DNA from: Pseudomonadota bacterium
GTDB lineage: Bacteria > Pseudomonadota > Gammaproteobacteria > Steroidobacterales > Woeseiaceae
NCBI GenBank assembly: GCA_022563195.1
Contig: JADFNV010000016.1
Span: 1-64,000 of the forward strand
Length of the DNA stretch: 64,000 bases
Reading direction: 5' to 3'
Shown: positions 1 through 64,000 of the stretch, one piece after another
How positions within the stretch are numbered: position 1 is the stretch's first letter
Layout of the letters: each line of letters starts with the position of its first letter
Position numbers and translations under genes: made by a program
Notes under the pieces: generated by a model
What the model was told of the DNA's origin: nothing
What the model saw: the letters and a program-made list of their open reading frames with translations, nothing else
Database searches by the model: none

Positions 1-348
1 GACGAAAATCGATTTCGCATAGTCACAGACATCGCACAACTCTCCACAAATTCAACGCGCCAAAATAGATTGCCGTCAAACGTAGGTCTATTTGTCAGTG
101 GCTGCTTTGGGTCACAAGCAGTCGTTCAACAGTCTAACAGGCGAGCGGCTGCTTCCGGGATCAAACCAGCCGTTCGCTGACCGAATATTCAGAACCAAAA
201 CTTGAATGTCTGCTTTCCTCAACAGCGGCCGTTCAGAGCAGCAGAAAATCACGATAATGACAGGCAGCTTACGGCCAGAAGCCGTCATTGATGCAAGCGG
301 TGACGACCAGCTGATCCAACACGAAAGTTATGCCTGAAATCTCCGCCA

Positions 349-2028
349 CTAATACCGCGACGAAGTCAGCTTATGTGTGGCATCCGCCCAGGCGCGATCG
401 AAACGTTTAGCGACGGCAAGGGCATCTTCCAATTCCCCCTGGTCCTGGAGTGCGAGCCTCAACCCAAAAAGCGCATAGCCGTTTTCCGGATTATTTCGCA
501 AATCGGCAGCGTAAATCACCTCGGCCTCATTAGGGCGGCCGGCATCCAGGAGCATGGCCCCCAGAAAGTGCCGCACCGGGAAATACCATTCAGGCGGCGC
601 GTTATAAACCAAACTGTCCTCGAGCCGCACAGCACGCTCAAGTCGTGCCAGACCCTCTAGCGTGCTGCCCTCGGCATAGGCTAGCTCTCCTCGCACGATC
701 TCCTCTGCAATCGTCAGCAATGTCTCTCCCTTAGTAGCACTGACGTAACGGTCGACCGCTCCCATTGCATTTCGGAGAGCGCTTAATGAGCTAAGCTCAC
801 GCCGCGCCTCGGCCAAACGTTTGGTATGAAAGTAGGCGAGCGCACGACCGTAGTGCCAAATTCCCGTCATGAACTGCGAATCTACGTCCGGCTTGGGTTC
901 CGATAACATCTCTTTCCACATTCCGAACCGCACCATCACGAACATCGACTGTGACAAAAATACCTCATAAAGTGCCCAGACGTTCCCGTCGCTAGCGAGT
1001 TCTAAAGGCACCTTTTCAACGATCTCGCGAGCCGCATCCATCGCGGCTTCCGAGCGTCCTAGGAACATTGCCGACCAGGCTAAATAGTGAATGTTGTGAG
1101 GATAATAATTTAGAGGATAGATGCCTTGAGCCCGACACTGGGTGATGTGGCTTTCATCGGCATCCGCCGCATGAACATTCACCTCGTAAGAGTCCTTGTA
1201 ACGCCCAACCAGCATATAGATGTGTGACGGCATGTGCTCGACGTGCCCTGCGCCCGGCATCAAACCACGCAGCTTGTCGGCATGCCATTCGCCGCGTTCT
1301 GGAAAACGCTCCTCGACAACGTGGATGTAGTAGTGCAGCGCCCCAGCGTGTTCAGGGTTACGATCGATCACTGATTGCAGCGTTGTCAATAACTCATCAG
1401 TATGATCCTTGGGACTGCCATCTAAATTGAAGTAATTCCAGGGGCTAAGGTTCATTAGCGCCGCGGCGTAAAGTGTTGCGGCGTCGGGATCATCGGGATA
1501 GCTCTTGGCAACTTTCATCATGCCACGAGCGTAAGCCAGATCGAGCGGCGTACGATCGGCCGAAGGATCCATCGTGTACCGATCGGCAAGAGCTTGGATA
1601 TAAGCCTTTTCCCTATCTGAAACTTTGTCCTTGAGCGCTACTGCACGTTGGGCTGCCTGATATGCACGTGGCGCAACGTCCGAAACCATCGGCAGGTTGA
1701 TATTGGGGCCAAGTACCAACGCCCAACCCCAGTAAGCCATAGCGTTATCGGGATCAAGCCGCGCAGCCTCCTTAAAAGCACGCAGTGCTTCAGAGTGGTT
1801 GAAGGCATACGTTAGTCGTAGCCCTTGGTCGAAAAACTGCTGTGATTTAGAACTCTGAGTTGTTATCGGAAAATGATGTTCTCCAAGACCCTTGAGAACC
1901 GGCGCGATTGGCCCTTCGGCCGTGCTCGGATCCGCTGCAAGAGCCCGCGGATCGTGAATCTGTGCGTTGGCTGGGGTTGCAATTAAACTAAGAACGATCA
2001 GAACAAACGCGGGGGTACTGCCACTCAT
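349..2028 (-). CDS. TPR-repeat exported protein
   Basis: ORF 349..2109; likely start at MSGSTPAFVLIVLSLIATPANAQ (signal peptide); TPR-like helices (AMAYWGWALVLGPN, GYALFGLRLALQDQGELEDAL). Confidence 0.75.
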   Translation of the reverse strand: MSGSTPAFVLIVLSLIATPANAQIHDPRALAADPSTAEGPIAPVLKGLGEHHFPITTQSSKSQQFFDQGLRLTYAFNHSEALRAFKEAARLDPDNAMAYWGWALVLGPNINLPMVSDVAPRAYQAAQRAVALKDKVSDREKAYIQALADRYTMDPSADRTPLDLAYARGMMKVAKSYPDDPDAATLYAAALMNLSPWNYFNLDGSPKDHTDELLTTLQSVIDRNPEHAGALHYYIHVVEERFPERGEWHADKLRGLMPGAGHVEHMPSHIYMLVGRYKDSYEVNVHAADADESHITQCRAQGIYPLNYYPHNIHYLAWSAMFLGRSEAAMDAAREIVEKVPLELASDGNVWALYEVFLSQSMFVMVRFGMWKEMLSEPKPDVDSQFMTGIWHYGRALAYFHTKRLAEARRELSSLSALRNAMGAVDRYVSATKGETLLTIAEEIVRGELAYAEGSTLEGLARLERAVRLEDSLVYNAPPEWYFPVRHFLGAMLLDAGRPNEAEVIYAADLRNNPENGYALFGLRLALQDQGELEDALAVAKRFDRAWADATHKLTSSRY

Positions 2029-2254
2029 TATTTTCTCCTGCCTTGACGTTTGATGCTGCCTGCTGAACTTCCGGTTTGGGTCACTAGCGGCCCCTCGCCA
2101 TCGTACCACCTCAACGGCAGCTATCGGGTGCAGAGCGGTCGTTCGAGCGAGGCCAAATCTGACGGTGTTTGTCCGATTAGCCAGCTATCAATGATTTGCC
2201 AGCTTTTAGCCTGTCTATCATGTCGGACAATTCCTACGGGGGTATACTTTCATC

Positions 2255-2680
2255 GTGGCTGATTCTCCGAAAACGAAATTACGCAACAAAATTCCGTCCC
2301 CTATCGATAATTATTTTGATTCAGAATTCGGTTGGATGCTCGACGACGACATCTCTCGGGCGGATCTTGTGCGAGATATATTGAAGAACGTTGACGGATT
2401 TTGGGACGTAAAGCGCGCCGCACTAGTCCTTGGTGTAGCGCCTGCTACCATTCGACAGTATGCGAGGAAAAAGATCATCCCTGCAACGAAACTTGGCAAA
2501 TCGTGGCGTTTTATCGGCCGCGATCTATTGGAGCAATTGGAAAGTAAATGGCACTCTACAAACGCAAACAGGGCGAGAATCAAAATTACTGGATACGATT
2601 CAGAGTCGCCGGTCAAGAGATTAGACGCTCGGCTGGCACAACTGACAAAGAGCGCGCCGAAGAATTCGAGCAACGCTTAA
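2255..2680 (+). CDS. Helix-turn-helix (excisionase/MerR-like) DNA-binding protein
   Basis: FWDVKRAALVLGVAPATIRQYARKKIIPATKLGKSWRFIGRDLLEQLE is a typical excisionase-type HTH; lies just 5' of the integrase. Confidence 0.75.
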   Translation: MADSPKTKLRNKIPSPIDNYFDSEFGWMLDDDISRADLVRDILKNVDGFWDVKRAALVLGVAPATIRQYARKKIIPATKLGKSWRFIGRDLLEQLESKWHSTNANRARIKITGYDSESPVKRLDARLAQLTKSAPKNSSNA

Positions 2681-3582
2681 GAAATGAAGCGTTCGATCAA
2701 ACCCGGCTCGGTAAGAAACCCACTACGACGTGGGACGAAGCGGAAGCACTTTGGTTCAACGCCAAGCGACGAACAAAAAGTCAAGCCGCAATTGAAGGCG
2801 ACGAACAGAAACGGGACTGGTTTGAGCCGTATTTGAAGGGCGTACCGCTAGCCCAGATCGATAGGGCATATGTCGGCAAGCTGAGGACGGTGTTGATGCT
2901 TGAAGAAATCGACACTGACAAAAAGACTACGCGAACTCGCGCACCCGCTACCATAAACCGATATCTTGCGTTCTTAGGCGGTGTGTTGCGTCACGCTTAC
3001 GACAACGGATTATGTGATGAGCCGCAAGTAATCAAGTCAATCAAGGAGCCGGAGAGCGAGGGGTACGCGCTGAGTGATACTGAAATCGAAAAGCTGTTTG
3101 CGGAGCTTGCGTTACACGCTCGGGCGTTAGCAGAGTTCGCACTTGAAACCGGATTACGCTATGGAAATATTAGTAACCTTGAATGGCGCAACGTGCGGCT
3201 TGAATCGCCACCCCAAAAAAGTCATTTACATATCGACGCAAAGTCGAGCAAGTCGAAAAAACCCGTACCGATTCCATTATCGAGGCGCGCTACTGAAATA
3301 CTCAAGGCACAAGAGGGCAAACACAAGACGTTTGTTTTCGTCGATCAGCTCGGGCGCGCTCCGGTTGGCTCAACAAAAACGGCGTGGTTGAATGCCGTAA
3401 AGAAAGCCAAACTCGATCATATAAGGTTTCATGACCTGCGGCACACATGGGCGAGTCGTCAGATTGTCAAAGGTGTCCCGATGAAAATTGTCGCCGAGTT
3501 AGGGGGTTGGCGCAGTACGCAAATGCTCGAAAGACGCTACGCACACCTGCGCCGGGATGATCTCGCTGCCTACGTAGATTAG
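2548..3582 (+). CDS. Tyrosine-type recombinase/integrase
   Basis: Catalytic signature: ALETGLRYGNISNLEW, HDLRHTWASRQIVKGVPMKIVAELGGW, RRYAHL; adjacent to a tRNA fragment. Confidence 0.93.
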   Translation: MALYKRKQGENQNYWIRFRVAGQEIRRSAGTTDKERAEEFEQRLRNEAFDQTRLGKKPTTTWDEAEALWFNAKRRTKSQAAIEGDEQKRDWFEPYLKGVPLAQIDRAYVGKLRTVLMLEEIDTDKKTTRTRAPATINRYLAFLGGVLRHAYDNGLCDEPQVIKSIKEPESEGYALSDTEIEKLFAELALHARALAEFALETGLRYGNISNLEWRNVRLESPPQKSHLHIDAKSSKSKKPVPIPLSRRATEILKAQEGKHKTFVFVDQLGRAPVGSTKTAWLNAVKKAKLDHIRFHDLRHTWASRQIVKGVPMKIVAELGGWRSTQMLERRYAHLRRDDLAAYVD

Positions 3583-3655
3583 GGTACATTTACGGGCACA
3601 CGCTGATTTTATCGCGCATAACTGTATTGTTTTTCATACTCTTTTTTGGAAACAA

Positions 3656-3700
3656 AGAAGATTAGGAATCTGGTGCTCTATCCGACTGAGCTACCGGGGC
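3656..3700 (-). tRNA. Partial tRNA-Arg(CCU), 5' half only
   Basis: Minus strand GCCCCGG-TA-GCTC-AGTCGGATA-GAGC-A-CCAGA-TTCCTAA-TCT: acceptor 5' strand, D-arm and anticodon loop CCT present; 3' half (T-arm, acceptor 3') not found. Confidence 0.75.
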
Positions 3701-3751
3701 GGGCAGGCGCAGATTCTAGCAAAGTGCCGGGCTTCAACGCATAATCGGTGT

Positions 3752-4129
3752 ATGCAAGGTTTTGTCGTTCGCACCGTTATATCCATGTTGGGGCTGTATC
3801 TCGCTTCCGTGCTTGTGCCTGGCGTGCATATAACGGGTACGGGCAGTTTCATACTGGCTGCAGTCCTGCTCGGCATCGTCAATGCGTTTGTCCGGCCAGT
3901 CGCTTTATTGTTGACCCTGCCGATCACAATAATAACTTTAGGCCTGTTCCTGCTGGTTCTGAATGCCGCCATGTTTGGACTCGTCGCTGCGATGCTCGAT
4001 AACTTTTCGATCGCAGGTCTCGGGTCTGCAATATTCGGTGCATTGATCGTCAGTATCACCAATACGATTTCATCGTGGTACATCGGGCCGAATGGCAGAG
4101 TCGAAATTCTGGTCATACACCGGCATTAG
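3752..4129 (+). CDS. Phage holin family / 4-TMS membrane protein
   Basis: Four hydrophobic helices, GIVNAFVRPVALLLTLPITIITLGLFLLVLNAAMF motif. Confidence 0.8.
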   Translation: MQGFVVRTVISMLGLYLASVLVPGVHITGTGSFILAAVLLGIVNAFVRPVALLLTLPITIITLGLFLLVLNAAMFGLVAAMLDNFSIAGLGSAIFGALIVSITNTISSWYIGPNGRVEILVIHRH

Positions 4130-4197
4130 GTCGGCAATATTCTGTTGCGCCGCAAGCGTCGTTTCACCATTGAATCTGGAAAAACTGGAGTAACATT

Positions 4198-4917
4198 TTG
4201 AGTATTCTGACCCGACAGCTTAAGTACGCTGACGGCGACGTTGCTTTCGAAGGGCTGCTGGCCTGGAACGATGCCGTCGAAGATCCGCGCCCCGGAGTCA
4301 TGGTGGCGCACGCATGGGCGGGTCGATCTGGTTTCGAGGACAGCAAAGCCCAGAAACTTGCAGAACTTGGCTATATTGGGTTTTCACTGGACCTCTACGG
4401 TAAAGGAGTTCGCGGCACCAGCACCGATGAAAATGCCGCGCTGATGCAACCGTTTCTCGATGATCGTGCGATGTTGCAGCGGCGATTGTTATTGTCGCTC
4501 AATGCGATGCGCGAGCAATCAGAAGTCGACGCAGAGAATGTCGCAGCGATCGGCTATTGTTTTGGCGGGCTCAGTGTTCTCGACATTGCCCGCACGGGTG
4601 AAGACCTTGCAGGTGTTGCCAGTTTTCATGGCATCCTGGCCCCACCTGGCAATACAGAGGGCAATACGATTACCGCAAAAGTGCTGGTGCTGCACGGCTG
4701 GGATGACCCAATGGCGCCACCGGACCATTTTGCATCACTTGCCAAAGAGCTGACTGCTATGGGTGCCGACTGGCAAATGCATGCGTATGGGAACACGATG
4801 CATGCTTTCACGAATCCGGAGGCGAACGATCCGGACTTCGGTACTGTCTATAGTGAACAGGCTGACCGGCGCTCATGGGCCGCGATGCAGGATTTTCTTG
4901 CTGAACTATTTGCCTGA
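4198..4917 (+). CDS. Dienelactone hydrolase family protein
   Basis: AIGYCFGGLSVLD nucleophile elbow, VLVLHGWDDPMAPPD, HAYGNTMHAFTNP. Confidence 0.88.
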   Translation: MSILTRQLKYADGDVAFEGLLAWNDAVEDPRPGVMVAHAWAGRSGFEDSKAQKLAELGYIGFSLDLYGKGVRGTSTDENAALMQPFLDDRAMLQRRLLLSLNAMREQSEVDAENVAAIGYCFGGLSVLDIARTGEDLAGVASFHGILAPPGNTEGNTITAKVLVLHGWDDPMAPPDHFASLAKELTAMGADWQMHAYGNTMHAFTNPEANDPDFGTVYSEQADRRSWAAMQDFLAELFA

Positions 4918-4936
4918 GTTCTTTGGAGGATTTTAC

Positions 4937-6646
4937 GTGACACGACTACCAGTAATTATTTTTTCGGCCCTAGTGATTGGCATGACCGGTTGCACTGCCG
5001 ATGAACCGGCAGCGGGCAGCCAGGAAGCGATGAATGCTTCCGCAAGCGGCGAAAACGTCACTGCAGAAAAAGCGTCAATGCTGATTGACGAAGAGTTTAT
5101 TCGCGACATTATTGCGGAGCTTTCTGACGACAAATTTGAAGGACGCGGACCCGCCAGCGCGGGTGATGCGGCAGCACGCCGATACCTTGCCGGGCGCATG
5201 GCCGATCTGGGGCTCGAGCCCGGCGGGCCCGATGGCGGTTGGGAACAACCGTTTGATCTGGTCGGCGTCAACACGATACCACCCGACACCTGGACCTTTG
5301 CCGGTCATGACAAGGAAGTGACGTTCCAACAGTGGGACCAGTTCATGATCAACAGCAATGTGCAAGAAGCTCGTGCTGCGGTGACCGACGCCGAGGTCGT
5401 GTTCGTCGGCTACGGCATACAGGCACCTGAATTCGAATGGGATGATTACAAGGATGCGGATGTCGGCGGCAAGATCGTCCTGATGATGAATAACGATCCT
5501 GACTGGGACCCCAATCTCTTCGCCGGCGAGACGCGCCTCTGGTATGGGCGCTGGGACTACAAATTCCTTAATGCCGCGCGCAACGGGGCGGCCGGTGCGA
5601 TCATTATTCATACAACGCCATCGGCCGGCTATCCGTTTCAGGTTCTGCAGACGTCAAATACGGGCGTGCAATTTGAGTTGCCCGTGGGCGCAGAGCCGCG
5701 CAACCAGTTCAAGGCATGGATGACCGAGGACGCTGCCAGGGAGCTGGTCGCGATGGCGGGGTTGGATCTCGACGAAATACGAGAGTCTGCCTACAATCGC
5801 GACTTTGCACCCGTGCATCTGGGCGTTTCCACTTCAGTCGGCATGGACGTAGAAATAACGACTGCGCAAACGGCAAATGTCATTGGCCTGATTCCCGGCA
5901 GTGACCCGGTGTTGAAAGACGAAGTCGTGATCTATTCTGCACATCACGATCATCTCGGAATAGGTCCGGCAAATGATGACGGCGACACTATTTACAATGG
6001 CGCAAAGGACAACGCTGCCGGCGTCGCTCAGGTTATCGCGATGGCACGAGCGTTCAAAGCGTTGCCGCAAGCGCCACGGCGCACCATCATGCTGTGCCTG
6101 GTTGGCGCCGAAGAGCAGGGTTTGTTGGGCTCGCAATGGTTCGCTGCCAATCCAACATTTCGGCCGGGCAAGATCGCGGCCAATCTCAACTATGATGGCG
6201 GCAATATCTGGGGAGCTACGCACGACATCACGTACGTCGGTTTTGGCAAGACATCGATCGATGAGTTTGTCGAGTTATACGCCGGCGAGCAGGATCGTAT
6301 CGTAAAACCCGACCAATTTGCCGACCGGGGTTACTTTTATCGTTCCGACCAATTCAACTTTGCCAAGATCGGGGTTCCCGCGATGTACCTCAAGCCGGGT
6401 ACGGATTTCGTCGATCGCCCGCCGGGGTGGGGCAAGGAACAGTCGGATGTATACACCGATAATCACTACCACCAACCGTCCGATGCGTATGATCCGAATT
6501 GGAATCTCGACGGCATGATCCAGGATGCTCTGGTCGGTTTCTGGACGGGACTTGCAATAGCAGATGCCGACGAAATGCCAACGTGGAACGAGGGTGACGA
6601 GTTCGAGGCGGTTCGTCTTGAGGCGTTAGCCGCGGAACAGGAATAG
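4937..6646 (+). CDS. M28 family metallopeptidase, lipoprotein
   Basis: GTG start after TTTGGAGGA RBS; lipobox MTGCTA; YSAHHDHLG, GAKDNAAGVA, LVGAEEQGLLGS zinc-site motifs. Confidence 0.88.
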   Translation: MTRLPVIIFSALVIGMTGCTADEPAAGSQEAMNASASGENVTAEKASMLIDEEFIRDIIAELSDDKFEGRGPASAGDAAARRYLAGRMADLGLEPGGPDGGWEQPFDLVGVNTIPPDTWTFAGHDKEVTFQQWDQFMINSNVQEARAAVTDAEVVFVGYGIQAPEFEWDDYKDADVGGKIVLMMNNDPDWDPNLFAGETRLWYGRWDYKFLNAARNGAAGAIIIHTTPSAGYPFQVLQTSNTGVQFELPVGAEPRNQFKAWMTEDAARELVAMAGLDLDEIRESAYNRDFAPVHLGVSTSVGMDVEITTAQTANVIGLIPGSDPVLKDEVVIYSAHHDHLGIGPANDDGDTIYNGAKDNAAGVAQVIAMARAFKALPQAPRRTIMLCLVGAEEQGLLGSQWFAANPTFRPGKIAANLNYDGGNIWGATHDITYVGFGKTSIDEFVELYAGEQDRIVKPDQFADRGYFYRSDQFNFAKIGVPAMYLKPGTDFVDRPPGWGKEQSDVYTDNHYHQPSDAYDPNWNLDGMIQDALVGFWTGLAIADADEMPTWNEGDEFEAVRLEALAAEQE

Positions 6647-6837
6647 TCCTTTCGTATACGAAAATGAGTCTGGTGGCATTCCGATCAGCGTAAGATTAGC
6701 GAGGTTGAACTTACGCTGATTAAGCAAATTTATACGCTGATATCACTGGCCAGCCTGGTCAACCTGTCTGCCCCTGTTTTGTCCTTGGCAGATGAAGTAA
6801 AGCTTGAAAATGCCGGCAGTGCATTAGTACACGCACC

Positions 6838-7017
6838 GTGAAACGTACTGAGGTCGTGGATGATCTGAACATCCTTTTTTTCACGAGCGGCAAAGAGGAC
6901 ATACCCGCCATCATCGAGGAACTGCGCAGACTACCGCAGCCTGTAACGGTGCCTCCGGCACAAACGGAAGAGATCACTGTAGAGACCGACGAGTCCCAGG
7001 ACTCAACACCGCATTAG
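6838..7017 (+). CDS. Small hypothetical protein (59 aa)
   Basis: GTG-initiated ORF MKRTEVVDDLNILFFTSGKEDIPAIIEELRRLPQPVTV...; starts within the stop codon of a preceding signal-peptide-like reading frame. Confidence 0.35.
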   Translation: MKRTEVVDDLNILFFTSGKEDIPAIIEELRRLPQPVTVPPAQTEEITVETDESQDSTPH

Positions 7018-7073
7018 CCCCAAGTTGGTAAAGCGCCACATGGCATGCTCGCTTCGGGTTCGCAGCGGGCTCC

Positions 7074-9053
7074 TTAGGATCGACGGAAGAGCCCGAGGAA
7101 GCTGCCCTCGTCATCGTCATCGTCGTCGTCATCGTCATTGACAGGCTGCTGAGAAACTTTCAGCGCCTTTAGCGTTGCCGTCATCGAAGTATTGATCTGT
7201 TGTTCGAAGGACTGAGGGAGCGAGGCTGTGGGCGCGGGCGTTTGGGATTGCGCAATGGGCGGCGCCGGGGGTGCCGCTGCAGGAGCAGTTTTCGCATTTA
7301 AAGCACGCACTGTTGCGAGCCTTTGAGATGCGGATACATCGAGCTTACTGGACGGTGGCACGGGTTGTTCTACGTTGACGGCTGCTGCGCTCGCAGGCTC
7401 TGCCGTGGGTGCGGCAACAGCGACCGCAGGTACATCAGGTTCGGGCTGCACGTCGTCATTCGCTGACGCGTTTTCCTGCGCTTTCGCCACAACCTGGGCC
7501 GCGATCATACTGAATTCTTCACCGAACAAGGTTTCGGCCAATTTGTCATCGACATCGTCAATGGTTTTCGCTTTTGCAAGACGCGCGGCAATTGCGTTGA
7601 ATTCATCGTCTTCTTTTTTGGAATTTACCTCAGCTTGGTCACTGGCCTTTTCTTTAGTTTCGACGACAGGCTTGCCGGAAACAGTTGGTGGTGTCAACAC
7701 AGGAAGTTCTGTAGACGTCGCGGCAGTATCGCTCGCATTCTTTTCATCACTAGCTTTGTCTGATTGATCGGCCGAGGGTTTGGGCTTCGATTTCTTGAGC
7801 TCCTCGGTAGCTTCTGCGACTTTGGCCTCAATTTGGCGGTCCAGCGTTATTGTGGTTACGACTTCAGGCGGATCGTCTGCATCGTCTGCATCCGCGTCTG
7901 TCGAATCAACACCCTGCGCGACAGACATTGCACGCTCGAGGGCCTCAAGGTCTGGGCGTAATTGAGCTAGCGTGGGATCACGGTCCCATTCAGGTATTTC
8001 GTCTTCGGCAGTATCACTCGACGGTTCCTCAAGAACCGGAAGGCTCGGTTCTGCATCCTGCGACGAAGGCGGATTTGCAAGGTTCGGTGCAAGAATCTTG
8101 AGGTCGGGTAGCGTGTCCTGAATCAGCTCGGGTATTGCGTCATCGACGCTTGCCTCGATCACTTCGGGGACCGATGGCGCGGGCTCAACCGGCGCAGGAT
8201 CGGATTTTGCGACTACTTTTGCAATCTCTTTAACACTGTGTTTGTTGGTCAGTCCATACTCGTCAGCCGCAATTCGTTCAATCATTTCGACGCTTATCTG
8301 CTGCTGATTTTTCTCGGCTGCCGATGTCAGCGCCGATTCGACAAGACTGTTAGCAACTCGTGGAATACCGCCGCTGAACTGGTGCAGTGTATCCGCGGTG
8401 CCTGCCGCAAAGAGTGTGTCGAATTCAGCTCCTACGAGGCGGAAGCAGTGCTTGAGATAGGCAAGGAGTTCGGTGGCGCACAGGTGCTGGATTGGCTGGC
8501 GCAGCCGAACGCGTTGTTTGAGCCGCGCAAGCTCTGGATCACGCAATAGCTCATCAATTCCAGCATCACCCATCAGGATGATGCTGGCGCCGTTCGATTC
8601 GCCGGCGTCTAATGCAGTTACAGCCTCGAGCTCGGAGAGTATGTTAGCGCCGATCCGCGGAGCGTCTTCTACAACGACGAATACGCGCGTGCTTTTTTGG
8701 GCCAAGTCCTGCAACTGTCGGCGAAAGCTTGTAAATCGCCGCACTGTGCCCGGAGGAGGCTGGTGCATGCCCAGGCCCTGTAGTAATAATTCGAGCACCT
8801 CATCATGTGCCAGCCGCATGCGGCCGATGGACACTATGACTGAAGAGTCGCCCATTGATTCGAGCGCTCGATTAACGATGGTCGTTTTGCCACCGCCGAC
8901 CGGTCCTGATACAACGACGACAGCATCCGGGGCCACCAGGGCTTTTTTCAGCGCGGCCATTGCAGTGGCCGTCTGCGGCCCAACGAATACATCGGCCCTG
9001 GCCGCATTAGCACGGAATGGTCGTTTGCTCAGGCCAAAATGTTTTTCGTACAT
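7074..9053 (-). CDS. ExeA/GspA-like AAA ATPase with long acidic disordered C-terminal region
   Basis: MYEKHFGLSKRPFRANA start; Walker A GPVGGGKTTIVN; ExeA-type N-terminus; low-complexity C-terminal half ending D-rich (DDDDDDDDDEGSFLGLFRRS). Confidence 0.8.
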   Translation of the reverse strand: MYEKHFGLSKRPFRANAARADVFVGPQTATAMAALKKALVAPDAVVVVSGPVGGGKTTIVNRALESMGDSSVIVSIGRMRLAHDEVLELLLQGLGMHQPPPGTVRRFTSFRRQLQDLAQKSTRVFVVVEDAPRIGANILSELEAVTALDAGESNGASIILMGDAGIDELLRDPELARLKQRVRLRQPIQHLCATELLAYLKHCFRLVGAEFDTLFAAGTADTLHQFSGGIPRVANSLVESALTSAAEKNQQQISVEMIERIAADEYGLTNKHSVKEIAKVVAKSDPAPVEPAPSVPEVIEASVDDAIPELIQDTLPDLKILAPNLANPPSSQDAEPSLPVLEEPSSDTAEDEIPEWDRDPTLAQLRPDLEALERAMSVAQGVDSTDADADDADDPPEVVTTITLDRQIEAKVAEATEELKKSKPKPSADQSDKASDEKNASDTAATSTELPVLTPPTVSGKPVVETKEKASDQAEVNSKKEDDEFNAIAARLAKAKTIDDVDDKLAETLFGEEFSMIAAQVVAKAQENASANDDVQPEPDVPAVAVAAPTAEPASAAAVNVEQPVPPSSKLDVSASQRLATVRALNAKTAPAAAPPAPPIAQSQTPAPTASLPQSFEQQINTSMTATLKALKVSQQPVNDDDDDDDDDEGSFLGLFRRS

Positions 9054-9262
9054 AACGGTCCGTTTTGCAGAAATTTCAACGCCACAGGGCGATTGGCAGT
9101 ACTGAACCGGCAGTTTGGGGCCAAACAAACCGAATTTCATGGAGTTAGGTCACAAAAAGGCAATAATAGGGTATGTGCCGCTTCTTTATTAAACTGAACA
9201 AAACCGTGTTATTTACATCAAAAAACCTCAAAATACGTAATAGTTATCCTGGAATCGTCTGA

Positions 9263-10441
9263 ATGAAACCTGTTCTTCGGCGGTGGGTCCTTTTACCCAC
9301 TATTATTGTCGTGCCGATTATTGTGACGGTCGTGTGGATTTCAATGAAGCCCGAACCGGAGCAACGCGAGGACGAAACGCTCGATCTGCTGGTCGATGTC
9401 ATGCGACTCGAAATCTCGACTGAGAGCTTCGAAATTCGCAGCCAGGGAACTGTACGCCCCAGGACACAGACGACGGTAAGTGCCGAAATTTCCGGATCGA
9501 TCGTTAGCATTTCACCCAAATTCAACGCCGGAGGCATATTCCGGGCGGATGAGGTGTTAATGCGCATTGACCCAACGAATTACACCGTTGCAGTGGACAA
9601 ATCTGAAGCATTGGTCAAGCAGCGCCAGATCGAATATGACGGTTCGAAGAAATTGCGTAGTCAGGGTTATCGTGCCGAATCGGAATTCGCGTCGGCCGCC
9701 GCCGCCCTCGCATCCGCACAGGCCGAGTTAGTCATTGCCCGCCGAAACCTGGAGCGTACCTATATTCGATTGCCCTATGAAGGCATGGTACTTAGCAAAG
9801 ATGCCGACCTGGGACAGTTCGTCAATCCAGGCACGCCGCTGGGTGTGACGTTTGCAACCAATATTGCTGAGGTCAGATTGCCGCTGACTGATCACGATCT
9901 CGCCTTCGTCGAGATGCCCGATGCGTCGGCAATCAGGCAGACTGGAATTGCGGACGGACCGCTTGTCAAATTATCTGCCATACAGAAAGGACAGTTGACC
10001 CAATGGGACGCGCAGATCGTCAGGTCAGAGGGTGTCGTCGACGAAAGAAGCCGCGTGACCTATGCCGTTGCTCAAATTCTTGACCCGTACCAGTTACACG
10101 GGCAGGGAATACCGTTGCCTATCGGCACGTTTGTCAGTGCCAAAATTCAAGGTTCTACGGTGCTTGATGTCATTCGCGTGCCGCGAGCGGCAGTTCGCGG
10201 GGCGGACCAGGTCCTGGTTGTGAACGATGAATACAAACTGGAGATCCGTACGGTAGACGTGGTCCGAGCTGACGCCGAGTTCGCTTATCTGAGCGGTGGT
10301 GTGGTGGCAGGCGAGAGTATTGCGACGACTGCAATTGAAGCTCCGACCAACGGCATGTCCGTGCGCACGGCGGAGTCCATTGCGGCCGAGAAGGCGCTTG
10401 GCGATGACGAGAAACTCGCTTCGCGCGTTGGCGAGGAATAA
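9263..10441 (+). CDS. RND efflux periplasmic adaptor (membrane fusion protein)
   Basis: N-terminal TM, lipoyl/barrel-sandwich TVSAEISGSIVSISPKFNAGG, upstream of RND permease. Confidence 0.9.
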   Translation: MKPVLRRWVLLPTIIVVPIIVTVVWISMKPEPEQREDETLDLLVDVMRLEISTESFEIRSQGTVRPRTQTTVSAEISGSIVSISPKFNAGGIFRADEVLMRIDPTNYTVAVDKSEALVKQRQIEYDGSKKLRSQGYRAESEFASAAAALASAQAELVIARRNLERTYIRLPYEGMVLSKDADLGQFVNPGTPLGVTFATNIAEVRLPLTDHDLAFVEMPDASAIRQTGIADGPLVKLSAIQKGQLTQWDAQIVRSEGVVDERSRVTYAVAQILDPYQLHGQGIPLPIGTFVSAKIQGSTVLDVIRVPRAAVRGADQVLVVNDEYKLEIRTVDVVRADAEFAYLSGGVVAGESIATTAIEAPTNGMSVRTAESIAAEKALGDDEKLASRVGEE

Positions 10442-10443
10442 CT

Positions 10444-13400
10444 ATGCAGGAGCGTAGATCGACAAGCGAGAAAGGCATCATCGCCTGGTTTGCCAGTAAT
10501 CATGTGGCCGCCAATTTACTGATGTGGTTCATCATCGTTGCCGGTGTTATTTCAGTATTTACGATTCGTAAACAAACCACTCCGGATTTCCAACTCAATA
10601 CGATCCAGGTACGGGTTCCCTACCTGGGTGCAGCGCCGCAAGAGGTCGAGGAAGGCGTTGTCATCAAAATCGAAGAAGCGATTCAGGACCTGAACGGGAT
10701 CGTTGAAATCAATTCCTTCGCGAGGGAAGGCTTGGGCTCGGTGACGGCCGAAGTTTCGAGTGATGCCGATATCAACGAGGTCCTCAGTGAAATCAAAACC
10801 CGTGTGGATGCAATATCAACGTTTCCGGCACTGACCGAAAAACCGGTCATTTATAAACAAGAAGTGCCCATCCATGTCGTGTTTGTGGCTATTCACGGCA
10901 ATCTGGATGATTTTTCACGAAAGTCGATTGCCCAGGAAGTTCGTGACGAGCTCATGATGATTCCCGAGATTAACCAGGTCCAGTTTCTCGGTGATCGGGA
11001 TTACGAAATCAGCATCGAAGTATCAGAACATGTGCTTCGTGAATACGCTCTGACCATGACCGAGATTTCCCAGGCAATCCGCAATTCATCGATTGACATG
11101 CCGGGTGGGACAATCAATACGCAAGGTGGCGACATACTGCTGCGCACCGAGGGGCAGGTCTACACCGGGCGTGAGTTCGCCCACCTTGTGTTGCGTACCT
11201 ACCCCGATGGCACAAGATTGACATTGGGTGACGTCGCGACAATTAAAGATGGCTTCGTGGAAACCCAGGGTTATGGTCGCTTCGATGGGGAGCCAACGGC
11301 GACGCTGCGAGTACTCGCAAGTGGTCAGCAAAATGAACTCCATACCGCCGCTGCCGTTCGCGAATACATCGAAAAGAAATCGGCCAGCCTGCCCGCCGGC
11401 GTTGAAATGGATATCTGGGTTGATCGCTCACACTATCTGAACGAAAGGTTGAGCATGATGATGACGAATATGTGGCAGGGCGCGCTGCTCGTATTTCTTG
11501 TTCTGTCATTGTTCTTGCGCATGAAAGTCGCCGCCTGGGTCATCATCGGTATTCCGATCACGTTCCTCGGGGCTATTTGGCTGATGCCTCATGGTCCCTG
11601 GCCCGTGACGATCAACATGATCAGTTTGTATGGTTTCATAATCGTTCTCGGTATCGTCGTGGACGATGCAATTATTATCGGCGAGAGCGTCTACACGAAA
11701 ATACGGGCTGATGGGCACACGATAGACAACGTCGTGCAGGGAGCTCGAAAAGTTGCTGTCCCGGCCACATTCGGTGTATTGACGACGATAGCGGCGTTCG
11801 CGCCAATGCTATTCGTCGGGGGAATCGTTGGCCCGTTTTTTGAGGCCATGGCCATGGTCGTGACCTTGTGTCTGCTTTTTTCGCTCGTAGAGTCGAAACT
11901 GATTCTCCCCGCTCACCTGGTGCACGCCAAGATCAAACCGATTGATGAGGAGGACCTGTTCAACCCGCAGCGCAGAATTGGACTATTGCAGCGCGTGCCA
12001 AGATTTTTCCAGAAAATCCAGCGGCGCACACAGCATGGCCTGCAGTCAGTGATCACTAACCACTATCAGCCTTGGCTCGAACGTGCGGTCGACAATCGCG
12101 GTGTGACAGTGTCAATATTTATCGGCGCGTTGACCTTGACGATTGGTCTGCTCGGAAGTGGCGCGGTACGAGTCGTTATGTTTCCGGAAGTTCCGGGTGA
12201 CTTCATCCGCATGGAGTTGCAAATGCAAAGCGGTACGGCGCCGGAGATTCGCAACGCGGCGCTCGACAGAATCGAAGCTGCAATTCTGGACCTCAACGAA
12301 GAGTATATTCTGGACAACCCCGGTCTTGATCCGATGATCTCCCACGTCGGCTCATTTACCAACGGAGATACTGGTGCGCTCTCATTCGTCGAGATGCCGA
12401 TGGTCGTCGGTCGCGCGATGGACGGGGACGAAATATCCGATCTGTGGCGAGAGCGGGTCGGGGAGATCCCGGGTGTCAAGGAACTGACATTTTCGGGAGG
12501 TAATAACTTCGGCGGCGGAGCAGCGCTGAGTTTTCGTCTCAGCGGTGATAACTATCTTGCCCTGGAGAGTGCCGCCGACGAACTTGAGACGAAGGTGGGT
12601 GAGTTCGAAGGAGTATTCGATATCCGAAAATCGTCGTTCAGTGGCGGCCAGGAGATCAAGTTATCGATCAAGCCTGAGGCGGAGGCCTTAGGATTGACCA
12701 TGGCATCCCTGGGGCGGCAGATTCGGCAGGCTTTTTACGGTGAAGAGGTACAGCGCATTCAGCGCGGCAAAGATGAACTCAAGGTCATGGTTCGCTACCC
12801 GCGCGAGGACCGTCGCTCGATAGCCGATCTTGAGAACATGCGCATTCGTACTCCTGCGGGGGATGAGGTGCCGTTCGAATCTGTGGCAAACCTTTCGTTT
12901 GGCCAAAGTTATTCGAGGATAGACCGGCTCAATCGAGCCCGGACGGTGACCGTATCTGCGGATATTGACTCCGAGATCGTTGAGCCTGGAGAAATAATCA
13001 AATCCATTACCGAAGACTTTATTCCCGAACTTCTGTCTCGTCATGCCGGCGTTAGCTACGGACTGGAAGGCGCGAGCAAGGAAACGCAGGATTTTCAGAG
13101 GAATCTGTCGGTTGCGTCGATTGCCGCCTTGTTTTTGATTTATGCATTGATCGCGATCCCGCTGCATTCCTATGGTCAACCGCTGGTCATCATGTCCGTG
13201 ATCCCATTCGGTCTGATCGGTGCTGTCATCGGCCATGTAGTGATGGGCAAGGCGATCAGCATGTTTTCGCTTTTTGGCCTGGTTGCCTTGTCCGGCGTGG
13301 TTGTCAACGATAGCCTCATCATGGTCGATTTCATCAACAAGGCCAGGCAAAGTGGCGTTCCGATCCGGCAGGCGGTTATAGAATCAGGGACTCTGCGTTT

Positions 13401-13644
13401 TCGAGCGATCATCCTGACGTCATTTACGACCGCGATCGGCCTGATGCCGATTTTGCTCGAGCGCAGTGTTCAGGCGCAGTACGTCATTCCGATGGCCATC
13501 TCGATGAGCTTTGGCATCGTGTTCGCAACGGTGATCACGCTCTTTTTAATTCCGTCGCTGTATATGTTGCAGCTTGATGGTTTTGCACGAACTCGTAAAA
13601 TCGTGAGTTGGTTTTTCGCGCCTGATACGGCAACGACGACGTAG
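10444..13644 (+). CDS. RND family efflux transporter permease
   Basis: 1066 aa; GIVVDDAIIIGE and GVVVNDSLIMVDFIN TM4/TM10 motifs. Confidence 0.95.
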   Translation: MQERRSTSEKGIIAWFASNHVAANLLMWFIIVAGVISVFTIRKQTTPDFQLNTIQVRVPYLGAAPQEVEEGVVIKIEEAIQDLNGIVEINSFAREGLGSVTAEVSSDADINEVLSEIKTRVDAISTFPALTEKPVIYKQEVPIHVVFVAIHGNLDDFSRKSIAQEVRDELMMIPEINQVQFLGDRDYEISIEVSEHVLREYALTMTEISQAIRNSSIDMPGGTINTQGGDILLRTEGQVYTGREFAHLVLRTYPDGTRLTLGDVATIKDGFVETQGYGRFDGEPTATLRVLASGQQNELHTAAAVREYIEKKSASLPAGVEMDIWVDRSHYLNERLSMMMTNMWQGALLVFLVLSLFLRMKVAAWVIIGIPITFLGAIWLMPHGPWPVTINMISLYGFIIVLGIVVDDAIIIGESVYTKIRADGHTIDNVVQGARKVAVPATFGVLTTIAAFAPMLFVGGIVGPFFEAMAMVVTLCLLFSLVESKLILPAHLVHAKIKPIDEEDLFNPQRRIGLLQRVPRFFQKIQRRTQHGLQSVITNHYQPWLERAVDNRGVTVSIFIGALTLTIGLLGSGAVRVVMFPEVPGDFIRMELQMQSGTAPEIRNAALDRIEAAILDLNEEYILDNPGLDPMISHVGSFTNGDTGALSFVEMPMVVGRAMDGDEISDLWRERVGEIPGVKELTFSGGNNFGGGAALSFRLSGDNYLALESAADELETKVGEFEGVFDIRKSSFSGGQEIKLSIKPEAEALGLTMASLGRQIRQAFYGEEVQRIQRGKDELKVMVRYPREDRRSIADLENMRIRTPAGDEVPFESVANLSFGQSYSRIDRLNRARTVTVSADIDSEIVEPGEIIKSITEDFIPELLSRHAGVSYGLEGASKETQDFQRNLSVASIAALFLIYALIAIPLHSYGQPLVIMSVIPFGLIGAVIGHVVMGKAISMFSLFGLVALSGVVVNDSLIMVDFINKARQSGVPIRQAVIESGTLRFRAIILTSFTTAIGLMPILLERSVQAQYVIPMAISMSFGIVFATVITLFLIPSLYMLQLDGFARTRKIVSWFFAPDTATTT

Positions 13645-13669
13645 ATTTAACACTGGGAACTTTGGGCGC

Positions 13670-15754
13670 CTACTTGGCAGCCTTGCGTTCTTGCGCTTCC
13701 CTGATGACTTCGTCTGCAACGTTCTGCGGGCACGGCGCGTAATGTGAAAACTCCATTGAGAATTGGCCGCGTCCGGATGTCAGTGTACGCAAGTGGCCTA
13801 TGTAGCCGAACATGTCGGCCAACGGCGCATCAGCTTTAACACGAACACCGGTTGGACCTGCCTCCTGAGACTTGATCATGCCGCGACGGCGATTCAAGTC
13901 ACCAATCACATCACCAACATTGTCTTCCGGTGTATAGACATCCACTCTCATTATCGGTTCAAGCAGTTGCGGGGCCGCTTTGGGCACCGACTGGCGATAG
14001 GCGGCCTTGGTAGCGATCTCAAACGCTAGAGCGGACGAGTCGACAGCGTGGAACGCGCCGTCCAACAGCGTGAACTTGACGTCCAGCAGCGGATAACCGG
14101 CGAGGGTGCCTTCGACCATACACACTTTGAATGCTTTTTCGATCGCACTCCAGTATTCACGGGGCACGCTGCCGCCAGTAACTTTTGATTCGAACACATA
14201 ACCCTCGTTCGTCTCGGCTGGCTCAATCGTATATTCGATCTTGCCGTACTGACCCGAACCGCCCGATTGTTTCTTATGCGTATACACGTCTTCGATCAGT
14301 TTTGTAATCGTCTCGCGATACGCGACCTGGGGCTTGCCCATGTCGACTTCGACGCCATGCGTCCTTTTCAGGATGTCGACCTTGATGTCGAGGTGCAACT
14401 CGCCCATGCCCTTGAGCAGGGTTTCGCCAGAGTCTTCGTCAGTCGCAACGTGGAAGGATGGGTCTTCCTGAACCATCTTGTTCAACGCAACGCCCATCTT
14501 TTCAGTTCCTGCCTTGTCCTTGGGGTGGATCGCCACTGAAATCACAGGAGCCGGGAACACCATCGGTTCGAGCGTCGCCGGGTTGTCAACGTCGGCGAGC
14601 GTGTGTCCTGTACGCGTGTTCTTCATGCCCAGCAGTGCGATGATGTCGCCGGCTTGTGCCGAACTGAGTTCTATGCGCGCGTCGGCGTGCATCTCAACAA
14701 TGCGGCCGATACGTTCGGTCTTACCCGTGAACGTATTCAAGACATTGTCACCCTTTTTCAGGGTACCCGAGTAGATCCGCGTAAACGTTAATGCTCCGAA
14801 GCGGTCATCCATGATCTTGAACGCGAGCGCACGCAGAGGTCCGTCCGGATCAACGATCGCAACGCCACCTGTCTGGTTACCCTCGAGATCGATCTCGGGT
14901 TGAGGTGTGACTTCAGTGGGATCCGGCAAGAAGTCAACAACTGCATTAAGTATGTTCTGTATACCTTTGTTTTTAAAGGCAGCACCACCGTAGGTCGGGA
15001 AGAAATCGAGGGCGATTGTGCCCTTGCGAATGCAGCGTTTGAGATCGTCGACGGACGGCTCGTTGCCCTCGAGATACTGCTCCAAAAGATCGTCGTCCTG
15101 CTCGACCGCGGTCTCGATAAGCTTCTCGCGCCATTCGGCGACGAGGTCCAGCATGTCCTCAGGAACCTCCTGGATCTCGTAATCTTCAGGATCCTCAGCT
15201 GATTTCCAGATCCAGGCTTTTTGCGTCAGCAGATCCACGACGCCGATAAATTCGTCCTCGATGCCTACTGGCAGCGTCATGACCACTGGGTTTGCGCCCA
15301 GGACTTCTTTGATCTGCTTTACGACACGCAGAAAGTCCGCGCCAATACGGTCGAGTTTATTGACGAAAATGATTCTCGCGACTTTGGAATCGTTGGCATA
15401 GCGCCAGTTTGTTTCCGATTGCGGCTCGACACCGCCGGAGCCACAGAAAACGCCAATACCACCGTCCAGTACTTTCAGGGAGCGATAGACCTCGATCGTG
15501 AAGTCGACGTGTCCTGGCGTGTCGATAATATTCAGGCGATGCTTATCCCACTCGCAGCTGGTCGCAGCCGATTGAATCGTTATGCCGCGCTCCTGTTCCT
15601 GCTCCATGAAGTCAGTTGTAGCCTCACCGTCATGGACTTCACCGGTCTTATGAATCTTGCCCGTGAGTTTGAGAATGCGTTCGGTCGTTGTAGTCTTGCC
15701 CGCATCAACGTGGGCAAAAATACCGATATTTCTGTAGGTGCTAAGGTCAATCAT
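13670..15754 (-). CDS. fusA2: Elongation factor G, FusA2/EF-G II type
   Basis: [27 protein letters not shown]; paralog-like N-terminus [50 protein letters not shown]; not in a str operon. Confidence 0.85.
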
Positions 15755-16045
15755 GTTCGTAACTCTGTCGTCGTTTAGTCCTGGCTACCACTGCGCCTGA
15801 GCTTCATGTGCTGTTGCTCTTACGCTGTCGCAAAAGCAACGCCGGGCACTTAACGGAAGTGAGTGCAACAAATCCTTGCCGGTCCTGAGATGCCTTCGAG
15901 TTTGCCCAAAAACTCCGCGAAGCCAAGTCGGACGGGCCATCGGGCGCGGATAATAGCAGCGCGAAGGCGCCTAAACCAGCGAATTTTCGGCAAATTTCAC
16001 CAACACTGAGACATGGGAGCTGACACCTTTTTAGGACACCTTTTT

Positions 16046-16729
16046 TTAGCGCCGCAGTATCGCCCACCAGCGGGCGATATTGAGCAAACTCATAAGCGAT
16101 GCCGCGACGTAGGTCAGCGCAGCTGCTCTGAGCAGACGCCTGGCGTGCGGGCGGTCGACTGACTTGAGAATGTCGTACTTGTCGAGCATTGGCAGGGCTC
16201 GCGCGAAGCTGGCGTCGAATTCGGTGGGCAAGGTCACGAAATGAACCAGCGTCGAGGTCGCCAAGGTCAGAAATCCGGCTCCAAACATCACAACTCCGAG
16301 CGCGGGAATCCGCGTCAGAGCACCGATAAACGGGGACACGAGCAGCGCACCAGCGCCCAGGCGTTCAATTTTTCGACTCGCGCGCACCAGTCTGCTTCGA
16401 ATCCGTAGCGGTGCGTAACCCTGTTGATCTTGAAGCGCGTGTCCGACTTCGTGAGCTGCAACGGTAATGGCAGTCAACGAGCGGCCATCGAACTTGTCGG
16501 GTGTGAGCCTGACGGCCTTCGCTTCAGGGTCGTAGTGATCACCGTCAGGAGTGGCTTCCACAACTACGCCATGCAATCCATTGCTGTCGAGAAGGTGTCG
16601 TGCAAGCTGCGCTCCAGTACCCGAATAACGATCGTTTGGCTTGCTGTAACGTTTGAGCACATATTGAACCCAGAGCCCGGGCCCGAAGACAACGGCGACA
16701 ACTACGAGCAAGATGACAATGATCGGCAT
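16046..16729 (-). CDS. Zinc metallopeptidase (YugP-like, neutral zinc metallopeptidase family)
   Basis: AAHEVGHALQ zinc motif; start MPIIVILLVVVAVVFGPGLW at 16729. Confidence 0.88.
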   Translation of the reverse strand: MPIIVILLVVVAVVFGPGLWVQYVLKRYSKPNDRYSGTGAQLARHLLDSNGLHGVVVEATPDGDHYDPEAKAVRLTPDKFDGRSLTAITVAAHEVGHALQDQQGYAPLRIRSRLVRASRKIERLGAGALLVSPFIGALTRIPALGVVMFGAGFLTLATSTLVHFVTLPTEFDASFARALPMLDKYDILKSVDRPHARRLLRAAALTYVAASLMSLLNIARWWAILRR

Positions 16730-16848
16730 AATGCGATCGTATCCTGCTTTGCTAGTGATCCGCACGCATGGACGGGGCCGTGGCGCGGCAATCAGTCCGC
16801 GAATCGAGTATCGTCGTCGGCTCAATCAGCTGCACGAGACTAGTAATT

Positions 16849-18621
16849 GTGACATCCGATCAGGCACTGCTTTTCGGTCTCCTGTTCTTTGTCTTCGTCT
16901 TTTTGATCTGGGGTCGGTGGCGTTACGACCTCGTCGCTTTCGTCGCCTTGCTTGTCGCGCTGCTGACAGGCCTGGTACCCAAAGATCAGGCCTTTGCGGG
17001 ATTCGGCCATCCCGCTACGGTCATTATTGCGCTCGTTCTCATTATCAGTCGCGGATTGTCAAATTCAGGCGTGATCGAACTGCTCGGGCGTTACGTCGTT
17101 GCCGGGAGTCGGCGACTTGCATCGCACGTCGCCATTATGTCTGGACTCGCGGCCGGTCTGTCCGCAGTCATGAACAACGTCGCGGCGCTCGCATTACTCA
17201 TGCCTGTCGATCTTCAGGCGGCAAAAAAGAGCGGTCGCAGCCCGTCCTTGTCACTGATGCCATTGTCGTTCGCATCGATACTGGGGGGCATGATCACATT
17301 GATCGGCACGCCACCGAACATTGTGATCGCCGAATTTCGCGGCGACGTGCTCGGCGAGTCATACAAGATGTTTGACTTCGCACCGGTTGGATTGGCATGC
17401 GCGGCGGTCGGTATTGCCTATGTTGCCTTGATTGGCTGGCGACTGTTGCCCATCGATCGGCGTTCGGCCGACCCGGCTCAGGAGCTCTTCGATCTTGCAG
17501 ATTACATTACCGAGGTTCGAGTCCCCGAAGGATCAGGCATTATTGGTCGCAAGGTACGCGACCTCGATCAACTGGCGGATAAGAGCGGTGTAGAAATTGT
17601 CGGCCTTAGCCGGCGCGGGCGCCGGCTCCCGGGTCTGGCTCGAGTCGCCGAGATCAAAGCGGGCGACTTACTCGTTATCGAGGCCAGTCCGGACAGCCTG
17701 GAAGAGGCTCTGGGCACGCTCGAACTTGAATACGTTGGCAGAGGAGCAGGGCAGCTCGAGGCCGATGATCTTATGCTCAACGAAGTCGTTGTACAGGAGT
17801 CGTCGCAACTGGCGGGTCGCTCGGCCAGGTCATTGCGGTTGCTGTATCGCTACCGGGTCGCGCTTGTCGGTGTATCGCGCCAGGGCAAACGATTTCGGGA
17901 AAACGTGCGCAATCTCGATCTCGAGCCAGGCGATGTTCTGTTGCTCTTAGGGTCTGACGAGCGCCTAGGCGATGTGACGGGGCGCCTGGGACTGCTGCCT
18001 TTGGCCGACCGCGGTCACCGGGTTATTCAACGCAAGAAAGTGTGGCTTGCGGTTGGTCTGTTCGCGTGCGCGATCACGGCGGCAAGCGTCGGACTGGTCT
18101 ATCTGCCCGTCGCGCTCGGCTGCGTTGCGGCGCTTTATATTGTCTTCAATATGGTGCCGATTCGGGAAGTCTACAATTCCATTGAATGGCCTGTAATCGT
18201 CTTGCTCGGCTCGATGATTCCGATTGGATCTGCGCTGCAGGATACGGGCGGTACGGCATTGATTGCCGCTGGCATTGTCGATGTGTCATCGGGGTTTTCC
18301 CCGGCTATCGTGCTCTTGCTGCTCGTTATCGTGACAATGACACTGTCGGATGTCATGAATAACACCGCGACCGCGGTCATAGCAGCACCGATCGCTGTTG
18401 AGATTTCCACACGGCTTGGCGTAAGCCCGGACCCATTCCTTATGGGCGTCGCCGTCGCGGCATCCTGCGCATTCCTGACGCCAATCGGCCACAAGAACAA
18501 TACGCTGATCATGGGGCCCGGTGGCTATCGATTCGGTGATTACTGGCGCATGGGCCTGCCGCTCGAGATCCTGATTGTCGCCGTTTCGGTCCCGATGATC
18601 CTTGTCGTCTGGCCCTTGTGA
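16849..18621 (+). CDS. SLC13-family permease with two TrkA-C domains
   Basis: TM segments flanking repeated VPEGSGIIGRKVRDL / QLAGRSARSLRLLYRYRVALVGVSRQGKR modules; NNTATAVIAAPIA motif; GTG start. Confidence 0.88.
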   Translation: MTSDQALLFGLLFFVFVFLIWGRWRYDLVAFVALLVALLTGLVPKDQAFAGFGHPATVIIALVLIISRGLSNSGVIELLGRYVVAGSRRLASHVAIMSGLAAGLSAVMNNVAALALLMPVDLQAAKKSGRSPSLSLMPLSFASILGGMITLIGTPPNIVIAEFRGDVLGESYKMFDFAPVGLACAAVGIAYVALIGWRLLPIDRRSADPAQELFDLADYITEVRVPEGSGIIGRKVRDLDQLADKSGVEIVGLSRRGRRLPGLARVAEIKAGDLLVIEASPDSLEEALGTLELEYVGRGAGQLEADDLMLNEVVVQESSQLAGRSARSLRLLYRYRVALVGVSRQGKRFRENVRNLDLEPGDVLLLLGSDERLGDVTGRLGLLPLADRGHRVIQRKKVWLAVGLFACAITAASVGLVYLPVALGCVAALYIVFNMVPIREVYNSIEWPVIVLLGSMIPIGSALQDTGGTALIAAGIVDVSSGFSPAIVLLLLVIVTMTLSDVMNNTATAVIAAPIAVEISTRLGVSPDPFLMGVAVAASCAFLTPIGHKNNTLIMGPGGYRFGDYWRMGLPLEILIVAVSVPMILVVWPL

Positions 18622-18765
18622 CAGGAGCCTCCGGGCTGGACTTAATTTCAGAATGTTTTTTCCTAGCACGGATCTTTTGCTGGTTCCCTGGGTCGAATGC
18701 TGTGACAATAGGGCATGCCCGTGCGTTCAAGAGGTATAGGGCTGCATCGGAAGAGGAGACGACCC

Positions 18766-19104
18766 ATGAGTGACGACAACCTCACCGCAGATAGTATTGC
18801 TGTTGAAGACGAGGACAGCAGTTCAGCAATTGAGAAAAATCTTAGGTCCAGTACGACTTGGCTGCGACTTGTCTTTATGCTGGTTTCCTGTGCATTGATC
18901 AGCCTGGCGGGTTTCGTAGGCACAGCCGTCATCGTGCTCGGTTTCCTATGGGTGCTCTTCACAGGCGATACAAACCCACAGCTGCGACGATTCGGCAAGA
19001 GCCTCGCAAGCTATATCTATCAGATAGGTCTTTACTTGACGTTTAATTCGGAGACAAAGCCATTTCCGCTCGGCGCAGACTGGCCGTCCGCAGATTCAGA
19101 GTAA
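18766..19104 (+). CDS. DUF4389 domain membrane protein
   Basis: FLWVLFTGDTNPQLRRFGKSLASYIYQIGLYLTFNSETKPFPLG. Confidence 0.8.
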   Translation: MSDDNLTADSIAVEDEDSSSAIEKNLRSSTTWLRLVFMLVSCALISLAGFVGTAVIVLGFLWVLFTGDTNPQLRRFGKSLASYIYQIGLYLTFNSETKPFPLGADWPSADSE

Positions 19105-19167
19105 TCGTCTAACGTTTTCAATTTCACCGCTACGGCCCTGCCGAAGAAACTGGGTGGGATAGAAGTC

Positions 19168-19422
19168 TTAGACCGAAAGCTCACGCTGTCCAGGCTGCCA
19201 GTGCGTCAGGTTGATATGAGCTCGGCCGACGCCCAGTCCACGCACCCACTTCGCGGCAGCGTCGAGCGTAACCCACGTTTTCACCTTACCCTTTTGTGTT
19301 TCGGCCGTGATTGTCCCGTTTGGCGTGTTGGCCACGACGTGGAAGCGCGCGCCGCTGGCGATAATGTTGATTTTCTTGACGGCGCCGGCGGCAACCATGG
19401 CTTTCAACATTTTTTCATTCAT
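19168..19422 (-). CDS. Small basic protein, possibly ParC-like partition-associated family
   Basis: 84 aa, ...GARFHVVANTPNGTITAETQKGKVKTWVTLDAAAKWVRGLGVGRAHINLTHWQPGQREL; overlaps the RHH gene by 8 bp. Confidence 0.55.
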   Translation of the reverse strand: MNEKMLKAMVAAGAVKKINIIASGARFHVVANTPNGTITAETQKGKVKTWVTLDAAAKWVRGLGVGRAHINLTHWQPGQRELSV

Positions 19423-19618
19423 TCTCGTTCCTCGGGAAAAGATCGGATTGTTCGGGAATCGTGATACCGGATTGATCGCAATGGCGGCGGATCAGCATTT
19501 CAACCATATTCGCAACGCTGCGATGTTCGCGCGCGGCCGCCTCGCGGACCGCATCCTTGATTGCAGGATTGATGCGCAGGTTCAGTGTCGAGATCTTGGT
19601 TTTCAAGATACTGGACAT
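19415..19618 (-). CDS. Ribbon-helix-helix / antitoxin-like protein
   Basis: TKISTLNLRINPAIKDAVREAAAREHRSVANMVEMLIRRHC is RHH-like; start MSSILKT. Confidence 0.65.
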   Translation of the reverse strand: MSSILKTKISTLNLRINPAIKDAVREAAAREHRSVANMVEMLIRRHCDQSGITIPEQSDLFPRNENE

Positions 19619-19642
19619 TGTAGAGTAAATGTAAATAATATG

Positions 19643-19659
19643 TAACGCATTTAGCGTTA
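19643..19659. promoter_or_regulatory. Palindromic operator candidate upstream of RHH gene
   Basis: TAACGC-ATTTA-GCGTTA, about 25 bp upstream of the RHH start codon. Confidence 0.45.
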
Positions 19660-19719
19660 TATTTGCCGCGAAATCGACAGTATGTCGCGGCACAGCCAAC
19701 CCAATTACGCTAGTGTTTT

Positions 19720-20130
19720 GTGGTGACTCTCGAAATTGCCTCTCGGAATTGGGCCTTGGTGCTCGCCCTCGTGATTGCGAGCGCGATAGCGATGTTTGTT
19801 CTCTATCGTGCCCTTATTGACTCTGGTTGGGGTCAGTTGCGCGTCGGTGCCCGGCAACTTAAATCTCGATACCGCGGGGCGGATCGCGCTCAAAAGGCAG
19901 TCAACAAGGCCGTTGCCAGGCTTGAAAAACTTCGTGCCAGATCGGATTCAGTCAAGCCAAAGCTTTTGACGGCGGCGTCAGACGCACTGGATGACGCTCG
20001 CTCGCTTTGCAAGATTGCAGAAGACCAGGTGTTGATTGCCGAGACGCATGTGCGCAACCTCATTGCTGATGAATATCCGCCGAAGCTGCACGAGGCAATG
20101 CGGTGCAAATTCCTCGCACGTCCCGACTGA
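19720..20130 (+). CDS. Small membrane-anchored coiled-coil protein
   Basis: N-terminal TM ALVLALVIASAIAMFVLYRA then helical charged region. Confidence 0.55.
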   Translation: MVTLEIASRNWALVLALVIASAIAMFVLYRALIDSGWGQLRVGARQLKSRYRGADRAQKAVNKAVARLEKLRARSDSVKPKLLTAASDALDDARSLCKIAEDQVLIAETHVRNLIADEYPPKLHEAMRCKFLARPD

Positions 20131-20164
20131 TTCTCGCTATCACCTGCATCGACAAACCTAATTG

Positions 20165-21520
20165 TCATGCCGCCTGATCCTCGGCTCCCACTGCCGGCTC
20201 CTGCAGCGGCAGCCGGATGACGAAGGTCGTGCCCTGACCGGGCTCCGACTCCACGTCAATGCTGCCGCCGTGTTTCTCGACCACCACGTTGTAGGCGATG
20301 GACAGTCCCTGGCCGGTGCCCTTGCCGACTTCCTTGGTCGTGAAAAAGGCATCGAATATTCGTTCCCGGACCTCGGCGGGCATGCCCGTCCCGGTGTCGC
20401 TGATGCGGATCTCCACCTGCTCATCCACCTGCTTTGTACTAATGGTGATCGTGCCCCTGCCCTCGGCGCCGTCACCGACCACATCACTGATCGCATGGGC
20501 GGCATTGACGATGATGTTGAGGATCACCTGGTTGAAATCCCCCGGCAGACACGACACCAGTGGCAGTTCGGGATCGAACTCGGTGTGCATCTCGGCGATG
20601 TATTTCCACTCGTTGGAGGCTACCGTAATCGTGCTCTGAATCGCCCGGTTCAGATCCACCTCGGTCTTCTCCTGGGCGGGATGCGAGAACTCTTTCATGG
20701 CGCCGACGATGCGGCTGACCCGCTCCAGACCTTCCAGCGATTGCTCGAAGGCCGGCGGTACCTGTTTCTGCAGGTATTCGAGCTTGGCTTTCTTCAGCAC
20801 GGCTTCGAACTGCGCGATCTCATCGGGCCCGGCCGTACCCTGCCGAACTGCCTCGAGCAGAACCTCACTGCCTTTCACGGCCGCCATCAGGCCAGAAAAA
20901 GCGCTCTGCAGAAACATCGTGTTATCGCTGACGTATTGTGTGGGCGTGTTGATTTCGTGCGCAATGCCCGCCGCCAGCTGACCGATCGACTCCAGCTTCT
21001 GCGCCTGGGAAAGCTGCGAATGTACCTGGTCCAGCTGCTCTATGGTGTCCTCGAGCTCTCGCTTTTGTTGTTCTAGCTCCTGCGCCCTTTGGTCAGCCAG
21101 GTCCACCGCACGTTTGCGGTGACCTATTGTGCGGTTCAATTCCGTCTGCAGGTCCAGCATTCGTGAGCCGACCCGCAGACGTGCCCGCAATTCGGCGTTG
21201 TCGAACGATTTGGCAATGTGGTCATTCGCCCCGGCTTCCAGCGCGGCCACAATATCCTCGGTATCAGTGCGCGCCGTATGCAGAATGATAAAAGGCGGGT
21301 CGCTTGTCTTTTGATTGCGGATACGCCGACACAATTCCAGGCCGTCGAGTTTGGGCATCATCCAATCGAACAGCAGCAGACGGGGCGGGTCTTGCTCCTG
21401 CAGCGCTTGCCAGGCGGCCTCGCCGTCTGCCACGACGACGGTCTCATAGCCCCACTGGCGAGTTACAGCGTCCAGCATGACGCGGCAAGTAAGATCGTCT
21501 TCGGCGATCAATAGTTTCAA
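20165..21520 (-). CDS. Response regulator receiver + histidine kinase (REC-HisKA-HATPase)
   Basis: KLLIAEDD...[28 protein letters not shown]-box; [28 protein letters not shown] boxes; TTG start assumed. Confidence 0.88.
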
Positions 21521-22932
21521 AACAATGCTTCCTTCATCGCTGCCGCGAGTTGCACAAAAGACTGCTCCAGCTGCGGCAACTCCTGACAGATCGCCTGCAA
21601 TTCCCCGGTTTGGCATGCCTTCTCAATCTCAAGGGCGCGGGCACAGAATTCCCTGCCGCCGATGATGGTGGCCGCCCCTTTGATCTTGTGCGCCTGGGTG
21701 GTGGCTCGTTGCACATCACCGGCAGCGGCAGCGGTCTTGAGTATTTCGATTTGATCGGTCATATCGTCAAGAAAGGTTTCGGCCACGCTGCGCATCAGCG
21801 CTGCATCTCCCATCAGTCGGTCAGTCATTACGGCATCATCGAACACCGGATCGGCGGGAGCCTGGTCGCCATCCAGTTCGTGCACTGTTGTTGCGGATTT
21901 CGGCTGGTCTGCATTCTGGTCGGGTGCTTTCTGCGGAGTTGTGCCCGAGCAACAATCGGCAGGCAACCATCGCTCCAACACTCGCCGCAGCTTCGAAGCG
22001 TCGATGGGTTTGGCGACGTAATCATTCATCCCTGCCTTAATGCATGTTTCACGATCGCCCTGCATGGCGTGCGCGGTCATGGCGATCACGGGAATGTTGT
22101 GGTCTCGCACCAGCGATTGCGGAACCCGAATATGTCCGGCGGCTTCGTAGCCATCCATCTCCGGCATCTGGCAGTCCATGAAGACCAGGTCGTAGTGACG
22201 TGCTTCGAGTGCGCTGAGAGCTTCGATGCCGTTGCTGGCCATGTCGATCGTGACGCCAAACTTCTGCAACATGCCCCGCGCCACGGCCTGGTTGGTCAGG
22301 TTGTCGTCCACCACCAGCACTCGCGCCTGAAACTGCGGCTGTTCGTGGGCTGTATTGCGAGTTACCTGATGGCCATTGTGCAGCGCGTCGCTGCGACGGG
22401 TAGGGGACCTTGCCACAGCATTGCCCAGATCGAGCGTGAACCAGAATGTTGAGCCCTTGCCGGGGTCACTGGTGACGCCAATTTCACCGCCCATCATTTC
22501 CACGAGTTGCTTGGATATCGACAGACCCAGTCCGGTCCCGCCGTAGCGGCGGGTCGTGGAAGAGTCGGCCTGGGTAAATTGCTGAAACAGTTTCTGGCGT
22601 TCCTCAGGTGTGAGACCGATGCCGGTGTCCGTGATCTCAAAGCGCAACATGCTGCGTTGTTTGTCGTGGTCAGTACATTCCAGGCGTACGACGACCTCGC
22701 CGCCGGTCTCGCTGAACTTGATCGCGTTGTCGACAAGGTTGGTCAGGATCTGGCGGATACGGCCCGGGTCGCCCTGGTACCATTGATCGACCACCGGGTC
22801 CGCCGGGCAGATCAGCTCCAGTTTCTTGTCTCCTGCCTTGAAGGCCATCGTGCTCGCAAGGTCTTCCAACAGCGTACCCAGGTCGAAATCGACGATCTCC
22901 AGGTCGAGCTTGCCAGCCTCGATTTTGGAGAA

Positions 22933-22964
<32 letters not shown>

Positions 22965-23065
22965 ATTCGGCGCTGCGCTTGATGGTCAGGGCGCACTCGT
23001 ATTGCTCCCGGTCCAGTTCGCTGTCGAGTAGCAGGCTGGTCATGCCGATCACGCCGTTCATCGGT

Positions 23066-23097
<32 letters not shown>

Positions 23098-23405
23098 ATC
23101 GCTCTTGGCCTGGCTGTCTGCTTCGGCCTTCCGGAGCTCGGTGAGGTCCTGCATGGTACCGTCGAACCTGTCTTGCCCGACCGCCGCGTGTCAACTACCC
23201 GTGCACCCCACTCGTGGACCGTACGGACACTCCCGTCCGCACGCAGGACGCGGAACTCAATGTCCACGTATTCGCCCTTTGCATATGCCGCGAGGACCTT
23301 GGCCCGGTCCTCCGGGTGTATCAGCTCTATGTCCTGGTCTGAGATTTTTGGACGTTTCAGAAACTCATCCACTGTGTAGCCGAAGATACGTGCATATTCC
23401 TCGGA

Positions 23406-24427
23406 CATGCTTATCCGGTTGAGTTCGGCACCCACTATATGTAGTGTTTGTGCATGGCACTGCCAGATCCGATCAAGCTTGCTCAGGTGCTCAACCCGCC
23501 GCAGTCGCTCATCGAATTCAGCGCTCGTTTTCGCACTGAGACCGATTGTGAGGAATTTCTTTTCCGGGTTCGATATCCGGAGGGATTTGTCTGTCCAAGA
23601 TGTGCTGTGGAGCGTGGCTGGTCATTAGACGGCAAGCGTTTGGTTGAGTGTAGCAACGGTCACAAAGTCAGCCTCACCGCCGGAACCGTGTTGCACGGTT
23701 CGCGCCAGGGCTTACTCACCTGGTTTCATGCGGTGCTGTTCATCGCCACACTCACGCCTGGCATTTCTGCCTTACAGTTCCAGCGCCAGTTGGGGCTAAA
23801 GCGCTATGAGACCGCCTTTCAAATGCTACATAAAGTACGCGCTAGCCTGGTTGTCCCAGGACGGGAGTTATTGCACCGGGAGGTCGAGGTTGACGAGACG
23901 TTTATTGGCGGCAAAGACCCTGACCGGGACGGCCGTGGCGGTGATAAGGTCTTGGTGGTGGGCGGTATCGAGGTCAGACCCTTCAGCAAACCCAAGACGG
24001 GCAAGCGGCGCGAACGGGCAGGCCGGCTGCGACTGCGTGTCGTTGCCGACGCTTCGGCGAACTCTCTGTCCGGATTTGTTGAACAAGAAATTCAACCGGG
24101 CGCCATCGTGCACACTGATGGATGGGACGGCTACAGACGACTGAAACGTTCCGGCTATGTCCACCAACGAACCGTTCAGGGCAAGGGCCGTAATGTCACA
24201 CACATTCTGCCGCACATTCATCGAGTGTTTTCCAATTTGAAGGCGTGGTTGCAAGGAACTCATCACGGGCGTATTGAGCCAAAGTATCTACAAGCCTATC
24301 TGGATGAATACACCTTCCGCTTCAATCGCCGTTTTTGGCCTGGGCCGGCGTTCTTGCGTGCGCTCACATTGATGGTTCGTACTAAACACAAGATATAGTG
24401 GGTCCCGAACTCAACCGGATAAGCATG
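23406..24427 (+). mobile_element. IS1595-family insertion sequence, 1022 bp
   Basis: TIRs CATGCTTATCCGGTTGAGTTCGG[C/G]ACCCACTATAT[..]GTGTTT (about 44 bp, 3 mismatches); flanking 8-bp TSD TCCTCGGA/TCCGCGGA (7/8). Confidence 0.88.
23448..24398 (+). CDS. IS1595-family transposase (ISXO2-like DDE domain)
   Basis: N-terminal zinc-ribbon (CPRCAVERGW...CSNGH), VEVDETFIGGK, HTDGWDGY, HRVFSNLKAWLQGTHHGRIEPKYLQAYLDEYTFRFNRR. Confidence 0.92.
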   Translation: MCMALPDPIKLAQVLNPPQSLIEFSARFRTETDCEEFLFRVRYPEGFVCPRCAVERGWSLDGKRLVECSNGHKVSLTAGTVLHGSRQGLLTWFHAVLFIATLTPGISALQFQRQLGLKRYETAFQMLHKVRASLVVPGRELLHREVEVDETFIGGKDPDRDGRGGDKVLVVGGIEVRPFSKPKTGKRRERAGRLRLRVVADASANSLSGFVEQEIQPGAIVHTDGWDGYRRLKRSGYVHQRTVQGKGRNVTHILPHIHRVFSNLKAWLQGTHHGRIEPKYLQAYLDEYTFRFNRRFWPGPAFLRALTLMVRTKHKI

Positions 24428-25277
24428 TCCGCGGAAACGCCCAGATACCGACCGGCCTTGACGTCAAAGCTCCAGTGGCCCAGCCTGGCGCTCCGGGCTG
24501 CATGCTTGAACTTGGCTTCACTTTCGCGCAATGCGTCTTCAACCTGCCGGACTTCGGTGATGTCCTGAGATGTGCCGAAATGCCCCAGATATCGACCAGA
24601 CTTATCGAATTCCGGCGTCGCAATTTCGTAGTTATGACGCACCTCGTCGCCGGCAGGTATAAGCCGATATTCGATCTCGTAAGGCAAATGTTCCTCGTGG
24701 GCCTGGTTCCATTTCGACGCCACGCGTTTTCTGTCATCGGGATGGATGGCAGCAAGGATCTTTTGCTCGGTGAGTGAAGCCTGGTTGGTGTTCCTGCCTT
24801 GGGAGTCGTACACGTCCACAGCGGCGGGAAGGTAATGGGTCAGCCGGTTCTCGGCCGTCCAGCACCAAGCCCTGATCTTGGCCGATTGAAATGCCAGCGC
24901 CAGGCGGGATAATTCCTGTGTGTCCGCTGCCTGTCGCAATTCCCGCTCGGCCAGGGTTTGCTCGAGTTCCCTGACGCGCCGACGATACTTTTCCAGTTCT
25001 TCCATTAGATCGGCCTCTGCGACCCCGAGTGTTTGCGTTGCGCATCCTTAGCTCAGGATCGATCGAGCATGATCATTCCTTGGACCCGGCCTTTCGCCTG
25101 ACGCCAATATGCATGTCTTCTCCGTGCGAACGAGACTGAAGGACGCTTAACCACGCAATGGTTATCGGCGTTTTGGTGCTGATCTTGAGCTTCCGGGTCG
25201 GCTGCCCTACGGCCGGTCCCGGATTCGCCGGCCCGAATTAAGCGATAGTCACGCCGGGCAATGGTAAGATCTGCACC

Positions 25278-25415
25278 ATGCAAACCCTGTTTCCGATCAT
25301 ACTTGTGCTGCTCGGCATTTTCGTGGCGGGCTGTGTCGCCTATATCGCCTGGGAATTGACCTCTGACATGCACGATGTCGCGACACCGGACGGCGACACT
25401 CAAGACTCGAAATAA
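25278..25415 (+). CDS. Small single-TM protein (45 aa)
   Basis: MQTLFPIILVLLGIFVAGCVAYIAWELTSDMHDVATPDGDTQDSK. Confidence 0.45.
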   Translation: MQTLFPIILVLLGIFVAGCVAYIAWELTSDMHDVATPDGDTQDSK

Positions 25416-25436
25416 ACGGCGCGCCAGGCGCTGGTA

Positions 25437-27056
25437 TCAGTGCCTTCGTCTCGACCCGCTTGAATCACTCCTGCGGCCAGCAGCCTTGTTGGAATGCGAT
25501 GACGACGAATCAGCCCGGTGAGACTGGCTCTGGCTTGGTGCACTCTGTCGAGAATGGCTCTGGCTCGGCGCGCTCTGCCTGGAATGGCTCCGGCTCGGAG
25601 CACTTTGTCTGGAATGGCTCCGGCTCGGAGCACTCTGTCGAGAATGGCTCTGTCGCGCCATGAGCTGCGGACGTGGCGATGATTGCGGACGCACAGTCGT
25701 CACCACAGAACCCGACGCTCGTAACTCGGGTCGCGCTCTCTCAAGCTGACGGCTTGTCGAACGGCTCCTTGCGGTCTGAGACGGTGCCGGAAAATCACGC
25801 GATCCCTGGCTGTCGCTGCGCCGTCCAGACGTATTGATGCTCGGCCGTGCCGTCGTTAAACGGTCGCTGCGCCCTCTACGTTCGCTGCCACCGCTTTGTG
25901 TCACGGTCGCGGGGCGTATCGTCGTGGGGCGATCTCGAAAATCAATTCCTGTCCTCGCATCGCTGAAAGAATTCCCGCGCTGCGTGGAATGTGAGCGACC
26001 CGCTCGTGGCCTGTCGCTCGTTCTTCCACCAGGCGTCGTTTCGAGATTCGAACTCGTGTTGGAGCTCGGATAATAGCGTGTGCGCGTTACGCGTTGATCG
26101 TGTGCGCGGACCGTTTGACGGGTCTGCGGGTGCCAGTAGTCGCCGGCGCCGTAACGGTCGTGGTTCCAGTGACGGTTGTAATCATGGCCATAATGATGGT
26201 TGTAAACATTGATCGATGGGCTGCGATACCACCAGTGATCCCAATACGAATGACCATAGTAAGGATGGCCGTAATAACTGTGATGATAAACGTGCAGTGA
26301 TTGACTGTGCCAACCCACCGAAAACGCGGTTGTCACGCCCCAGAAGAAATTATGATGAAACGCGTGGCCAAAGGAGTACGGGTAGTAATACACCGGGTAG
26401 GCGTGCGGGTAGTAGTGGTACACCGGGCGAGTCTGGTAAACAACGACGCTTTCGGGTTCGTAGTAGGGCACGTAGATAACGTCGTCTTCGACGGGCGTAA
26501 TTTCAATGATGCCGTCTTCTTTTGAGATGGTTTGGTATTCATCGCTCTTGAGGTTGCCGGCCGCGTAGGCGCGGTCCCGAAATGCTTCCACAGCCGCGAT
26601 GACATCGGATTGCTGTGCGACGACGGCCTCACCGAGACGCCAGGTCCAGTCGAGGTCGTCGTTCATCAATTCGACGGCTTCGGGATAATTTGTCAGGGCG
26701 ACGACAGAGTCGTCCCAGGATTCCTTGGGTTGCAATGATGAATCGATGATCAGATCGTCGAGAAATCGTCCTGCCTGGGCGACCTGTAGTGGGTATGCAG
26801 AGGCCGACAACACGATGGCCAGCAAATCATCCGGGTAGAGGGCGATGGGCCCGACGAGTTCTTCGAGTTCTGCAGCAGTCAATAAGGGAATGTCTTCCGT
26901 GCCGGTCAGGGAGTAGCCGGAGCTTCTCTCGACCTCGCCAAGTGGCTCACCGCTGCTGTCCACCGGGACCTGCGCACTGCTCATTGCCGGCCAGCAAAAC
27001 AGCAATATCGGCAGCCATGCTAATTTGACATAATCTGGTCGCAATCGAGTGCTCAT
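25437..27056 (-). CDS. DUF3300 domain protein with repetitive Ser/Arg/His-rich C-terminus
   Basis: LLTAAELEELVGPIALYPDDLLAIVLSASAYPLQVAQAGRFL; D-IYVPYYEP; signal peptide; tandem SRQSAPSRSH repeats. Confidence 0.88.
   Translation of the reverse strand: MSTRLRPDYVKLAWLPILLFCWPAMSSAQVPVDSSGEPLGEVERSSGYSLTGTEDIPLLTAAELEELVGPIALYPDDLLAIVLSASAYPLQVAQAGRFLDDLIIDSSLQPKESWDDSVVALTNYPEAVELMNDDLDWTWRLGEAVVAQQSDVIAAVEAFRDRAYAAGNLKSDEYQTISKEDGIIEITPVEDDVIYVPYYEPESVVVYQTRPVYHYYPHAYPVYYYPYSFGHAFHHNFFWGVTTAFSVGWHSQSLHVYHHSYYGHPYYGHSYWDHWWYRSPSINVYNHHYGHDYNRHWNHDRYGAGDYWHPQTRQTVRAHDQRVTRTRYYPSSNTSSNLETTPGGRTSDRPRAGRSHSTQRGNSFSDARTGIDFRDRPTTIRPATVTQSGGSERRGRSDRLTTARPSINTSGRRSDSQGSRDFPAPSQTARSRSTSRQLERARPELRASGSVVTTVRPQSSPRPQLMARQSHSRQSAPSRSHSRQSAPSRSHSRQSAPSQSHSRQSAPSQSQSHRADSSSSHSNKAAGRRSDSSGSRRRH
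25520..25660. repeat. About 30-bp coding tandem repeat
   Basis: GAATGGCTC[T/C]GGCTCGG[C/A]GC[G/A]CT[C/T]TG units encoding SRQSAPSRSH/SRQSAPSQSH. Confidence 0.75.
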
Positions 27057-27220
27057 AGTGCCTCCAGGCCCGTTGGTCTTCGACGAACTCGTCGATGTTG
27101 GGCCAAGAATAGCGCAGGCTAGCTGAACCAGCGCTTAACCTGCACGACATTTAATGGTGCGCAGATGGTTCGCGAGTGTAGTCGGATTGTAGCAATGCGA
27201 CAAACTAGCTGCTGTAGTGT

Positions 27221-27802
27221 TCAGGCCAGGTCGGTAAGCGCTCTTAGCGCTTGTGGCTCCAGCTTCGATCCAGGGTCCAGATCGTAGAGTTGATGCAGCT
27301 CGGATTCCGTCAGATATTCGGGGTGGTGTGTCTCGATGATGGTCGCGTAATGAACTAATCGTGCGTTTTTCTCGAGAATGAGCCGGTATGCATGAGTGCT
27401 CAGAATTGCAGACTCTTCAAGATTCATCAGTGCGGCGATGGCATGCTGCGAGTCCCTGAGAGGCATGCTGCCGACGTGAAGCGTCTCTTTCCTGATGTGC
27501 CAGCCAGTTGCCTTGAACGTGGCACCAATCGAGTTGCCCGCGAGAATTTCTTCATGCGCGCCGGCCATTTCACGAGATGCCTGTTCAAGAAACTCTACCA
27601 CGGCGTAAGTGCGACACACGCGCCTGTCGTTTTCGATGCTGTACAAGCTCGAACGGCGTACTCCGGACTCGTGGTCCAGTATCTCGATTCCGTAGCTGCC
27701 AAAGCGCTCACCGATGCGTTCGCTGTTCAATAGCTCGGGTTCGAGCGCGCAGGCGCTGAGTGCCGCGGCAAGTACGACGGGTGATACTGGATCGTTGCGC
27801 AT
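27221..27802 (-). CDS. Hypothetical lipoprotein
   Basis: MRNDPVSPVVLAAALSACALEPE lipobox; no recognised family. Confidence 0.6.
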   Translation of the reverse strand: MRNDPVSPVVLAAALSACALEPELLNSERIGERFGSYGIEILDHESGVRRSSLYSIENDRRVCRTYAVVEFLEQASREMAGAHEEILAGNSIGATFKATGWHIRKETLHVGSMPLRDSQHAIAALMNLEESAILSTHAYRLILEKNARLVHYATIIETHHPEYLTESELHQLYDLDPGSKLEPQALRALTDLA

Positions 27803-27883
27803 ATTTTTAATTGTTGAAACGGGTTCTAGTTGGTGGCTCGCGAACCATATACTGTCGGTATCGAGGCGTAAAGGAGCTATCCC

Positions 27884-28897
27884 ATGCGAGCGATGGTTCT
27901 GCGATCAACGGCCCTGCTTGCCGATAACCCCAGACCGTTGTCTATGGTCGATATGCCGCGGCCGGCGCCGGCTGCTGGCGAAATTCTTATTGAAATTTCC
28001 ACTTGTGGCGTCTGCCATACGGAACTCGACGAGATTGAAGGTCGGACGCCACCACCGTCGTTGCCGATTATACCGGGACACGAAATTGTGGGCTGCGTTG
28101 CAGAAAGAGGGCATCGAAGTGATCGCTTTGAGCTGGGTGACCGAGTTGGCGTCGGCTGGATTCACTCCTCGGACGGGAGTGAATATGAAAATCTCAGTGC
28201 GGGTTTTGTCGCGACGGGGCGCGACACAAACGGTGGCTACGCAGAATACATCACGGTACCCGAGGCGTATGCCTACCCAATTCCGGCTGAATTCTCCGAT
28301 GTCGAAGCGGCCCCGCTGCTTTGCGCCGGCGGTGTGGGCTATCGGGCGCTGCGGCTCACGGGGCTGGAGGACGGCCAGGTACTGGCACTGACGGGATTTG
28401 GCGGTTCCGGGCACCTGGTGTTGCAAATGGCCAGGCATCTGTACCCAGGAAGCCCCGTATACGTCTTTGCACGCAGCGCAAAACAGCGCGCCTTTGCGCT
28501 CGAGTTGGGCGCGGACTGGAGCGGCGATACCGACGACAAACCGCCATCGGCACCGCACGCAATTATTGATACCACACCGGCATGGAAACCTGCGCTCGCC
28601 GCCCTGGAGCGGCTGCGCCCTGGCGGTCGCCTCGTCATAAACGTGATCCGAAAAGAGCATGCCGACCGGCATCTGCTGGCGGACATCCGCTATGAAGATC
28701 ATCTGTGGCTGGAGAAGGAAATCAAGACGGTGGCCAATGTCTCTCGGCAGGATATCGCCGAATTTCTGCCGCTGGCAGCGCGCGCGGGACTCAATGTTGC
28801 CACTGAGACCTATGCACTGGAGGCGGCCAACGAGGCGTTGCTCGACTTGCGATCTGGGCAAGTGCATGGCGCGAAAGTATTGCTTATAAAACAATAG
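27884..28897 (+). CDS. Zinc-dependent alcohol dehydrogenase family protein
   Basis: CGVCHTELDEIEGRTPPPSLPIIPGHEIVG; Rossmann ALTGFGGSGHLVLQMA. Confidence 0.9.
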   Translation: MRAMVLRSTALLADNPRPLSMVDMPRPAPAAGEILIEISTCGVCHTELDEIEGRTPPPSLPIIPGHEIVGCVAERGHRSDRFELGDRVGVGWIHSSDGSEYENLSAGFVATGRDTNGGYAEYITVPEAYAYPIPAEFSDVEAAPLLCAGGVGYRALRLTGLEDGQVLALTGFGGSGHLVLQMARHLYPGSPVYVFARSAKQRAFALELGADWSGDTDDKPPSAPHAIIDTTPAWKPALAALERLRPGGRLVINVIRKEHADRHLLADIRYEDHLWLEKEIKTVANVSRQDIAEFLPLAARAGLNVATETYALEAANEALLDLRSGQVHGAKVLLIKQ

Positions 28898-28999
28898 AAT
28901 ATATATGATAATTAAAGTAATTTATTACCAGTGGGCGTGGTGGCCCGGTTTGTCGGGCAAACGGCTATACTGCCGACTTCGGCGTCTTCGGTGTGCGGT

Positions 29000-29359
29000 A
29001 TGACCCACAACATCTGTTGCTATCGTTGCGGTGCATCGCTTGCGGCGTTGTCGCTGCCCTTGTCGAGACAAGATGAATGTCCGCAGTGCGAAAATTACCT
29101 GCACGTCTGCAAGATGTGCATGCATTTCGATGCGACGGTGCCGCGCCAGTGTCGTGAAGATGGTGCTGAAGAGGTCATCGAAAAAGAACGCTTGAACTTT
29201 TGCGACTGGTTCGTGCCATCCGAGTCTGCATTTGACCCGCGGCGAAAGATCGAGGCGGACCAGGCACAAGTTGCGCTGGATGCGCTCTTCGATGCCACGA
29301 CGGACAGCACAAGTGCGCAGGGCGGCTCGCAATCTGAGGCCGACAAGCTATTCAAGTGA
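29000..29359 (+). CDS. Cysteine-rich (zinc-ribbon-like) hypothetical protein
   Basis: MTHNICCYRCGASLAALSLPLSRQDECPQCENYLHVCKMCMHFD. Confidence 0.65.
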   Translation: MTHNICCYRCGASLAALSLPLSRQDECPQCENYLHVCKMCMHFDATVPRQCREDGAEEVIEKERLNFCDWFVPSESAFDPRRKIEADQAQVALDALFDATTDSTSAQGGSQSEADKLFK

Positions 29360-29372
29360 CCGGACCGAGTTC

Positions 29373-30452
29373 ATGAGCATCGATCGCAGGACGTTTCTGA
29401 AATTGTCGGGCGCCGCCGTCGCGGCATCGCAAGTCGCAGCGTGTGCCGGTATCGAAAAGATACCCACGCAAGGCGTTCCGCGCAGTCATTTTGACGAGGA
29501 TTCGACGGCCGAAGAAGTCTCCGAAGATGTCGATTTGCAGGGCAAGCTTGCGGTTGTCACGGGCTGCACGTCGGGCATTGGTTTCGAGACGATGCGCGTC
29601 CTGGCGATGCGCGGCGCATACGTCGTCGGCACCAGTCGCTCACTCGAAAAAGCACAGGCTGTATGCAAAAATGTACGGGGCGTGACGAGCGCGGTGCAAC
29701 TCGAGCTTTCGGATTTCGATTCGGTCGTCGCATGTGCCGATGCCATTCGCTCGATTAATCAGCCGCTGGATATTCTGGTCTGCAATGCGGGTTACCTGGG
29801 CGGCGGCGGTCATCGTGAACTCGTAAACGGCTTCGAGAAGCACTTTGTCGTCAATCATCTGGGACATTTTGTCCTCGTGAACCGCCTGCTGGGACGCTTG
29901 TATATGTCGTGGCAGGGCAGGATCGCAGTCGTTGCGAGCCGCTCCTCCTACACGGATGCGCCTGAGGCTGGCATTGAGTTCGACAATCTCGAAGCGTCGC
30001 GCAATTACGCTGACAGGCGTTCCTATGGTCATTCGAAACTCGCCAACGTCTTGTTTGCGCTGCAGCTGGGCAAATTGCTCAGGGGTACCCGTATCACGGT
30101 GAATTCATTGCATCCTGGCGTGATCAATACCGAGATCGACCGCAACTTGAATCGCTTTATGCAAGGCGCGTTCGCGGTTGTTGCCGCACTGGGCTACGGC
30201 AAGACGATCGAACAAGGTGCGGCGACCAGTTGCTTCGTTGCTACCAGCCCGTTGCTGGGTTCGACGAGCGGAAAGTATTTCGAAGATTGCAATGCCGTCA
30301 CGGTAGTGGGCGATGGGCACTTGCATGACGAGGCCATGGCCGCCGAACTGTGGCGCGTGTCTGAAGAACTCACCCGCGATTATCTCGTCTCGCATGACGG
30401 TCCTGACTGGAACGATTTCGAGCGCGCACTGCAAGAAGGACAATCCGGCTAG
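29373..30452 (+). CDS. SDR family oxidoreductase with Tat/lipoprotein-like signal
   Basis: MSIDRRTFLKLSGAAVAASQVAACAG; TGCTSGIGFET, NAGYLGGG, YGHSKLANVLF SDR motifs. Confidence 0.85.
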   Translation: MSIDRRTFLKLSGAAVAASQVAACAGIEKIPTQGVPRSHFDEDSTAEEVSEDVDLQGKLAVVTGCTSGIGFETMRVLAMRGAYVVGTSRSLEKAQAVCKNVRGVTSAVQLELSDFDSVVACADAIRSINQPLDILVCNAGYLGGGGHRELVNGFEKHFVVNHLGHFVLVNRLLGRLYMSWQGRIAVVASRSSYTDAPEAGIEFDNLEASRNYADRRSYGHSKLANVLFALQLGKLLRGTRITVNSLHPGVINTEIDRNLNRFMQGAFAVVAALGYGKTIEQGAATSCFVATSPLLGSTSGKYFEDCNAVTVVGDGHLHDEAMAAELWRVSEELTRDYLVSHDGPDWNDFERALQEGQSG

Positions 30453-30455
30453 GAG

Positions 30456-30603
30456 ATGTCTGCGGGTAAGAACGAAGCGCTCGTACTGTTATCGGGCGGG
30501 CAGGATTCGACCACCTGCCTTCACTGGGCGATCGACCACTTTTGAAGCACTTGACGTGATGGCGATGACCCACACATGCTACAACGGCAAGCGCCCGCCG
30601 TGA
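30456..30603 (+). pseudogene. queC: queC remnant (7-cyano-7-deazaguanine synthase), large internal deletion
   Basis: MSAGKNEALVLLSGGQDSTTCLHWAIDHF* (PP-loop N-terminus) then ...THTCYNGKRPP* (C-terminal Cys motif region) within about 150 bp. Confidence 0.75.
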
Positions 30604-30677
30604 ATTTCTGCCTGAGGCACCCGCAGTGGCAATTGAGTTTGCAGACACACAAGATTTTGGGAATTGACTAAGCTGTT

Positions 30678-31079
30678 GTGAACCATCGAATTACACGACT
30701 GATTTTCGCCATTGGCATCGGCATTGTCGTCGCTGTCTTCGCTTATCGCTGGATCATTGACCCCGCACCGCGAGCCGAGCGGGTGATGCAGGAGTCTGCT
30801 GTAGCGGCCGCGCGAAATTTGCTCGAGCAGACGCTTGAAATCGGCACGCTGGAAGTCGTAGATCCGCTCGAGCCTGATCGAAAAATCGGCAAGACTTACG
30901 TGTTTCCCGCTGCACGAGGATGGGAAGTATCCGGATTCTATCGACGCGATGACAATGACCTTTGGCATCCGTATCTGATGACCCTCGACGACTCACTGCA
31001 GCTCACGCATCTCAAAGTGTCAGATCCCGCATTGTTCGACCGCGTAAATGACAAACCCTTGCTCGAAATATTGCCCTGA
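30678..31079 (+). CDS. Hypothetical single-TM protein
   Basis: MNHRITRLIFAIGIGIVVAVFAYRWIIDP then soluble domain. Confidence 0.55.
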   Translation: MNHRITRLIFAIGIGIVVAVFAYRWIIDPAPRAERVMQESAVAAARNLLEQTLEIGTLEVVDPLEPDRKIGKTYVFPAARGWEVSGFYRRDDNDLWHPYLMTLDDSLQLTHLKVSDPALFDRVNDKPLLEILP

Positions 31080-31141
31080 ATCAGGCCTCGTCGAGGAACG
31101 CACCTGCCGATGAAAACGCACGGCAGTTAGCGGCAATGATC

Positions 31142-32296
31142 TTAATGTCGCTGGATGGCTAGTTCCACGGTCTCGGCTTCTGCATCGTCATAATAGACCC
31201 AGACATTTTCTTCGCCGGTCAGCAATTCAATATACTTGGGGTGTACGAAGATATTTTCGCGACCTGACTTGATTTCTTTCAATACTCCGGCGTCACAGAG
31301 CTGCTTGAGGTACACCGACGCCGTCTGGCGCTTGGCGACACCCGAGTTGACGAGGTTGCTGATGCGGCAATAAGGCTGTTTGAAAAGCAATTCGACAAGT
31401 TCCCAGGTGTAAATCTTCGGCAGCTTGGCCTGCACGTACTCGGCCGTATGTTCCATGAGTTCGCGAATGGCCTTGATCTTGTCGGTGGTCCACGAGCAGG
31501 TATCCTCGATGCCTTCGAGAATAAACATGATCCACGGTAGCCACTCTTGCTCATCGGTCACATTCTGTAACAAGCGATAATAGGCCGCTTTGTTACTGAT
31601 GATGTAGCGACTGAGGTACAGAATGGGCGAGTTGAGCAGACCGTGCTGAACGAGGAACAGGATATTGAGGATTCGGCCGGTTCGACCGTTGCCATCTGCG
31701 AACGGATGAATGGCCTCGAACTGGTAGTGCTGCACAGCCAGCCGGACAAGCGGGTCGAATTCGGTCCTGCGATGCATGAATTCGGCCCAGTTGTCGAGCA
31801 TGGCCTGCAACAACTTCTGGCCTTCCGGAGGCGTGTAGATGACCTTGCCGGTGGCGCGGTTTTTCAGCCTTGTCCCGGATTCTGATCGAATATCAAGCTC
31901 CTGGCCTTTGATCGTACTGCAGATCTGTATGGCCATGTCGGTCGTGAGCATGCCACGCTGAACCATCTTGCTGCCTTCGTACAGCGCGGTTCGATAGCGC
32001 AAGGCTTCTTTGGTCGCGGCGTCGGCGCGATCTTCATTGATATCGGCGAACTCGAAAAGCTTGTCCGTGGTCGTGACAATATTCTCGATCTCCGAGCTTG
32101 CGCGGGCCTCCAAGAGCGGTATTGCATTGACGAGAACGGCCGAATTCGGGATCAGTTCGGCGGCTTGTTTGAGTTCAGCAAGGGCGACACGTGCCTTGAT
32201 GCATTGCTTGAGGATTTCTGTCGTTTCGATCAATGCGGCTGCCGGCGGCAGGTCCGGAAGCGCGTTGTATGGAATTTCTGGATTAAAATCAGTCAT
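31142..32296 (-). CDS. Fic family protein, class II with N-terminal inhibitory motif and C-terminal winged-helix-like region
   Basis: HPFADGNGRTGR Fic motif; SSEIEN = [S/T]xxxE[G/N] inhibitory motif; C-terminal ISNLVNSGVAKRQTASVYLKQLCDAGVLKEIKSGRENIFVHP wHTH-like; resembles SoFic organisation. Confidence 0.93.
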   Translation of the reverse strand: MTDFNPEIPYNALPDLPPAAALIETTEILKQCIKARVALAELKQAAELIPNSAVLVNAIPLLEARASSEIENIVTTTDKLFEFADINEDRADAATKEALRYRTALYEGSKMVQRGMLTTDMAIQICSTIKGQELDIRSESGTRLKNRATGKVIYTPPEGQKLLQAMLDNWAEFMHRRTEFDPLVRLAVQHYQFEAIHPFADGNGRTGRILNILFLVQHGLLNSPILYLSRYIISNKAAYYRLLQNVTDEQEWLPWIMFILEGIEDTCSWTTDKIKAIRELMEHTAEYVQAKLPKIYTWELVELLFKQPYCRISNLVNSGVAKRQTASVYLKQLCDAGVLKEIKSGRENIFVHPKYIELLTGEENVWVYYDDAEAETVELAIQRH

Positions 32297-32324
32297 TTAA
32301 GCCTACACTGCTGGGTCGATGCCA

Positions 32325-32529
32325 TCGACACATCCGAATAATGTGTCGAAGAAACACGATTATATCGACATATATCCAGGAGATGTTGATTGCATCGACA
32401 CGTCTGATTAATATGTCGAAGAAACACGATTATATCGACATATATCCAGGAGATGTCGATTGCATCGACACATTCTCCTGATATGTCGATATTTCCTCAT
32501 AATTTCGACAAGTTCGGAGTATATGTCGA
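32325..32529. repeat. Array of six 25-bp inverted repeats (operator array candidate)
   Basis: TCGACA-N13-TGTCGA units at 32325, 32365 (TGTTGA variant), 32395, 32435, 32465, 32505; spacers 15,5,15,5,15 bp. Confidence 0.9.
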
Positions 32530-32663
32530 TGTCGTAGACGCATGCGTGAACCAGTTCGAGAAACGAAAATATTATCCTGAATCGGGCGATTTCATATTCC
32601 GTGCTGCACGAACTTTGCTATAGAATCCGCCTCCCATAAATCGTGCTTTAGAGGAAACCCAAA

Positions 32664-34340
32664 GTGACCGTGAAAAGTGACATCGAGATCGCACAGGCGG
32701 CGGACATTCGTCCGATTTCCGAGATCGCCGAGAAACTGGGCATACCGGTTGAGGTACTGATTCCCTACGGTCACGACAAGGCGAAAATCAGCGCCGAATT
32801 CATTCAATCCAACGGTAAGAATAGTGACGGCAGACTCATCCTCGTCACGGCGGTCTCGCCGACACCTGCCGGTGAGGGTAAGACCACGACGACGGTCGGA
32901 CTGGGTGACGGTCTCAACAGGATCGGCAAACGCGCTGTGATCTGCCTGCGCGAACCCAGTCTCGGGCCGTGCTTTGGTATGAAGGGCGGTGCGGCAGGTG
33001 GTGGCTACGCGCAGGTGGTACCGATGACCGACATCAACCTGCATTTTACGGGCGATTTTCATGCCATCGGTGCGGCGAACAATCTGCTTGCTGCATTGAT
33101 CGACAACCACATGCATTGGGAAAATCAACTCAACATCGACCCGCGCCGAGTTACCTGGCGGCGCGTTGTAGACATGAATGATCGTACCTTGCGATCCGTC
33201 ACGTCAGGGCTGGGCGGCTACCATAACGGCGTCGTTCGTGAGGCCGGGTTCGATATAACCGTAGCCTCCGAAGTCATGGCGATCTTCTGTCTTGCGACAG
33301 ACCTGCAGGATCTCGAAAATCGCCTGGGCAATATCGTGTTGGGTTATACACGCAAAAACGAGCCCGTAACGGTGCGCGAGCTGAACGCTCATGGCGCGAT
33401 GACGGCATTGCTCAAAGATGCCCTGCAGCCGAATCTCGTGCAGACACTCGAGAACAACCCGGCCCTGATGCACGGTGGTCCATTCGCGAACATTGCGCAC
33501 GGTTGTAATTCCGTGATGGCGACGCGAACCGCACTCAAGTTGGCAGACTACGTTGTCACCGAGGCTGGATTCGGTGCGGATCTCGGCGCTGAGAAATTCT
33601 TCAACATCAAGTGCCGTAAGGCGGGCTTTCATCCGGATGCGGTGGTACTGGTGGCGACGATCAGGGCACTGAAAATGCACGGTGGTGTGGCTAAGGGGAA
33701 ACTGGGTGAGGAGGATATTGAGGCCCTGGAGCATGGCCTGAAAAATCTGGGCAGGCACTTGCGAAATCTCGCGCAATTCGGCGTGCCCGTTGTGGTTGCC
33801 GTGAATCGTTTTACAGCCGATACGGATGCAGAAGTAGATGTCGTGAAGAAATACTGTGAGACCTTCGGCGTGCATGCCGTCAACTGCACGCATTGGGCAG
33901 ATGGTGGAGCCGGCGCGACCGATCTCGCGGCGCATGTTGTAGAACTGGCCGACAGCGGTGCTGCGCAGTTTCGCACCTTGTACAGTGATGAGCTGCCTCT
34001 CTGGGACAAGGCCAAACGAATTGCAACGACGATCTACGGTGCCGACGACATCATTGCCGATCAGAAAATCCGCGCGCAATTTGATCAATTCGAGGCAGCG
34101 GGCTATGGCCACTACCCGGTATGTATGGCTAAGACGCAGTACAGTTTTTCAACAGACCCGAACCTCCTGGGTGCGCCGTCGGGTCATGTCGTGCCCATTC
34201 GCGAAGTTCGGCTCGCAGCAGGCGCCGAATTTATCGTCGTTGTCTGCGGCGACATCATGACCATGCCCGGTTTGCCAAGAGTACCAGCGGCTAACGCGAT
34301 ACGCGTTAATGCCGAGGGTCTTATCGAAGGACTTTTCTAA
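32664..34340 (+). CDS. fhs: Formate--tetrahydrofolate ligase
   Basis: [53 protein letters not shown]. Confidence 0.96.
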
Positions 34341-34467
34341 GGCTTCCTTCACTGCGATTTTCTCGAAAAGAGTTACCCTGTTGCCAAAATAAAACGAATT
34401 CTGCCAAATCACGTACCATTGGCCGCTGCACCGAGACTTTGGTGGGGCAGGGAGGGAGTCGAGAGGA

Positions 34468-36357
34468 ATGCCAACCGACGAAGAGCTGCAGAAGGGCTTC
34501 GATATTGGGGATTGGGAAGTCCTGCCGGCGCGCGGCGAGTTGCGCTGCGGCGATTCTGTGGTCAAGCCCGAGCCCAAGGTGATGGCTGTCCTGCTGTCGC
34601 TTGCCAGGCGAGATGGCGATCTCGTTACTCGCGACCAGCTCGTCGATGAGGTCTGGGGTGGGCGGGCGATGCCCGACGACCCGATCAACCGCTGCCTGTC
34701 GCAACTTCGTGGCCACCTGGACGATCAGGCAAAGCCATACCAGTACATTGAGACTCTGACCAAACGCGGCTACTGCCTTTTGCAGGATGTACGTCTCAAG
34801 GAGCCTGCCGAGCTGGCTCCTGTGGCAAGAGGGCAGAGGGCGCAAAGACGCGGAATGTACTGGGGCATCGCTGCCGTTGTCGCAGTGGTCATTATCAGTG
34901 TCCTGGTCTTTCCACGACCCCCAAAAATCGGGTCGATCGGTGTATTGCCATTCGAAAACCTGAGTGGCGACCCAGCCGATCAATACCTTGTCGACGGGTT
35001 CAAGATGGAACTCGTAAAGACACTCAGCAATATTCCCGACTTCCTGGTCAAGAGTGGTCGTGTTTCCTATCCAGGGCTCGAGGTAACGGAAATCGCGCGC
35101 GAGCTGGATGTGGAGAGTGTGTTTAGTGGTGCTATGCAGCGTGACGGCGACATGTTGAAAGTTAACTACGAAGTTGCGCGCGGTGACGACGGCAAGATCA
35201 AGTCATCCGGCAGCATTACCGTTTCGTTCGAGGATATTTTTGATGGGCAGGAAAAACTCGCCGTAACGGTACGCAACGACTTGCTTGGCGAGTCGAAGCG
35301 GCAGCTCATTTCGTCGAGCCGGCCTGAGAGTTTCGACGGCTATGATCGTTATATGCGCGGTCTGTACGCATTCGAAAATCGCGATCAAACCCACAATCTC
35401 GAAGCAGCGATCCGCCTGTTTCGGGAAACGATTGAACTGGACTCACAATTCGGTCCCGCGTACCTGGCGTTGTCAATGTCGTACCTGCTGTTGCCCGACT
35501 ATGCGCTGTTGGCGGGCACGCGCGAGGCGCCGTTGGCAGAGACTCACGCCATGGCAATTACCGTGGTCGAACAGGGCATCAGCGTCGACGAGAGCATTCG
35601 CGATGCGGCCAATACGATATACGGATTCGTCTACCAGAAGCAACGCAACTGGTCATTGGCAGAGCAGGCGTACCAGCGGGCAACCCGTGCACAGACAGTG
35701 GAGTCCACAGCTTTCCTCTGGTATTCGCTGATGCTTGCCAATGTCGGCCGTCTGGACGATGCGCTGCAACAAGCGCTCGCGGCGCAACGCATCGATCCCA
35801 GTTTGGCAGTGATCAACAGTCGTGTGGCGCTTGCCTATGCGTGGCTAGACGACAACGACAACGCGTCCGAATTCTTCACGCGAACAAAGGGTTTGGATTG
35901 GACCGGGGCATCGCATCTACTTTCGCATGCGCTGTTCTTGCGGCGACAGGGCCGCGTCGATGAGGCAGGGCAGGCGATCATTGAGGGCCTGGCAATGGCC
36001 GGCGGGCAAGCCGATTGGACTGCGGCGGTGATAGCAGGGTTGAGTGATCCTAAGCAAGTCGAAACGAGCCTTGCTGCGCTGGACCGGGCGGCCATAGATC
36101 AGTCAGTCAACCTGCGTGTGGAAGTCGTTTTCCGCACATTGCTGGGAGACATCGACGGGGCGATGCGGGTGGCGAACAGATTGACAGACCCCGAACAGTC
36201 GATAGAGCTGGACTTCCTGTTTCTTCCCGACCTGCTGCCAATTCAGCAACATCCCGGATTCCTCAGCTTAATGGACGACCTCGGCATCGCGAGGTACTGG
36301 GACGAGACTGGATGTATCTGGCAGGATTTCGCCGTGAAGTGCCCTGAAATCTTATAG
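34468..36357 (+). CDS. CadC-like winged-helix transcriptional regulator with TM and TPR repeats
   Basis: VMAVLLSLARRDGDLVTRDQLVDEVWGGRAMPDDPINRCLSQLRGHL; TM; IGVLPFENLSGDPADQYLVDGF; TPR region. Confidence 0.88.
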   Translation: MPTDEELQKGFDIGDWEVLPARGELRCGDSVVKPEPKVMAVLLSLARRDGDLVTRDQLVDEVWGGRAMPDDPINRCLSQLRGHLDDQAKPYQYIETLTKRGYCLLQDVRLKEPAELAPVARGQRAQRRGMYWGIAAVVAVVIISVLVFPRPPKIGSIGVLPFENLSGDPADQYLVDGFKMELVKTLSNIPDFLVKSGRVSYPGLEVTEIARELDVESVFSGAMQRDGDMLKVNYEVARGDDGKIKSSGSITVSFEDIFDGQEKLAVTVRNDLLGESKRQLISSSRPESFDGYDRYMRGLYAFENRDQTHNLEAAIRLFRETIELDSQFGPAYLALSMSYLLLPDYALLAGTREAPLAETHAMAITVVEQGISVDESIRDAANTIYGFVYQKQRNWSLAEQAYQRATRAQTVESTAFLWYSLMLANVGRLDDALQQALAAQRIDPSLAVINSRVALAYAWLDDNDNASEFFTRTKGLDWTGASHLLSHALFLRRQGRVDEAGQAIIEGLAMAGGQADWTAAVIAGLSDPKQVETSLAALDRAAIDQSVNLRVEVVFRTLLGDIDGAMRVANRLTDPEQSIELDFLFLPDLLPIQQHPGFLSLMDDLGIARYWDETGCIWQDFAVKCPEIL

Positions 36358-36381
36358 GCGATCGCGCTGTTAACGACAGGC

Positions 36382-36813
36382 TTAGGAATCGTCGTCAATT
36401 TGGCCGCGACTTCGCTTGAGATCGCCGCGCCGACGCTTGGTATCCACGCGTTTTTTCCTGGTCTGTCTCGATAGTGATGTTATTTTGCGCGGCTTGTCTT
36501 CGACGAGGACCGACAATAGTAATTCGCGCATACGAGCTAGCGCTGCGCGTCGATTTCTGTCCTGAGTTCGAAATTCCTGCGCCTTGATAATCAAGATTCC
36601 GTCTGTCGTAATTCGCCGGTCACCAAGCGCTACGAGACGATCTTTAATATCTTGCGGTAATGCAGTGCAGGCCTGTATGTCAAACCGAAGATGAATGGCG
36701 GACGCAACTTTATTGACATTTTGGCCGCCAGCTCCCTGCGAACGCACGGCGCTCAATTCGATGTCGGTCATCGGAATCCCGATGTCGTCCGAGATAAACA
36801 GGCTATCAGACAC
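36382..36813 (-). CDS. arfB: Alternative ribosome-rescue factor / peptidyl-tRNA hydrolase ArfB (YaeJ)
   Basis: SAVRSQGAGGQNVNKVASAIHLRFD (GGQ), basic C-terminal tail. Confidence 0.9.
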   Translation of the reverse strand: MSDSLFISDDIGIPMTDIELSAVRSQGAGGQNVNKVASAIHLRFDIQACTALPQDIKDRLVALGDRRITTDGILIIKAQEFRTQDRNRRAALARMRELLLSVLVEDKPRKITSLSRQTRKKRVDTKRRRGDLKRSRGQIDDDS

Positions 36814-36868
36814 GAAATACGACTCCTCTCATAAATGTGTGAGAATGCGCTGATCTCGAGCCACTGAT

Positions 36869-38083
36869 TTGTCGATGCAGCTACGCAATCTAATCATACT
36901 GGTATTCAGCCAGCTTATTTCTGCAACTGGATCGATCGTTTTCATAACGCTTGGCGGAATCATCGGTGCGACCCTGGCGAGCGACAAGGCCTGGGCGACA
37001 TTGCCGATTACAATGATAGTGCTGGCGTCTGCTGTGACGGCGATACCGGCGACGATGCTCATGCGCAAAATCGGTCGGGCACAGGGATTCGCGTCAGCGT
37101 CCCTTTCGGCAGTCCTCGCTGTGCTGATCGCGGCCTTGGCGCTGTGGATTGTAAGTTTTCCACTGTTCCTTGTTGCAGGATTATTATTTGGCATTAACCT
37201 GGCATTCACGCAGCAGTACCGCTATGCAGCGGCGGAGAGTGTCGACTCGAAGTACATTCCGCGGGCGATATCATTCGTTTTGGTCGGCTCGATCGGCGGT
37301 GCGCTCATCGGCCCGGAAATCGCGATCCGGGGCCAGCACTGGATTGCCGACGTCCCATACTCGGGAGTGATGTTGGCGCTCGCGTGCCTTTATGCATTGC
37401 AGTCTGTTCTGTTTTTGTTCCTGCAAAAGACGCGGGCTGAAACGGCAACTCAGCACGCGGATCCAGGACGCACGCTGATGGAAATCGTCAAGCAGCCCGT
37501 ATTCATCGTTGCTGTACTCGGCGGAACGGCCGGTTACGGCCTCATGACGCTGATCATGACTGCGACGCCACTGAGCATGCATATCAATGATGGCTACTCG
37601 GTTGAGCAAGTCGGCAACGTCATACGTGCACATGTCCTCGGCATGTATGTGCCATCGCTGGTATCGGGTTTCCTGATAGAAAGGCTCGGCGTCGTACGCA
37701 TGATGTTCGTCGGCGCCATCGCGCTGATAGGGACGACGATTGTCGGTCTGCAAGGACAGACGGTCGTGCACTACTGGTGGGCGCTGGTATTGCTCGGCAT
37801 TGGCTGGAATTTTCTGTATGTCGGCGGTACGACGATGCTGACCTACTCGTACACGGTAACCGAGCGTTTTCGTGCCCAGGGCTGCAACGAGTTTCTCGTC
37901 TTCGGCACATCGGCAACGGCGTCATTGCTGGCAGGTACAGTCATGCATTTCTACGGTTGGAACCGGCTGATGTGGATACCGTTACCGGCCTTGATCGTCG
38001 TCTGTGTGGCACTGGTGTTGGTCCGCAAGGACAAACTGCTCGATCGCAGCTCGTCGAGCTCGGACGTAAAGGACATGGCATGA
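36869..38083 (+). CDS. MFS transporter
   Basis: 12-TM-like hydrophobic profile, about 404 aa. Confidence 0.85.
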   Translation: MSMQLRNLIILVFSQLISATGSIVFITLGGIIGATLASDKAWATLPITMIVLASAVTAIPATMLMRKIGRAQGFASASLSAVLAVLIAALALWIVSFPLFLVAGLLFGINLAFTQQYRYAAAESVDSKYIPRAISFVLVGSIGGALIGPEIAIRGQHWIADVPYSGVMLALACLYALQSVLFLFLQKTRAETATQHADPGRTLMEIVKQPVFIVAVLGGTAGYGLMTLIMTATPLSMHINDGYSVEQVGNVIRAHVLGMYVPSLVSGFLIERLGVVRMMFVGAIALIGTTIVGLQGQTVVHYWWALVLLGIGWNFLYVGGTTMLTYSYTVTERFRAQGCNEFLVFGTSATASLLAGTVMHFYGWNRLMWIPLPALIVVCVALVLVRKDKLLDRSSSSSDVKDMA

Positions 38084-39453
38084 GTGACAATCAAGAGGCG
38101 ACGCAGCGATTGCTGCAGGATGCGGCGCGGCGCGGCATTCGATTCCGCGCTGGCCTGAACGATCGTGGCGTCGCGCCGGCAGCGGATGCCGTGGCTGCCG
38201 TCGAGCGGTTTCGTGAGCCGCTGCCAGAAAACGGGGCGACGGATGAGGATACGCTTGCGTTGCTGGATGAGATCGGCTCACCCGCGGCGGTTGCCATGGC
38301 TGGGCCGCGATATTTTGGATTCGTCATCGGCGGGTCCCTGCCTGTGACATTGGCAACCAACTGGCTGACCGCGGCATGGGACCAGAACGTCGGTATGCAT
38401 GAAGTAACGCCGGCTGTGTCGACGTTGGAGCAAGTCGCGATCGAATGGATGATCGACCTGTTCGGATTGCCCGAAGCGACCGGGGCCGGATTTGTAACGG
38501 GCGCCACTGTAGCCAATTTCACGGCGCTCGCCGCAGCGCGACACCGCGTCTGCATGGATGCCGGCTGGGACGTTGAGGGCCTCGGTCTCATTGGCTCGCC
38601 GCCGATTAGTGTATTGGTTGGCGAGGAAGCTCATCCAACATTGACCAAATCCCTGGGCTTGCTCGGGCTGGGCCGTAATCGTGTCGTTCGATTGCCGGTG
38701 GATGGCCAGGGACGAATCATTGTTTCGCGGTTACCGGCAATCGAGGGGCCGACGATCGTCTGTACCCAGGCAGGCAACGTGAATACAGGGGCGTTCGATC
38801 CGATCGGTGAGATCTGTGCCGCTGTCAGACCTTCCGGTGCCTGGGTGCATGTGGATGGTGCATTCGGCCTGTGGGCCGCAGCATCGCCGCGATACCAGCA
38901 CCTGGCTGAGGGCGTTGGACAGGCCGATTCGTGGGCCACCGATGCGCACAAGTGGTTGAACGTTCCCTATGACAGCGGTCTTGCGTTCGTGCGGCGGGCA
39001 GAGGACCTGAAGGCCGCGATGTCAATCACGGCCGAATACCTATTAACTGAATCCGAGTATCGCAATCCGTCCGACTATACGCCGGAACTGTCGCGGCGCG
39101 CCCGCGGTGTCGATGTATGGGCTGCATTGCGATCGCTTGGTCGTAGCGGACTTGTTGAGCTCGTCGATCGCTGTTGTCGCCACGCGCGTCGTTTTGCGGC
39201 GGGTTTCAGTGATGCAGGATTTGAGATACTCAATGACGTTGTGTTGAATCAGGTTCTCGTGTCATTTGGCGACGATCCAACAACCCGGCGTATCATCGAC
39301 GAAATTCAGCGAGAGGGAACCTGCTGGTGCGGCGTTACGGTCTGGCAGGGCAAGACGGCCATGCGCATCAGCGTCTGTAACTGGTCCACAACGGACGCCG
39401 ATGTCGATATGAGTCTGCAAGCCATGATCGCTATCGCAAGTCGGCCGGTTTAG
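38080..39453 (+). CDS. Pyridoxal-dependent (aromatic-L-amino-acid-type) decarboxylase
   Basis: TGATVANFTALAAAR, VHVDGAFGLWAA, DSWATDAHKWLNVPYDSG PLP-lysine site; ATGA overlap with upstream gene. Confidence 0.9.
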   Translation: MSDNQEATQRLLQDAARRGIRFRAGLNDRGVAPAADAVAAVERFREPLPENGATDEDTLALLDEIGSPAAVAMAGPRYFGFVIGGSLPVTLATNWLTAAWDQNVGMHEVTPAVSTLEQVAIEWMIDLFGLPEATGAGFVTGATVANFTALAAARHRVCMDAGWDVEGLGLIGSPPISVLVGEEAHPTLTKSLGLLGLGRNRVVRLPVDGQGRIIVSRLPAIEGPTIVCTQAGNVNTGAFDPIGEICAAVRPSGAWVHVDGAFGLWAAASPRYQHLAEGVGQADSWATDAHKWLNVPYDSGLAFVRRAEDLKAAMSITAEYLLTESEYRNPSDYTPELSRRARGVDVWAALRSLGRSGLVELVDRCCRHARRFAAGFSDAGFEILNDVVLNQVLVSFGDDPTTRRIIDEIQREGTCWCGVTVWQGKTAMRISVCNWSTTDADVDMSLQAMIAIASRPV

Positions 39454-39464
39454 AGGAGCGAGCA

Positions 39465-40817
39465 ATGCCGGGACGCTTGTTTGACGACAATATGTACCGG
39501 TTCGAGTCGCCACAGCCCAGTTACTGGGAGGCGACAGCGGGCCGCAGTCATTTTGACGACGCGCCACTCGATGATCATGAATCCTGCGATGTCGCTATCA
39601 TCGGTGGCGGCTACACGGGACTATCCGCCGCCCTGCACCTGGCTCGCGATTATCACATTGATGTCCGTGTCCTCGAGGCAGGTCACACCGGTTGGGGGGC
39701 ATCAGGTCGCAATGGCGGATTTTGCTGCATGGGCGGTACCGGTGTACACCGGCAGGACCTGGTGCGCATGTGCGGTCTGGATAAGGTGCGCGAATACTAT
39801 GCGTCACAGGTGGATGCCGTCGAACTCGTCAGGGATCTGGCGGCAGACGAGGGTATCGAGTACCAGTCCTACGGTAGCGCCGAAGTCGAGGTGGCGCACT
39901 CACCGAAAGCGTTTGAGCGTCTGCAGAAAGATTTCGAATTGCTCACGAACAAGCTTGGCTTGCAAGCTGAAATCGTGTCGGCTGACGAATGTCGCGAGCG
40001 CTACTATGACTCGACCGAATTATATGGGGCGCTCATTACCAGGCCGGCGTTCGGTCTGCACCCTTTGCGTTACTGTCTCGGGCTCGCGGGCGCTGCCAAC
40101 CGACATGGTGCGAGACTGCATTCGCATAGTCAGGTCATCGAGTGGTCCAAGGCCGACGACGGGCAGCACCGGCTAAGCACGACGGGTGGCACGCTGACGG
40201 CACACAAGGTCATTTTCGCCTGCAACGGATTTATTCAGGAACAGCTGCGATCCGAGTTCTTCGGGCGAACGATTCCCGTTATCAGTGCAATTATTGTGAC
40301 GCGTCCGTTGACCGAAGATGAATTGGCTGCGCATCGCTGGAGCACCGAGCATCCTGCGATCAACTCACGCCGGATACTCAACTATTTTCGCGTGTTGCCC
40401 GATAACCGCTTCCTGTTTGGCGGCCGCGGTGACGTTCGCGGCACACACTCGGGCGAACAACAAACCTATATGCACCTTGAACAGAAGTTGCGGCAAGTCT
40501 GGCCGCACTGGGGGCATATTGACATCGATTACCGATGGCATGGGCTGATTTGCATGACCGCGACGATGTGCCCGTCAATCGGTCAGCTTGATGACGATGA
40601 CAGTATTTTCTTTGGCTTTGGTTATCACGGTAACGGCGTAAATTCGGCAACGTGGGTGGGCAAGCAGTTGTCAGACTGGATAGGAAAAGGCCGAGAGCCC
40701 GTAGGGCTCCCGGCCATCATCCGCGGTCTTAGCAGGAAATATCCGTTTCCTGCATTACGAATGAGCTATCTGAAATTCGGAATATTCGTTTCCAGGCAGC
40801 TCGATCGTTATGGTTGA
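39465..40817 (+). CDS. NAD(P)/FAD-dependent oxidoreductase (DAO family, PuuB-like)
   Basis: CDVAIIGGGYTGLSAALHLA; GWGASGRNGGF; FFGFGYHGNGVNSATWVGKQL. Confidence 0.9.
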   Translation: MPGRLFDDNMYRFESPQPSYWEATAGRSHFDDAPLDDHESCDVAIIGGGYTGLSAALHLARDYHIDVRVLEAGHTGWGASGRNGGFCCMGGTGVHRQDLVRMCGLDKVREYYASQVDAVELVRDLAADEGIEYQSYGSAEVEVAHSPKAFERLQKDFELLTNKLGLQAEIVSADECRERYYDSTELYGALITRPAFGLHPLRYCLGLAGAANRHGARLHSHSQVIEWSKADDGQHRLSTTGGTLTAHKVIFACNGFIQEQLRSEFFGRTIPVISAIIVTRPLTEDELAAHRWSTEHPAINSRRILNYFRVLPDNRFLFGGRGDVRGTHSGEQQTYMHLEQKLRQVWPHWGHIDIDYRWHGLICMTATMCPSIGQLDDDDSIFFGFGYHGNGVNSATWVGKQLSDWIGKGREPVGLPAIIRGLSRKYPFPALRMSYLKFGIFVSRQLDRYG

Positions 40818-41477
40818 TCAGAACTTGTATACGAAACCGAGTGAAATTACCGGCCACGCCTTGAAATCACTCATCTCGTCTTCGAGCTGCTGGCGTTCCA
40901 CTTCGAGCATGGCCTGAAATCCAGCATCCTGCGCGAGCAGTCCGGAAGCCTCGAGCGTTACCTCGGGCTCACCCTGCCAGAGTACGCCCAGGTCGAAGTT
41001 CAAGCCGACCTTGCCTGCCACGGTAAAGTCGAAACCAATGCCAAGGTATGGCGAAGTACTGCCGAATGAAGTCACGCTTGTCAGCGTGCCAATGCCGGCA
41101 CTGGGATAGGTGACGCCACCAATATCGAGGTCAACACCATCGTCATTGGCCATTTGAAATTCGTTGCCGTTCGAGTAAACACCCGCCGTGATGCGCATGG
41201 GACTTATCGGAAAGTGGAAGTTGCCCGTCACGTAATAAGTGTCAAGCACCAGCGTGGCATCGTAGGGAATGCCGGCCCGTGACCCGTTATCTTCATAATC
41301 ATAAGAATTCGCACCGAGGCGCACGTCCAGGAACGGTAGTGGCTGCCAGCTGGCTTCGACGCCCAGTCCCAATGTGCCGACCTTGAAGCCGATTCCGAAG
41401 TCGTTATCGGCGTTCGCCATGCCCGATGCCAGGAGTGCCAGCACGAGAAAGCCAGCCTTGCTGTGAGAAATGTTCAT
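40818..41477 (-). CDS. Outer-membrane beta-barrel-like protein
   Basis: Signal peptide; alternating aromatic/hydrophobic strands, C-terminal ...ISLGFVYKF. Confidence 0.7.
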   Translation of the reverse strand: MNISHSKAGFLVLALLASGMANADNDFGIGFKVGTLGLGVEASWQPLPFLDVRLGANSYDYEDNGSRAGIPYDATLVLDTYYVTGNFHFPISPMRITAGVYSNGNEFQMANDDGVDLDIGGVTYPSAGIGTLTSVTSFGSTSPYLGIGFDFTVAGKVGLNFDLGVLWQGEPEVTLEASGLLAQDAGFQAMLEVERQQLEDEMSDFKAWPVISLGFVYKF

Positions 41478-41715
41478 AAATCACCCGTTTGCCCAAACGA
41501 TTGTATGTGCGTGTACGGTAAACGGCTGCATCATCGGATTCCGTGAGACGCATCACAGGGCACACAGATTGCATAAGTCGCAGCGCTTCGAGATTAGGTC
41601 AAATGTCAACTAAATACGGTGATTTGGCAGCTGCAGTTGGGCGCTGACGGCGTTACCGTGATATCGCGCAGACAGCGCGCCAAACCATTTTGACGTTCAA
41701 CAAGGAGGTTGAATC

Positions 41716-41901
41716 ATGCGGGAACTGACAATGCAAGAAATCGCCTACGTGGCAGGTGGCAACGGATCGTGTTCTGCCGAGGGCAATACCTACATCGGTA
41801 TCGCAGATACGAGTACCGTCGGCGAAGACATCATAAATATTTACGAAGGACTCGTCGCGGCGACATCGTACATCATTGAGCGCGTCGCCAACGCGTTCTG
41901 A
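41716..41901 (+). CDS. Double-glycine leader peptide (class II bacteriocin-like precursor)
   Basis: MRELTMQEIAYVAGG|NGSCSAEGNTYIGIADTSTVGEDIINIYEGLVAATSYIIERVANAF; strong RBS AAGGAGGTTGAATC. Confidence 0.72.
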   Translation: MRELTMQEIAYVAGGNGSCSAEGNTYIGIADTSTVGEDIINIYEGLVAATSYIIERVANAF

Positions 41902-42726
41902 TCAACTCTGGGTACGGGGTGTGTCGCGCACCCCGGCTCTTGTTAGCAGCCAGGCAATTGCCGCGCATGACACGATCAAGCCGACCAGGTAGGCAACACC
42001 CAGGCCGAGCATCGGCGTGTCGCTGATCGGCGGGTTCCAGGTTCCCTGCACGCAGCGCCAGTCAAACTGTATCAGTCCATCGTAGGTCGCGTGAGTGATG
42101 ATCGTCGTCCACAGGGTCCTCGTGTTGGCGAACTGAATGGCGAAAACGATGCCGAAGATGAATGCAAATAGCATCGAGGCCGGCGTATGGAAAGCCGCAA
42201 ACAGCAACGCCGAGACGATGATCGCGAACCAGCGCCCTCGATCCATGAGCGTCGACTGAATCAGGCCGCGATTGATGACCTCCTCGATGGCGGGGACGAG
42301 GCCGATCCAGACAAGCAAGCCGAGCAAGAAAACGTGGGCGGGTGGGCAGCCGAACGAGACGAACGGTCCAGCGATCGCTGCGGAGTCGCTGTTCGTCAAC
42401 AGTCCGAATGAAATCGAGCCCAGCAAATGACACCAATACGCGACCCGAGCCAGCACGCCGATCGCGATCGCGCTCAGTACAAGGCGCATGTTCAGGCGCC
42501 GAAAGCTGAACAGTTCGAGCAGGAAGGTTTTGTGTACCTTTAGTATCGGGTACAACATGCCGGCAAGCAGCAAGGGCACGACGAGATAGCTCAGGTCTTT
42601 GGCAAACGCTGTGTCGATTCCGCGCTCACGCAAGCTGATTTGTATCATCGAGCGTACGACTAGGACGAATGCCTGGATAATCAGGATTGCCGCAATCGGT
42701 GCACGAATTGACTGCAATGGCTGCAT
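41902..42726 (-). CDS. CPBP family intramembrane glutamic endopeptidase
   Basis: PAIEEVINRGLIQSTL (EExxxR) and LLFAAFHTPASMLFAFIFGIVFA motifs. Confidence 0.88.
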   Translation of the reverse strand: MQPLQSIRAPIAAILIIQAFVLVVRSMIQISLRERGIDTAFAKDLSYLVVPLLLAGMLYPILKVHKTFLLELFSFRRLNMRLVLSAIAIGVLARVAYWCHLLGSISFGLLTNSDSAAIAGPFVSFGCPPAHVFLLGLLVWIGLVPAIEEVINRGLIQSTLMDRGRWFAIIVSALLFAAFHTPASMLFAFIFGIVFAIQFANTRTLWTTIITHATYDGLIQFDWRCVQGTWNPPISDTPMLGLGVAYLVGLIVSCAAIAWLLTRAGVRDTPRTQS

Positions 42727-42813
42727 GGTTTCCCGTTGCGACAGGGCTGCACAGACTAGCGCCGGATAAATGTCGTCACGAGGCCAATAACGGCGCAGTT
42801 CACCAAGAAACGC

Positions 42814-44016
42814 TCAGACCAGCGTGGGTTCGATCATCTTGTCGCGGCCGTACTTGAGAAAAATTGCAGCACGAGCATCCGGGTCGATATTGATCTTGTC
42901 GAGATCGCCTTGTATGTGTGGCAATGTCAGCAGCCGCTTGTCCATGACGCGAAACCAGAGCCATGGCACGTACGCCAGAAGGTAGACACCAAAGTATCCG
43001 CTCGGCAACTCGGGCGCGCCGTCGATGTGTCGCAGAGACTGGAAGCGGCGCAATGGATGGGCGTGGTGATCGGAGTGCCGCTCGAGGTGCAGCAGTGTCA
43101 GGTTGCTGACGAGATGATTGCTGTTCCATGAGTGGTGAGGCTCGCAACGTTCGTACGCTCCGGCCGCAGCTTTTTGCCGCAGCAGACCATAGTGCTCGAT
43201 GTAATTGGCACTCGTCAGCTGCCACCAGGCGAATGGATGGTGGACGAGCAGGAAGGGAATCACGACCCAGCCGAACAAGACCAATAGCCCGATGTTCATG
43301 CCGGCTGTCAGTGCGTATGCCTGCAGGATCTGGTTATGCGGATGCCAGGCAGATTTGCCGCGGTTAACAAGGCGTTCTTTCTCGATTGCCCAGGCTTCTT
43401 TAAATGCGCCTGGCATCTCGCGCCGGGCGAATTTGTAAATACTCTCGCCCATGCGTGCACTCGCGGGGTCGCCTGGGGTCGATACATTGCGGTGATGACC
43501 TCGATTGTGATCAATCGTGAAATGACCGTAGGCGGGCACAGCAAGAGCGATCATTGCCAGGCACTTTTCGAGCCGCGAATTTTTATGTCCCAGTTCATGT
43601 CCGGTGTTAATTGCCAGACCCGACGCGAGACCGGTGCTGAGTGCCAGACCAAGTATTCCCCACCCGCTCAATGCTTGCGTGGCGGCGTACCCCGCGGCAC
43701 CAAACAAGGCGATGACATGCAGCGGCACGATACTGTAAGTCAACCAGCGGTAGTATCGATCCTGGTCCAATTGCATGACGACTTCATCAGGTGGATTGCT
43801 GCGATCCTCGCCTACGGCCCATTCGAGAATTGGCGAAAACCCGTAGGTCATCAACAGAGGAAACCAGATCCACAGTTCATTGCCCGTCATCATCAAAAGC
43901 GCGATGCCGATGAACGGTTGCAGCGGGTACAGCGCTGACATCGCCCAAAGCCAACGCTTGCGATCGATGTAGTGTGTGACCTCGCCGCTTGGCAAGGTCG
44001 CCGTGTAGACTTTCAT
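42814..44016 (-). CDS. alkB: Alkane 1-monooxygenase (AlkB-type)
   Basis: NTGHELGHK, DHNRGHHRNVSTPGDPASAR, NYIEHYGLLRQ, LERHSDHHAHPLRRFQ His boxes. Confidence 0.93.
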   Translation of the reverse strand: MKVYTATLPSGEVTHYIDRKRWLWAMSALYPLQPFIGIALLMMTGNELWIWFPLLMTYGFSPILEWAVGEDRSNPPDEVVMQLDQDRYYRWLTYSIVPLHVIALFGAAGYAATQALSGWGILGLALSTGLASGLAINTGHELGHKNSRLEKCLAMIALAVPAYGHFTIDHNRGHHRNVSTPGDPASARMGESIYKFARREMPGAFKEAWAIEKERLVNRGKSAWHPHNQILQAYALTAGMNIGLLVLFGWVVIPFLLVHHPFAWWQLTSANYIEHYGLLRQKAAAGAYERCEPHHSWNSNHLVSNLTLLHLERHSDHHAHPLRRFQSLRHIDGAPELPSGYFGVYLLAYVPWLWFRVMDKRLLTLPHIQGDLDKINIDPDARAAIFLKYGRDKMIEPTLV

Positions 44017-44387
44017 CTCAAGTGCCCTGGGTTTTGCGGCCGGTTGTCGCTTATGTGAATTATCGCTCTTTCAGGCAACGCGCTTCAATCGGCCTGCAAC
44101 CCTTTCAGTGACATGCGGATGTCGGAAAGTTATACAGTTTGGTGTGAGAGTGACGTTCACATTTTGAGAATAATGCGTTAAATCAATAAGTTCGAAAATT
44201 GCTACAGTTATTGCTGGCGCACTGATGTTGGGCGGCTTCGATTGATTGGCCCTGGCGCATATTTGTATTGGCCAAGCGGGTTGCAGACCCGGTAGAATAG
44301 CAGAACTCGCCGTACCCGCTATGGCGAGATGCCTTGGGGATATTTTCGACGGCGGTGCGGTCTTAACAAGAAGAACAAGGGAGTTCG

Positions 44388-44855
44388 ATGCGAATGGAAT
44401 TGAGTGAGGCTGTAGTCGACAAGAGGGCGGAAGAAGATCGGCGAGCGTTTTCATGGCGGACGGTTTTCTTCGGCTTCACGCGTTCCCGGCGACACAGCCC
44501 GCGTCGCGAGGACGAACCCGAGGTTATATTTCTGGATTGGCATCATCCCTGGCTGTTCTTTCTCGCGGTCGGGACGATGCTCATGAGTTCTCTGGATGCT
44601 TTCATGACGCTGCAATTGCTGGATCGCGGTATGGTTGAAATAAATCCAGTCATGGCGGCCCTGCTGGGCCAGGGAACAACTACATTTGCTGTTAGCAAGA
44701 TGGCTATGACCGGAACGGGCATCCTCGCCCTGGTGTTTCTCGCCAAGGCACGTTTCCTCAATCGTTTTCGCACCGGCCTGTTCCTGACCCTGTTTTTCAG
44801 TATGTACGCCTGCCTGGTTTGCTACCAATTCGTGAATCTGATCAACACCATGTAG
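44388..44855 (+). CDS. DUF5658-like membrane protein
   Basis: MSSLDAFMTLQLLDRGMVEINPVMAALLGQG; three TM segments. Confidence 0.7.
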   Translation: MRMELSEAVVDKRAEEDRRAFSWRTVFFGFTRSRRHSPRREDEPEVIFLDWHHPWLFFLAVGTMLMSSLDAFMTLQLLDRGMVEINPVMAALLGQGTTTFAVSKMAMTGTGILALVFLAKARFLNRFRTGLFLTLFFSMYACLVCYQFVNLINTM

Positions 44856-44968
44856 CGACTGTCGCATTCCTAATATCAGTGGCTTGGGCTAAACTAGTGC
44901 CCTAGTTGCGCGCGGTGCCTGTAGCATCCCAGAGTAAGAACTGCGTGCCCCTGATAGTCTGACGTTTA

Positions 44969-47848
44969 ATGAGCGAATCCCTGAAGGAACAATACGCTTC
45001 GACACCGTTGTTCGGTGCCAATGCCGGCGCCGTTGAAGCAATTTACGAGCGATTCCTCGGTGATCCTGCGTCTGTGCCCGATGGCTGGCGCGACTATTTC
45101 GCGTCGCTTGGTGACGCCGAAACGGAAATCGTCCATTCGACGATTCGCGACGAGTTGCTGGCGGAAGCGCGCAGCCGTCGCCGCGTACGTGGCGGCAAGC
45201 CGTCGGGGAGTCGAGCCGCGGTCTCGTCGCGAGAAAAGCAGGGATTGGTATCGCGGTTAATCCAGACTTACAGTCTGCGCGGCCATCAGATTGCCGACAT
45301 CGATCCGCTTGGACTGATGGAGCGTCCTGTTCCAGGCGTTCTCAAGCTCGGCTACATGGGATTGACCGAGGCTGACATGGACACCGAGTTCTACACGGGC
45401 GGTCTTGAACGCACGGGTCTTGAGCGCATGAAGCTGCGCGACATTCTCGCGCTGTTACGATCAATTTACTGCGGTACGGTGGGTGCCGAATTTGCACATG
45501 TCTCGCGTGCCCGGGAGCGAATCTGGCTACGCAAGCGATTCGAAGTGGGTGTCGCGGCCGATTCCCTGACGAGTGAGGAACGTCTGTGGATACTCGATCA
45601 ATTGACGAGCGCAGAGGGTATTGAGCGGTATCTGCACACGCGCTACGTCGGGCAGAAGCGATTCTCGCTCGAGGGCTGTGAAAGCCTGATTCCCATGCTC
45701 GACGACCTTATCCAGCAGGGTGGTGTGGCGGGCATTCGTGAAATCGTGATCGGCATGGCACACCGCGGTCGCATTAACGTGCTCGTCAACGTGCTTGGCA
45801 AATCGCCCGAAGAGCTTTTCGAGGAATTCGAGGGAAATTATGACGTAGACGAGCTCAGTGGCTCGGGAGATGTCAAATACCACAAGGGTTTCTCGGCGGA
45901 CATGAAGACGGCTGGGGGCAATGTGCATATTGCATTGGCGTTTAATCCGTCGCACCTGGAAATTGTCAATCCCGTGGTCGAGGGATCGGTGCGTGCGCGA
46001 CAGCAACGTCGTGGGGATACCGAGCGCGAAGAAGTACTGCCCGTCCTGTTGCATGGCGATGCATCTTTCTCGGGGCAAGGTGTTGTTACAGAGACATTTC
46101 AGATGTCACAGACCAATGGCTTTCGAACCGGCGGAACCATTCACATCGTTATCAACAATCAAATCGGCTTTACGACAAGTCGGCCATCGGATGCACGCTC
46201 GACCGTCTATTGCAGCGACGTCGCCAAGATGATCGAGGCGCCGGTTTTTCATGTCAATGGCGACGACCCTGAAGCGGCATTGTTCGTCACGCGATTGGCG
46301 TTGCAATATCGCCAGAAATTCAAGAAAGACATCGTCATCGATCTCGTCGGCTACCGCCGCCATGGACACAATGAGGCCGACGAGCCTGCTGCGACACAGC
46401 CGATCATGTACGGTCGGATTCGCAATCACAAAACAACGCGCCAGCTGTATGCTGACAAACTGGTCAGCAAACAACTCATCACAGCAGAGGGAGTTGAAAA
46501 CCTGCAGGAATCCTATCGCGACCGACTTGATCGTGGCGAACCCGTGCCCAGTTCTTCGCTTGGCATGATCGGGGACGAATTCACCGTCGATTGGCGTCCG
46601 TTTCTGGGCGCCAAATGGGATGAGGCCGTCGACACGACGATCAGTCCCGCCACGGTCGCGGAATTGGGTTCATCATTGACGACGATTCCCCCCGACATAA
46701 AAGTGCACGGCCGGGTGCAACGCATAATGGACGAACGAGTGCGCATGGCCGCCGGCGATGCCGACATGGACTGGGGCTTCGCAGAAACGATAGCCTACGC
46801 GTCGCTGATCCGTGACGGCTATGACTGCAGGCTCGTCGGCCAGGATTGCGGTCGTGGGACCTTCTTTCATCGGCATGCCGTACTGCACAACCAACTCAAT
46901 AACCGCGAGTACACACCGCTAAGTCATCTCGTCGATAGACCGGACGCGTTTCGCGTCATTGATTCGCTGTTATCCGAAGAAGCCGTACTCGGTTTCGAAT
47001 ATGGCTACGCGACGACCGAGCCCAACACACTGGTCATCTGGGAAGGGCAGTTTGGTGACTTCGTCAATGGTGCACAGGTTGTCATCGATCAGTTTATTAG
47101 CTCGGGCGATGCGAAATGGGGGCGCTTGTGCGGTCTGACGTTGTTCCTGCCGCATGGATACGAAGGGCAGGGTCCCGAGCACTCGTCTGCACGACTTGAA
47201 CGATTCCTGCAGCTTTGCGCCGAACACAATATGCAGGTTTGCGTGCCATCGACGCCGGCACAGATGTTTCATATGCTCAGGCGCCAGATGCTGCGGTCGT
47301 TCCGCAAACCGCTGATCGTCCTGACACCGAAGAGTTTGTTACGTCACAAAATGTCCGTATCACCACTGACGTCCCTGTCTGCCGGTGAGTTCGAGCTGAT
47401 TATTCCTGATACCGAACAGGTTGATGTCAAGAAAACACGGCGCCTGGTGTTTTGCAGTGGCAAGGTTTACTACGATTTGCACGAGACGCGGCTGGTACGC
47501 GGCGTCGACGACGTTGCGCTAATTCGTATTGAGCAGCTGTATCCGTTTCCGATCGACGCCTATGCGGCACTACTCAAGAAGTACGCGGACGTAGACGATA
47601 TTGTCTGGTGTCAGGAAGAACCGCAAAATCAGGGAGCCTGGTACCAGATTCGGCATCGTCTGCAAAAGCCACTCAAGGATCACCAGCAACTTTATTACGC
47701 CGGCCGTCCGAGCGCTGCAGCACCGGCGGGTGGCATCTATAAAATTCACTTGCAGCAACAGCAGGCACTTGTTGAAGCTGCATTGAACATCGAAATTAAA
47801 GCGAGTAAGTCTGCTAAACCCAGAAACACCAAACGGAAGCCCAAATGA
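44969..47848 (+). CDS. sucA: 2-oxoglutarate dehydrogenase E1
   Basis: 959 aa; [39 protein letters not shown]-like, [10 protein letters not shown]. Confidence 0.97.
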
Positions 47849-49065
47849 ATATTGAGATCAAGGTTCCGCAACTACCAGAGTCGGTCAGCGACGCAACGCT
47901 GATCGCCTGGCACAAGAAGGCGGGTGATTCGGTCGAACGTGATGAAAATCTCGTGGATCTGGAAACGGACAAGGTCGTTCTCGAGGTTCCCGCTCCGGCG
48001 ACGGGCATCTTGCAAGAGATCAAGATCAGCGACGGGACGACGGTCGTGGCCGGCGACTTGCTGGCGCTGCTCGAAGAAGGCGAGGTGGCTGCCAATGCTC
48101 CAGCAGTGCCGGCTGCAGAGCCTGATGCGAAGCCGGAGCAACAGCCTGCGGCGCAGAACAAGGGACCTGTGAAGACCAGCCCCGCGGTGCGGCGCCTGCT
48201 CGAAGAGCATGATCTCGACGCAACGATGGTCATCGGGACGGGCAAGGACGGTCGCATAACGAAAGCGGATGTCATGGGCTTTCTCAAATCGGACGATAGC
48301 GGCAACGTGACACCCGGCGATCCTGTTCCCGCCGTAATTGATGGCGGCGAAGTCCTTGCGTTGGAACGTAAGGAACAAAGGGTGCCGATGACGCGTCTGC
48401 GCGCGCGAATCGCAGAGCGTCTGGTCAATGCGCAGCACACGGCGGCAATGTTGACCACATTTAACGAGGTAGACCTGACTGAAGTGATGGCACTGCGCAC
48501 AAAGTATCGCGACTCATTCGAAAAAGAGCATGGCGTGCGCCTCGGATTCATGTCGTTCTTTGCCAAGTCATCTGCGGAAGCGCTGAAGAAATTTCCGGTC
48601 GTCAATGCGTCAGTCGATGGCAATGACATCATCTACCACAACTACTATGACATCGGCATCGCCGTATCCACTGAGCGTGGACTGATGGTGCCCGTGCTTC
48701 GCGATGTTGATCAAATGAGCTTTGCGGAATTTGAAAGCGAGCTCGGGGCCGTGGCCAGGAAGGCGCAGGACGGCACGATAGGCATGGATGAACTTACAGG
48801 TGGCACGTTCACTATAACGAATGGGGGCGTCTTTGGATCGATGATGTCGACCCCGATACTCAACCAGCCGCAAAGCGCAATACTGGGCATGCACGCGATT
48901 CAGAAACGGCCAATGGTCGTCGATGACGAAATTGTCGTGCGCCCAATGATGTACATTGCATTGACGTATGATCACCGCATCGTCGACGGCAAGGACTCTG
49001 TGCAATTTCTCGTAGCGATTAAACAACTGCTCGAGGATCCAAGCCGATTGTTGCTACAGATCTGA
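47845..49065 (+). CDS. sucB: Dihydrolipoyl succinyltransferase E2
   Basis: Lipoyl domain [14 protein letters not shown]; catalytic [15 protein letters not shown]. Confidence 0.97.
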
Positions 49066-49093
49066 TTACGAAGCCAAAAGCATAAGCAGGACA

Positions 49094-50521
49094 ATGAGCA
49101 AGAGTTACGATGTAGTGGTTATCGGCGCGGGACCGGCGGGTTACATCGCTGCAATTCGCGTTGCGCAGCATGGCATGAAGGTTGCGTGTATTGATGAATG
49201 GAAAAACAAAGACGGCAAGAATGCCTTCGGTGGCACCTGCCTGAATGCGGGTTGCATACCTTCAAAAGCGCTGCTCGAGTCCTCGGAGCTGTACCACCGC
49301 GCACAACATGAGTTCAAGAAACACGGCATAAGGACTGGCGATGTCAGTATGGACGTCGCGACCATGCAAAAACGCCGTGCCAGTATTGTACGACAGCTGA
49401 CTGGTGGCATTGCCGGGCTGTTAAAAGCCAACAAGGTTGACGGGCTTGTCGGACACGGACGGTTGCTGGCGGGCAAGAAAGTCGAGTTTACGCCGATCGA
49501 CGGTGGTCCGGAGATCATCGATGCTGACGCTGTCATCCTTGCGCCAGGATCGACGCCGATTGAGCTGTCTATCGCACCATTTGATGGCGATCGCATCGTC
49601 GACTCCTGGGATGCGCTCGAATTTGACGTTGTTCCTCCTCGACTTGGGGTTGTCGGCGCGGGGATCATAGGATTGGAGCTGGGTAGTGTCTGGGCTCGGC
49701 TCGGCGCGACGGTCATCGTGATTGAGGCTATGGACGAATTCCTGTTCATGGCAGACCGCGATGTTGCTGCAGTGGCTGCCAGAGAATTCGAGAAACAGGG
49801 CCTGGACATTCGCCTGGGCGCGAAGCTGACAGCAGCCAGGGTCAGCAAGACTGCAGTCATCGCAGACTACGACGGTGCTGACGGACCGCAGTCCATTGAA
49901 GTCGACAAGCTGATCGTTGCCGTCGGGCGCAGACCCTTTACCGATGGTTTGGTTGCCAGTGACTCGGGAATACAGTTTGACGAGAATGGCTTTATTGCGG
50001 TGGACGACGAGTGCCGGACGCGCGTTAAAGGCGTATTTGCAATTGGCGACTGTGTGCGCGGACCGATGCTCGCTCATAAGGGATCGGAAGAGGGCGTCAT
50101 GGCGGCCGACCTCATCGCTGGCGAGACATCTGGCGTCAACTACAACGTCGTGCCCTCTGTAATTTACACGGCGCCCGAAATTGCCTGGGTCGGTTTGAAT
50201 GAAGAGCAGGTCAAAGAAAGCGGCCGCCCATACAAGACTGGCTCGTTTCCGTTCGCCGCAAGCGGACGGGCCAAAGCCATGGAACAGACGAGTGGTATGG
50301 TCAAGATTATTGCCGCGACCGATGACGACGAGATTCTTGGCGTACATATCATCGGGCCAATGGCCGGTGAACTGATCTCTGAAGCAGTGCTCGCCATGGA
50401 GTTCTCGGCGAGTACCGAGGACATCCAGCGCACGATCCATGCTCATCCCAGTCTTGCCGAGGCCGTTCACGAGGCGGCGCTCGCCGTCGACAATCGGGCG
50501 TTAAACTTCATCAATCGTTAG
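49094..50521 (+). CDS. lpdA: Dihydrolipoyl dehydrogenase
   Basis: GGTCLNAGCIPSKALL, GVFAIGDCVRGPMLAHKGSEEG, HAHPSLAEAVHEA. Confidence 0.97.
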   Translation: MSKSYDVVVIGAGPAGYIAAIRVAQHGMKVACIDEWKNKDGKNAFGGTCLNAGCIPSKALLESSELYHRAQHEFKKHGIRTGDVSMDVATMQKRRASIVRQLTGGIAGLLKANKVDGLVGHGRLLAGKKVEFTPIDGGPEIIDADAVILAPGSTPIELSIAPFDGDRIVDSWDALEFDVVPPRLGVVGAGIIGLELGSVWARLGATVIVIEAMDEFLFMADRDVAAVAAREFEKQGLDIRLGAKLTAARVSKTAVIADYDGADGPQSIEVDKLIVAVGRRPFTDGLVASDSGIQFDENGFIAVDDECRTRVKGVFAIGDCVRGPMLAHKGSEEGVMAADLIAGETSGVNYNVVPSVIYTAPEIAWVGLNEEQVKESGRPYKTGSFPFAASGRAKAMEQTSGMVKIIAATDDDEILGVHIIGPMAGELISEAVLAMEFSASTEDIQRTIHAHPSLAEAVHEAALAVDNRALNFINR

Positions 50522-50529
50522 CAAATGGC

Positions 50530-50605
50530 ACCAGCCTGTTGGAGCCTGCTGTTGGAGCCCGCTCCCGTCAAGCGGGATCGAGACATGCGGGCGATTCCCC
50601 GGTCG
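50530..50605. repeat. REP-like GC-rich inverted repeat between convergent genes
   Basis: CTGTTGGAGCCTGCTGTTGGAGCCCGCTCCCGTCAAGCGGGATCGAGACATGCGGGCGATTCCCC; nested GCCCGCT/AGCGGG/GCGGGCGA. Confidence 0.45.
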
Positions 50606-50611
50606 CGGGCG

Positions 50612-52180
50612 CTAATCGCCGTTGCGTTTGGTCCAGAAGTCGGCGTTCTTGATGCCCAGCGCCTCGGGATCGAAGCTGTACTCTGTTACACCGGCCTTGC
50701 GCTGTGCTTCGTAGTCTTTGAGCGCCTTGATCGCAGGCCGGCTCATGAAGAACAGGATTAGAATAGCAATGATATTGAGCCACGCCATCAGGCCGACGCC
50801 GATATCACCGAGTCCCCAGGCAAGATCCGCCGTACGAACTGTACCGTAGAAAACCGATCCCATTAATACGAACTTGAGAATTGTCAGCTCACCCGGAAAC
50901 CTGAACGTGCGCCGAATGTAGGCGACGTTGGTTTCGGCGATATAGTAGTAAGCGAGTAGTGTTGTGAACGCGAAAAAGAACAGCGCGATCGCGACGAATG
51001 TCTTGCCGAATCCGCCCATGACACTTTCGAGTGCCAATTGCGTAAATGCCGGGCTGTTGGCCTGAATGTCTGACGCAAGCAAGCCTCCGCTTACGGCCGC
51101 CTCGACCCCGGTTACGTAGTATTGATTGGTGATCAGGATCATAAAGGCCGTGGCAGAGCAGACAAACAAGGTATCGATGTAAACTGAGAACGCCTGCACG
51201 AGACCTTGTTGCGCAGGGTGTTGCACTTCGGCAGCGGCGGCCGCATGCGGGCCGCTGCCCTGACCGGCTTCATTCGAATAGACGCCGCGTTTAACGCCCC
51301 AGCCGATCGCGGCACCCATTCCCGCCATCGGAGTGAATGCGTCCGTGACGATCATCGCAAGGATTCCCGGAAGGTCTGAAATGTGCATCGCTACGACAAC
51401 GATGGCCATGACGATGTAGCCCAGTGCCATTACGGGCACGACGACCTGCGTGAAATGTGCGATGCGTTTTACGCCACCGAAGATGATGATGCCGAGAATT
51501 GCGACGATAATGACGGCAGCCATGAGTTTCGTGTAGCTGATCGTGCCAAAAAATGTGTCAACTGTGTTTTGACCGCCAAATGCGAGTTCTGCAGCATTGC
51601 CGATGCTATTGGACTGCACTCCGGGCAGCAAAACGCCGACCGCGATAATCGTCGTGATTGCGAAAATCCACGCATACCACTTCTGGCCCATCGCCTTTTC
51701 AATGTAGTAGGCCGGTCCGCCACGAAACTGGCCTTCGTCTTCCTCTTTGTATATCTGGCCAAGCGTCGATTCGATGTAAGCGGTGGACGCGCCGAGAAAC
51801 GCTACGACCCACATCCAGAAAACAGCGCCGGGACCACCGAATCCGATTGCTGCCGCAACACCCGCGATATTGCCGGTACCGACGCGTCCGGAAAGCGACA
51901 CAGCCAATGCCTGAAAGGAGGAAATACCCCGTTCTGACTCTTTGCTCGAGAAAAGCAGGCGAATCATTTCGCGAAACAGGCGCACCTGGACAAAACGAGT
52001 CATTACCGAAAAGAACAGGCCGGTACCAAGGCACAGGAAGATCAATGCCTGGCTCCACACGATGCCATTTAAAGTATTAACCATTTCCTGCATGCCGGTT
52101 CCTCTTATTGTTCTCGGCGCTGGGCCACTCGGATAGTAACTGAAAATTATGACCGAGGGTCCACGCATATGGGGATTCAC
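50612..52180 (-). CDS. Alanine/glycine:cation symporter family protein
   Basis: SGRVGTGNIAGVAAAIGFGGPGAVFWMW, KRGVYSNEAGQGSGPHAAAAAEV. Confidence 0.93.
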   Translation of the reverse strand: MNPHMRGPSVIIFSYYPSGPAPRTIRGTGMQEMVNTLNGIVWSQALIFLCLGTGLFFSVMTRFVQVRLFREMIRLLFSSKESERGISSFQALAVSLSGRVGTGNIAGVAAAIGFGGPGAVFWMWVVAFLGASTAYIESTLGQIYKEEDEGQFRGGPAYYIEKAMGQKWYAWIFAITTIIAVGVLLPGVQSNSIGNAAELAFGGQNTVDTFFGTISYTKLMAAVIIVAILGIIIFGGVKRIAHFTQVVVPVMALGYIVMAIVVVAMHISDLPGILAMIVTDAFTPMAGMGAAIGWGVKRGVYSNEAGQGSGPHAAAAAEVQHPAQQGLVQAFSVYIDTLFVCSATAFMILITNQYYVTGVEAAVSGGLLASDIQANSPAFTQLALESVMGGFGKTFVAIALFFFAFTTLLAYYYIAETNVAYIRRTFRFPGELTILKFVLMGSVFYGTVRTADLAWGLGDIGVGLMAWLNIIAILILFFMSRPAIKALKDYEAQRKAGVTEYSFDPEALGIKNADFWTKRNGD

Positions 52181-52219
52181 AAGACTGTAGATTGACAGGT
52201 GCGCAAAGTGAACGCGTGT

Positions 52220-54352
52220 TCAGGCTTTGCGTTTGACTAATACAATATTTGGTATTTGCTCGAGTCGAGTGATCGCTGAACTCAAACTTGGCAAATCCCG
52301 AATTTTAATACTGATATCCATGACTGTTTGCAGTGTTTTCTTGTCGGTGTGCGTCGTCAATTCGGTAATGCTGGCTTTCTCGTCCGCGAGCACCGTAGTG
52401 ATGTCGCGCAGCAGTCCGGTGCGATCAAATGCGCGCAGAGTGAGATCGACAGGGTAGGTTGCCGATTCGGATCTACCCCAGCTGACCTCGATAATGCGTT
52501 CGGGATGCCGTTGGTTCAGCCCAAGAAAGTTGCGGCAGTCCTGTCGATGAATGCTTACGCCACGGCCCTGTGTGACGTAACCGACAACAGGCTCCGGTGG
52601 CACAGGCCGGCAGCAACGCGCGAAGTTTGACATCAGGTCACCGATGCCGCTGATGGCGACGGCGTTGATCGCGGTTTCGCGACGACGTCGTGTGCGCTTT
52701 GGGCGAATCTTGTCGGGAAGCTCGGTGCCTCGCAGTTGTTGTAGCGCCGTTGCGATCGATGCGGACGTCAAGTCCCCAGCGCCGAGCAAGACATATAAGG
52801 CTTCGGTATTTTTTTGTTTTAATTGTCTTGCGATGTCATCTGTCGCCACATTTCGAATATTGAGCCGTGCCAGTTCCCGTTCGAGGATTTCCCGTCCTTG
52901 ACGCTGATGTTGGTCACGATCTTGCTGGCGAAACCAGTTGCGGACTTTTGCGCGAGCACGCGCGCCCGCAAGGAAACCGAGCTTTGGACTCAGCCAATCG
53001 CGACTCGGTTGAGATTGGCTGCCCGTAATGATCTCGATCTGATCGCCGTTTTGAACTTTGTAGGTCAACGGCACGATTCGCCCATTGACCTTGGCACCGC
53101 GACAACGGTGACCTACCTGGGTGTGTACGTGGTAGGCGAAATCCAGTGGTGTTGCCTTCGCAGGTAACTCGACGACGTCGCCTTTCGGGCTAACGGCGTA
53201 GATGCGATCCTCGAACATGTCATCGCGAAACTGAGCAAGCAAGTCCTCGCCATCGGCCGCAGGATCGAGCAGTTGCCGCAAAAATCGAATCTTATGATCG
53301 AAAGCCGCTGTAGACCCGCCGCCTTCTTTGTATCGCCAATGTGCGGCGACTCCAAGTTCGGCCTGTCGGTGCATGTCGTGTGAGCGTATCTGCACTTCCA
53401 CCGTTTTGCCCTGCGGACCGACAACCGCCGTATGCAATGATTGGTAGTCGTTGTCCTTGGGGTTCGCGATGTAGTCGTCAAATTCGCCAGGCAGGTATGA
53501 CCACAGGTTGTGCACGCTCCCTAGCGCTGCGTAGCAATCTTTGACGTCGCTGACGAGGATGCGCACTGCACGAATATCATAAAGTGAATTCAGACCACGG
53601 TCGGTACGCTGCATCTTCCGCCAGATGCTGTAGATATGTTTCGGTCGCCCTGTGATTTTGGCCTGTATCCCCTGCTTGTCGAGTTCGGCGTGCAATACCG
53701 ATTTAACGTTCTCGATGTATTCCTCCCGTTCGACGCGTTTTTCCTTCAGGGCTTTGGCAATATTTTTGTATGTTTCCGGATCGAGATAGCGAAGAGACAG
53801 ATCCTCAAGTTCCCACTTGAGTTGCCCTACGCCGAGACGGTTCGCGAGCGCCGCGTAGATCTCCCGTGTTTCGATCGCGAGTGCTTTTTGTTCCTGTCGT
53901 GGCGATTTCTTGGCGCGGCGGAGGCGATACAGTTGTTCGGCGACGCGAATGAGTACGAGCCGCGCATCGGCAACAACCGCGAGCAGCATCTTGCGCAGCG
54001 CCTCGGATTGCTCAACGGCGAGAGCCTCACCTGGCTGCCACTCGGCGGGCAATGTGAATCGACCGAGTTGAACCAGATCGATAATAATTCGAGAAAGATC
54101 ACTTAACTTACTGTTATTTAATAATTTAATATCCAAGGCACGATCTCGTACCAGTGGGTATATGAGGACTGCCGCGATCAGCTTGGGCGACAATCCCAAC
54201 AAATCAACAATGGCTGCAATCTCACGACCTTCTCTGATTGCGGCGGTCGTGGCCGCATTGCCAGGCAATGTGTCGAGATACTGCCTCGTTGTGGCGACAA
54301 GGTCTGCCTGATCCACGCTGTCCGCGGGATTTTCCTGATTCGAAAGCGACAT
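52220..54352 (-). CDS. relA: RelA/SpoT family GTP pyrophosphokinase, RelA-like with degenerate HD domain
   Basis: Synthetase YDIRAVRILV, DYIANPKDNDYQSLHTAV; TGS and ACT domains; no HD motif in N-terminal part. Confidence 0.9.
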   Translation of the reverse strand: MSLSNQENPADSVDQADLVATTRQYLDTLPGNAATTAAIREGREIAAIVDLLGLSPKLIAAVLIYPLVRDRALDIKLLNNSKLSDLSRIIIDLVQLGRFTLPAEWQPGEALAVEQSEALRKMLLAVVADARLVLIRVAEQLYRLRRAKKSPRQEQKALAIETREIYAALANRLGVGQLKWELEDLSLRYLDPETYKNIAKALKEKRVEREEYIENVKSVLHAELDKQGIQAKITGRPKHIYSIWRKMQRTDRGLNSLYDIRAVRILVSDVKDCYAALGSVHNLWSYLPGEFDDYIANPKDNDYQSLHTAVVGPQGKTVEVQIRSHDMHRQAELGVAAHWRYKEGGGSTAAFDHKIRFLRQLLDPAADGEDLLAQFRDDMFEDRIYAVSPKGDVVELPAKATPLDFAYHVHTQVGHRCRGAKVNGRIVPLTYKVQNGDQIEIITGSQSQPSRDWLSPKLGFLAGARARAKVRNWFRQQDRDQHQRQGREILERELARLNIRNVATDDIARQLKQKNTEALYVLLGAGDLTSASIATALQQLRGTELPDKIRPKRTRRRRETAINAVAISGIGDLMSNFARCCRPVPPEPVVGYVTQGRGVSIHRQDCRNFLGLNQRHPERIIEVSWGRSESATYPVDLTLRAFDRTGLLRDITTVLADEKASITELTTHTDKKTLQTVMDISIKIRDLPSLSSAITRLEQIPNIVLVKRKA

Positions 54353-54455
54353 TTCGCGCTACTTCAATGCATAGTCCGGGCTAGCAATAACCGCTATCAT
54401 ACGCGCAGATTTTGGCCTGGGCCGGCCCAGTTTTGTGTGGGCGAAGCAATAAATC

Positions 54456-55199
54456 ATGGCAGGACACAGTAAATGGGCGAACATTCAACACCGCAAGGGC
54501 GCCCAGGATAAAAAACGCGGCAAGCTGTTTACGAAGCTGATTCGCGAAATCACGGTAGCTGCACGCATGGGCGGCGGGGAAATCGGTGCCAACCCGCGCC
54601 TGCGACTCGCGGTCGATAAAGCCAAAACGCAAAGCATGCCGAAAGACAATATCGAGCGTGCAATCAAACGCGGTTCAGGTGATCTCGATGGCGTTGAATA
54701 CCAGGAGTTACGGTACGAGGGCTATGGGCCGGGAGGCACCGCCGTGATGGTCGATTGTCTGACCGATAATCGTAACCGGACCGTGGCTGACGTTCGGCAC
54801 GCTTTTTCCAAGTTCGGTGGCAATCTCGGTGCCGACGGTTCCGTGAATTACCTCTTCAATCATGTCGGGCAACTGCTGTTTGCGGCCGGTAGCGATGAAG
54901 ACAAGATCATGGTTGCGGCGATCGAGGCCGGTGCCGAGGACGTCATCGTTGATGCCGATCAGTCGATTGAAGTCCTGACTGAACCGGGCGAGTTTGAGGA
55001 CGTCAGGGACAAGATGCTCGAGCTCGGCCTCGAGCCGGAGTCTGCACAACTGACCATGCGTGCATCGACGAGTTCGCAGCTCGACAGCAAAGAGGCAGCG
55101 TCGATGATTAAAATGCTTGAAATGCTCGAAGATATTGACGATGTGCAGCAGGTCTATAGCAATGCTGATATATCTGACGACGTACTGAAGCAACTCTGA
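54456..55199 (+). CDS. yebC: YebC/PmpR family protein
   Basis: [37 protein letters not shown]. Confidence 0.97.
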
Positions 55200-55214
55200 G
55201 GCAGCGATTGACCG

Positions 55215-55742
55215 ATGACTGTGACCAACAAGCAACGCATACTTGGCATCGATCCCGGCTCCCGAATAACGGGCTTTGGCGTGCTCGACTTTGATGGCGA
55301 TCGGCCGACCTATGTCGCGAGCGGTACGGTCAGGAGCCCTGACGGGACGTTCGCCGATCGCCTCAAGAAAATTTATGTCTCAGTCGGCGAAATCGTGCAA
55401 CAGTACCAACCCGATATTGTGGCGATTGAGACGGTCTTTATGGCGCGTAATGCGGGCAGTGCGTTAAAACTTGGCCACGCCAGATCGGCTGCGATTTGTG
55501 CGACGTTCGCATTTGACGTCGACGTATTCGAGTATGCGCCGCGCGAAATCAAGCAGGCCGTTGTCGGCACGGGAGCCGCTAGCAAGGAGCAGGTTCAGCA
55601 TATGGTCGTCGCACTTCTGCATCTTGATGGCGTGCCGTCGTCTGATGCGGCCGATGCTCTTGCCGCGGCACTATGTCACGGCCATCAACGTGCCCTGAAA
55701 TTAAGGCTGGATGATAGTTTGACCATGGTGAGTTTGCGATGA
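55215..55742 (+). CDS. ruvC: Crossover junction endodeoxyribonuclease RuvC
   Basis: RILGIDPGSRITGFGVLD; SSDAADALAAALCH. Confidence 0.97.
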   Translation: MTVTNKQRILGIDPGSRITGFGVLDFDGDRPTYVASGTVRSPDGTFADRLKKIYVSVGEIVQQYQPDIVAIETVFMARNAGSALKLGHARSAAICATFAFDVDVFEYAPREIKQAVVGTGAASKEQVQHMVVALLHLDGVPSSDAADALAAALCHGHQRALKLRLDDSLTMVSLR

Positions 55743-56326
55743 TCGGTTCTCTACGCGGCCGATTGGAATCGAAACAGGCGCCGCGAATCGTCGTCGAATG
55801 CCAGGGAGTGGGCTACGAAATCGAAACACCGATGTCGACATTTCTTGAGTTGCCGACGATTGGCGCAGAACTGTTTCTGTATACGCATATGCTGGTTCGC
55901 GAGGACGCGCAAATTCTTTACGGATTTGTGACGGATCTTGAACGCAGCCTGTTTCGCACGCTGCTGCGCATTTCCGGCGTTGGCGCTAAGATGGGACTGG
56001 CTATTCTCTCGGCGATGAGCGTTGGTGATTTCCAACGTTGCATTAAGTACGAGGATGCGGCGATGCTGGTCAAGATTCCCGGCGTTGGCAAAAAAACGGC
56101 CGAGCGCCTGATCATCGAGATGCGCGACAAAATCGATCACACTCAGGCTGCAGCGGGTACCGCGAAAATTTCACTACAGGCCAACCCACGGAGCGAGGCT
56201 GTCGAAGCCTTGATCGCGCTAGGCTACAAGGCTCAAGAGGTTAACAGCTTGATAGGCAGATTGGACATTGATGACAAGTCGGCTGAGGACATCATTCGGC
56301 TTGCACTTCGGCAAGTGGCGCAATAG
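55739..56326 (+). CDS. ruvA: Holliday junction helicase subunit RuvA
   Basis: MIGSLRGRL; HhH GVGAKMGLAILS, GVGKKTAERLIIEMRDK. Confidence 0.97.
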   Translation: MIGSLRGRLESKQAPRIVVECQGVGYEIETPMSTFLELPTIGAELFLYTHMLVREDAQILYGFVTDLERSLFRTLLRISGVGAKMGLAILSAMSVGDFQRCIKYEDAAMLVKIPGVGKKTAERLIIEMRDKIDHTQAAAGTAKISLQANPRSEAVEALIALGYKAQEVNSLIGRLDIDDKSAEDIIRLALRQVAQ

Positions 56327-56329
56327 GCA

Positions 56330-57394
56330 ATGACCGTCATCGAGCATGAGCGACTAAGCAGTGCCGAGCCGCGTGCCGAGGATCGGGCGTTTGATCGAGC
56401 CATTCGGCCGAAGACCTTGTCTGAATTTATCGGGCAAGCTGGCGTAAAGGAGCAGATGGCGATATTTATCGAGGCAGCGCGCAGACGCAGTGAAGCGCTG
56501 GATCACGTCCTCATTTTTGGCCCGCCGGGACTTGGAAAAACGACGCTTGCACATATCATCGCGAATGAGATGGGCGTCAATCTGCGCCAGACTTCGGGAC
56601 CGGTGCTCGAGCGGCCCGGTGATCTGGCAGCAATTCTGACGAATCTGGAAGCGAATGACGTGCTATTCGTCGATGAGATTCACCGCTTGAGTGCTATTGT
56701 TGAAGAAGTCCTGTATCCGGCACTGGAGGACTTTCAGCTCGATATCATGATCGGCGAAGGGCCGGCTGCACGATCGATCAAGCTGGATTTGCCACCATTC
56801 ACGCTTGTTGGTGCGACGACGCGCGCAGGATTGCTGACGTCGCCGTTACGGGATCGTTTTGGCATCGTACAGCGATTGGACTTCTACACAAACGAAGATC
56901 TGGAGTCCATCGTGCGGCGGACTGCAGGCATTCTCGACCTGCCGATAGACGACGACGGAACGACCGAGATAGCGAAGCGGGCGCGCGGCACGCCGCGCAT
57001 TGCGAACCGCTTGTTGCGCCGGGTTCGTGACTTCGCCGAGGTGCGCGCCGATGGCGTTATAACGGGTAAAGTGGCGATTAGCGCAATGGACATGTTGCAG
57101 GTCGATCCAAACGGTTTCGATGCGATGGATCGACGCCTGTTGCAAACCATTATCGAGAAATTCGACGGTGGTCCGGTCGGTATCGACAGCCTCGCTGCTG
57201 CGATCGGTGAGGAGCGCGGCACTATTGAGGACGTGATCGAGCCTTACCTGATCCAACAAGGATTCATGATGCGCACCGCGCGTGGCAGGGTAGCCACCAG
57301 GAATGCTTACTTGCACCTTGGCCTGACGCCACCGGCCACAGAATTGTCGGCTGAATTGCCGTTGTTTGATGATAATCATCGCGGCGATTCATGA
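56330..57394 (+). CDS. ruvB: Holliday junction helicase RuvB
   Basis: [50 protein letters not shown]. Confidence 0.98.
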
Positions 57395-57432
57395 ATAATT
57401 CAGGCTAGCCAGCAAATGGAGGAAAGAAAATC

Positions 57433-58119
57433 ATGACACCTGACATGTCCGTCGTCGCCCTAATGCTGCATGCCAGCCTGCCGGTACAACTCGTAATCAT
57501 CCTGTTGATCGGCGCGTCTGTCATGTCGTGGAGCATTATTTTCACCAAACGTCGCCTGATTCGGCGCACCAAGGATGCATCGGACGAATTTGAGGCGAGT
57601 TTCTGGTCTGGCGGAGACCTGAATTCATTGTATCGCAGTGCGACGAGCAAACGTGGCGGCACCATCGGCATGGCCAGCATGTTTGAGGCGGGTTTTCGTG
57701 AATTTAATCGTGCAATGAAGGAGGGCGATACGAACCCGGACAAGTTGATCGACGAGTGCCGGCGGGCAATGCGCGTGGCGCAGATGCGCGAGGTCGACCG
57801 TCTGGAGCAAAACCTGGCAACGCTTGCGACGATTGGCTCAACCAGTCCGTATGTTGGTTTATTCGGCACCGTCTGGGGCATCATGAATGCGTTCATGGGA
57901 CTCGGCAATGTGCAAACAGCAACACTCGCCACCGTTGCACCTCCGATTGCCGAGGCACTGATTGCGACTGCGATGGGCCTGTTCGCCGCGATACCGGCCG
58001 TCATCGCCTACAACCGCTACGCTGACAAGGTCGTGCGCCTCGAATATCGCTACGACGGCTTTAGCGAGGAATTCTCGAGCATCCTGCAGCGGCACGCGAA
58101 GAATCCGGCGGGAGGCTGA
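57433..58119 (+). CDS. tolQ: TolQ
   Basis: MotA/TolQ/ExbB domain GLFGTVWGIMNAFMGL. Confidence 0.95.
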   Translation: MTPDMSVVALMLHASLPVQLVIILLIGASVMSWSIIFTKRRLIRRTKDASDEFEASFWSGGDLNSLYRSATSKRGGTIGMASMFEAGFREFNRAMKEGDTNPDKLIDECRRAMRVAQMREVDRLEQNLATLATIGSTSPYVGLFGTVWGIMNAFMGLGNVQTATLATVAPPIAEALIATAMGLFAAIPAVIAYNRYADKVVRLEYRYDGFSEEFSSILQRHAKNPAGG

Positions 58120-58120
58120 C

Positions 58121-58564
58121 ATGCCGACACCACTTCAAAAGCGCAAACTCATGAGCGAGATCAACGTCGTGCCCTACATCGACGTGATGCTCGTGTTGCT
58201 CGTCATTTTCATGGTCACAGCCCCGATGCTGACCCAGGGCATCAGCGTGGAACTGCCAAAGGCGGGCGCTGAGCCTATTGCGAACGTGCCCGACCACCCG
58301 CCACTCATACTCAGCGTCGACGCTGAGGGCAATCTATACGTCAATGTCGGTGATGACGAGGATCAACCTGCGTCGGCCAAAGACGTGGTAGCGAGAGTCG
58401 GCGCCGTACTTCGTAACCGGCCCGATACACCGATACTCGTGAAAGCGGATCGCTCGGTCCCGTACGGCAACGTTGTCGGCGCGATGGTGTTATTGCAACA
58501 AGGTGGCGCTACAGAGGTCGGATTCATAACAGATCCTTTAGACACCTATCCAGTACCCGAATAA
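58121..58564 (+). CDS. tolR: TolR
   Basis: MSEINVVPYIDVMLVLLVIFMVTAPML. Confidence 0.95.
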   Translation: MPTPLQKRKLMSEINVVPYIDVMLVLLVIFMVTAPMLTQGISVELPKAGAEPIANVPDHPPLILSVDAEGNLYVNVGDDEDQPASAKDVVARVGAVLRNRPDTPILVKADRSVPYGNVVGAMVLLQQGGATEVGFITDPLDTYPVPE

Positions 58565-58566
58565 AA

Positions 58567-59364
58567 TTGCGCCAAGTACTTCAACATAATGAATACGCAG
58601 GTCCCGTGTCACTCGCGGTATTACTGCACATCGTGTTGTTCGGATCGCTTGTTGTCGTGCTCGATGTCCGCGAGCCAACCAGGCTGGCCATGCCGCTGGC
58701 CATCAAAGGCACGCTTGTCACCGATAATGCCGTCGTCATTCCACCGAGAGTCAAAGAGGTGCCAATCGAGCCGGTTATAAGTGAGCAACAGCGAATTGAA
58801 GCCGAGGAACTGAAACGACAGCAGGATGTGAAACTTGAGCGGCAACGCCTCAGCCGTATTGCGGAACAAGAAGCTGAGCGCAAACGTCGCGCCGAGGCAG
58901 CAGAACGCAAGCGGCAAGCCGATGAGGAAGCGCTAAAGGAGCGTCGCCGGCTGGATGCTGAGCGTAAACGCGAAGAGGAGATCGAGCGGCAACGGTTGGA
59001 GAATGTGCGCCTTCGACGCGAAGCGGAGTCCACGGCGAGACAGATCGAAATCGATGCGGAGTCCAATCGTTTCGCCGCAGTGGACGCCGGAGAGTTGGCG
59101 GCTTATCAATTTGCAATTCAGCAAAGTGTACGGCGTAACTGGGCCGAGCCAGCGAGCTCGGGGCCCGGGCTGAAGTGTGAGGTGCGCGTGCAGCAATTAC
59201 CTGGCGGTGCCGTCGTCAGCGTATCGATTCTGACATGCAATGGTGATGCGGCTGTGCGGCGTTCTATCGAAGCTGCAATCTTCAAAGCATCGCCGTTGCC
59301 GATACCCTCCAATCCAAATCTTTTCGATCGCAACTTGCGGTTTACTTTCAGACCTGAACAATAG
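58567..59364 (+). CDS. tolA: TolA
   Basis: N-terminal TM, long charged coiled-coil, TolA C-terminal domain; follows tolR. Confidence 0.9.
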   Translation: MRQVLQHNEYAGPVSLAVLLHIVLFGSLVVVLDVREPTRLAMPLAIKGTLVTDNAVVIPPRVKEVPIEPVISEQQRIEAEELKRQQDVKLERQRLSRIAEQEAERKRRAEAAERKRQADEEALKERRRLDAERKREEEIERQRLENVRLRREAESTARQIEIDAESNRFAAVDAGELAAYQFAIQQSVRRNWAEPASSGPGLKCEVRVQQLPGGAVVSVSILTCNGDAAVRRSIEAAIFKASPLPIPSNPNLFDRNLRFTFRPEQ

Positions 59365-59394
59365 GCCCTGGTATTTCCATCGAACGAGGTAACT

Positions 59395-60696
59395 GTGCAC
59401 AGATTCGCCATTTTGACACTTCTACTCGCGTCGTTTCTGCTCGGTACTGCACGAGCAGAACTCGATATTGAAATTACGCAAGGCGCCGGACACAGGACGC
59501 CGGTCGCAATTGTACCGTTTGGCTGGGTGGGCAACACGTCAGACGTGCCGCTCGACATTGCCGAGGTGATCAGCAACGACTTGACGCGCAGTGGCCGATT
59601 CGCACCGATTGCCGAGCGCGACATGCTGCAAAAACCGACCGAAGGCGTGCAAGTCGACTTTGACGACTGGTCTATCCTTGGCGTAGAGGCAGTCATTATC
59701 GGTCGAGTGACACAGACCGGGGCCAATGCCTACAAGGTACAATTCCAGTTGTTCGACGTGTTTGGACGAGATCAGCTCGTTGGCTATAGCATGCCGGCCA
59801 GTCGGGGAACCATGCGCCGTGTCGCGCACCGAGCGGCCGACATGATTTACGAGAAGCTGACCGGTATCAAAGGCGTATTTGACACCAAAGTGGCCTATGT
59901 GACGGCGCAATCGCGTGGTGGCAAGCAATATTATTCGCTCATCGTGTCAGATCAGGATGGGGAGAATGAACACACGATCATGGAGAGCACGGACCCGATC
60001 ATGTCCCCGGCCTGGTCACCGGACAGCCGTCGGCTGGCCTATGTGTCATTCGAAGGCAACAAGTCGTCGGTTTTTGTGCAGACGCTCAGAACCGGAAACC
60101 GCAGCCGGGTGTCGAGCAAGGCCGGCATTAATGGGGCTCCGGCATTTTCGCCGGATGGTCGCAAACTGGTCGTGACCCTGGGCGGAATTGACGGCAATCT
60201 CGATATCTATGTGCTTGATATCAATTCCCGACAATCCAGGCGCCTGACGACACATCGGGCGATCGACACCGAAGGTAGTTGGTCGCCGGACGGGCGATAT
60301 ATCTACTTTACGTCGGATCGCAGTGGCGGCCCGCAAATATACCGGGTGGCCACAAAGGGTGGCACCGTAGAGCGCATTACCTATGAAGGGAGTTATAATG
60401 CGCGACCGCGCTTGTCACCGGACGGATCCAAACTTGCGATGGTGCACAACGATCATGGCAACTATCGCATCGCGGTGATGGACCTGGAACGCGATGATCT
60501 GTTGATACTGTCCACAGGTCGTCAGGACGAGTCACCGAGTTTTGCGCCGAACAGCGATACGCTGATCTACGCGACGCGCCAGGGCCGTGACGGGGTGCTT
60601 GAGACCGTCTCGGCTGATGGCTTGGTTCGGCAACGGTTGGCCTCGGGCCAGGGCGATGTTCGGGAGCCGGTATGGTCACCGTATCAACGATTTTAA
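59395..60696 (+). CDS. tolB: TolB
   Basis: Beta-propeller repeats PAWSPDSRRLAYVS, PAFSPDGRKLV, GSWSPDGRYIYFTSDRSGGPQIY. Confidence 0.95.
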   Translation: MHRFAILTLLLASFLLGTARAELDIEITQGAGHRTPVAIVPFGWVGNTSDVPLDIAEVISNDLTRSGRFAPIAERDMLQKPTEGVQVDFDDWSILGVEAVIIGRVTQTGANAYKVQFQLFDVFGRDQLVGYSMPASRGTMRRVAHRAADMIYEKLTGIKGVFDTKVAYVTAQSRGGKQYYSLIVSDQDGENEHTIMESTDPIMSPAWSPDSRRLAYVSFEGNKSSVFVQTLRTGNRSRVSSKAGINGAPAFSPDGRKLVVTLGGIDGNLDIYVLDINSRQSRRLTTHRAIDTEGSWSPDGRYIYFTSDRSGGPQIYRVATKGGTVERITYEGSYNARPRLSPDGSKLAMVHNDHGNYRIAVMDLERDDLLILSTGRQDESPSFAPNSDTLIYATRQGRDGVLETVSADGLVRQRLASGQGDVREPVWSPYQRF

Positions 60697-60783
60697 GGTA
60701 ATAATATAGATTAAGTAGTTTCTTCAATATATTGTTTTTTATAAAATAAAACCTAAATTAACACATCTTTCAAGGACATTGAT

Positions 60784-61299
60784 ATGCCTCACTACAAATT
60801 AATTGTCGTCAGCCTGTTGGCGTTTTTCCTGGCCGCCTGTGCGTCCCCAACAATACCTGATCCCGACCCGACCTATGACACGCCAACGGATAGTGCGGAT
60901 ACTGATGGCTATGGCAGCGATGGTCTTGACGAGGGCGAATACATCGATTACGACCCGTCGATGGGTGAGCTCACCAACATCATTTACTTCGAATTCGACT
61001 CGTCCGAGCTGCGTCCCGAGGATACGGATGTCGTCGCGCGACACGCTGTTCAGCTTGCAGACAATTCAAATTTACGCGTGCGTCTGGAGGGACATGCCGA
61101 TGAGCGCGGCTCACGCGAATACAATATCGGCCTTGGCGAGCGTCGTTCACAGACCGTACGCCGTTTGCTGCTGATTCAAGGTGCGTCAATCTCCCAGATT
61201 TCGACGGTCAGTTTCGGTGAAGAGCGCCCGGCTGCGATGGGCAGTAGTGAAGCGGATTACGCTCAGAATCGACGCGTTGAGATCTTGTACACGAACTGA
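60784..61299 (+). CDS. pal: Peptidoglycan-associated lipoprotein Pal
   Basis: Lipobox LAACAS; OmpA-like YFEFDSSELRP, LEGHADERGSREYNIGLGERR. Confidence 0.95.
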   Translation: MPHYKLIVVSLLAFFLAACASPTIPDPDPTYDTPTDSADTDGYGSDGLDEGEYIDYDPSMGELTNIIYFEFDSSELRPEDTDVVARHAVQLADNSNLRVRLEGHADERGSREYNIGLGERRSQTVRRLLLIQGASISQISTVSFGEERPAAMGSSEADYAQNRRVEILYTN

Positions 61300-61310
61300 C
61301 CGCCAGCACG

Positions 61311-62096
61311 GTGTCAGAACGAATGGCCAAAAAGTCGCTATTGGCAGGGCTTGCGTTGTTTGCATTGAGTGGCTGCGAGTTGATGCTCACTGCCGCCGAA
61401 GATCCTGTATTGATCAAACTGAACGAACTCGAGCGTCGATTGCAGAGTATCGAACGTATTGTCGAGAACCAAAGTCTGGTGCAGATGACACAACAGGTCG
61501 AATCCCTGGAGCGGCGCACTGACCAGTTGCGAGGTCGTGCCGAAACCCTTGAGCACGATGCTGCAGACACGGCAGGAAGACAGCGGCAGCTTTATTCCGA
61601 CCTCGATGCGCGTATCGCAAGTCTGGAGAGCAGCGTCCGGGTTGGCGCTGCGACGGGCGCTCTCGACGCCGGATCACCACTGTCGGTGGGTCAGTCGCAA
61701 CTGGCCAGTGGTTCGGACCGTTACAACTACCAGGTAGCGTTCGAGTTGCTCAAGGAGGAACGCTATGACCGGTCTGCGGCAGCGTTTCGCCAGTTCCTGG
61801 CGGCTTTTCCTGACAGCGATCTTGCGGGCAACGCGCAATACTGGCTGGCCGAGTCGTATTACGCGGCGGACGAATTCGGGCGAGCGCTGCAGGATTTCGA
61901 GCTTGTCGTCAGTGACTATCCACGGTCCCGAAAGGTGCCCGATGCGTTACTCAAGATGGGCTACTGTAATTACAGCCTCAAACGATGGAATGCAGCGCGC
62001 GTGACGTTGAGCCAGGTACAGGCGGAATATCCCGAAACGACGGCCGCAAGACTCGCTGGACAGTATCTGGAGCGCATGGATTCCGAGGGCGTCTGA
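61311..62096 (+). CDS. cpoB: CpoB/YbgF tol-pal system protein
   Basis: Coiled coil then TPR: YNYQVAFELLKEERYDRSAAAFRQFLAAFPDSDLAGNAQYWLAESYY. Confidence 0.92.
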   Translation: MSERMAKKSLLAGLALFALSGCELMLTAAEDPVLIKLNELERRLQSIERIVENQSLVQMTQQVESLERRTDQLRGRAETLEHDAADTAGRQRQLYSDLDARIASLESSVRVGAATGALDAGSPLSVGQSQLASGSDRYNYQVAFELLKEERYDRSAAAFRQFLAAFPDSDLAGNAQYWLAESYYAADEFGRALQDFELVVSDYPRSRKVPDALLKMGYCNYSLKRWNAARVTLSQVQAEYPETTAARLAGQYLERMDSEGV

Positions 62097-62179
62097 CCGA
62101 TTATCCACTTGTCATTTAGCGGCGGTTCGGTATTATGCCGCCGGCATTTACGTGGCGAACCGCCACATATTGATTCCGC

Positions 62180-62254
62180 GGGGCGTTAGCTCAGAGGTAG
62201 AGCATTCGGCTTTTAACCGACTGGTCGTAGGTTCGATCCCTACACGCCCCACCA
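62180..62254 (+). tRNA. tRNA-Lys(UUU)
   Basis: GGGGCGT-TA-GCTC-AGAGGTA-GAGC-A-TTCGG-CTTTTAA-CCGAC-TGGTC-GTAGG-TTCGATC-CCTAC-ACGCCCC-ACCA; anticodon TTT, encoded CCA. Confidence 0.93.
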
Positions 62255-62385
62255 TTTAGTTTTCAACAACTTACGATAAAATCAACCGGTCAGACTTGGG
62301 CGCTAAAGTCTCATCTGAGTCTCATTCTTGTGCTGCTGGGGTCTGGCTAGGTGTTTTTCCTCAATTATTGAGTGTATAAAGAGAC

Positions 62386-62419
62386 GAGCCCCAGAGGTGT
62401 TTACGCACCCCTGAGGCTC
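62386..62419 (+). other. Leader hairpin
   Basis: GAGCCCCAGAGGTG-tttacg-CACCCCTGAGGCTC, 12/14 complementary. Confidence 0.6.
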
Positions 62420-62473
62420 TAACCATAACCAGCATGAAAGGTGTGCTAGCGATGGCTGACAATATGCTATCAG

Positions 62474-62510
62474 AAGGCGCGATTGTCTTAACGGGCAAGC
62501 GCGCTTTTTT
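62474..62510 (+). terminator. Rho-independent terminator / attenuator candidate
   Basis: AAGGCGCGATTGTC-TTAACG-GGCAAGCGCGCTTTTTT: about 13-bp stem with one mismatch followed by a T-tract. Confidence 0.65.
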
Positions 62511-62544
62511 GTGCCTGCTGGTTTCATCAACCAGGGGAATAATC

Positions 62545-62868
62545 ATGGCCAAAGAAATAATGGAAATTACAAACCGTATCGTCAGCGTAACCAGAAGGGG
62601 TTTTCTCGGTAAGGCTGGCAAGGTTCTTGCGATTAGTGCGGCGACAGTCGTACCGCTTCAATTGGTGAAAGCAGAGCCCTCAAAAAGGGCAGAAATGGCG
62701 AGGGCTCTACATGAGGCCGTGAGTCAGTTCGACGACGACAACAGCCCGTCCCACGTCCAGGTCTGCAACGATGGTCAGTCTCTCAGTCTGGCAATGGACG
62801 TTGTACGTGAGAGTTCAGTAGAGGAGATTGAAGTACAGCTATTACCGTTGTTTGGGGGTGTGTCGTGA
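62545..62868 (+). CDS. Small Tat-signal protein, unknown function
   Basis: MAKEIMEITNRIVSVTRRGFLGKAGKVLAISAATVVPLQLVKAEP (RRGFLGK twin-arginine); start chosen downstream of the terminator. Confidence 0.6.
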   Translation: MAKEIMEITNRIVSVTRRGFLGKAGKVLAISAATVVPLQLVKAEPSKRAEMARALHEAVSQFDDDNSPSHVQVCNDGQSLSLAMDVVRESSVEEIEVQLLPLFGGVS

Positions 62869-64000
62869 GGGTCGCTCAAGGGGGTTCACGCGCATCATCG
62901 CCTGAATTCTGGATGGTCGTTGCGACAAGGAACGGGGCCCAGACGCCCTACAATTTCCCAACTCAAGATTCGGCACAGCAGTATATGCAGAGCCTGTCGG
63001 GTATTGATGGTGTCCAATTATTGAAGATGCAGGGCAGCGAGCCAGTTCCGTATCAGAGGGACAATCAGAAAGTCATTTCGGGACCACCCGCCAAGGGCAA
63101 AGACGTAAAGCCAAAACTCCTATCTGGCAATCTCCCAGATCGGAAGCCCGTAGTGCTTAATATCCCGGGCCTTGAATGGGCCGGTTACTGCGAGGCCCCA
63201 CACTGGCACAGTTACGAGTTTATCGGCCACTACGACGCGCTGATGGCCCTGAGTTGTGTTGAGCAGCACATGTTGGCTGTCGGGATCTCACGCAAGAAAC
63301 AAGGAGAAGGTTTTGAAACGCAGGCACTCGTGAATAATCGTTTTCGCCTGGAATTGCGACGTGATTTTGAACTTGACGAGGCGGCACTAAGACCGTCTCC
63401 GAAAAGCAAACCGCGTGAGCATGACCCCATCAGTTCCGGCCTCAGGGAAGCAACCCGATTGATTGCGAAGTATCCGACAGGGCTCAGAGCGGACCTGTCT
63501 GCTGGTCTGTGCGCATCAGGGGGTAACGGATGGCAATTACTTCAATCCTTCCCGTGGCTGGCTGTACGCATCTTTGCGTTCCATGACAAACCCGCCGTTA
63601 GCGCGATGAAGCTTGTCAGGCAAGGCGCAAAAACTCGTGAGATAGCAGAGGCGGTCAACGTGCCTATGTGCTTCAAGCGATTCAGTCCAAAATGCAGCGA
63701 GCGCCTACTCAAATGTCATGAGGTTTTGGCAAAGCGCCCGGATATTGTGAGCCATCACTACCCGTCTAAGATCGGCTATCAGGGTTCATGGCTGACAAAT
63801 TTTGACAAGGCACTCAGTAGTGGTAGTGAGGAATTCGCATTCTGGGTTGCCGTGCACTGGCAGGATTTGCTTGAAAAGGAGGATGACCTGCAGATTATTC
63901 GTTCGACGGTCTGTGACCTGAGAGATTGGGTACGGGCTTGTGTGGTTCAGAGTATTGGCTCGAACGTCGATAGTGTTTGTCAGATTATCAATGACCGTGA
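62865..64000 (+). CDS. Large uncharacterised protein, possibly PcfJ-like; incomplete at window end
   Basis: GTG overlapping the stop of the preceding ORF (GTGA); open for about 378 codons to the edge; LVRQGAKTREIAEAVNVPMCFKRFSPKCSERL resembles PcfJ-like proteins. Confidence 0.7.
   Translation, partial: MRVAQGGSRASSPEFWMVVATRNGAQTPYNFPTQDSAQQYMQSLSGIDGVQLLKMQGSEPVPYQRDNQKVISGPPAKGKDVKPKLLSGNLPDRKPVVLNIPGLEWAGYCEAPHWHSYEFIGHYDALMALSCVEQHMLAVGISRKKQGEGFETQALVNNRFRLELRRDFELDEAALRPSPKSKPREHDPISSGLREATRLIAKYPTGLRADLSAGLCASGGNGWQLLQSFPWLAVRIFAFHDKPAVSAMKLVRQGAKTREIAEAVNVPMCFKRFSPKCSERLLKCHEVLAKRPDIVSHHYPSKIGYQGSWLTNFDKALSSGSEEFAFWVAVHWQDLLEKEDDLQIIRSTVCDLRDWVRACVVQSIGSNVDSVCQIINDR

Follow-up and report, generated by a model that had tools for sequence, protein, structure and literature searches.

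A phased half-site array upstream of SoFic-family fic genes as a probable auto-operator

The analysed stretch of DNA, 64,000 nucleotides long and from here on referred to as the window, carries a fic gene and an fhs gene that point away from each other, with an array of inverted repeats between them (Table 1). The Fic protein matches the SoFic equivalog model NF046030 with 588.6 bits (curated cut-off 550) and contains Fic_N (PF13784), Fic (PF02661) and SoFic-like_C (PF21248) in that order, all above cut-offs. PADLOC assigns the protein to SoFic, and the best solved structures are those of Shewanella SoFic (PDB 3eqx/9tch). The active-site motif HPFADGNGRTGR (P0001; consensus HPFx[D/E]GNGRxxR) is intact and the class II inhibitory motif SSEIEN is present, while an alignment of SoFic proteins yields H197, P198, F199, D201-R205, G207, R208 and S67-N72 as invariant columns. 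Judged by its sequence, the window Fic is a SoFic protein adenylyltransferase with predicted AMPylation activity. Its C-terminal part (residues 280-355) is the SoFic-like winged helix, in which an AlphaFold model places helices at 298-306, 312-317 and 323-335, followed by a two-strand wing (strands 340-351); the model is weak overall (pLDDT 58.5), moderate in the winged-helix part, and served for the layout of the winged helix only. A fold search returned SoFic structures, with a DNA complex absent among the best matches. Related loci carry the names Woeseiaceae or unclassified gammaproteobacteria.

Table 1 Coordinates of genes and array elements in the window.
Feature	Position	Strand	Remarks
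fic, SoFic-family class II protein adenylyltransferase, 384 aa	31142..32296	-	profiles, PADLOC, PDB matches
Terminal half-site GGTCGA (fic strand TCGACC)	32314..32319	-	5 bp beyond unit 1, on lattice
Unit 1, TCGACA-N13-TGTCGA, fic-proximal	32325..32349	none	exact match
15-bp spacer, fic strand TATAATCGTGTTTCT	32350..32364	-	second copy at 32420-32434
Unit 2, TCGACA-N13-TGTTGA	32365..32389	none	one mismatch
Unit 3	32395..32419	none	exact match
Unit 4	32435..32459	none	exact match
Unit 5	32465..32489	none	exact match
Unit 6, fhs-proximal	32505..32529	none	exact match
Terminal half-site, decayed, fic strand CGTCTA, two mismatches	32535..32540	-	5 bp beyond unit 6, on lattice
fhs	32664..34340	+	

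A first-pass annotation of this DNA had described six units of TCGACA-N13-TGTCGA at 32325-32529. All six are present, five of them exact, and the unit starts advance in steps of 40, 30, 40, 30 and 40 bp with spacers of 15, 5, 15, 5 and 15 bp, just as it had claimed. Duplication of a 70-bp block, which it had also proposed, could be recovered: blocks lie at 32315, 32385 and 32455, and identity to the first block is 90% for the second and 63% for the third. However, the element comprises more than these six units; it is a lattice of half-sites with extra ends in most relatives and with half-site centres 19, 21, 19 and 11 bp apart. The first half-site reads TGTCGA in 40/55 and the last TCGACA in 44/55 close relatives, and half-sites thus extend beyond complete 25-bp units. 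The position of the terminal half-site next to unit 1 corresponds to the commonest array end in relatives (37/55), and the half-site that has decayed at the far end of the window array is intact (TGTCGA) at the same lattice position in L006, a relative with 95% identity.

When up to two mismatches to the unit pattern are allowed, the window holds 20 matches against a shuffle mean of 4.1 (maximum 10), and no exact unit match was found in the window outside the array. The entire 3.03-Mb genome contains just two other exact units, and a pattern search found no further arrays in it. A genome-wide regulon for the unit was considered and rejected, since these two units are single and lie at positions under large open frames. 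A consensus sigma-70 promoter scan identified no clear promoter in the fic direction and one weak, shuffle-level candidate on the plus strand; a TATAAT hexamer on the fic strand of the spacer at 32350-32364 is a possible -10 element.

The idea that all dyads lie on one face of the DNA holds near 10.0 bp per turn only. At 10.5 bp per turn, 40 and 30 bp correspond to 3.81 and 2.86 turns, which displaces successive dyads by about 69 and 51 degrees; because both steps are multiples of 10 and not of 10.5, a single face would, as a matter of arithmetic, require overwound DNA. Two pairings of half-sites into dimer sites can be argued for. The extra end half-sites, together with the joint decay of N15 partner half-sites, argue for dimer pairing across N5/N15, while the constant N13 and the matched arm types within N13 pairs of Pantoea, Cedecea and E. 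coli point to N13 pairing.

Alignment of fic upstream regions across relatives revealed the array on the 40/30 lattice in all close orthologs, with no case of absence. Orthologs of 69-95% identity for which upstream sequence is available all have it, with 3 to 10 units, and in close relatives the array typically ends some 50-70 bases from the fic start codon. In a deduplicated set of 59 close and 23 distant upstream regions, the latter belonging to proteins of about 54-60% identity, the array is present in 82/82, a set that may still include near-identical genomes, so its counts are not those of independent events. These 82 regions contain 348 units (at most two mismatches); 253 of the 266 steps between them measure exactly 30 or 40 bp, with the two lengths alternating in 176 of 177 consecutive step pairs, while dinucleotide shuffles average 3.1 units and 0.02 steps of this kind. 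Most arm positions carry close to 2 bits and the unit middle about 0.1 bit, which indicates that spacing is maintained without the intervening sequence. The extended half-site consensus across relatives is aTCGACATaT, and the 15-bp and 5-bp spacers tend to TAAAATnnnnTTTTA and TnnnA, respectively.

The same units and 30/40 steps are found in other gammaproteobacterial families (SoFic identity 56-59%). Plasmid-encoded SoFic genes of Sinorhizobium, Mesorhizobium, Methylosinus, Agrobacterium, Rhizobium, Martelella and Roseibium have TGTCGA-N15-TCGACA-N13-TGTCGA-N5-nCGACA-N13-TGTCGA, whole or in part, and in several of these arrays the final half-site overlaps the ATG. On several rhizobial and related plasmids (L140 3577-4068, L143 3524-4068, L146 2790-4068 and L148 3556-4014), SoFic adjoins the replication gene repC, in many cases separated from it by a recombinase gene, an adjacency that may point to a link with plasmid maintenance. 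In Cedecea, Pantoea and E. coli, the same lattice is occupied by about ten half-sites, some of them degenerate, that alternate between the TCGACA and TAAACA types; the last one, TAAACA, stands directly 5' of the ATG. The arrays of Salmonella SoFic plasmids (n=2) are shorter or more degenerate, and Neisseria has TAAACA half-sites only, spaced 30 bp apart. Among complete E. coli genomes, 278 of 5,426 encode a SoFic gene at ≥80% coverage, and the window's lattice is found in 3/3 of the E. coli upstream regions inspected, which would make this species a ready test system. In E. coli S10 (L174 1533-2608), the SoFic gene carries a frameshift according to its annotation, and a second gene of the Fic family comes after it.

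When 387 genomes of the class were searched for the double unit (55 bp, at most two mismatches allowed), 12 of them gave matches, compared with 0 for a reversed-pattern control. Eleven of the 12 precede SoFic (9) or a SoFic remnant (2). The remnants comprise residues 1-52 and 119-156 in G199 and, as a weak match, residues 4-16 in G144; with these found, the reading that the arrays of both genomes stand before non-fic genes was rejected. The same applies to a second array in G002 (contig C26), considered as lying before another gene, where a second fic copy is cut by the contig end. The remaining match, in G302, has two mismatches and neither fic nor a remnant beside it, and is best taken as chance. 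The single IMG/VR contig with the exact pattern also has SoFic behind the array. With a looser pattern (5-bp arms, 2 mismatches), chance matches in these genomes became too numerous to count, and selected ones were examined.

A link between the array and fhs did not survive the comparison. Only part of the SoFic family has fhs adjoining fic: the two are neighbors in 36 loci, and another 36 loci, which lack fhs in the available sequence, still have the array (a variant array in Neisseria). In G001, fic lacks its middle, residues 1-30 running directly into 298-320; fhs is intact there, and a collapsed array of three half-sites is left. Assignment of the array to fhs was thus rejected, given that it is kept without fhs and collapsed where fic is lost and fhs kept. 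The array end and the fhs start lie 134 bp apart in the window (32530-32663), and this distance hardly changes among relatives whose arrays are shorter or longer, which suggests that fhs retains a promoter region of its own. In three genomes (L122 1501-1625, L126 1461-1830 and L173 1583-1740), part of the array survives together with a fic remnant, which indicates repeated loss of fic.

The sequence of the arms varies together with that of the predicted recognition helix of Fic. Clade-1 proteins have a helix of the type [AG][KQHR]R[QE][TAS][AVS] and TCGACA, in some cases TAAACA, arms, with AKRQ[TA]A being paired with TCGACA. SoFic-like proteins of 38-45% identity mostly have [ST]R[LIM]TATKYL, and their recognisable arrays have TATACA arms. 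Specifically, [ST]R[LI]TATKYL is found with TATACA arms at a 41-bp period (L111, L152, L154), RLTASRYL with TGAACA arms (L155, L160) and SRQTAAKYL with TTAACA arms (L114). All arm types share nnnACA, and it is therefore the outer bases that vary with the helix. This co-variation, which comprises few independent changes and to which shared ancestry contributes, points, together with fic being the only common gene, to the Fic winged helix as the reader of the array. Many SoFic-like proteins below 50% identity have no recognisable array in their upstream regions. Upstream of distant SoFic-like or other Fic genes (L111, L114, L120, L152, L154, L155, L160 and L168) there are tandem repeats of 40-41 bp, inverted or direct, whose arms are of different types (TATACA, TTAACA, TGAACA and TTGAGA); in L168, the repeat is a 40-bp direct one. 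These sequences suggest that phased operators may be a wider habit of winged-helix Fic proteins.

We hypothesize that the array is the auto-operator of fic, read by SoFic itself, bound cooperatively and repressing fic, and we put the probability of this reading at roughly 0.8. Binding, cooperativity and repression at the array are what we infer from the comparisons above. The cooperative auto-operator had been suggested by the first-pass annotation, and family-wide conservation and arm-helix co-variation strengthen the idea at the level of sequence: arms that track the Fic recognition helix are a prediction of a Fic-bound operator, and their co-variation indirectly supports both specific SoFic binding to the repeat and repression of fic. 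In the proposed mechanism, each C-terminal winged helix of SoFic, a dimeric AMP-transferase, would read one half-site (aTCGACATaT). The fixed lattice of half-sites (19-21-19-11 bp) would allow several dimers to bind side by side and in contact, coating the fic promoter and leader and repressing fic cooperatively. Repression would hold an enzyme that is toxic on over-production at a low level, and a drop in free SoFic would restore fic expression. Repression of fic makes sense in light of wild-type EcSofic, a dimer in which the C-terminal domain matters and which is toxic when expressed in E. coli (PMC12249575).

An alternative that is compatible with the auto-operator is that the array serves mainly for storage or switching, holding SoFic in a less toxic or deAMPylating state from which release, for example upon phage attack, activates it, with repression being secondary. 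DNA binding alters the activity and oligomeric state of CbFic2 (PMC10628234), the C-terminal domain controls the toxicity of EcSofic (PMC12249575), SoFic is listed as a defence protein, and the 3-10 sites of close relatives exceed the need of simple repression. However, site number varies freely among these relatives, and we consider this explanation unlikely. A more specific proposal, in which a multi-dimer SoFic complex on the 70-bp lattice would be the resting form of the enzyme, DNA would act as both operator and antitoxin, and phage disturbance would derepress fic and free the AMP-transferase, is speculative and appears quite doubtful.

A separate regulator, encoded elsewhere, could read the array and control fic with SoFic not being the binder, and such a regulator could likewise evolve matched arms. 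However, alpha- and gammaproteobacteria share this lattice, which is found both on chromosomes and on plasmids and beside unrelated neighbors with fic alone in common, the arms change along with the Fic recognition helix, and the class-wide scan places the array only before fic; we regard a separate regulator as improbable. The arms are inverted repeats upstream of a start codon and might thus act as RNA hairpins in the fic leader instead of as protein sites on DNA, but 6-bp arms with 13-base loops are weak, nothing at the RNA level would explain an exact 30/40 alternation over 82 regions, close relatives have anywhere between 3 and 10 units, and no Rfam RNA family was found in 30000-36000, making this hardly credible. 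Practically no weight is given to a selfish or neutral tandem repeat maintained by block duplication: 70-bp blocks do duplicate, with two nearly identical copies in the window, and unit numbers vary, but the comparison already contradicts such an origin, with interiors near background, arms and spacing exact, the array standing before fic in both alpha- and gammaproteobacteria, and decay of the array where fic is lost.

SoFic, an AMP-transferase associated with defence, is widespread, and what triggers and controls it is poorly understood. If the enzyme does read the operator, this would be the first specific DNA ligand for SoFic and would provide a handle on the control of its expression and perhaps its activity. 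The 40/30 alternation common to alpha- and gammaproteobacteria would further offer a clean natural system for operator geometry set by protein-protein contacts.

CccR, a Fic protein of Yersinia pseudotuberculosis, binds AGATAATCAT-N26-ATGATAATCT through its helix-turn-helix domain and represses cccR; it requires a dimer, is toxic through AMPylation and is a T6SS effector (PMC9755527). The window fic is similar in having an inverted repeat upstream of its own gene and, based on the PF21248 match and a low-confidence model, a C-terminal helix-turn-helix or winged helix. Unlike the single CccR operator with its 26-bp spacer, the fic array is multi-unit (3-10) and phased, with 13/15/5-bp spacers and other arms, and is thus described here as probably working like CccR and not as a CccR operator. 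The SoFic of Shewanella oneidensis (3EQX, 3ZCN) and EcSofic belong to the same protein family as the window Fic and have the same domains. A small downstream antitoxin, AS1, is reported for EcSofic (PMC12249575), and no operator for either protein is described in the passages of literature examined. CbFic2 of Coxiella burnetii is likewise a Fic enzyme with a C-terminal helix-turn-helix whose activity and oligomeric state change on DNA binding, and by analogy an effect of DNA on SoFic enzyme activity is possible; CbFic2 differs in its subfamily (DUF4172) and in that random DNA was studied, with no specific site (PMC10628234). DNA binding by SoFic had not been demonstrated by 2023 (PMC10628234). 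A literature search, with most subscription journals lying outside it, yielded CccR and CbFic2 only with regard to Fic operators and found neither a later report of SoFic DNA binding nor a paper combining Fic and TGTCGA. Fic autorepression itself is known from CccR, and it is the multi-site, phased form of it proposed here that would be new. In multi-palindrome toxin-antitoxin operators and the iterated sites of plasmid centromeres, dimers bind repeated palindromes cooperatively and autoregulation results. The fic array would differ from both in that the putative DNA reader is the toxic enzyme itself, and it differs in its strict 40/30 alternation.

Follow-up and report, generated by a model that had tools for sequence, protein, structure and literature searches.

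A structured leader RNA, probably targeted by a cis-encoded antisense RNA, at the apparent left end of a tRNA-Lys island

The window analysed here is a stretch of 64,000 nt (bases 1-64000 of a 64930-base contig) from the incomplete assembly, 82.65% complete, of a marine bacterium of the Woeseiaceae. Near its right-hand end, directly behind a tRNA-Lys gene, the original prediction had placed a hairpin, an intrinsic terminator, a 107-aa ORF and a further ORF starting in the stop codon of its neighbour. All of these are present, the hairpin at 62386-62419, the terminator at 62474-62510 and the two ORFs at 62545-62868 and from a GTG at 62865, among the following features.

62180-62254, + strand: tRNA-Lys(TTT), found by ARAGORN; the integration target
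62308-62324, + strand: GTCTCATCTGAGTCTCA as a paired repeat, probably serving as the left-end arm-type site of an integrase
62375-62380, + strand: TATAAA, -10-like box of a putative sense promoter, lying 6 nt upstream of the 5' hairpin
62386-62419, + strand: P1, the 5' hairpin; compensatory changes at 6 of its 12 pairs
62419-62425, + strand: CTAACCA, near-invariant single-stranded motif (alignment A4); CTAATCA in Escherichia coli symE
62430-62447, + strand: P2, Shine-Dalgarno (SD) hairpin of the leader ORF (AGCA/TGCT), with AAAGG (62437-62441) in the loop
62428-62522, + strand: P3, long-range pairing of ACCAGC (62428-62433) with GCTGGT (62517-62522); mutually exclusive with P2 and P4
62452-62868, + strand: leader ORF from AUGGCU, reading through the terminator and here fused in frame with ORF1; putative translation
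62464-62472, - strand: TGATAGCAT, predicted extended -10 of an antisense promoter, with a start near 62456
62474-62510, + strand: intrinsic terminator within the leader, with a T6 run; 4 compensatory pairs, 89% of cells paired
62518-62534, + strand: P4, CTGGTT (62518-62523) with AACCAG (62529-62534), overlapping the SD of ORF1 (AGGGG, 62533-62537)
62545-62868, + strand: ORF1, 107 aa, with a Tat-signal-like N-terminus (TRRGFLGKAG...)
62865-64529, + strand, running past the window end at 64000: ORF2, 554 aa, with its GTG start within the ORF1 stop (GTGA, 62865-62868)

Housekeeping synteny does stop at tRNA-Lys, as had been proposed: most relatives in which the locus was read continue from tRNA-Lys into an aspartokinase gene (translated start WKIHKFGGSSLAD...), and a same-genus search with the ybgF-tRNA flank gave ybgF–tRNA-Lys–aspartokinase, with nothing inserted, as the ancestral order. 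Such an empty site is found in relative G439, whose flank is 93% identical. In relatives G032, G436 and G016 the 3' half of tRNA-Lys is duplicated (50-54 nt) before aspartokinase, the att core in relatives being this 3' half from the anticodon loop onward. In G032 (93%) tRNA-Lys lies at a contig end, and a separate contig holds the 50-nt copy of the tRNA 3' half, with the same aspartokinase leader behind it. The tRNA-Lys of G436 is separated from its 54-nt copy by an element of 7.8 kb whose right end carries an integrase. A repeat of the form GTCTCA-N5-GTCTCA lies at either end of the element in G032 and in G436, and also occurs after tRNA-Lys in G440 and here at 62308-62324. Because relatives supply the empty site, the duplicated tRNA 3' half and the flanking repeats, we take tRNA-Lys to be the integration site and the window to contain the left end. 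The sequence following tRNA-Lys thus very likely represents an integrative island's left end, in keeping with the accessory, tRNA-linked locus first suggested; the alternative of a core region whose genes recur in syntenic relatives fails, ORF2 being present in none of the 60 nearest genomes. The 7.8-kb island of G436 (L137) resembles a phage satellite, with capsid-like, terminase-small-like and integrase genes (names by sequence reading).

With the contig stopping at 64930, neither the right end of this island nor an integrase of its own is in view. Beyond the window the contig holds the end of ORF2, then a small ORF and the first part of a further one; no integrase lies within the 2.7 kb of island available, and the second att repeat and aspartokinase are both absent from the incomplete assembly. 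Elsewhere in the host genome there are 10 integrase-family genes, none tied to the tRNA-Lys island. An ORF cut by the contig end (L005:3873-3930) starts MADSKPMYVATHEAAHAVVG, has an HExxH motif and possibly encodes a metalloprotease.

Two structures were counted on the leader alignment, one composed of the 5' hairpin, the SD hairpin, the terminator and the SD2 hairpin, the other of the long-range pairing P3. Both beat all 500 shuffles in covariation score and in double-change cells (52 double-change cells vs. 19 in shuffles, with 0 of 500 shuffles reaching 52). Because related sequences can exceed shuffles, more weight is given to a slid control, in which pairing falls from about 88-90% to 35-50%, and to the named compensatory pairs. 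Across the leader family 96% of cells are paired in P2 and 99.5% in P3 (outer pair GC in 23, AU in 5 and GU in 4); P4 is weak in the subgroup of leaders to which the window's copy belongs, and P2 with P4 together are only about 3-4 kcal/mol better than P3. Directly upstream of the 5' hairpin, tgcTATAAATagc is kept in most relatives; no match to a -35 box was found for the sense or the antisense promoter. In 27 of 32 copies the leader ORF has no stop before the gene start, which argues only weakly for coding because the +1 frame is also open in 22 of the 32. One copy (C24) has no AUG. A conserved leader peptide was considered and ruled out, as copies use different frames.

The leader is not peculiar to this island. 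A DNA search found three copies in the host genome beyond the window's own, four in all, and the leader recurs in many relatives (E down to 1e–47, far beyond chance), so the structured leader of the original prediction holds up. Of 73 congeneric genomes, 15 had matches to a covariance model. A further model, trained on 32 leaders, gave matches at E < 1e–14 within the genus, in a pair of sister genera from Woeseiaceae and in one genus of another family; from a class-wide sample it recovered only its own copies and weak short forms. Scanning 84,980 species genomes with a sequence pattern gave 20 stretches, all metagenome-assembled and 13 of them titled Woeseiaceae. The terminator-bearing form is confined to this group, where a genome may have up to 8 copies, one copy (C3) being truncated; since copies are related by descent, these counts are of non-independent events. 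It is practically certain that the copies belong to a structured, dispersed family of leader RNAs.

Behind most copies, at fixed spacing, lies a gene with its own ribosome site. In many relatives this first gene belongs to a small family with a core of ~90 residues, two predicted helices and no Pfam match; its predicted structure, of low confidence (pLDDT 64), has the two helices behind a disordered half and gave no significant fold match. ORF1 was tried as a member of this family, and no homology was found. The cargo behind other leaders includes full-length Dsr1 (2232 bits), Avs3a with Avs3b (2266 and 195 bits), the DRT AbiP2 (626 bits), an AbiEi-type protein and methylases. A tRNA is found upstream on the same strand in 13 of the 33 leader loci examined, and in several loci the interval from tRNA to leader holds a tyrosine integrase, one small gene and another integrase (PF12835); in L043, L058 and L060 a tyrosine integrase, a 130-aa protein and a PF12835 integrase form a conserved set between tRNA-Arg and the leader. 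With known tRNA-integrated and defence islands these elements share the tyrosine integrase at a tRNA, the duplicated tRNA 3' end, and Dsr1, Avs3 or DRT cargo. They differ in that one apparently RNA-controlled head is common to otherwise unlike islands, for which we know of no description and found none in the literature searched.

What points to an antisense RNA is a conserved block, ATGCTATCAG, whose opposite strand is TGATAGCAT. It is read in two different frames among the copies, and is therefore not kept for a peptide. The pattern ATNNTA occurs 11-14 nt from the AUG in 30 of the 32 leaders (offset 12-13) and in 8 of 11 other leaders, a set made up of short forms from other Gammaproteobacteria and E. 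coli symE, against a chance expectation of 1.6%; in L049 unimportant -10 positions have changed, with TG, TA and AT retained. Moreover, the reverse complement of P1 (62419-62386) scores as terminator-like on the minus strand; reading it as a terminator therefore predicts an antisense RNA of 75-80 nt that ends at P1.

The same layout is found at symE-SymR (RF01809), which has the 5' hairpin at the transcript start, the CTAAYCA motif, the SD hairpin and the AUG of the leader's 5' half, and a -10 on the opposite strand, thirteen nt past the A of the AUG, which the leader's antisense -10 matches in position; SymR, at 77 nt, falls within the length predicted here. Two silent changes in the SymR -10 (CATTCT to CACTCC) abolish SymR and raise SymE (PMC1891008). 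The symE gene sits among defence genes (mcrB, hsdS), and other leader copies also precede defence genes. However, symE is without the leader ORF, the terminator and P3/P4, all present in the Woeseiaceae leader, and encodes a toxin-like protein under LexA, whereas the first gene is ORF1 here and in most relatives a member of the unrelated helical family. The Woeseiaceae leader model picks the symE leader at 22.8 bits, with an E-value that is optimistic because the searched set was chosen for similarity. The Rfam symR model gives 33.7 bits for the C24 copy, vs. a gathering score of 61, and no match for the window. The 75-nt antisense RNA of R1162/RSF1010 (RF00043), which controls a replication gene, has the same order of hairpin, CUAACCA, SD hairpin and AUGGCU, and is the window's best Rfam match at 34.5 bits, below its gathering score of 55. 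PtaRNA1 (RF01811), a 72-nt antisense RNA, lies over a 5' leader as proposed here; it weakly matches leader L155 (27.8 bits vs. a cut-off of 47), and the window is unmatched. We consider it quite likely that the leader is under antisense-RNA control, by an RNA that is presumably both made and repressing.

In the mechanism we propose, sense transcription would start at about 62386, and an antisense RNA of ~75-80 nt would start on the other strand close to the leader start codon (about 62456) and end at the P1 reverse complement. When paired, the antisense RNA would cover the SD and start codon of the leader ORF as well as the CCAGC strand; with the leader untranslated, the terminator at 62474-62510 would stop transcription, and in this repressed state the distal GCTGG strand would pair across the first gene's ribosome site (P4). 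With little antisense RNA present, for example in a cell that the island has newly entered, ribosomes would start on the leader and CCAGC would be free to pair with GCTGG (P3); ribosomes crossing the terminator would then give read-through to ORF1 (Tat-like) and ORF2 (PcfJ-like). We favor as probable an island left end carrying a structured leader targeted by a cis-encoded antisense RNA of the SymR or R1162 kind. The full switch, with its P3/P4 logic, is proposed more tentatively and may well prove otherwise.

Much of the leader could also be put down to a plain transcription or translation attenuator, built of leader ORF, terminator and SD hairpin, with a protein or the translation state as its input and no antisense RNA. 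The conserved terminator, the reading frame open through it in 27 of 32 copies, the P3/P4 alternatives and the confinement of the terminator-bearing form to this group all suit such a device. We nonetheless consider it unlikely, because it leaves unexplained the frame-independent ATGCTATCAG block, the coincidence of that block with the SymR -10 offset in unrelated, terminator-less short forms, and the terminator-like character of P1 on the minus strand. A third reading takes the terminated 125-nt sense RNA, compact, structured and with a strong conserved terminator, for a trans-acting small RNA to which the downstream genes are incidental; this is improbable given the conserved ribosome site and AUGGCU inside the RNA, the gene with its own ribosome site at fixed spacing behind most copies, and the short relatives that start an ORF at the same AUGGCU.

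The genes behind the leader, which under the favored antisense account would be the ones controlled, bear on another alternative. The predicted Tat signal of ORF1 is evident as the motif TRRGFLGKAG, but its score against NCBIfam TIGR01409, 14.7 bits, is just under the cut-off of 16.7; we describe ORF1 as Tat-like and as a putative Tat substrate. ORF2 is, as originally described, open within the window, which holds ~2/3 of it, but on extension it ends at 64529. Its likeness to PcfJ (PF14284) was also anticipated, but the match lies at residues 434-515 (E 7e–4, 19.9 bits; 23.0 bits in the genome search; gathering cut-off 25), outside the segment quoted for it and outside the window. The C-terminal 80 residues share the HNC...Y, EI and Q/G/N pattern of PcfJ, whereas the N-terminal 400 residues have no recognised domain. 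The resemblance is real but weak, and because the score is sub-threshold we term ORF2 PcfJ-like rather than a certified member. No homologue was found for ORF1 in plasmids, or for ORF2 in 72,556 plasmids or in phages or viral contigs, and among 369 genomes of the class ORF2 had only one distant protein. PADLOC gave no match for ORF1-3, literature on PcfJ yielded only unrelated Caenorhabditis elegans plasmid names, and comparison of ORF2 with solved structures, tried and set aside, gave only chance matches to T-cell receptors. A Tat protein paired with a PcfJ-like protein did not emerge as a conserved arrangement: among 296 genomes of the order there were two further PcfJ loci, neither with a Tat partner. 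Since no such pair was found elsewhere, we treat ORF1 and ORF2 as cargo, for which a defence role is possible by company only. If the island were a conjugative or integrative-conjugative element, the PcfJ-type protein and its exported partner would act in transfer, which agrees with the confirmed island and the ORF2 C-terminus; against this, which we regard as very improbable, stand the lack of any transfer or conjugative gene in the 2.7 kb available, the plasmid and PcfJ-locus results just given, and the sister tRNA-Lys island in G436, whose phage-capsid-like, terminase-like and integrase-like genes, by sequence reading, are not those of transfer. Hardly credible, finally, is a dispersed repeat (REP or MITE-like) without regulatory role: there are several copies per genome, up to 8, and one truncated, but neither terminal inverted repeats nor target duplications were noted, and the leader has a fixed position before a gene, compensatory changes, and conserved promoter and ribosome sites.

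If true, the antisense account would bear on how horizontally acquired and often costly defence cargo stays quiet: a portable RNA head, used again and again, would make the expression of island genes depend on a cis antisense RNA, and control of the symE-SymR, R1162 and PtaRNA1 type would come together in a single leader architecture, extended by a new attenuator version. More speculatively, and on balance doubtfully, Woeseiaceae islands might share this RNA gate (antisense target, terminator and alternative SD pairings) before unrelated cargo, defence or other, which incoming or resident islands would express only when the common antisense RNA runs low; different islands in one cell could then cross-regulate through that RNA.

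Several further observations were made around the leaders. Short leader forms without the terminator occur in other Gammaproteobacteria (L025, L033, L152, L155, L157, L159 and L182), where the AUGGCU itself can start an ORF; at sub-threshold Rfam scores three of the short forms match symR and two R1162. An int-alpA RNA (RF02996, 61.9 bits, above cut-off) lies at L162:2116-2185, a few hundred bases from a short leader. Small ORFs behind leaders (L007 1500-2000 on the minus strand, L176 and L090) frequently terminate in GGAS, and the ATG that follows overlaps their stop (GGGGGTGCATCATGA), much as at the ORF1-ORF2 junction. Candidate integron attC-like motifs lie, by sequence reading, near the C85 leader copy. 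A stretch of ~50-95 nt (CAGTCGTTCAAACGTCGTAGAAATCGCC...GGCGGGAGTCGGCC) is repeated behind small-gene operons, at about 240-335 and 1240-1360 in L007 (C85) and about 1700-1790 in L006 (C3). A hairpin with a CsrA/RsmA-like CAGGGAYG loop, GGCCAGGGAYGGCC, occurs five times in the genome, vs. 0 for the reversed control, at L005:3555-3568 (contig 64555-64568), C3 10707-10720, C85 1344-1357, and C49 18761-18774 and 22150-22163; three of the five sites lie behind leader-headed small-gene operons.
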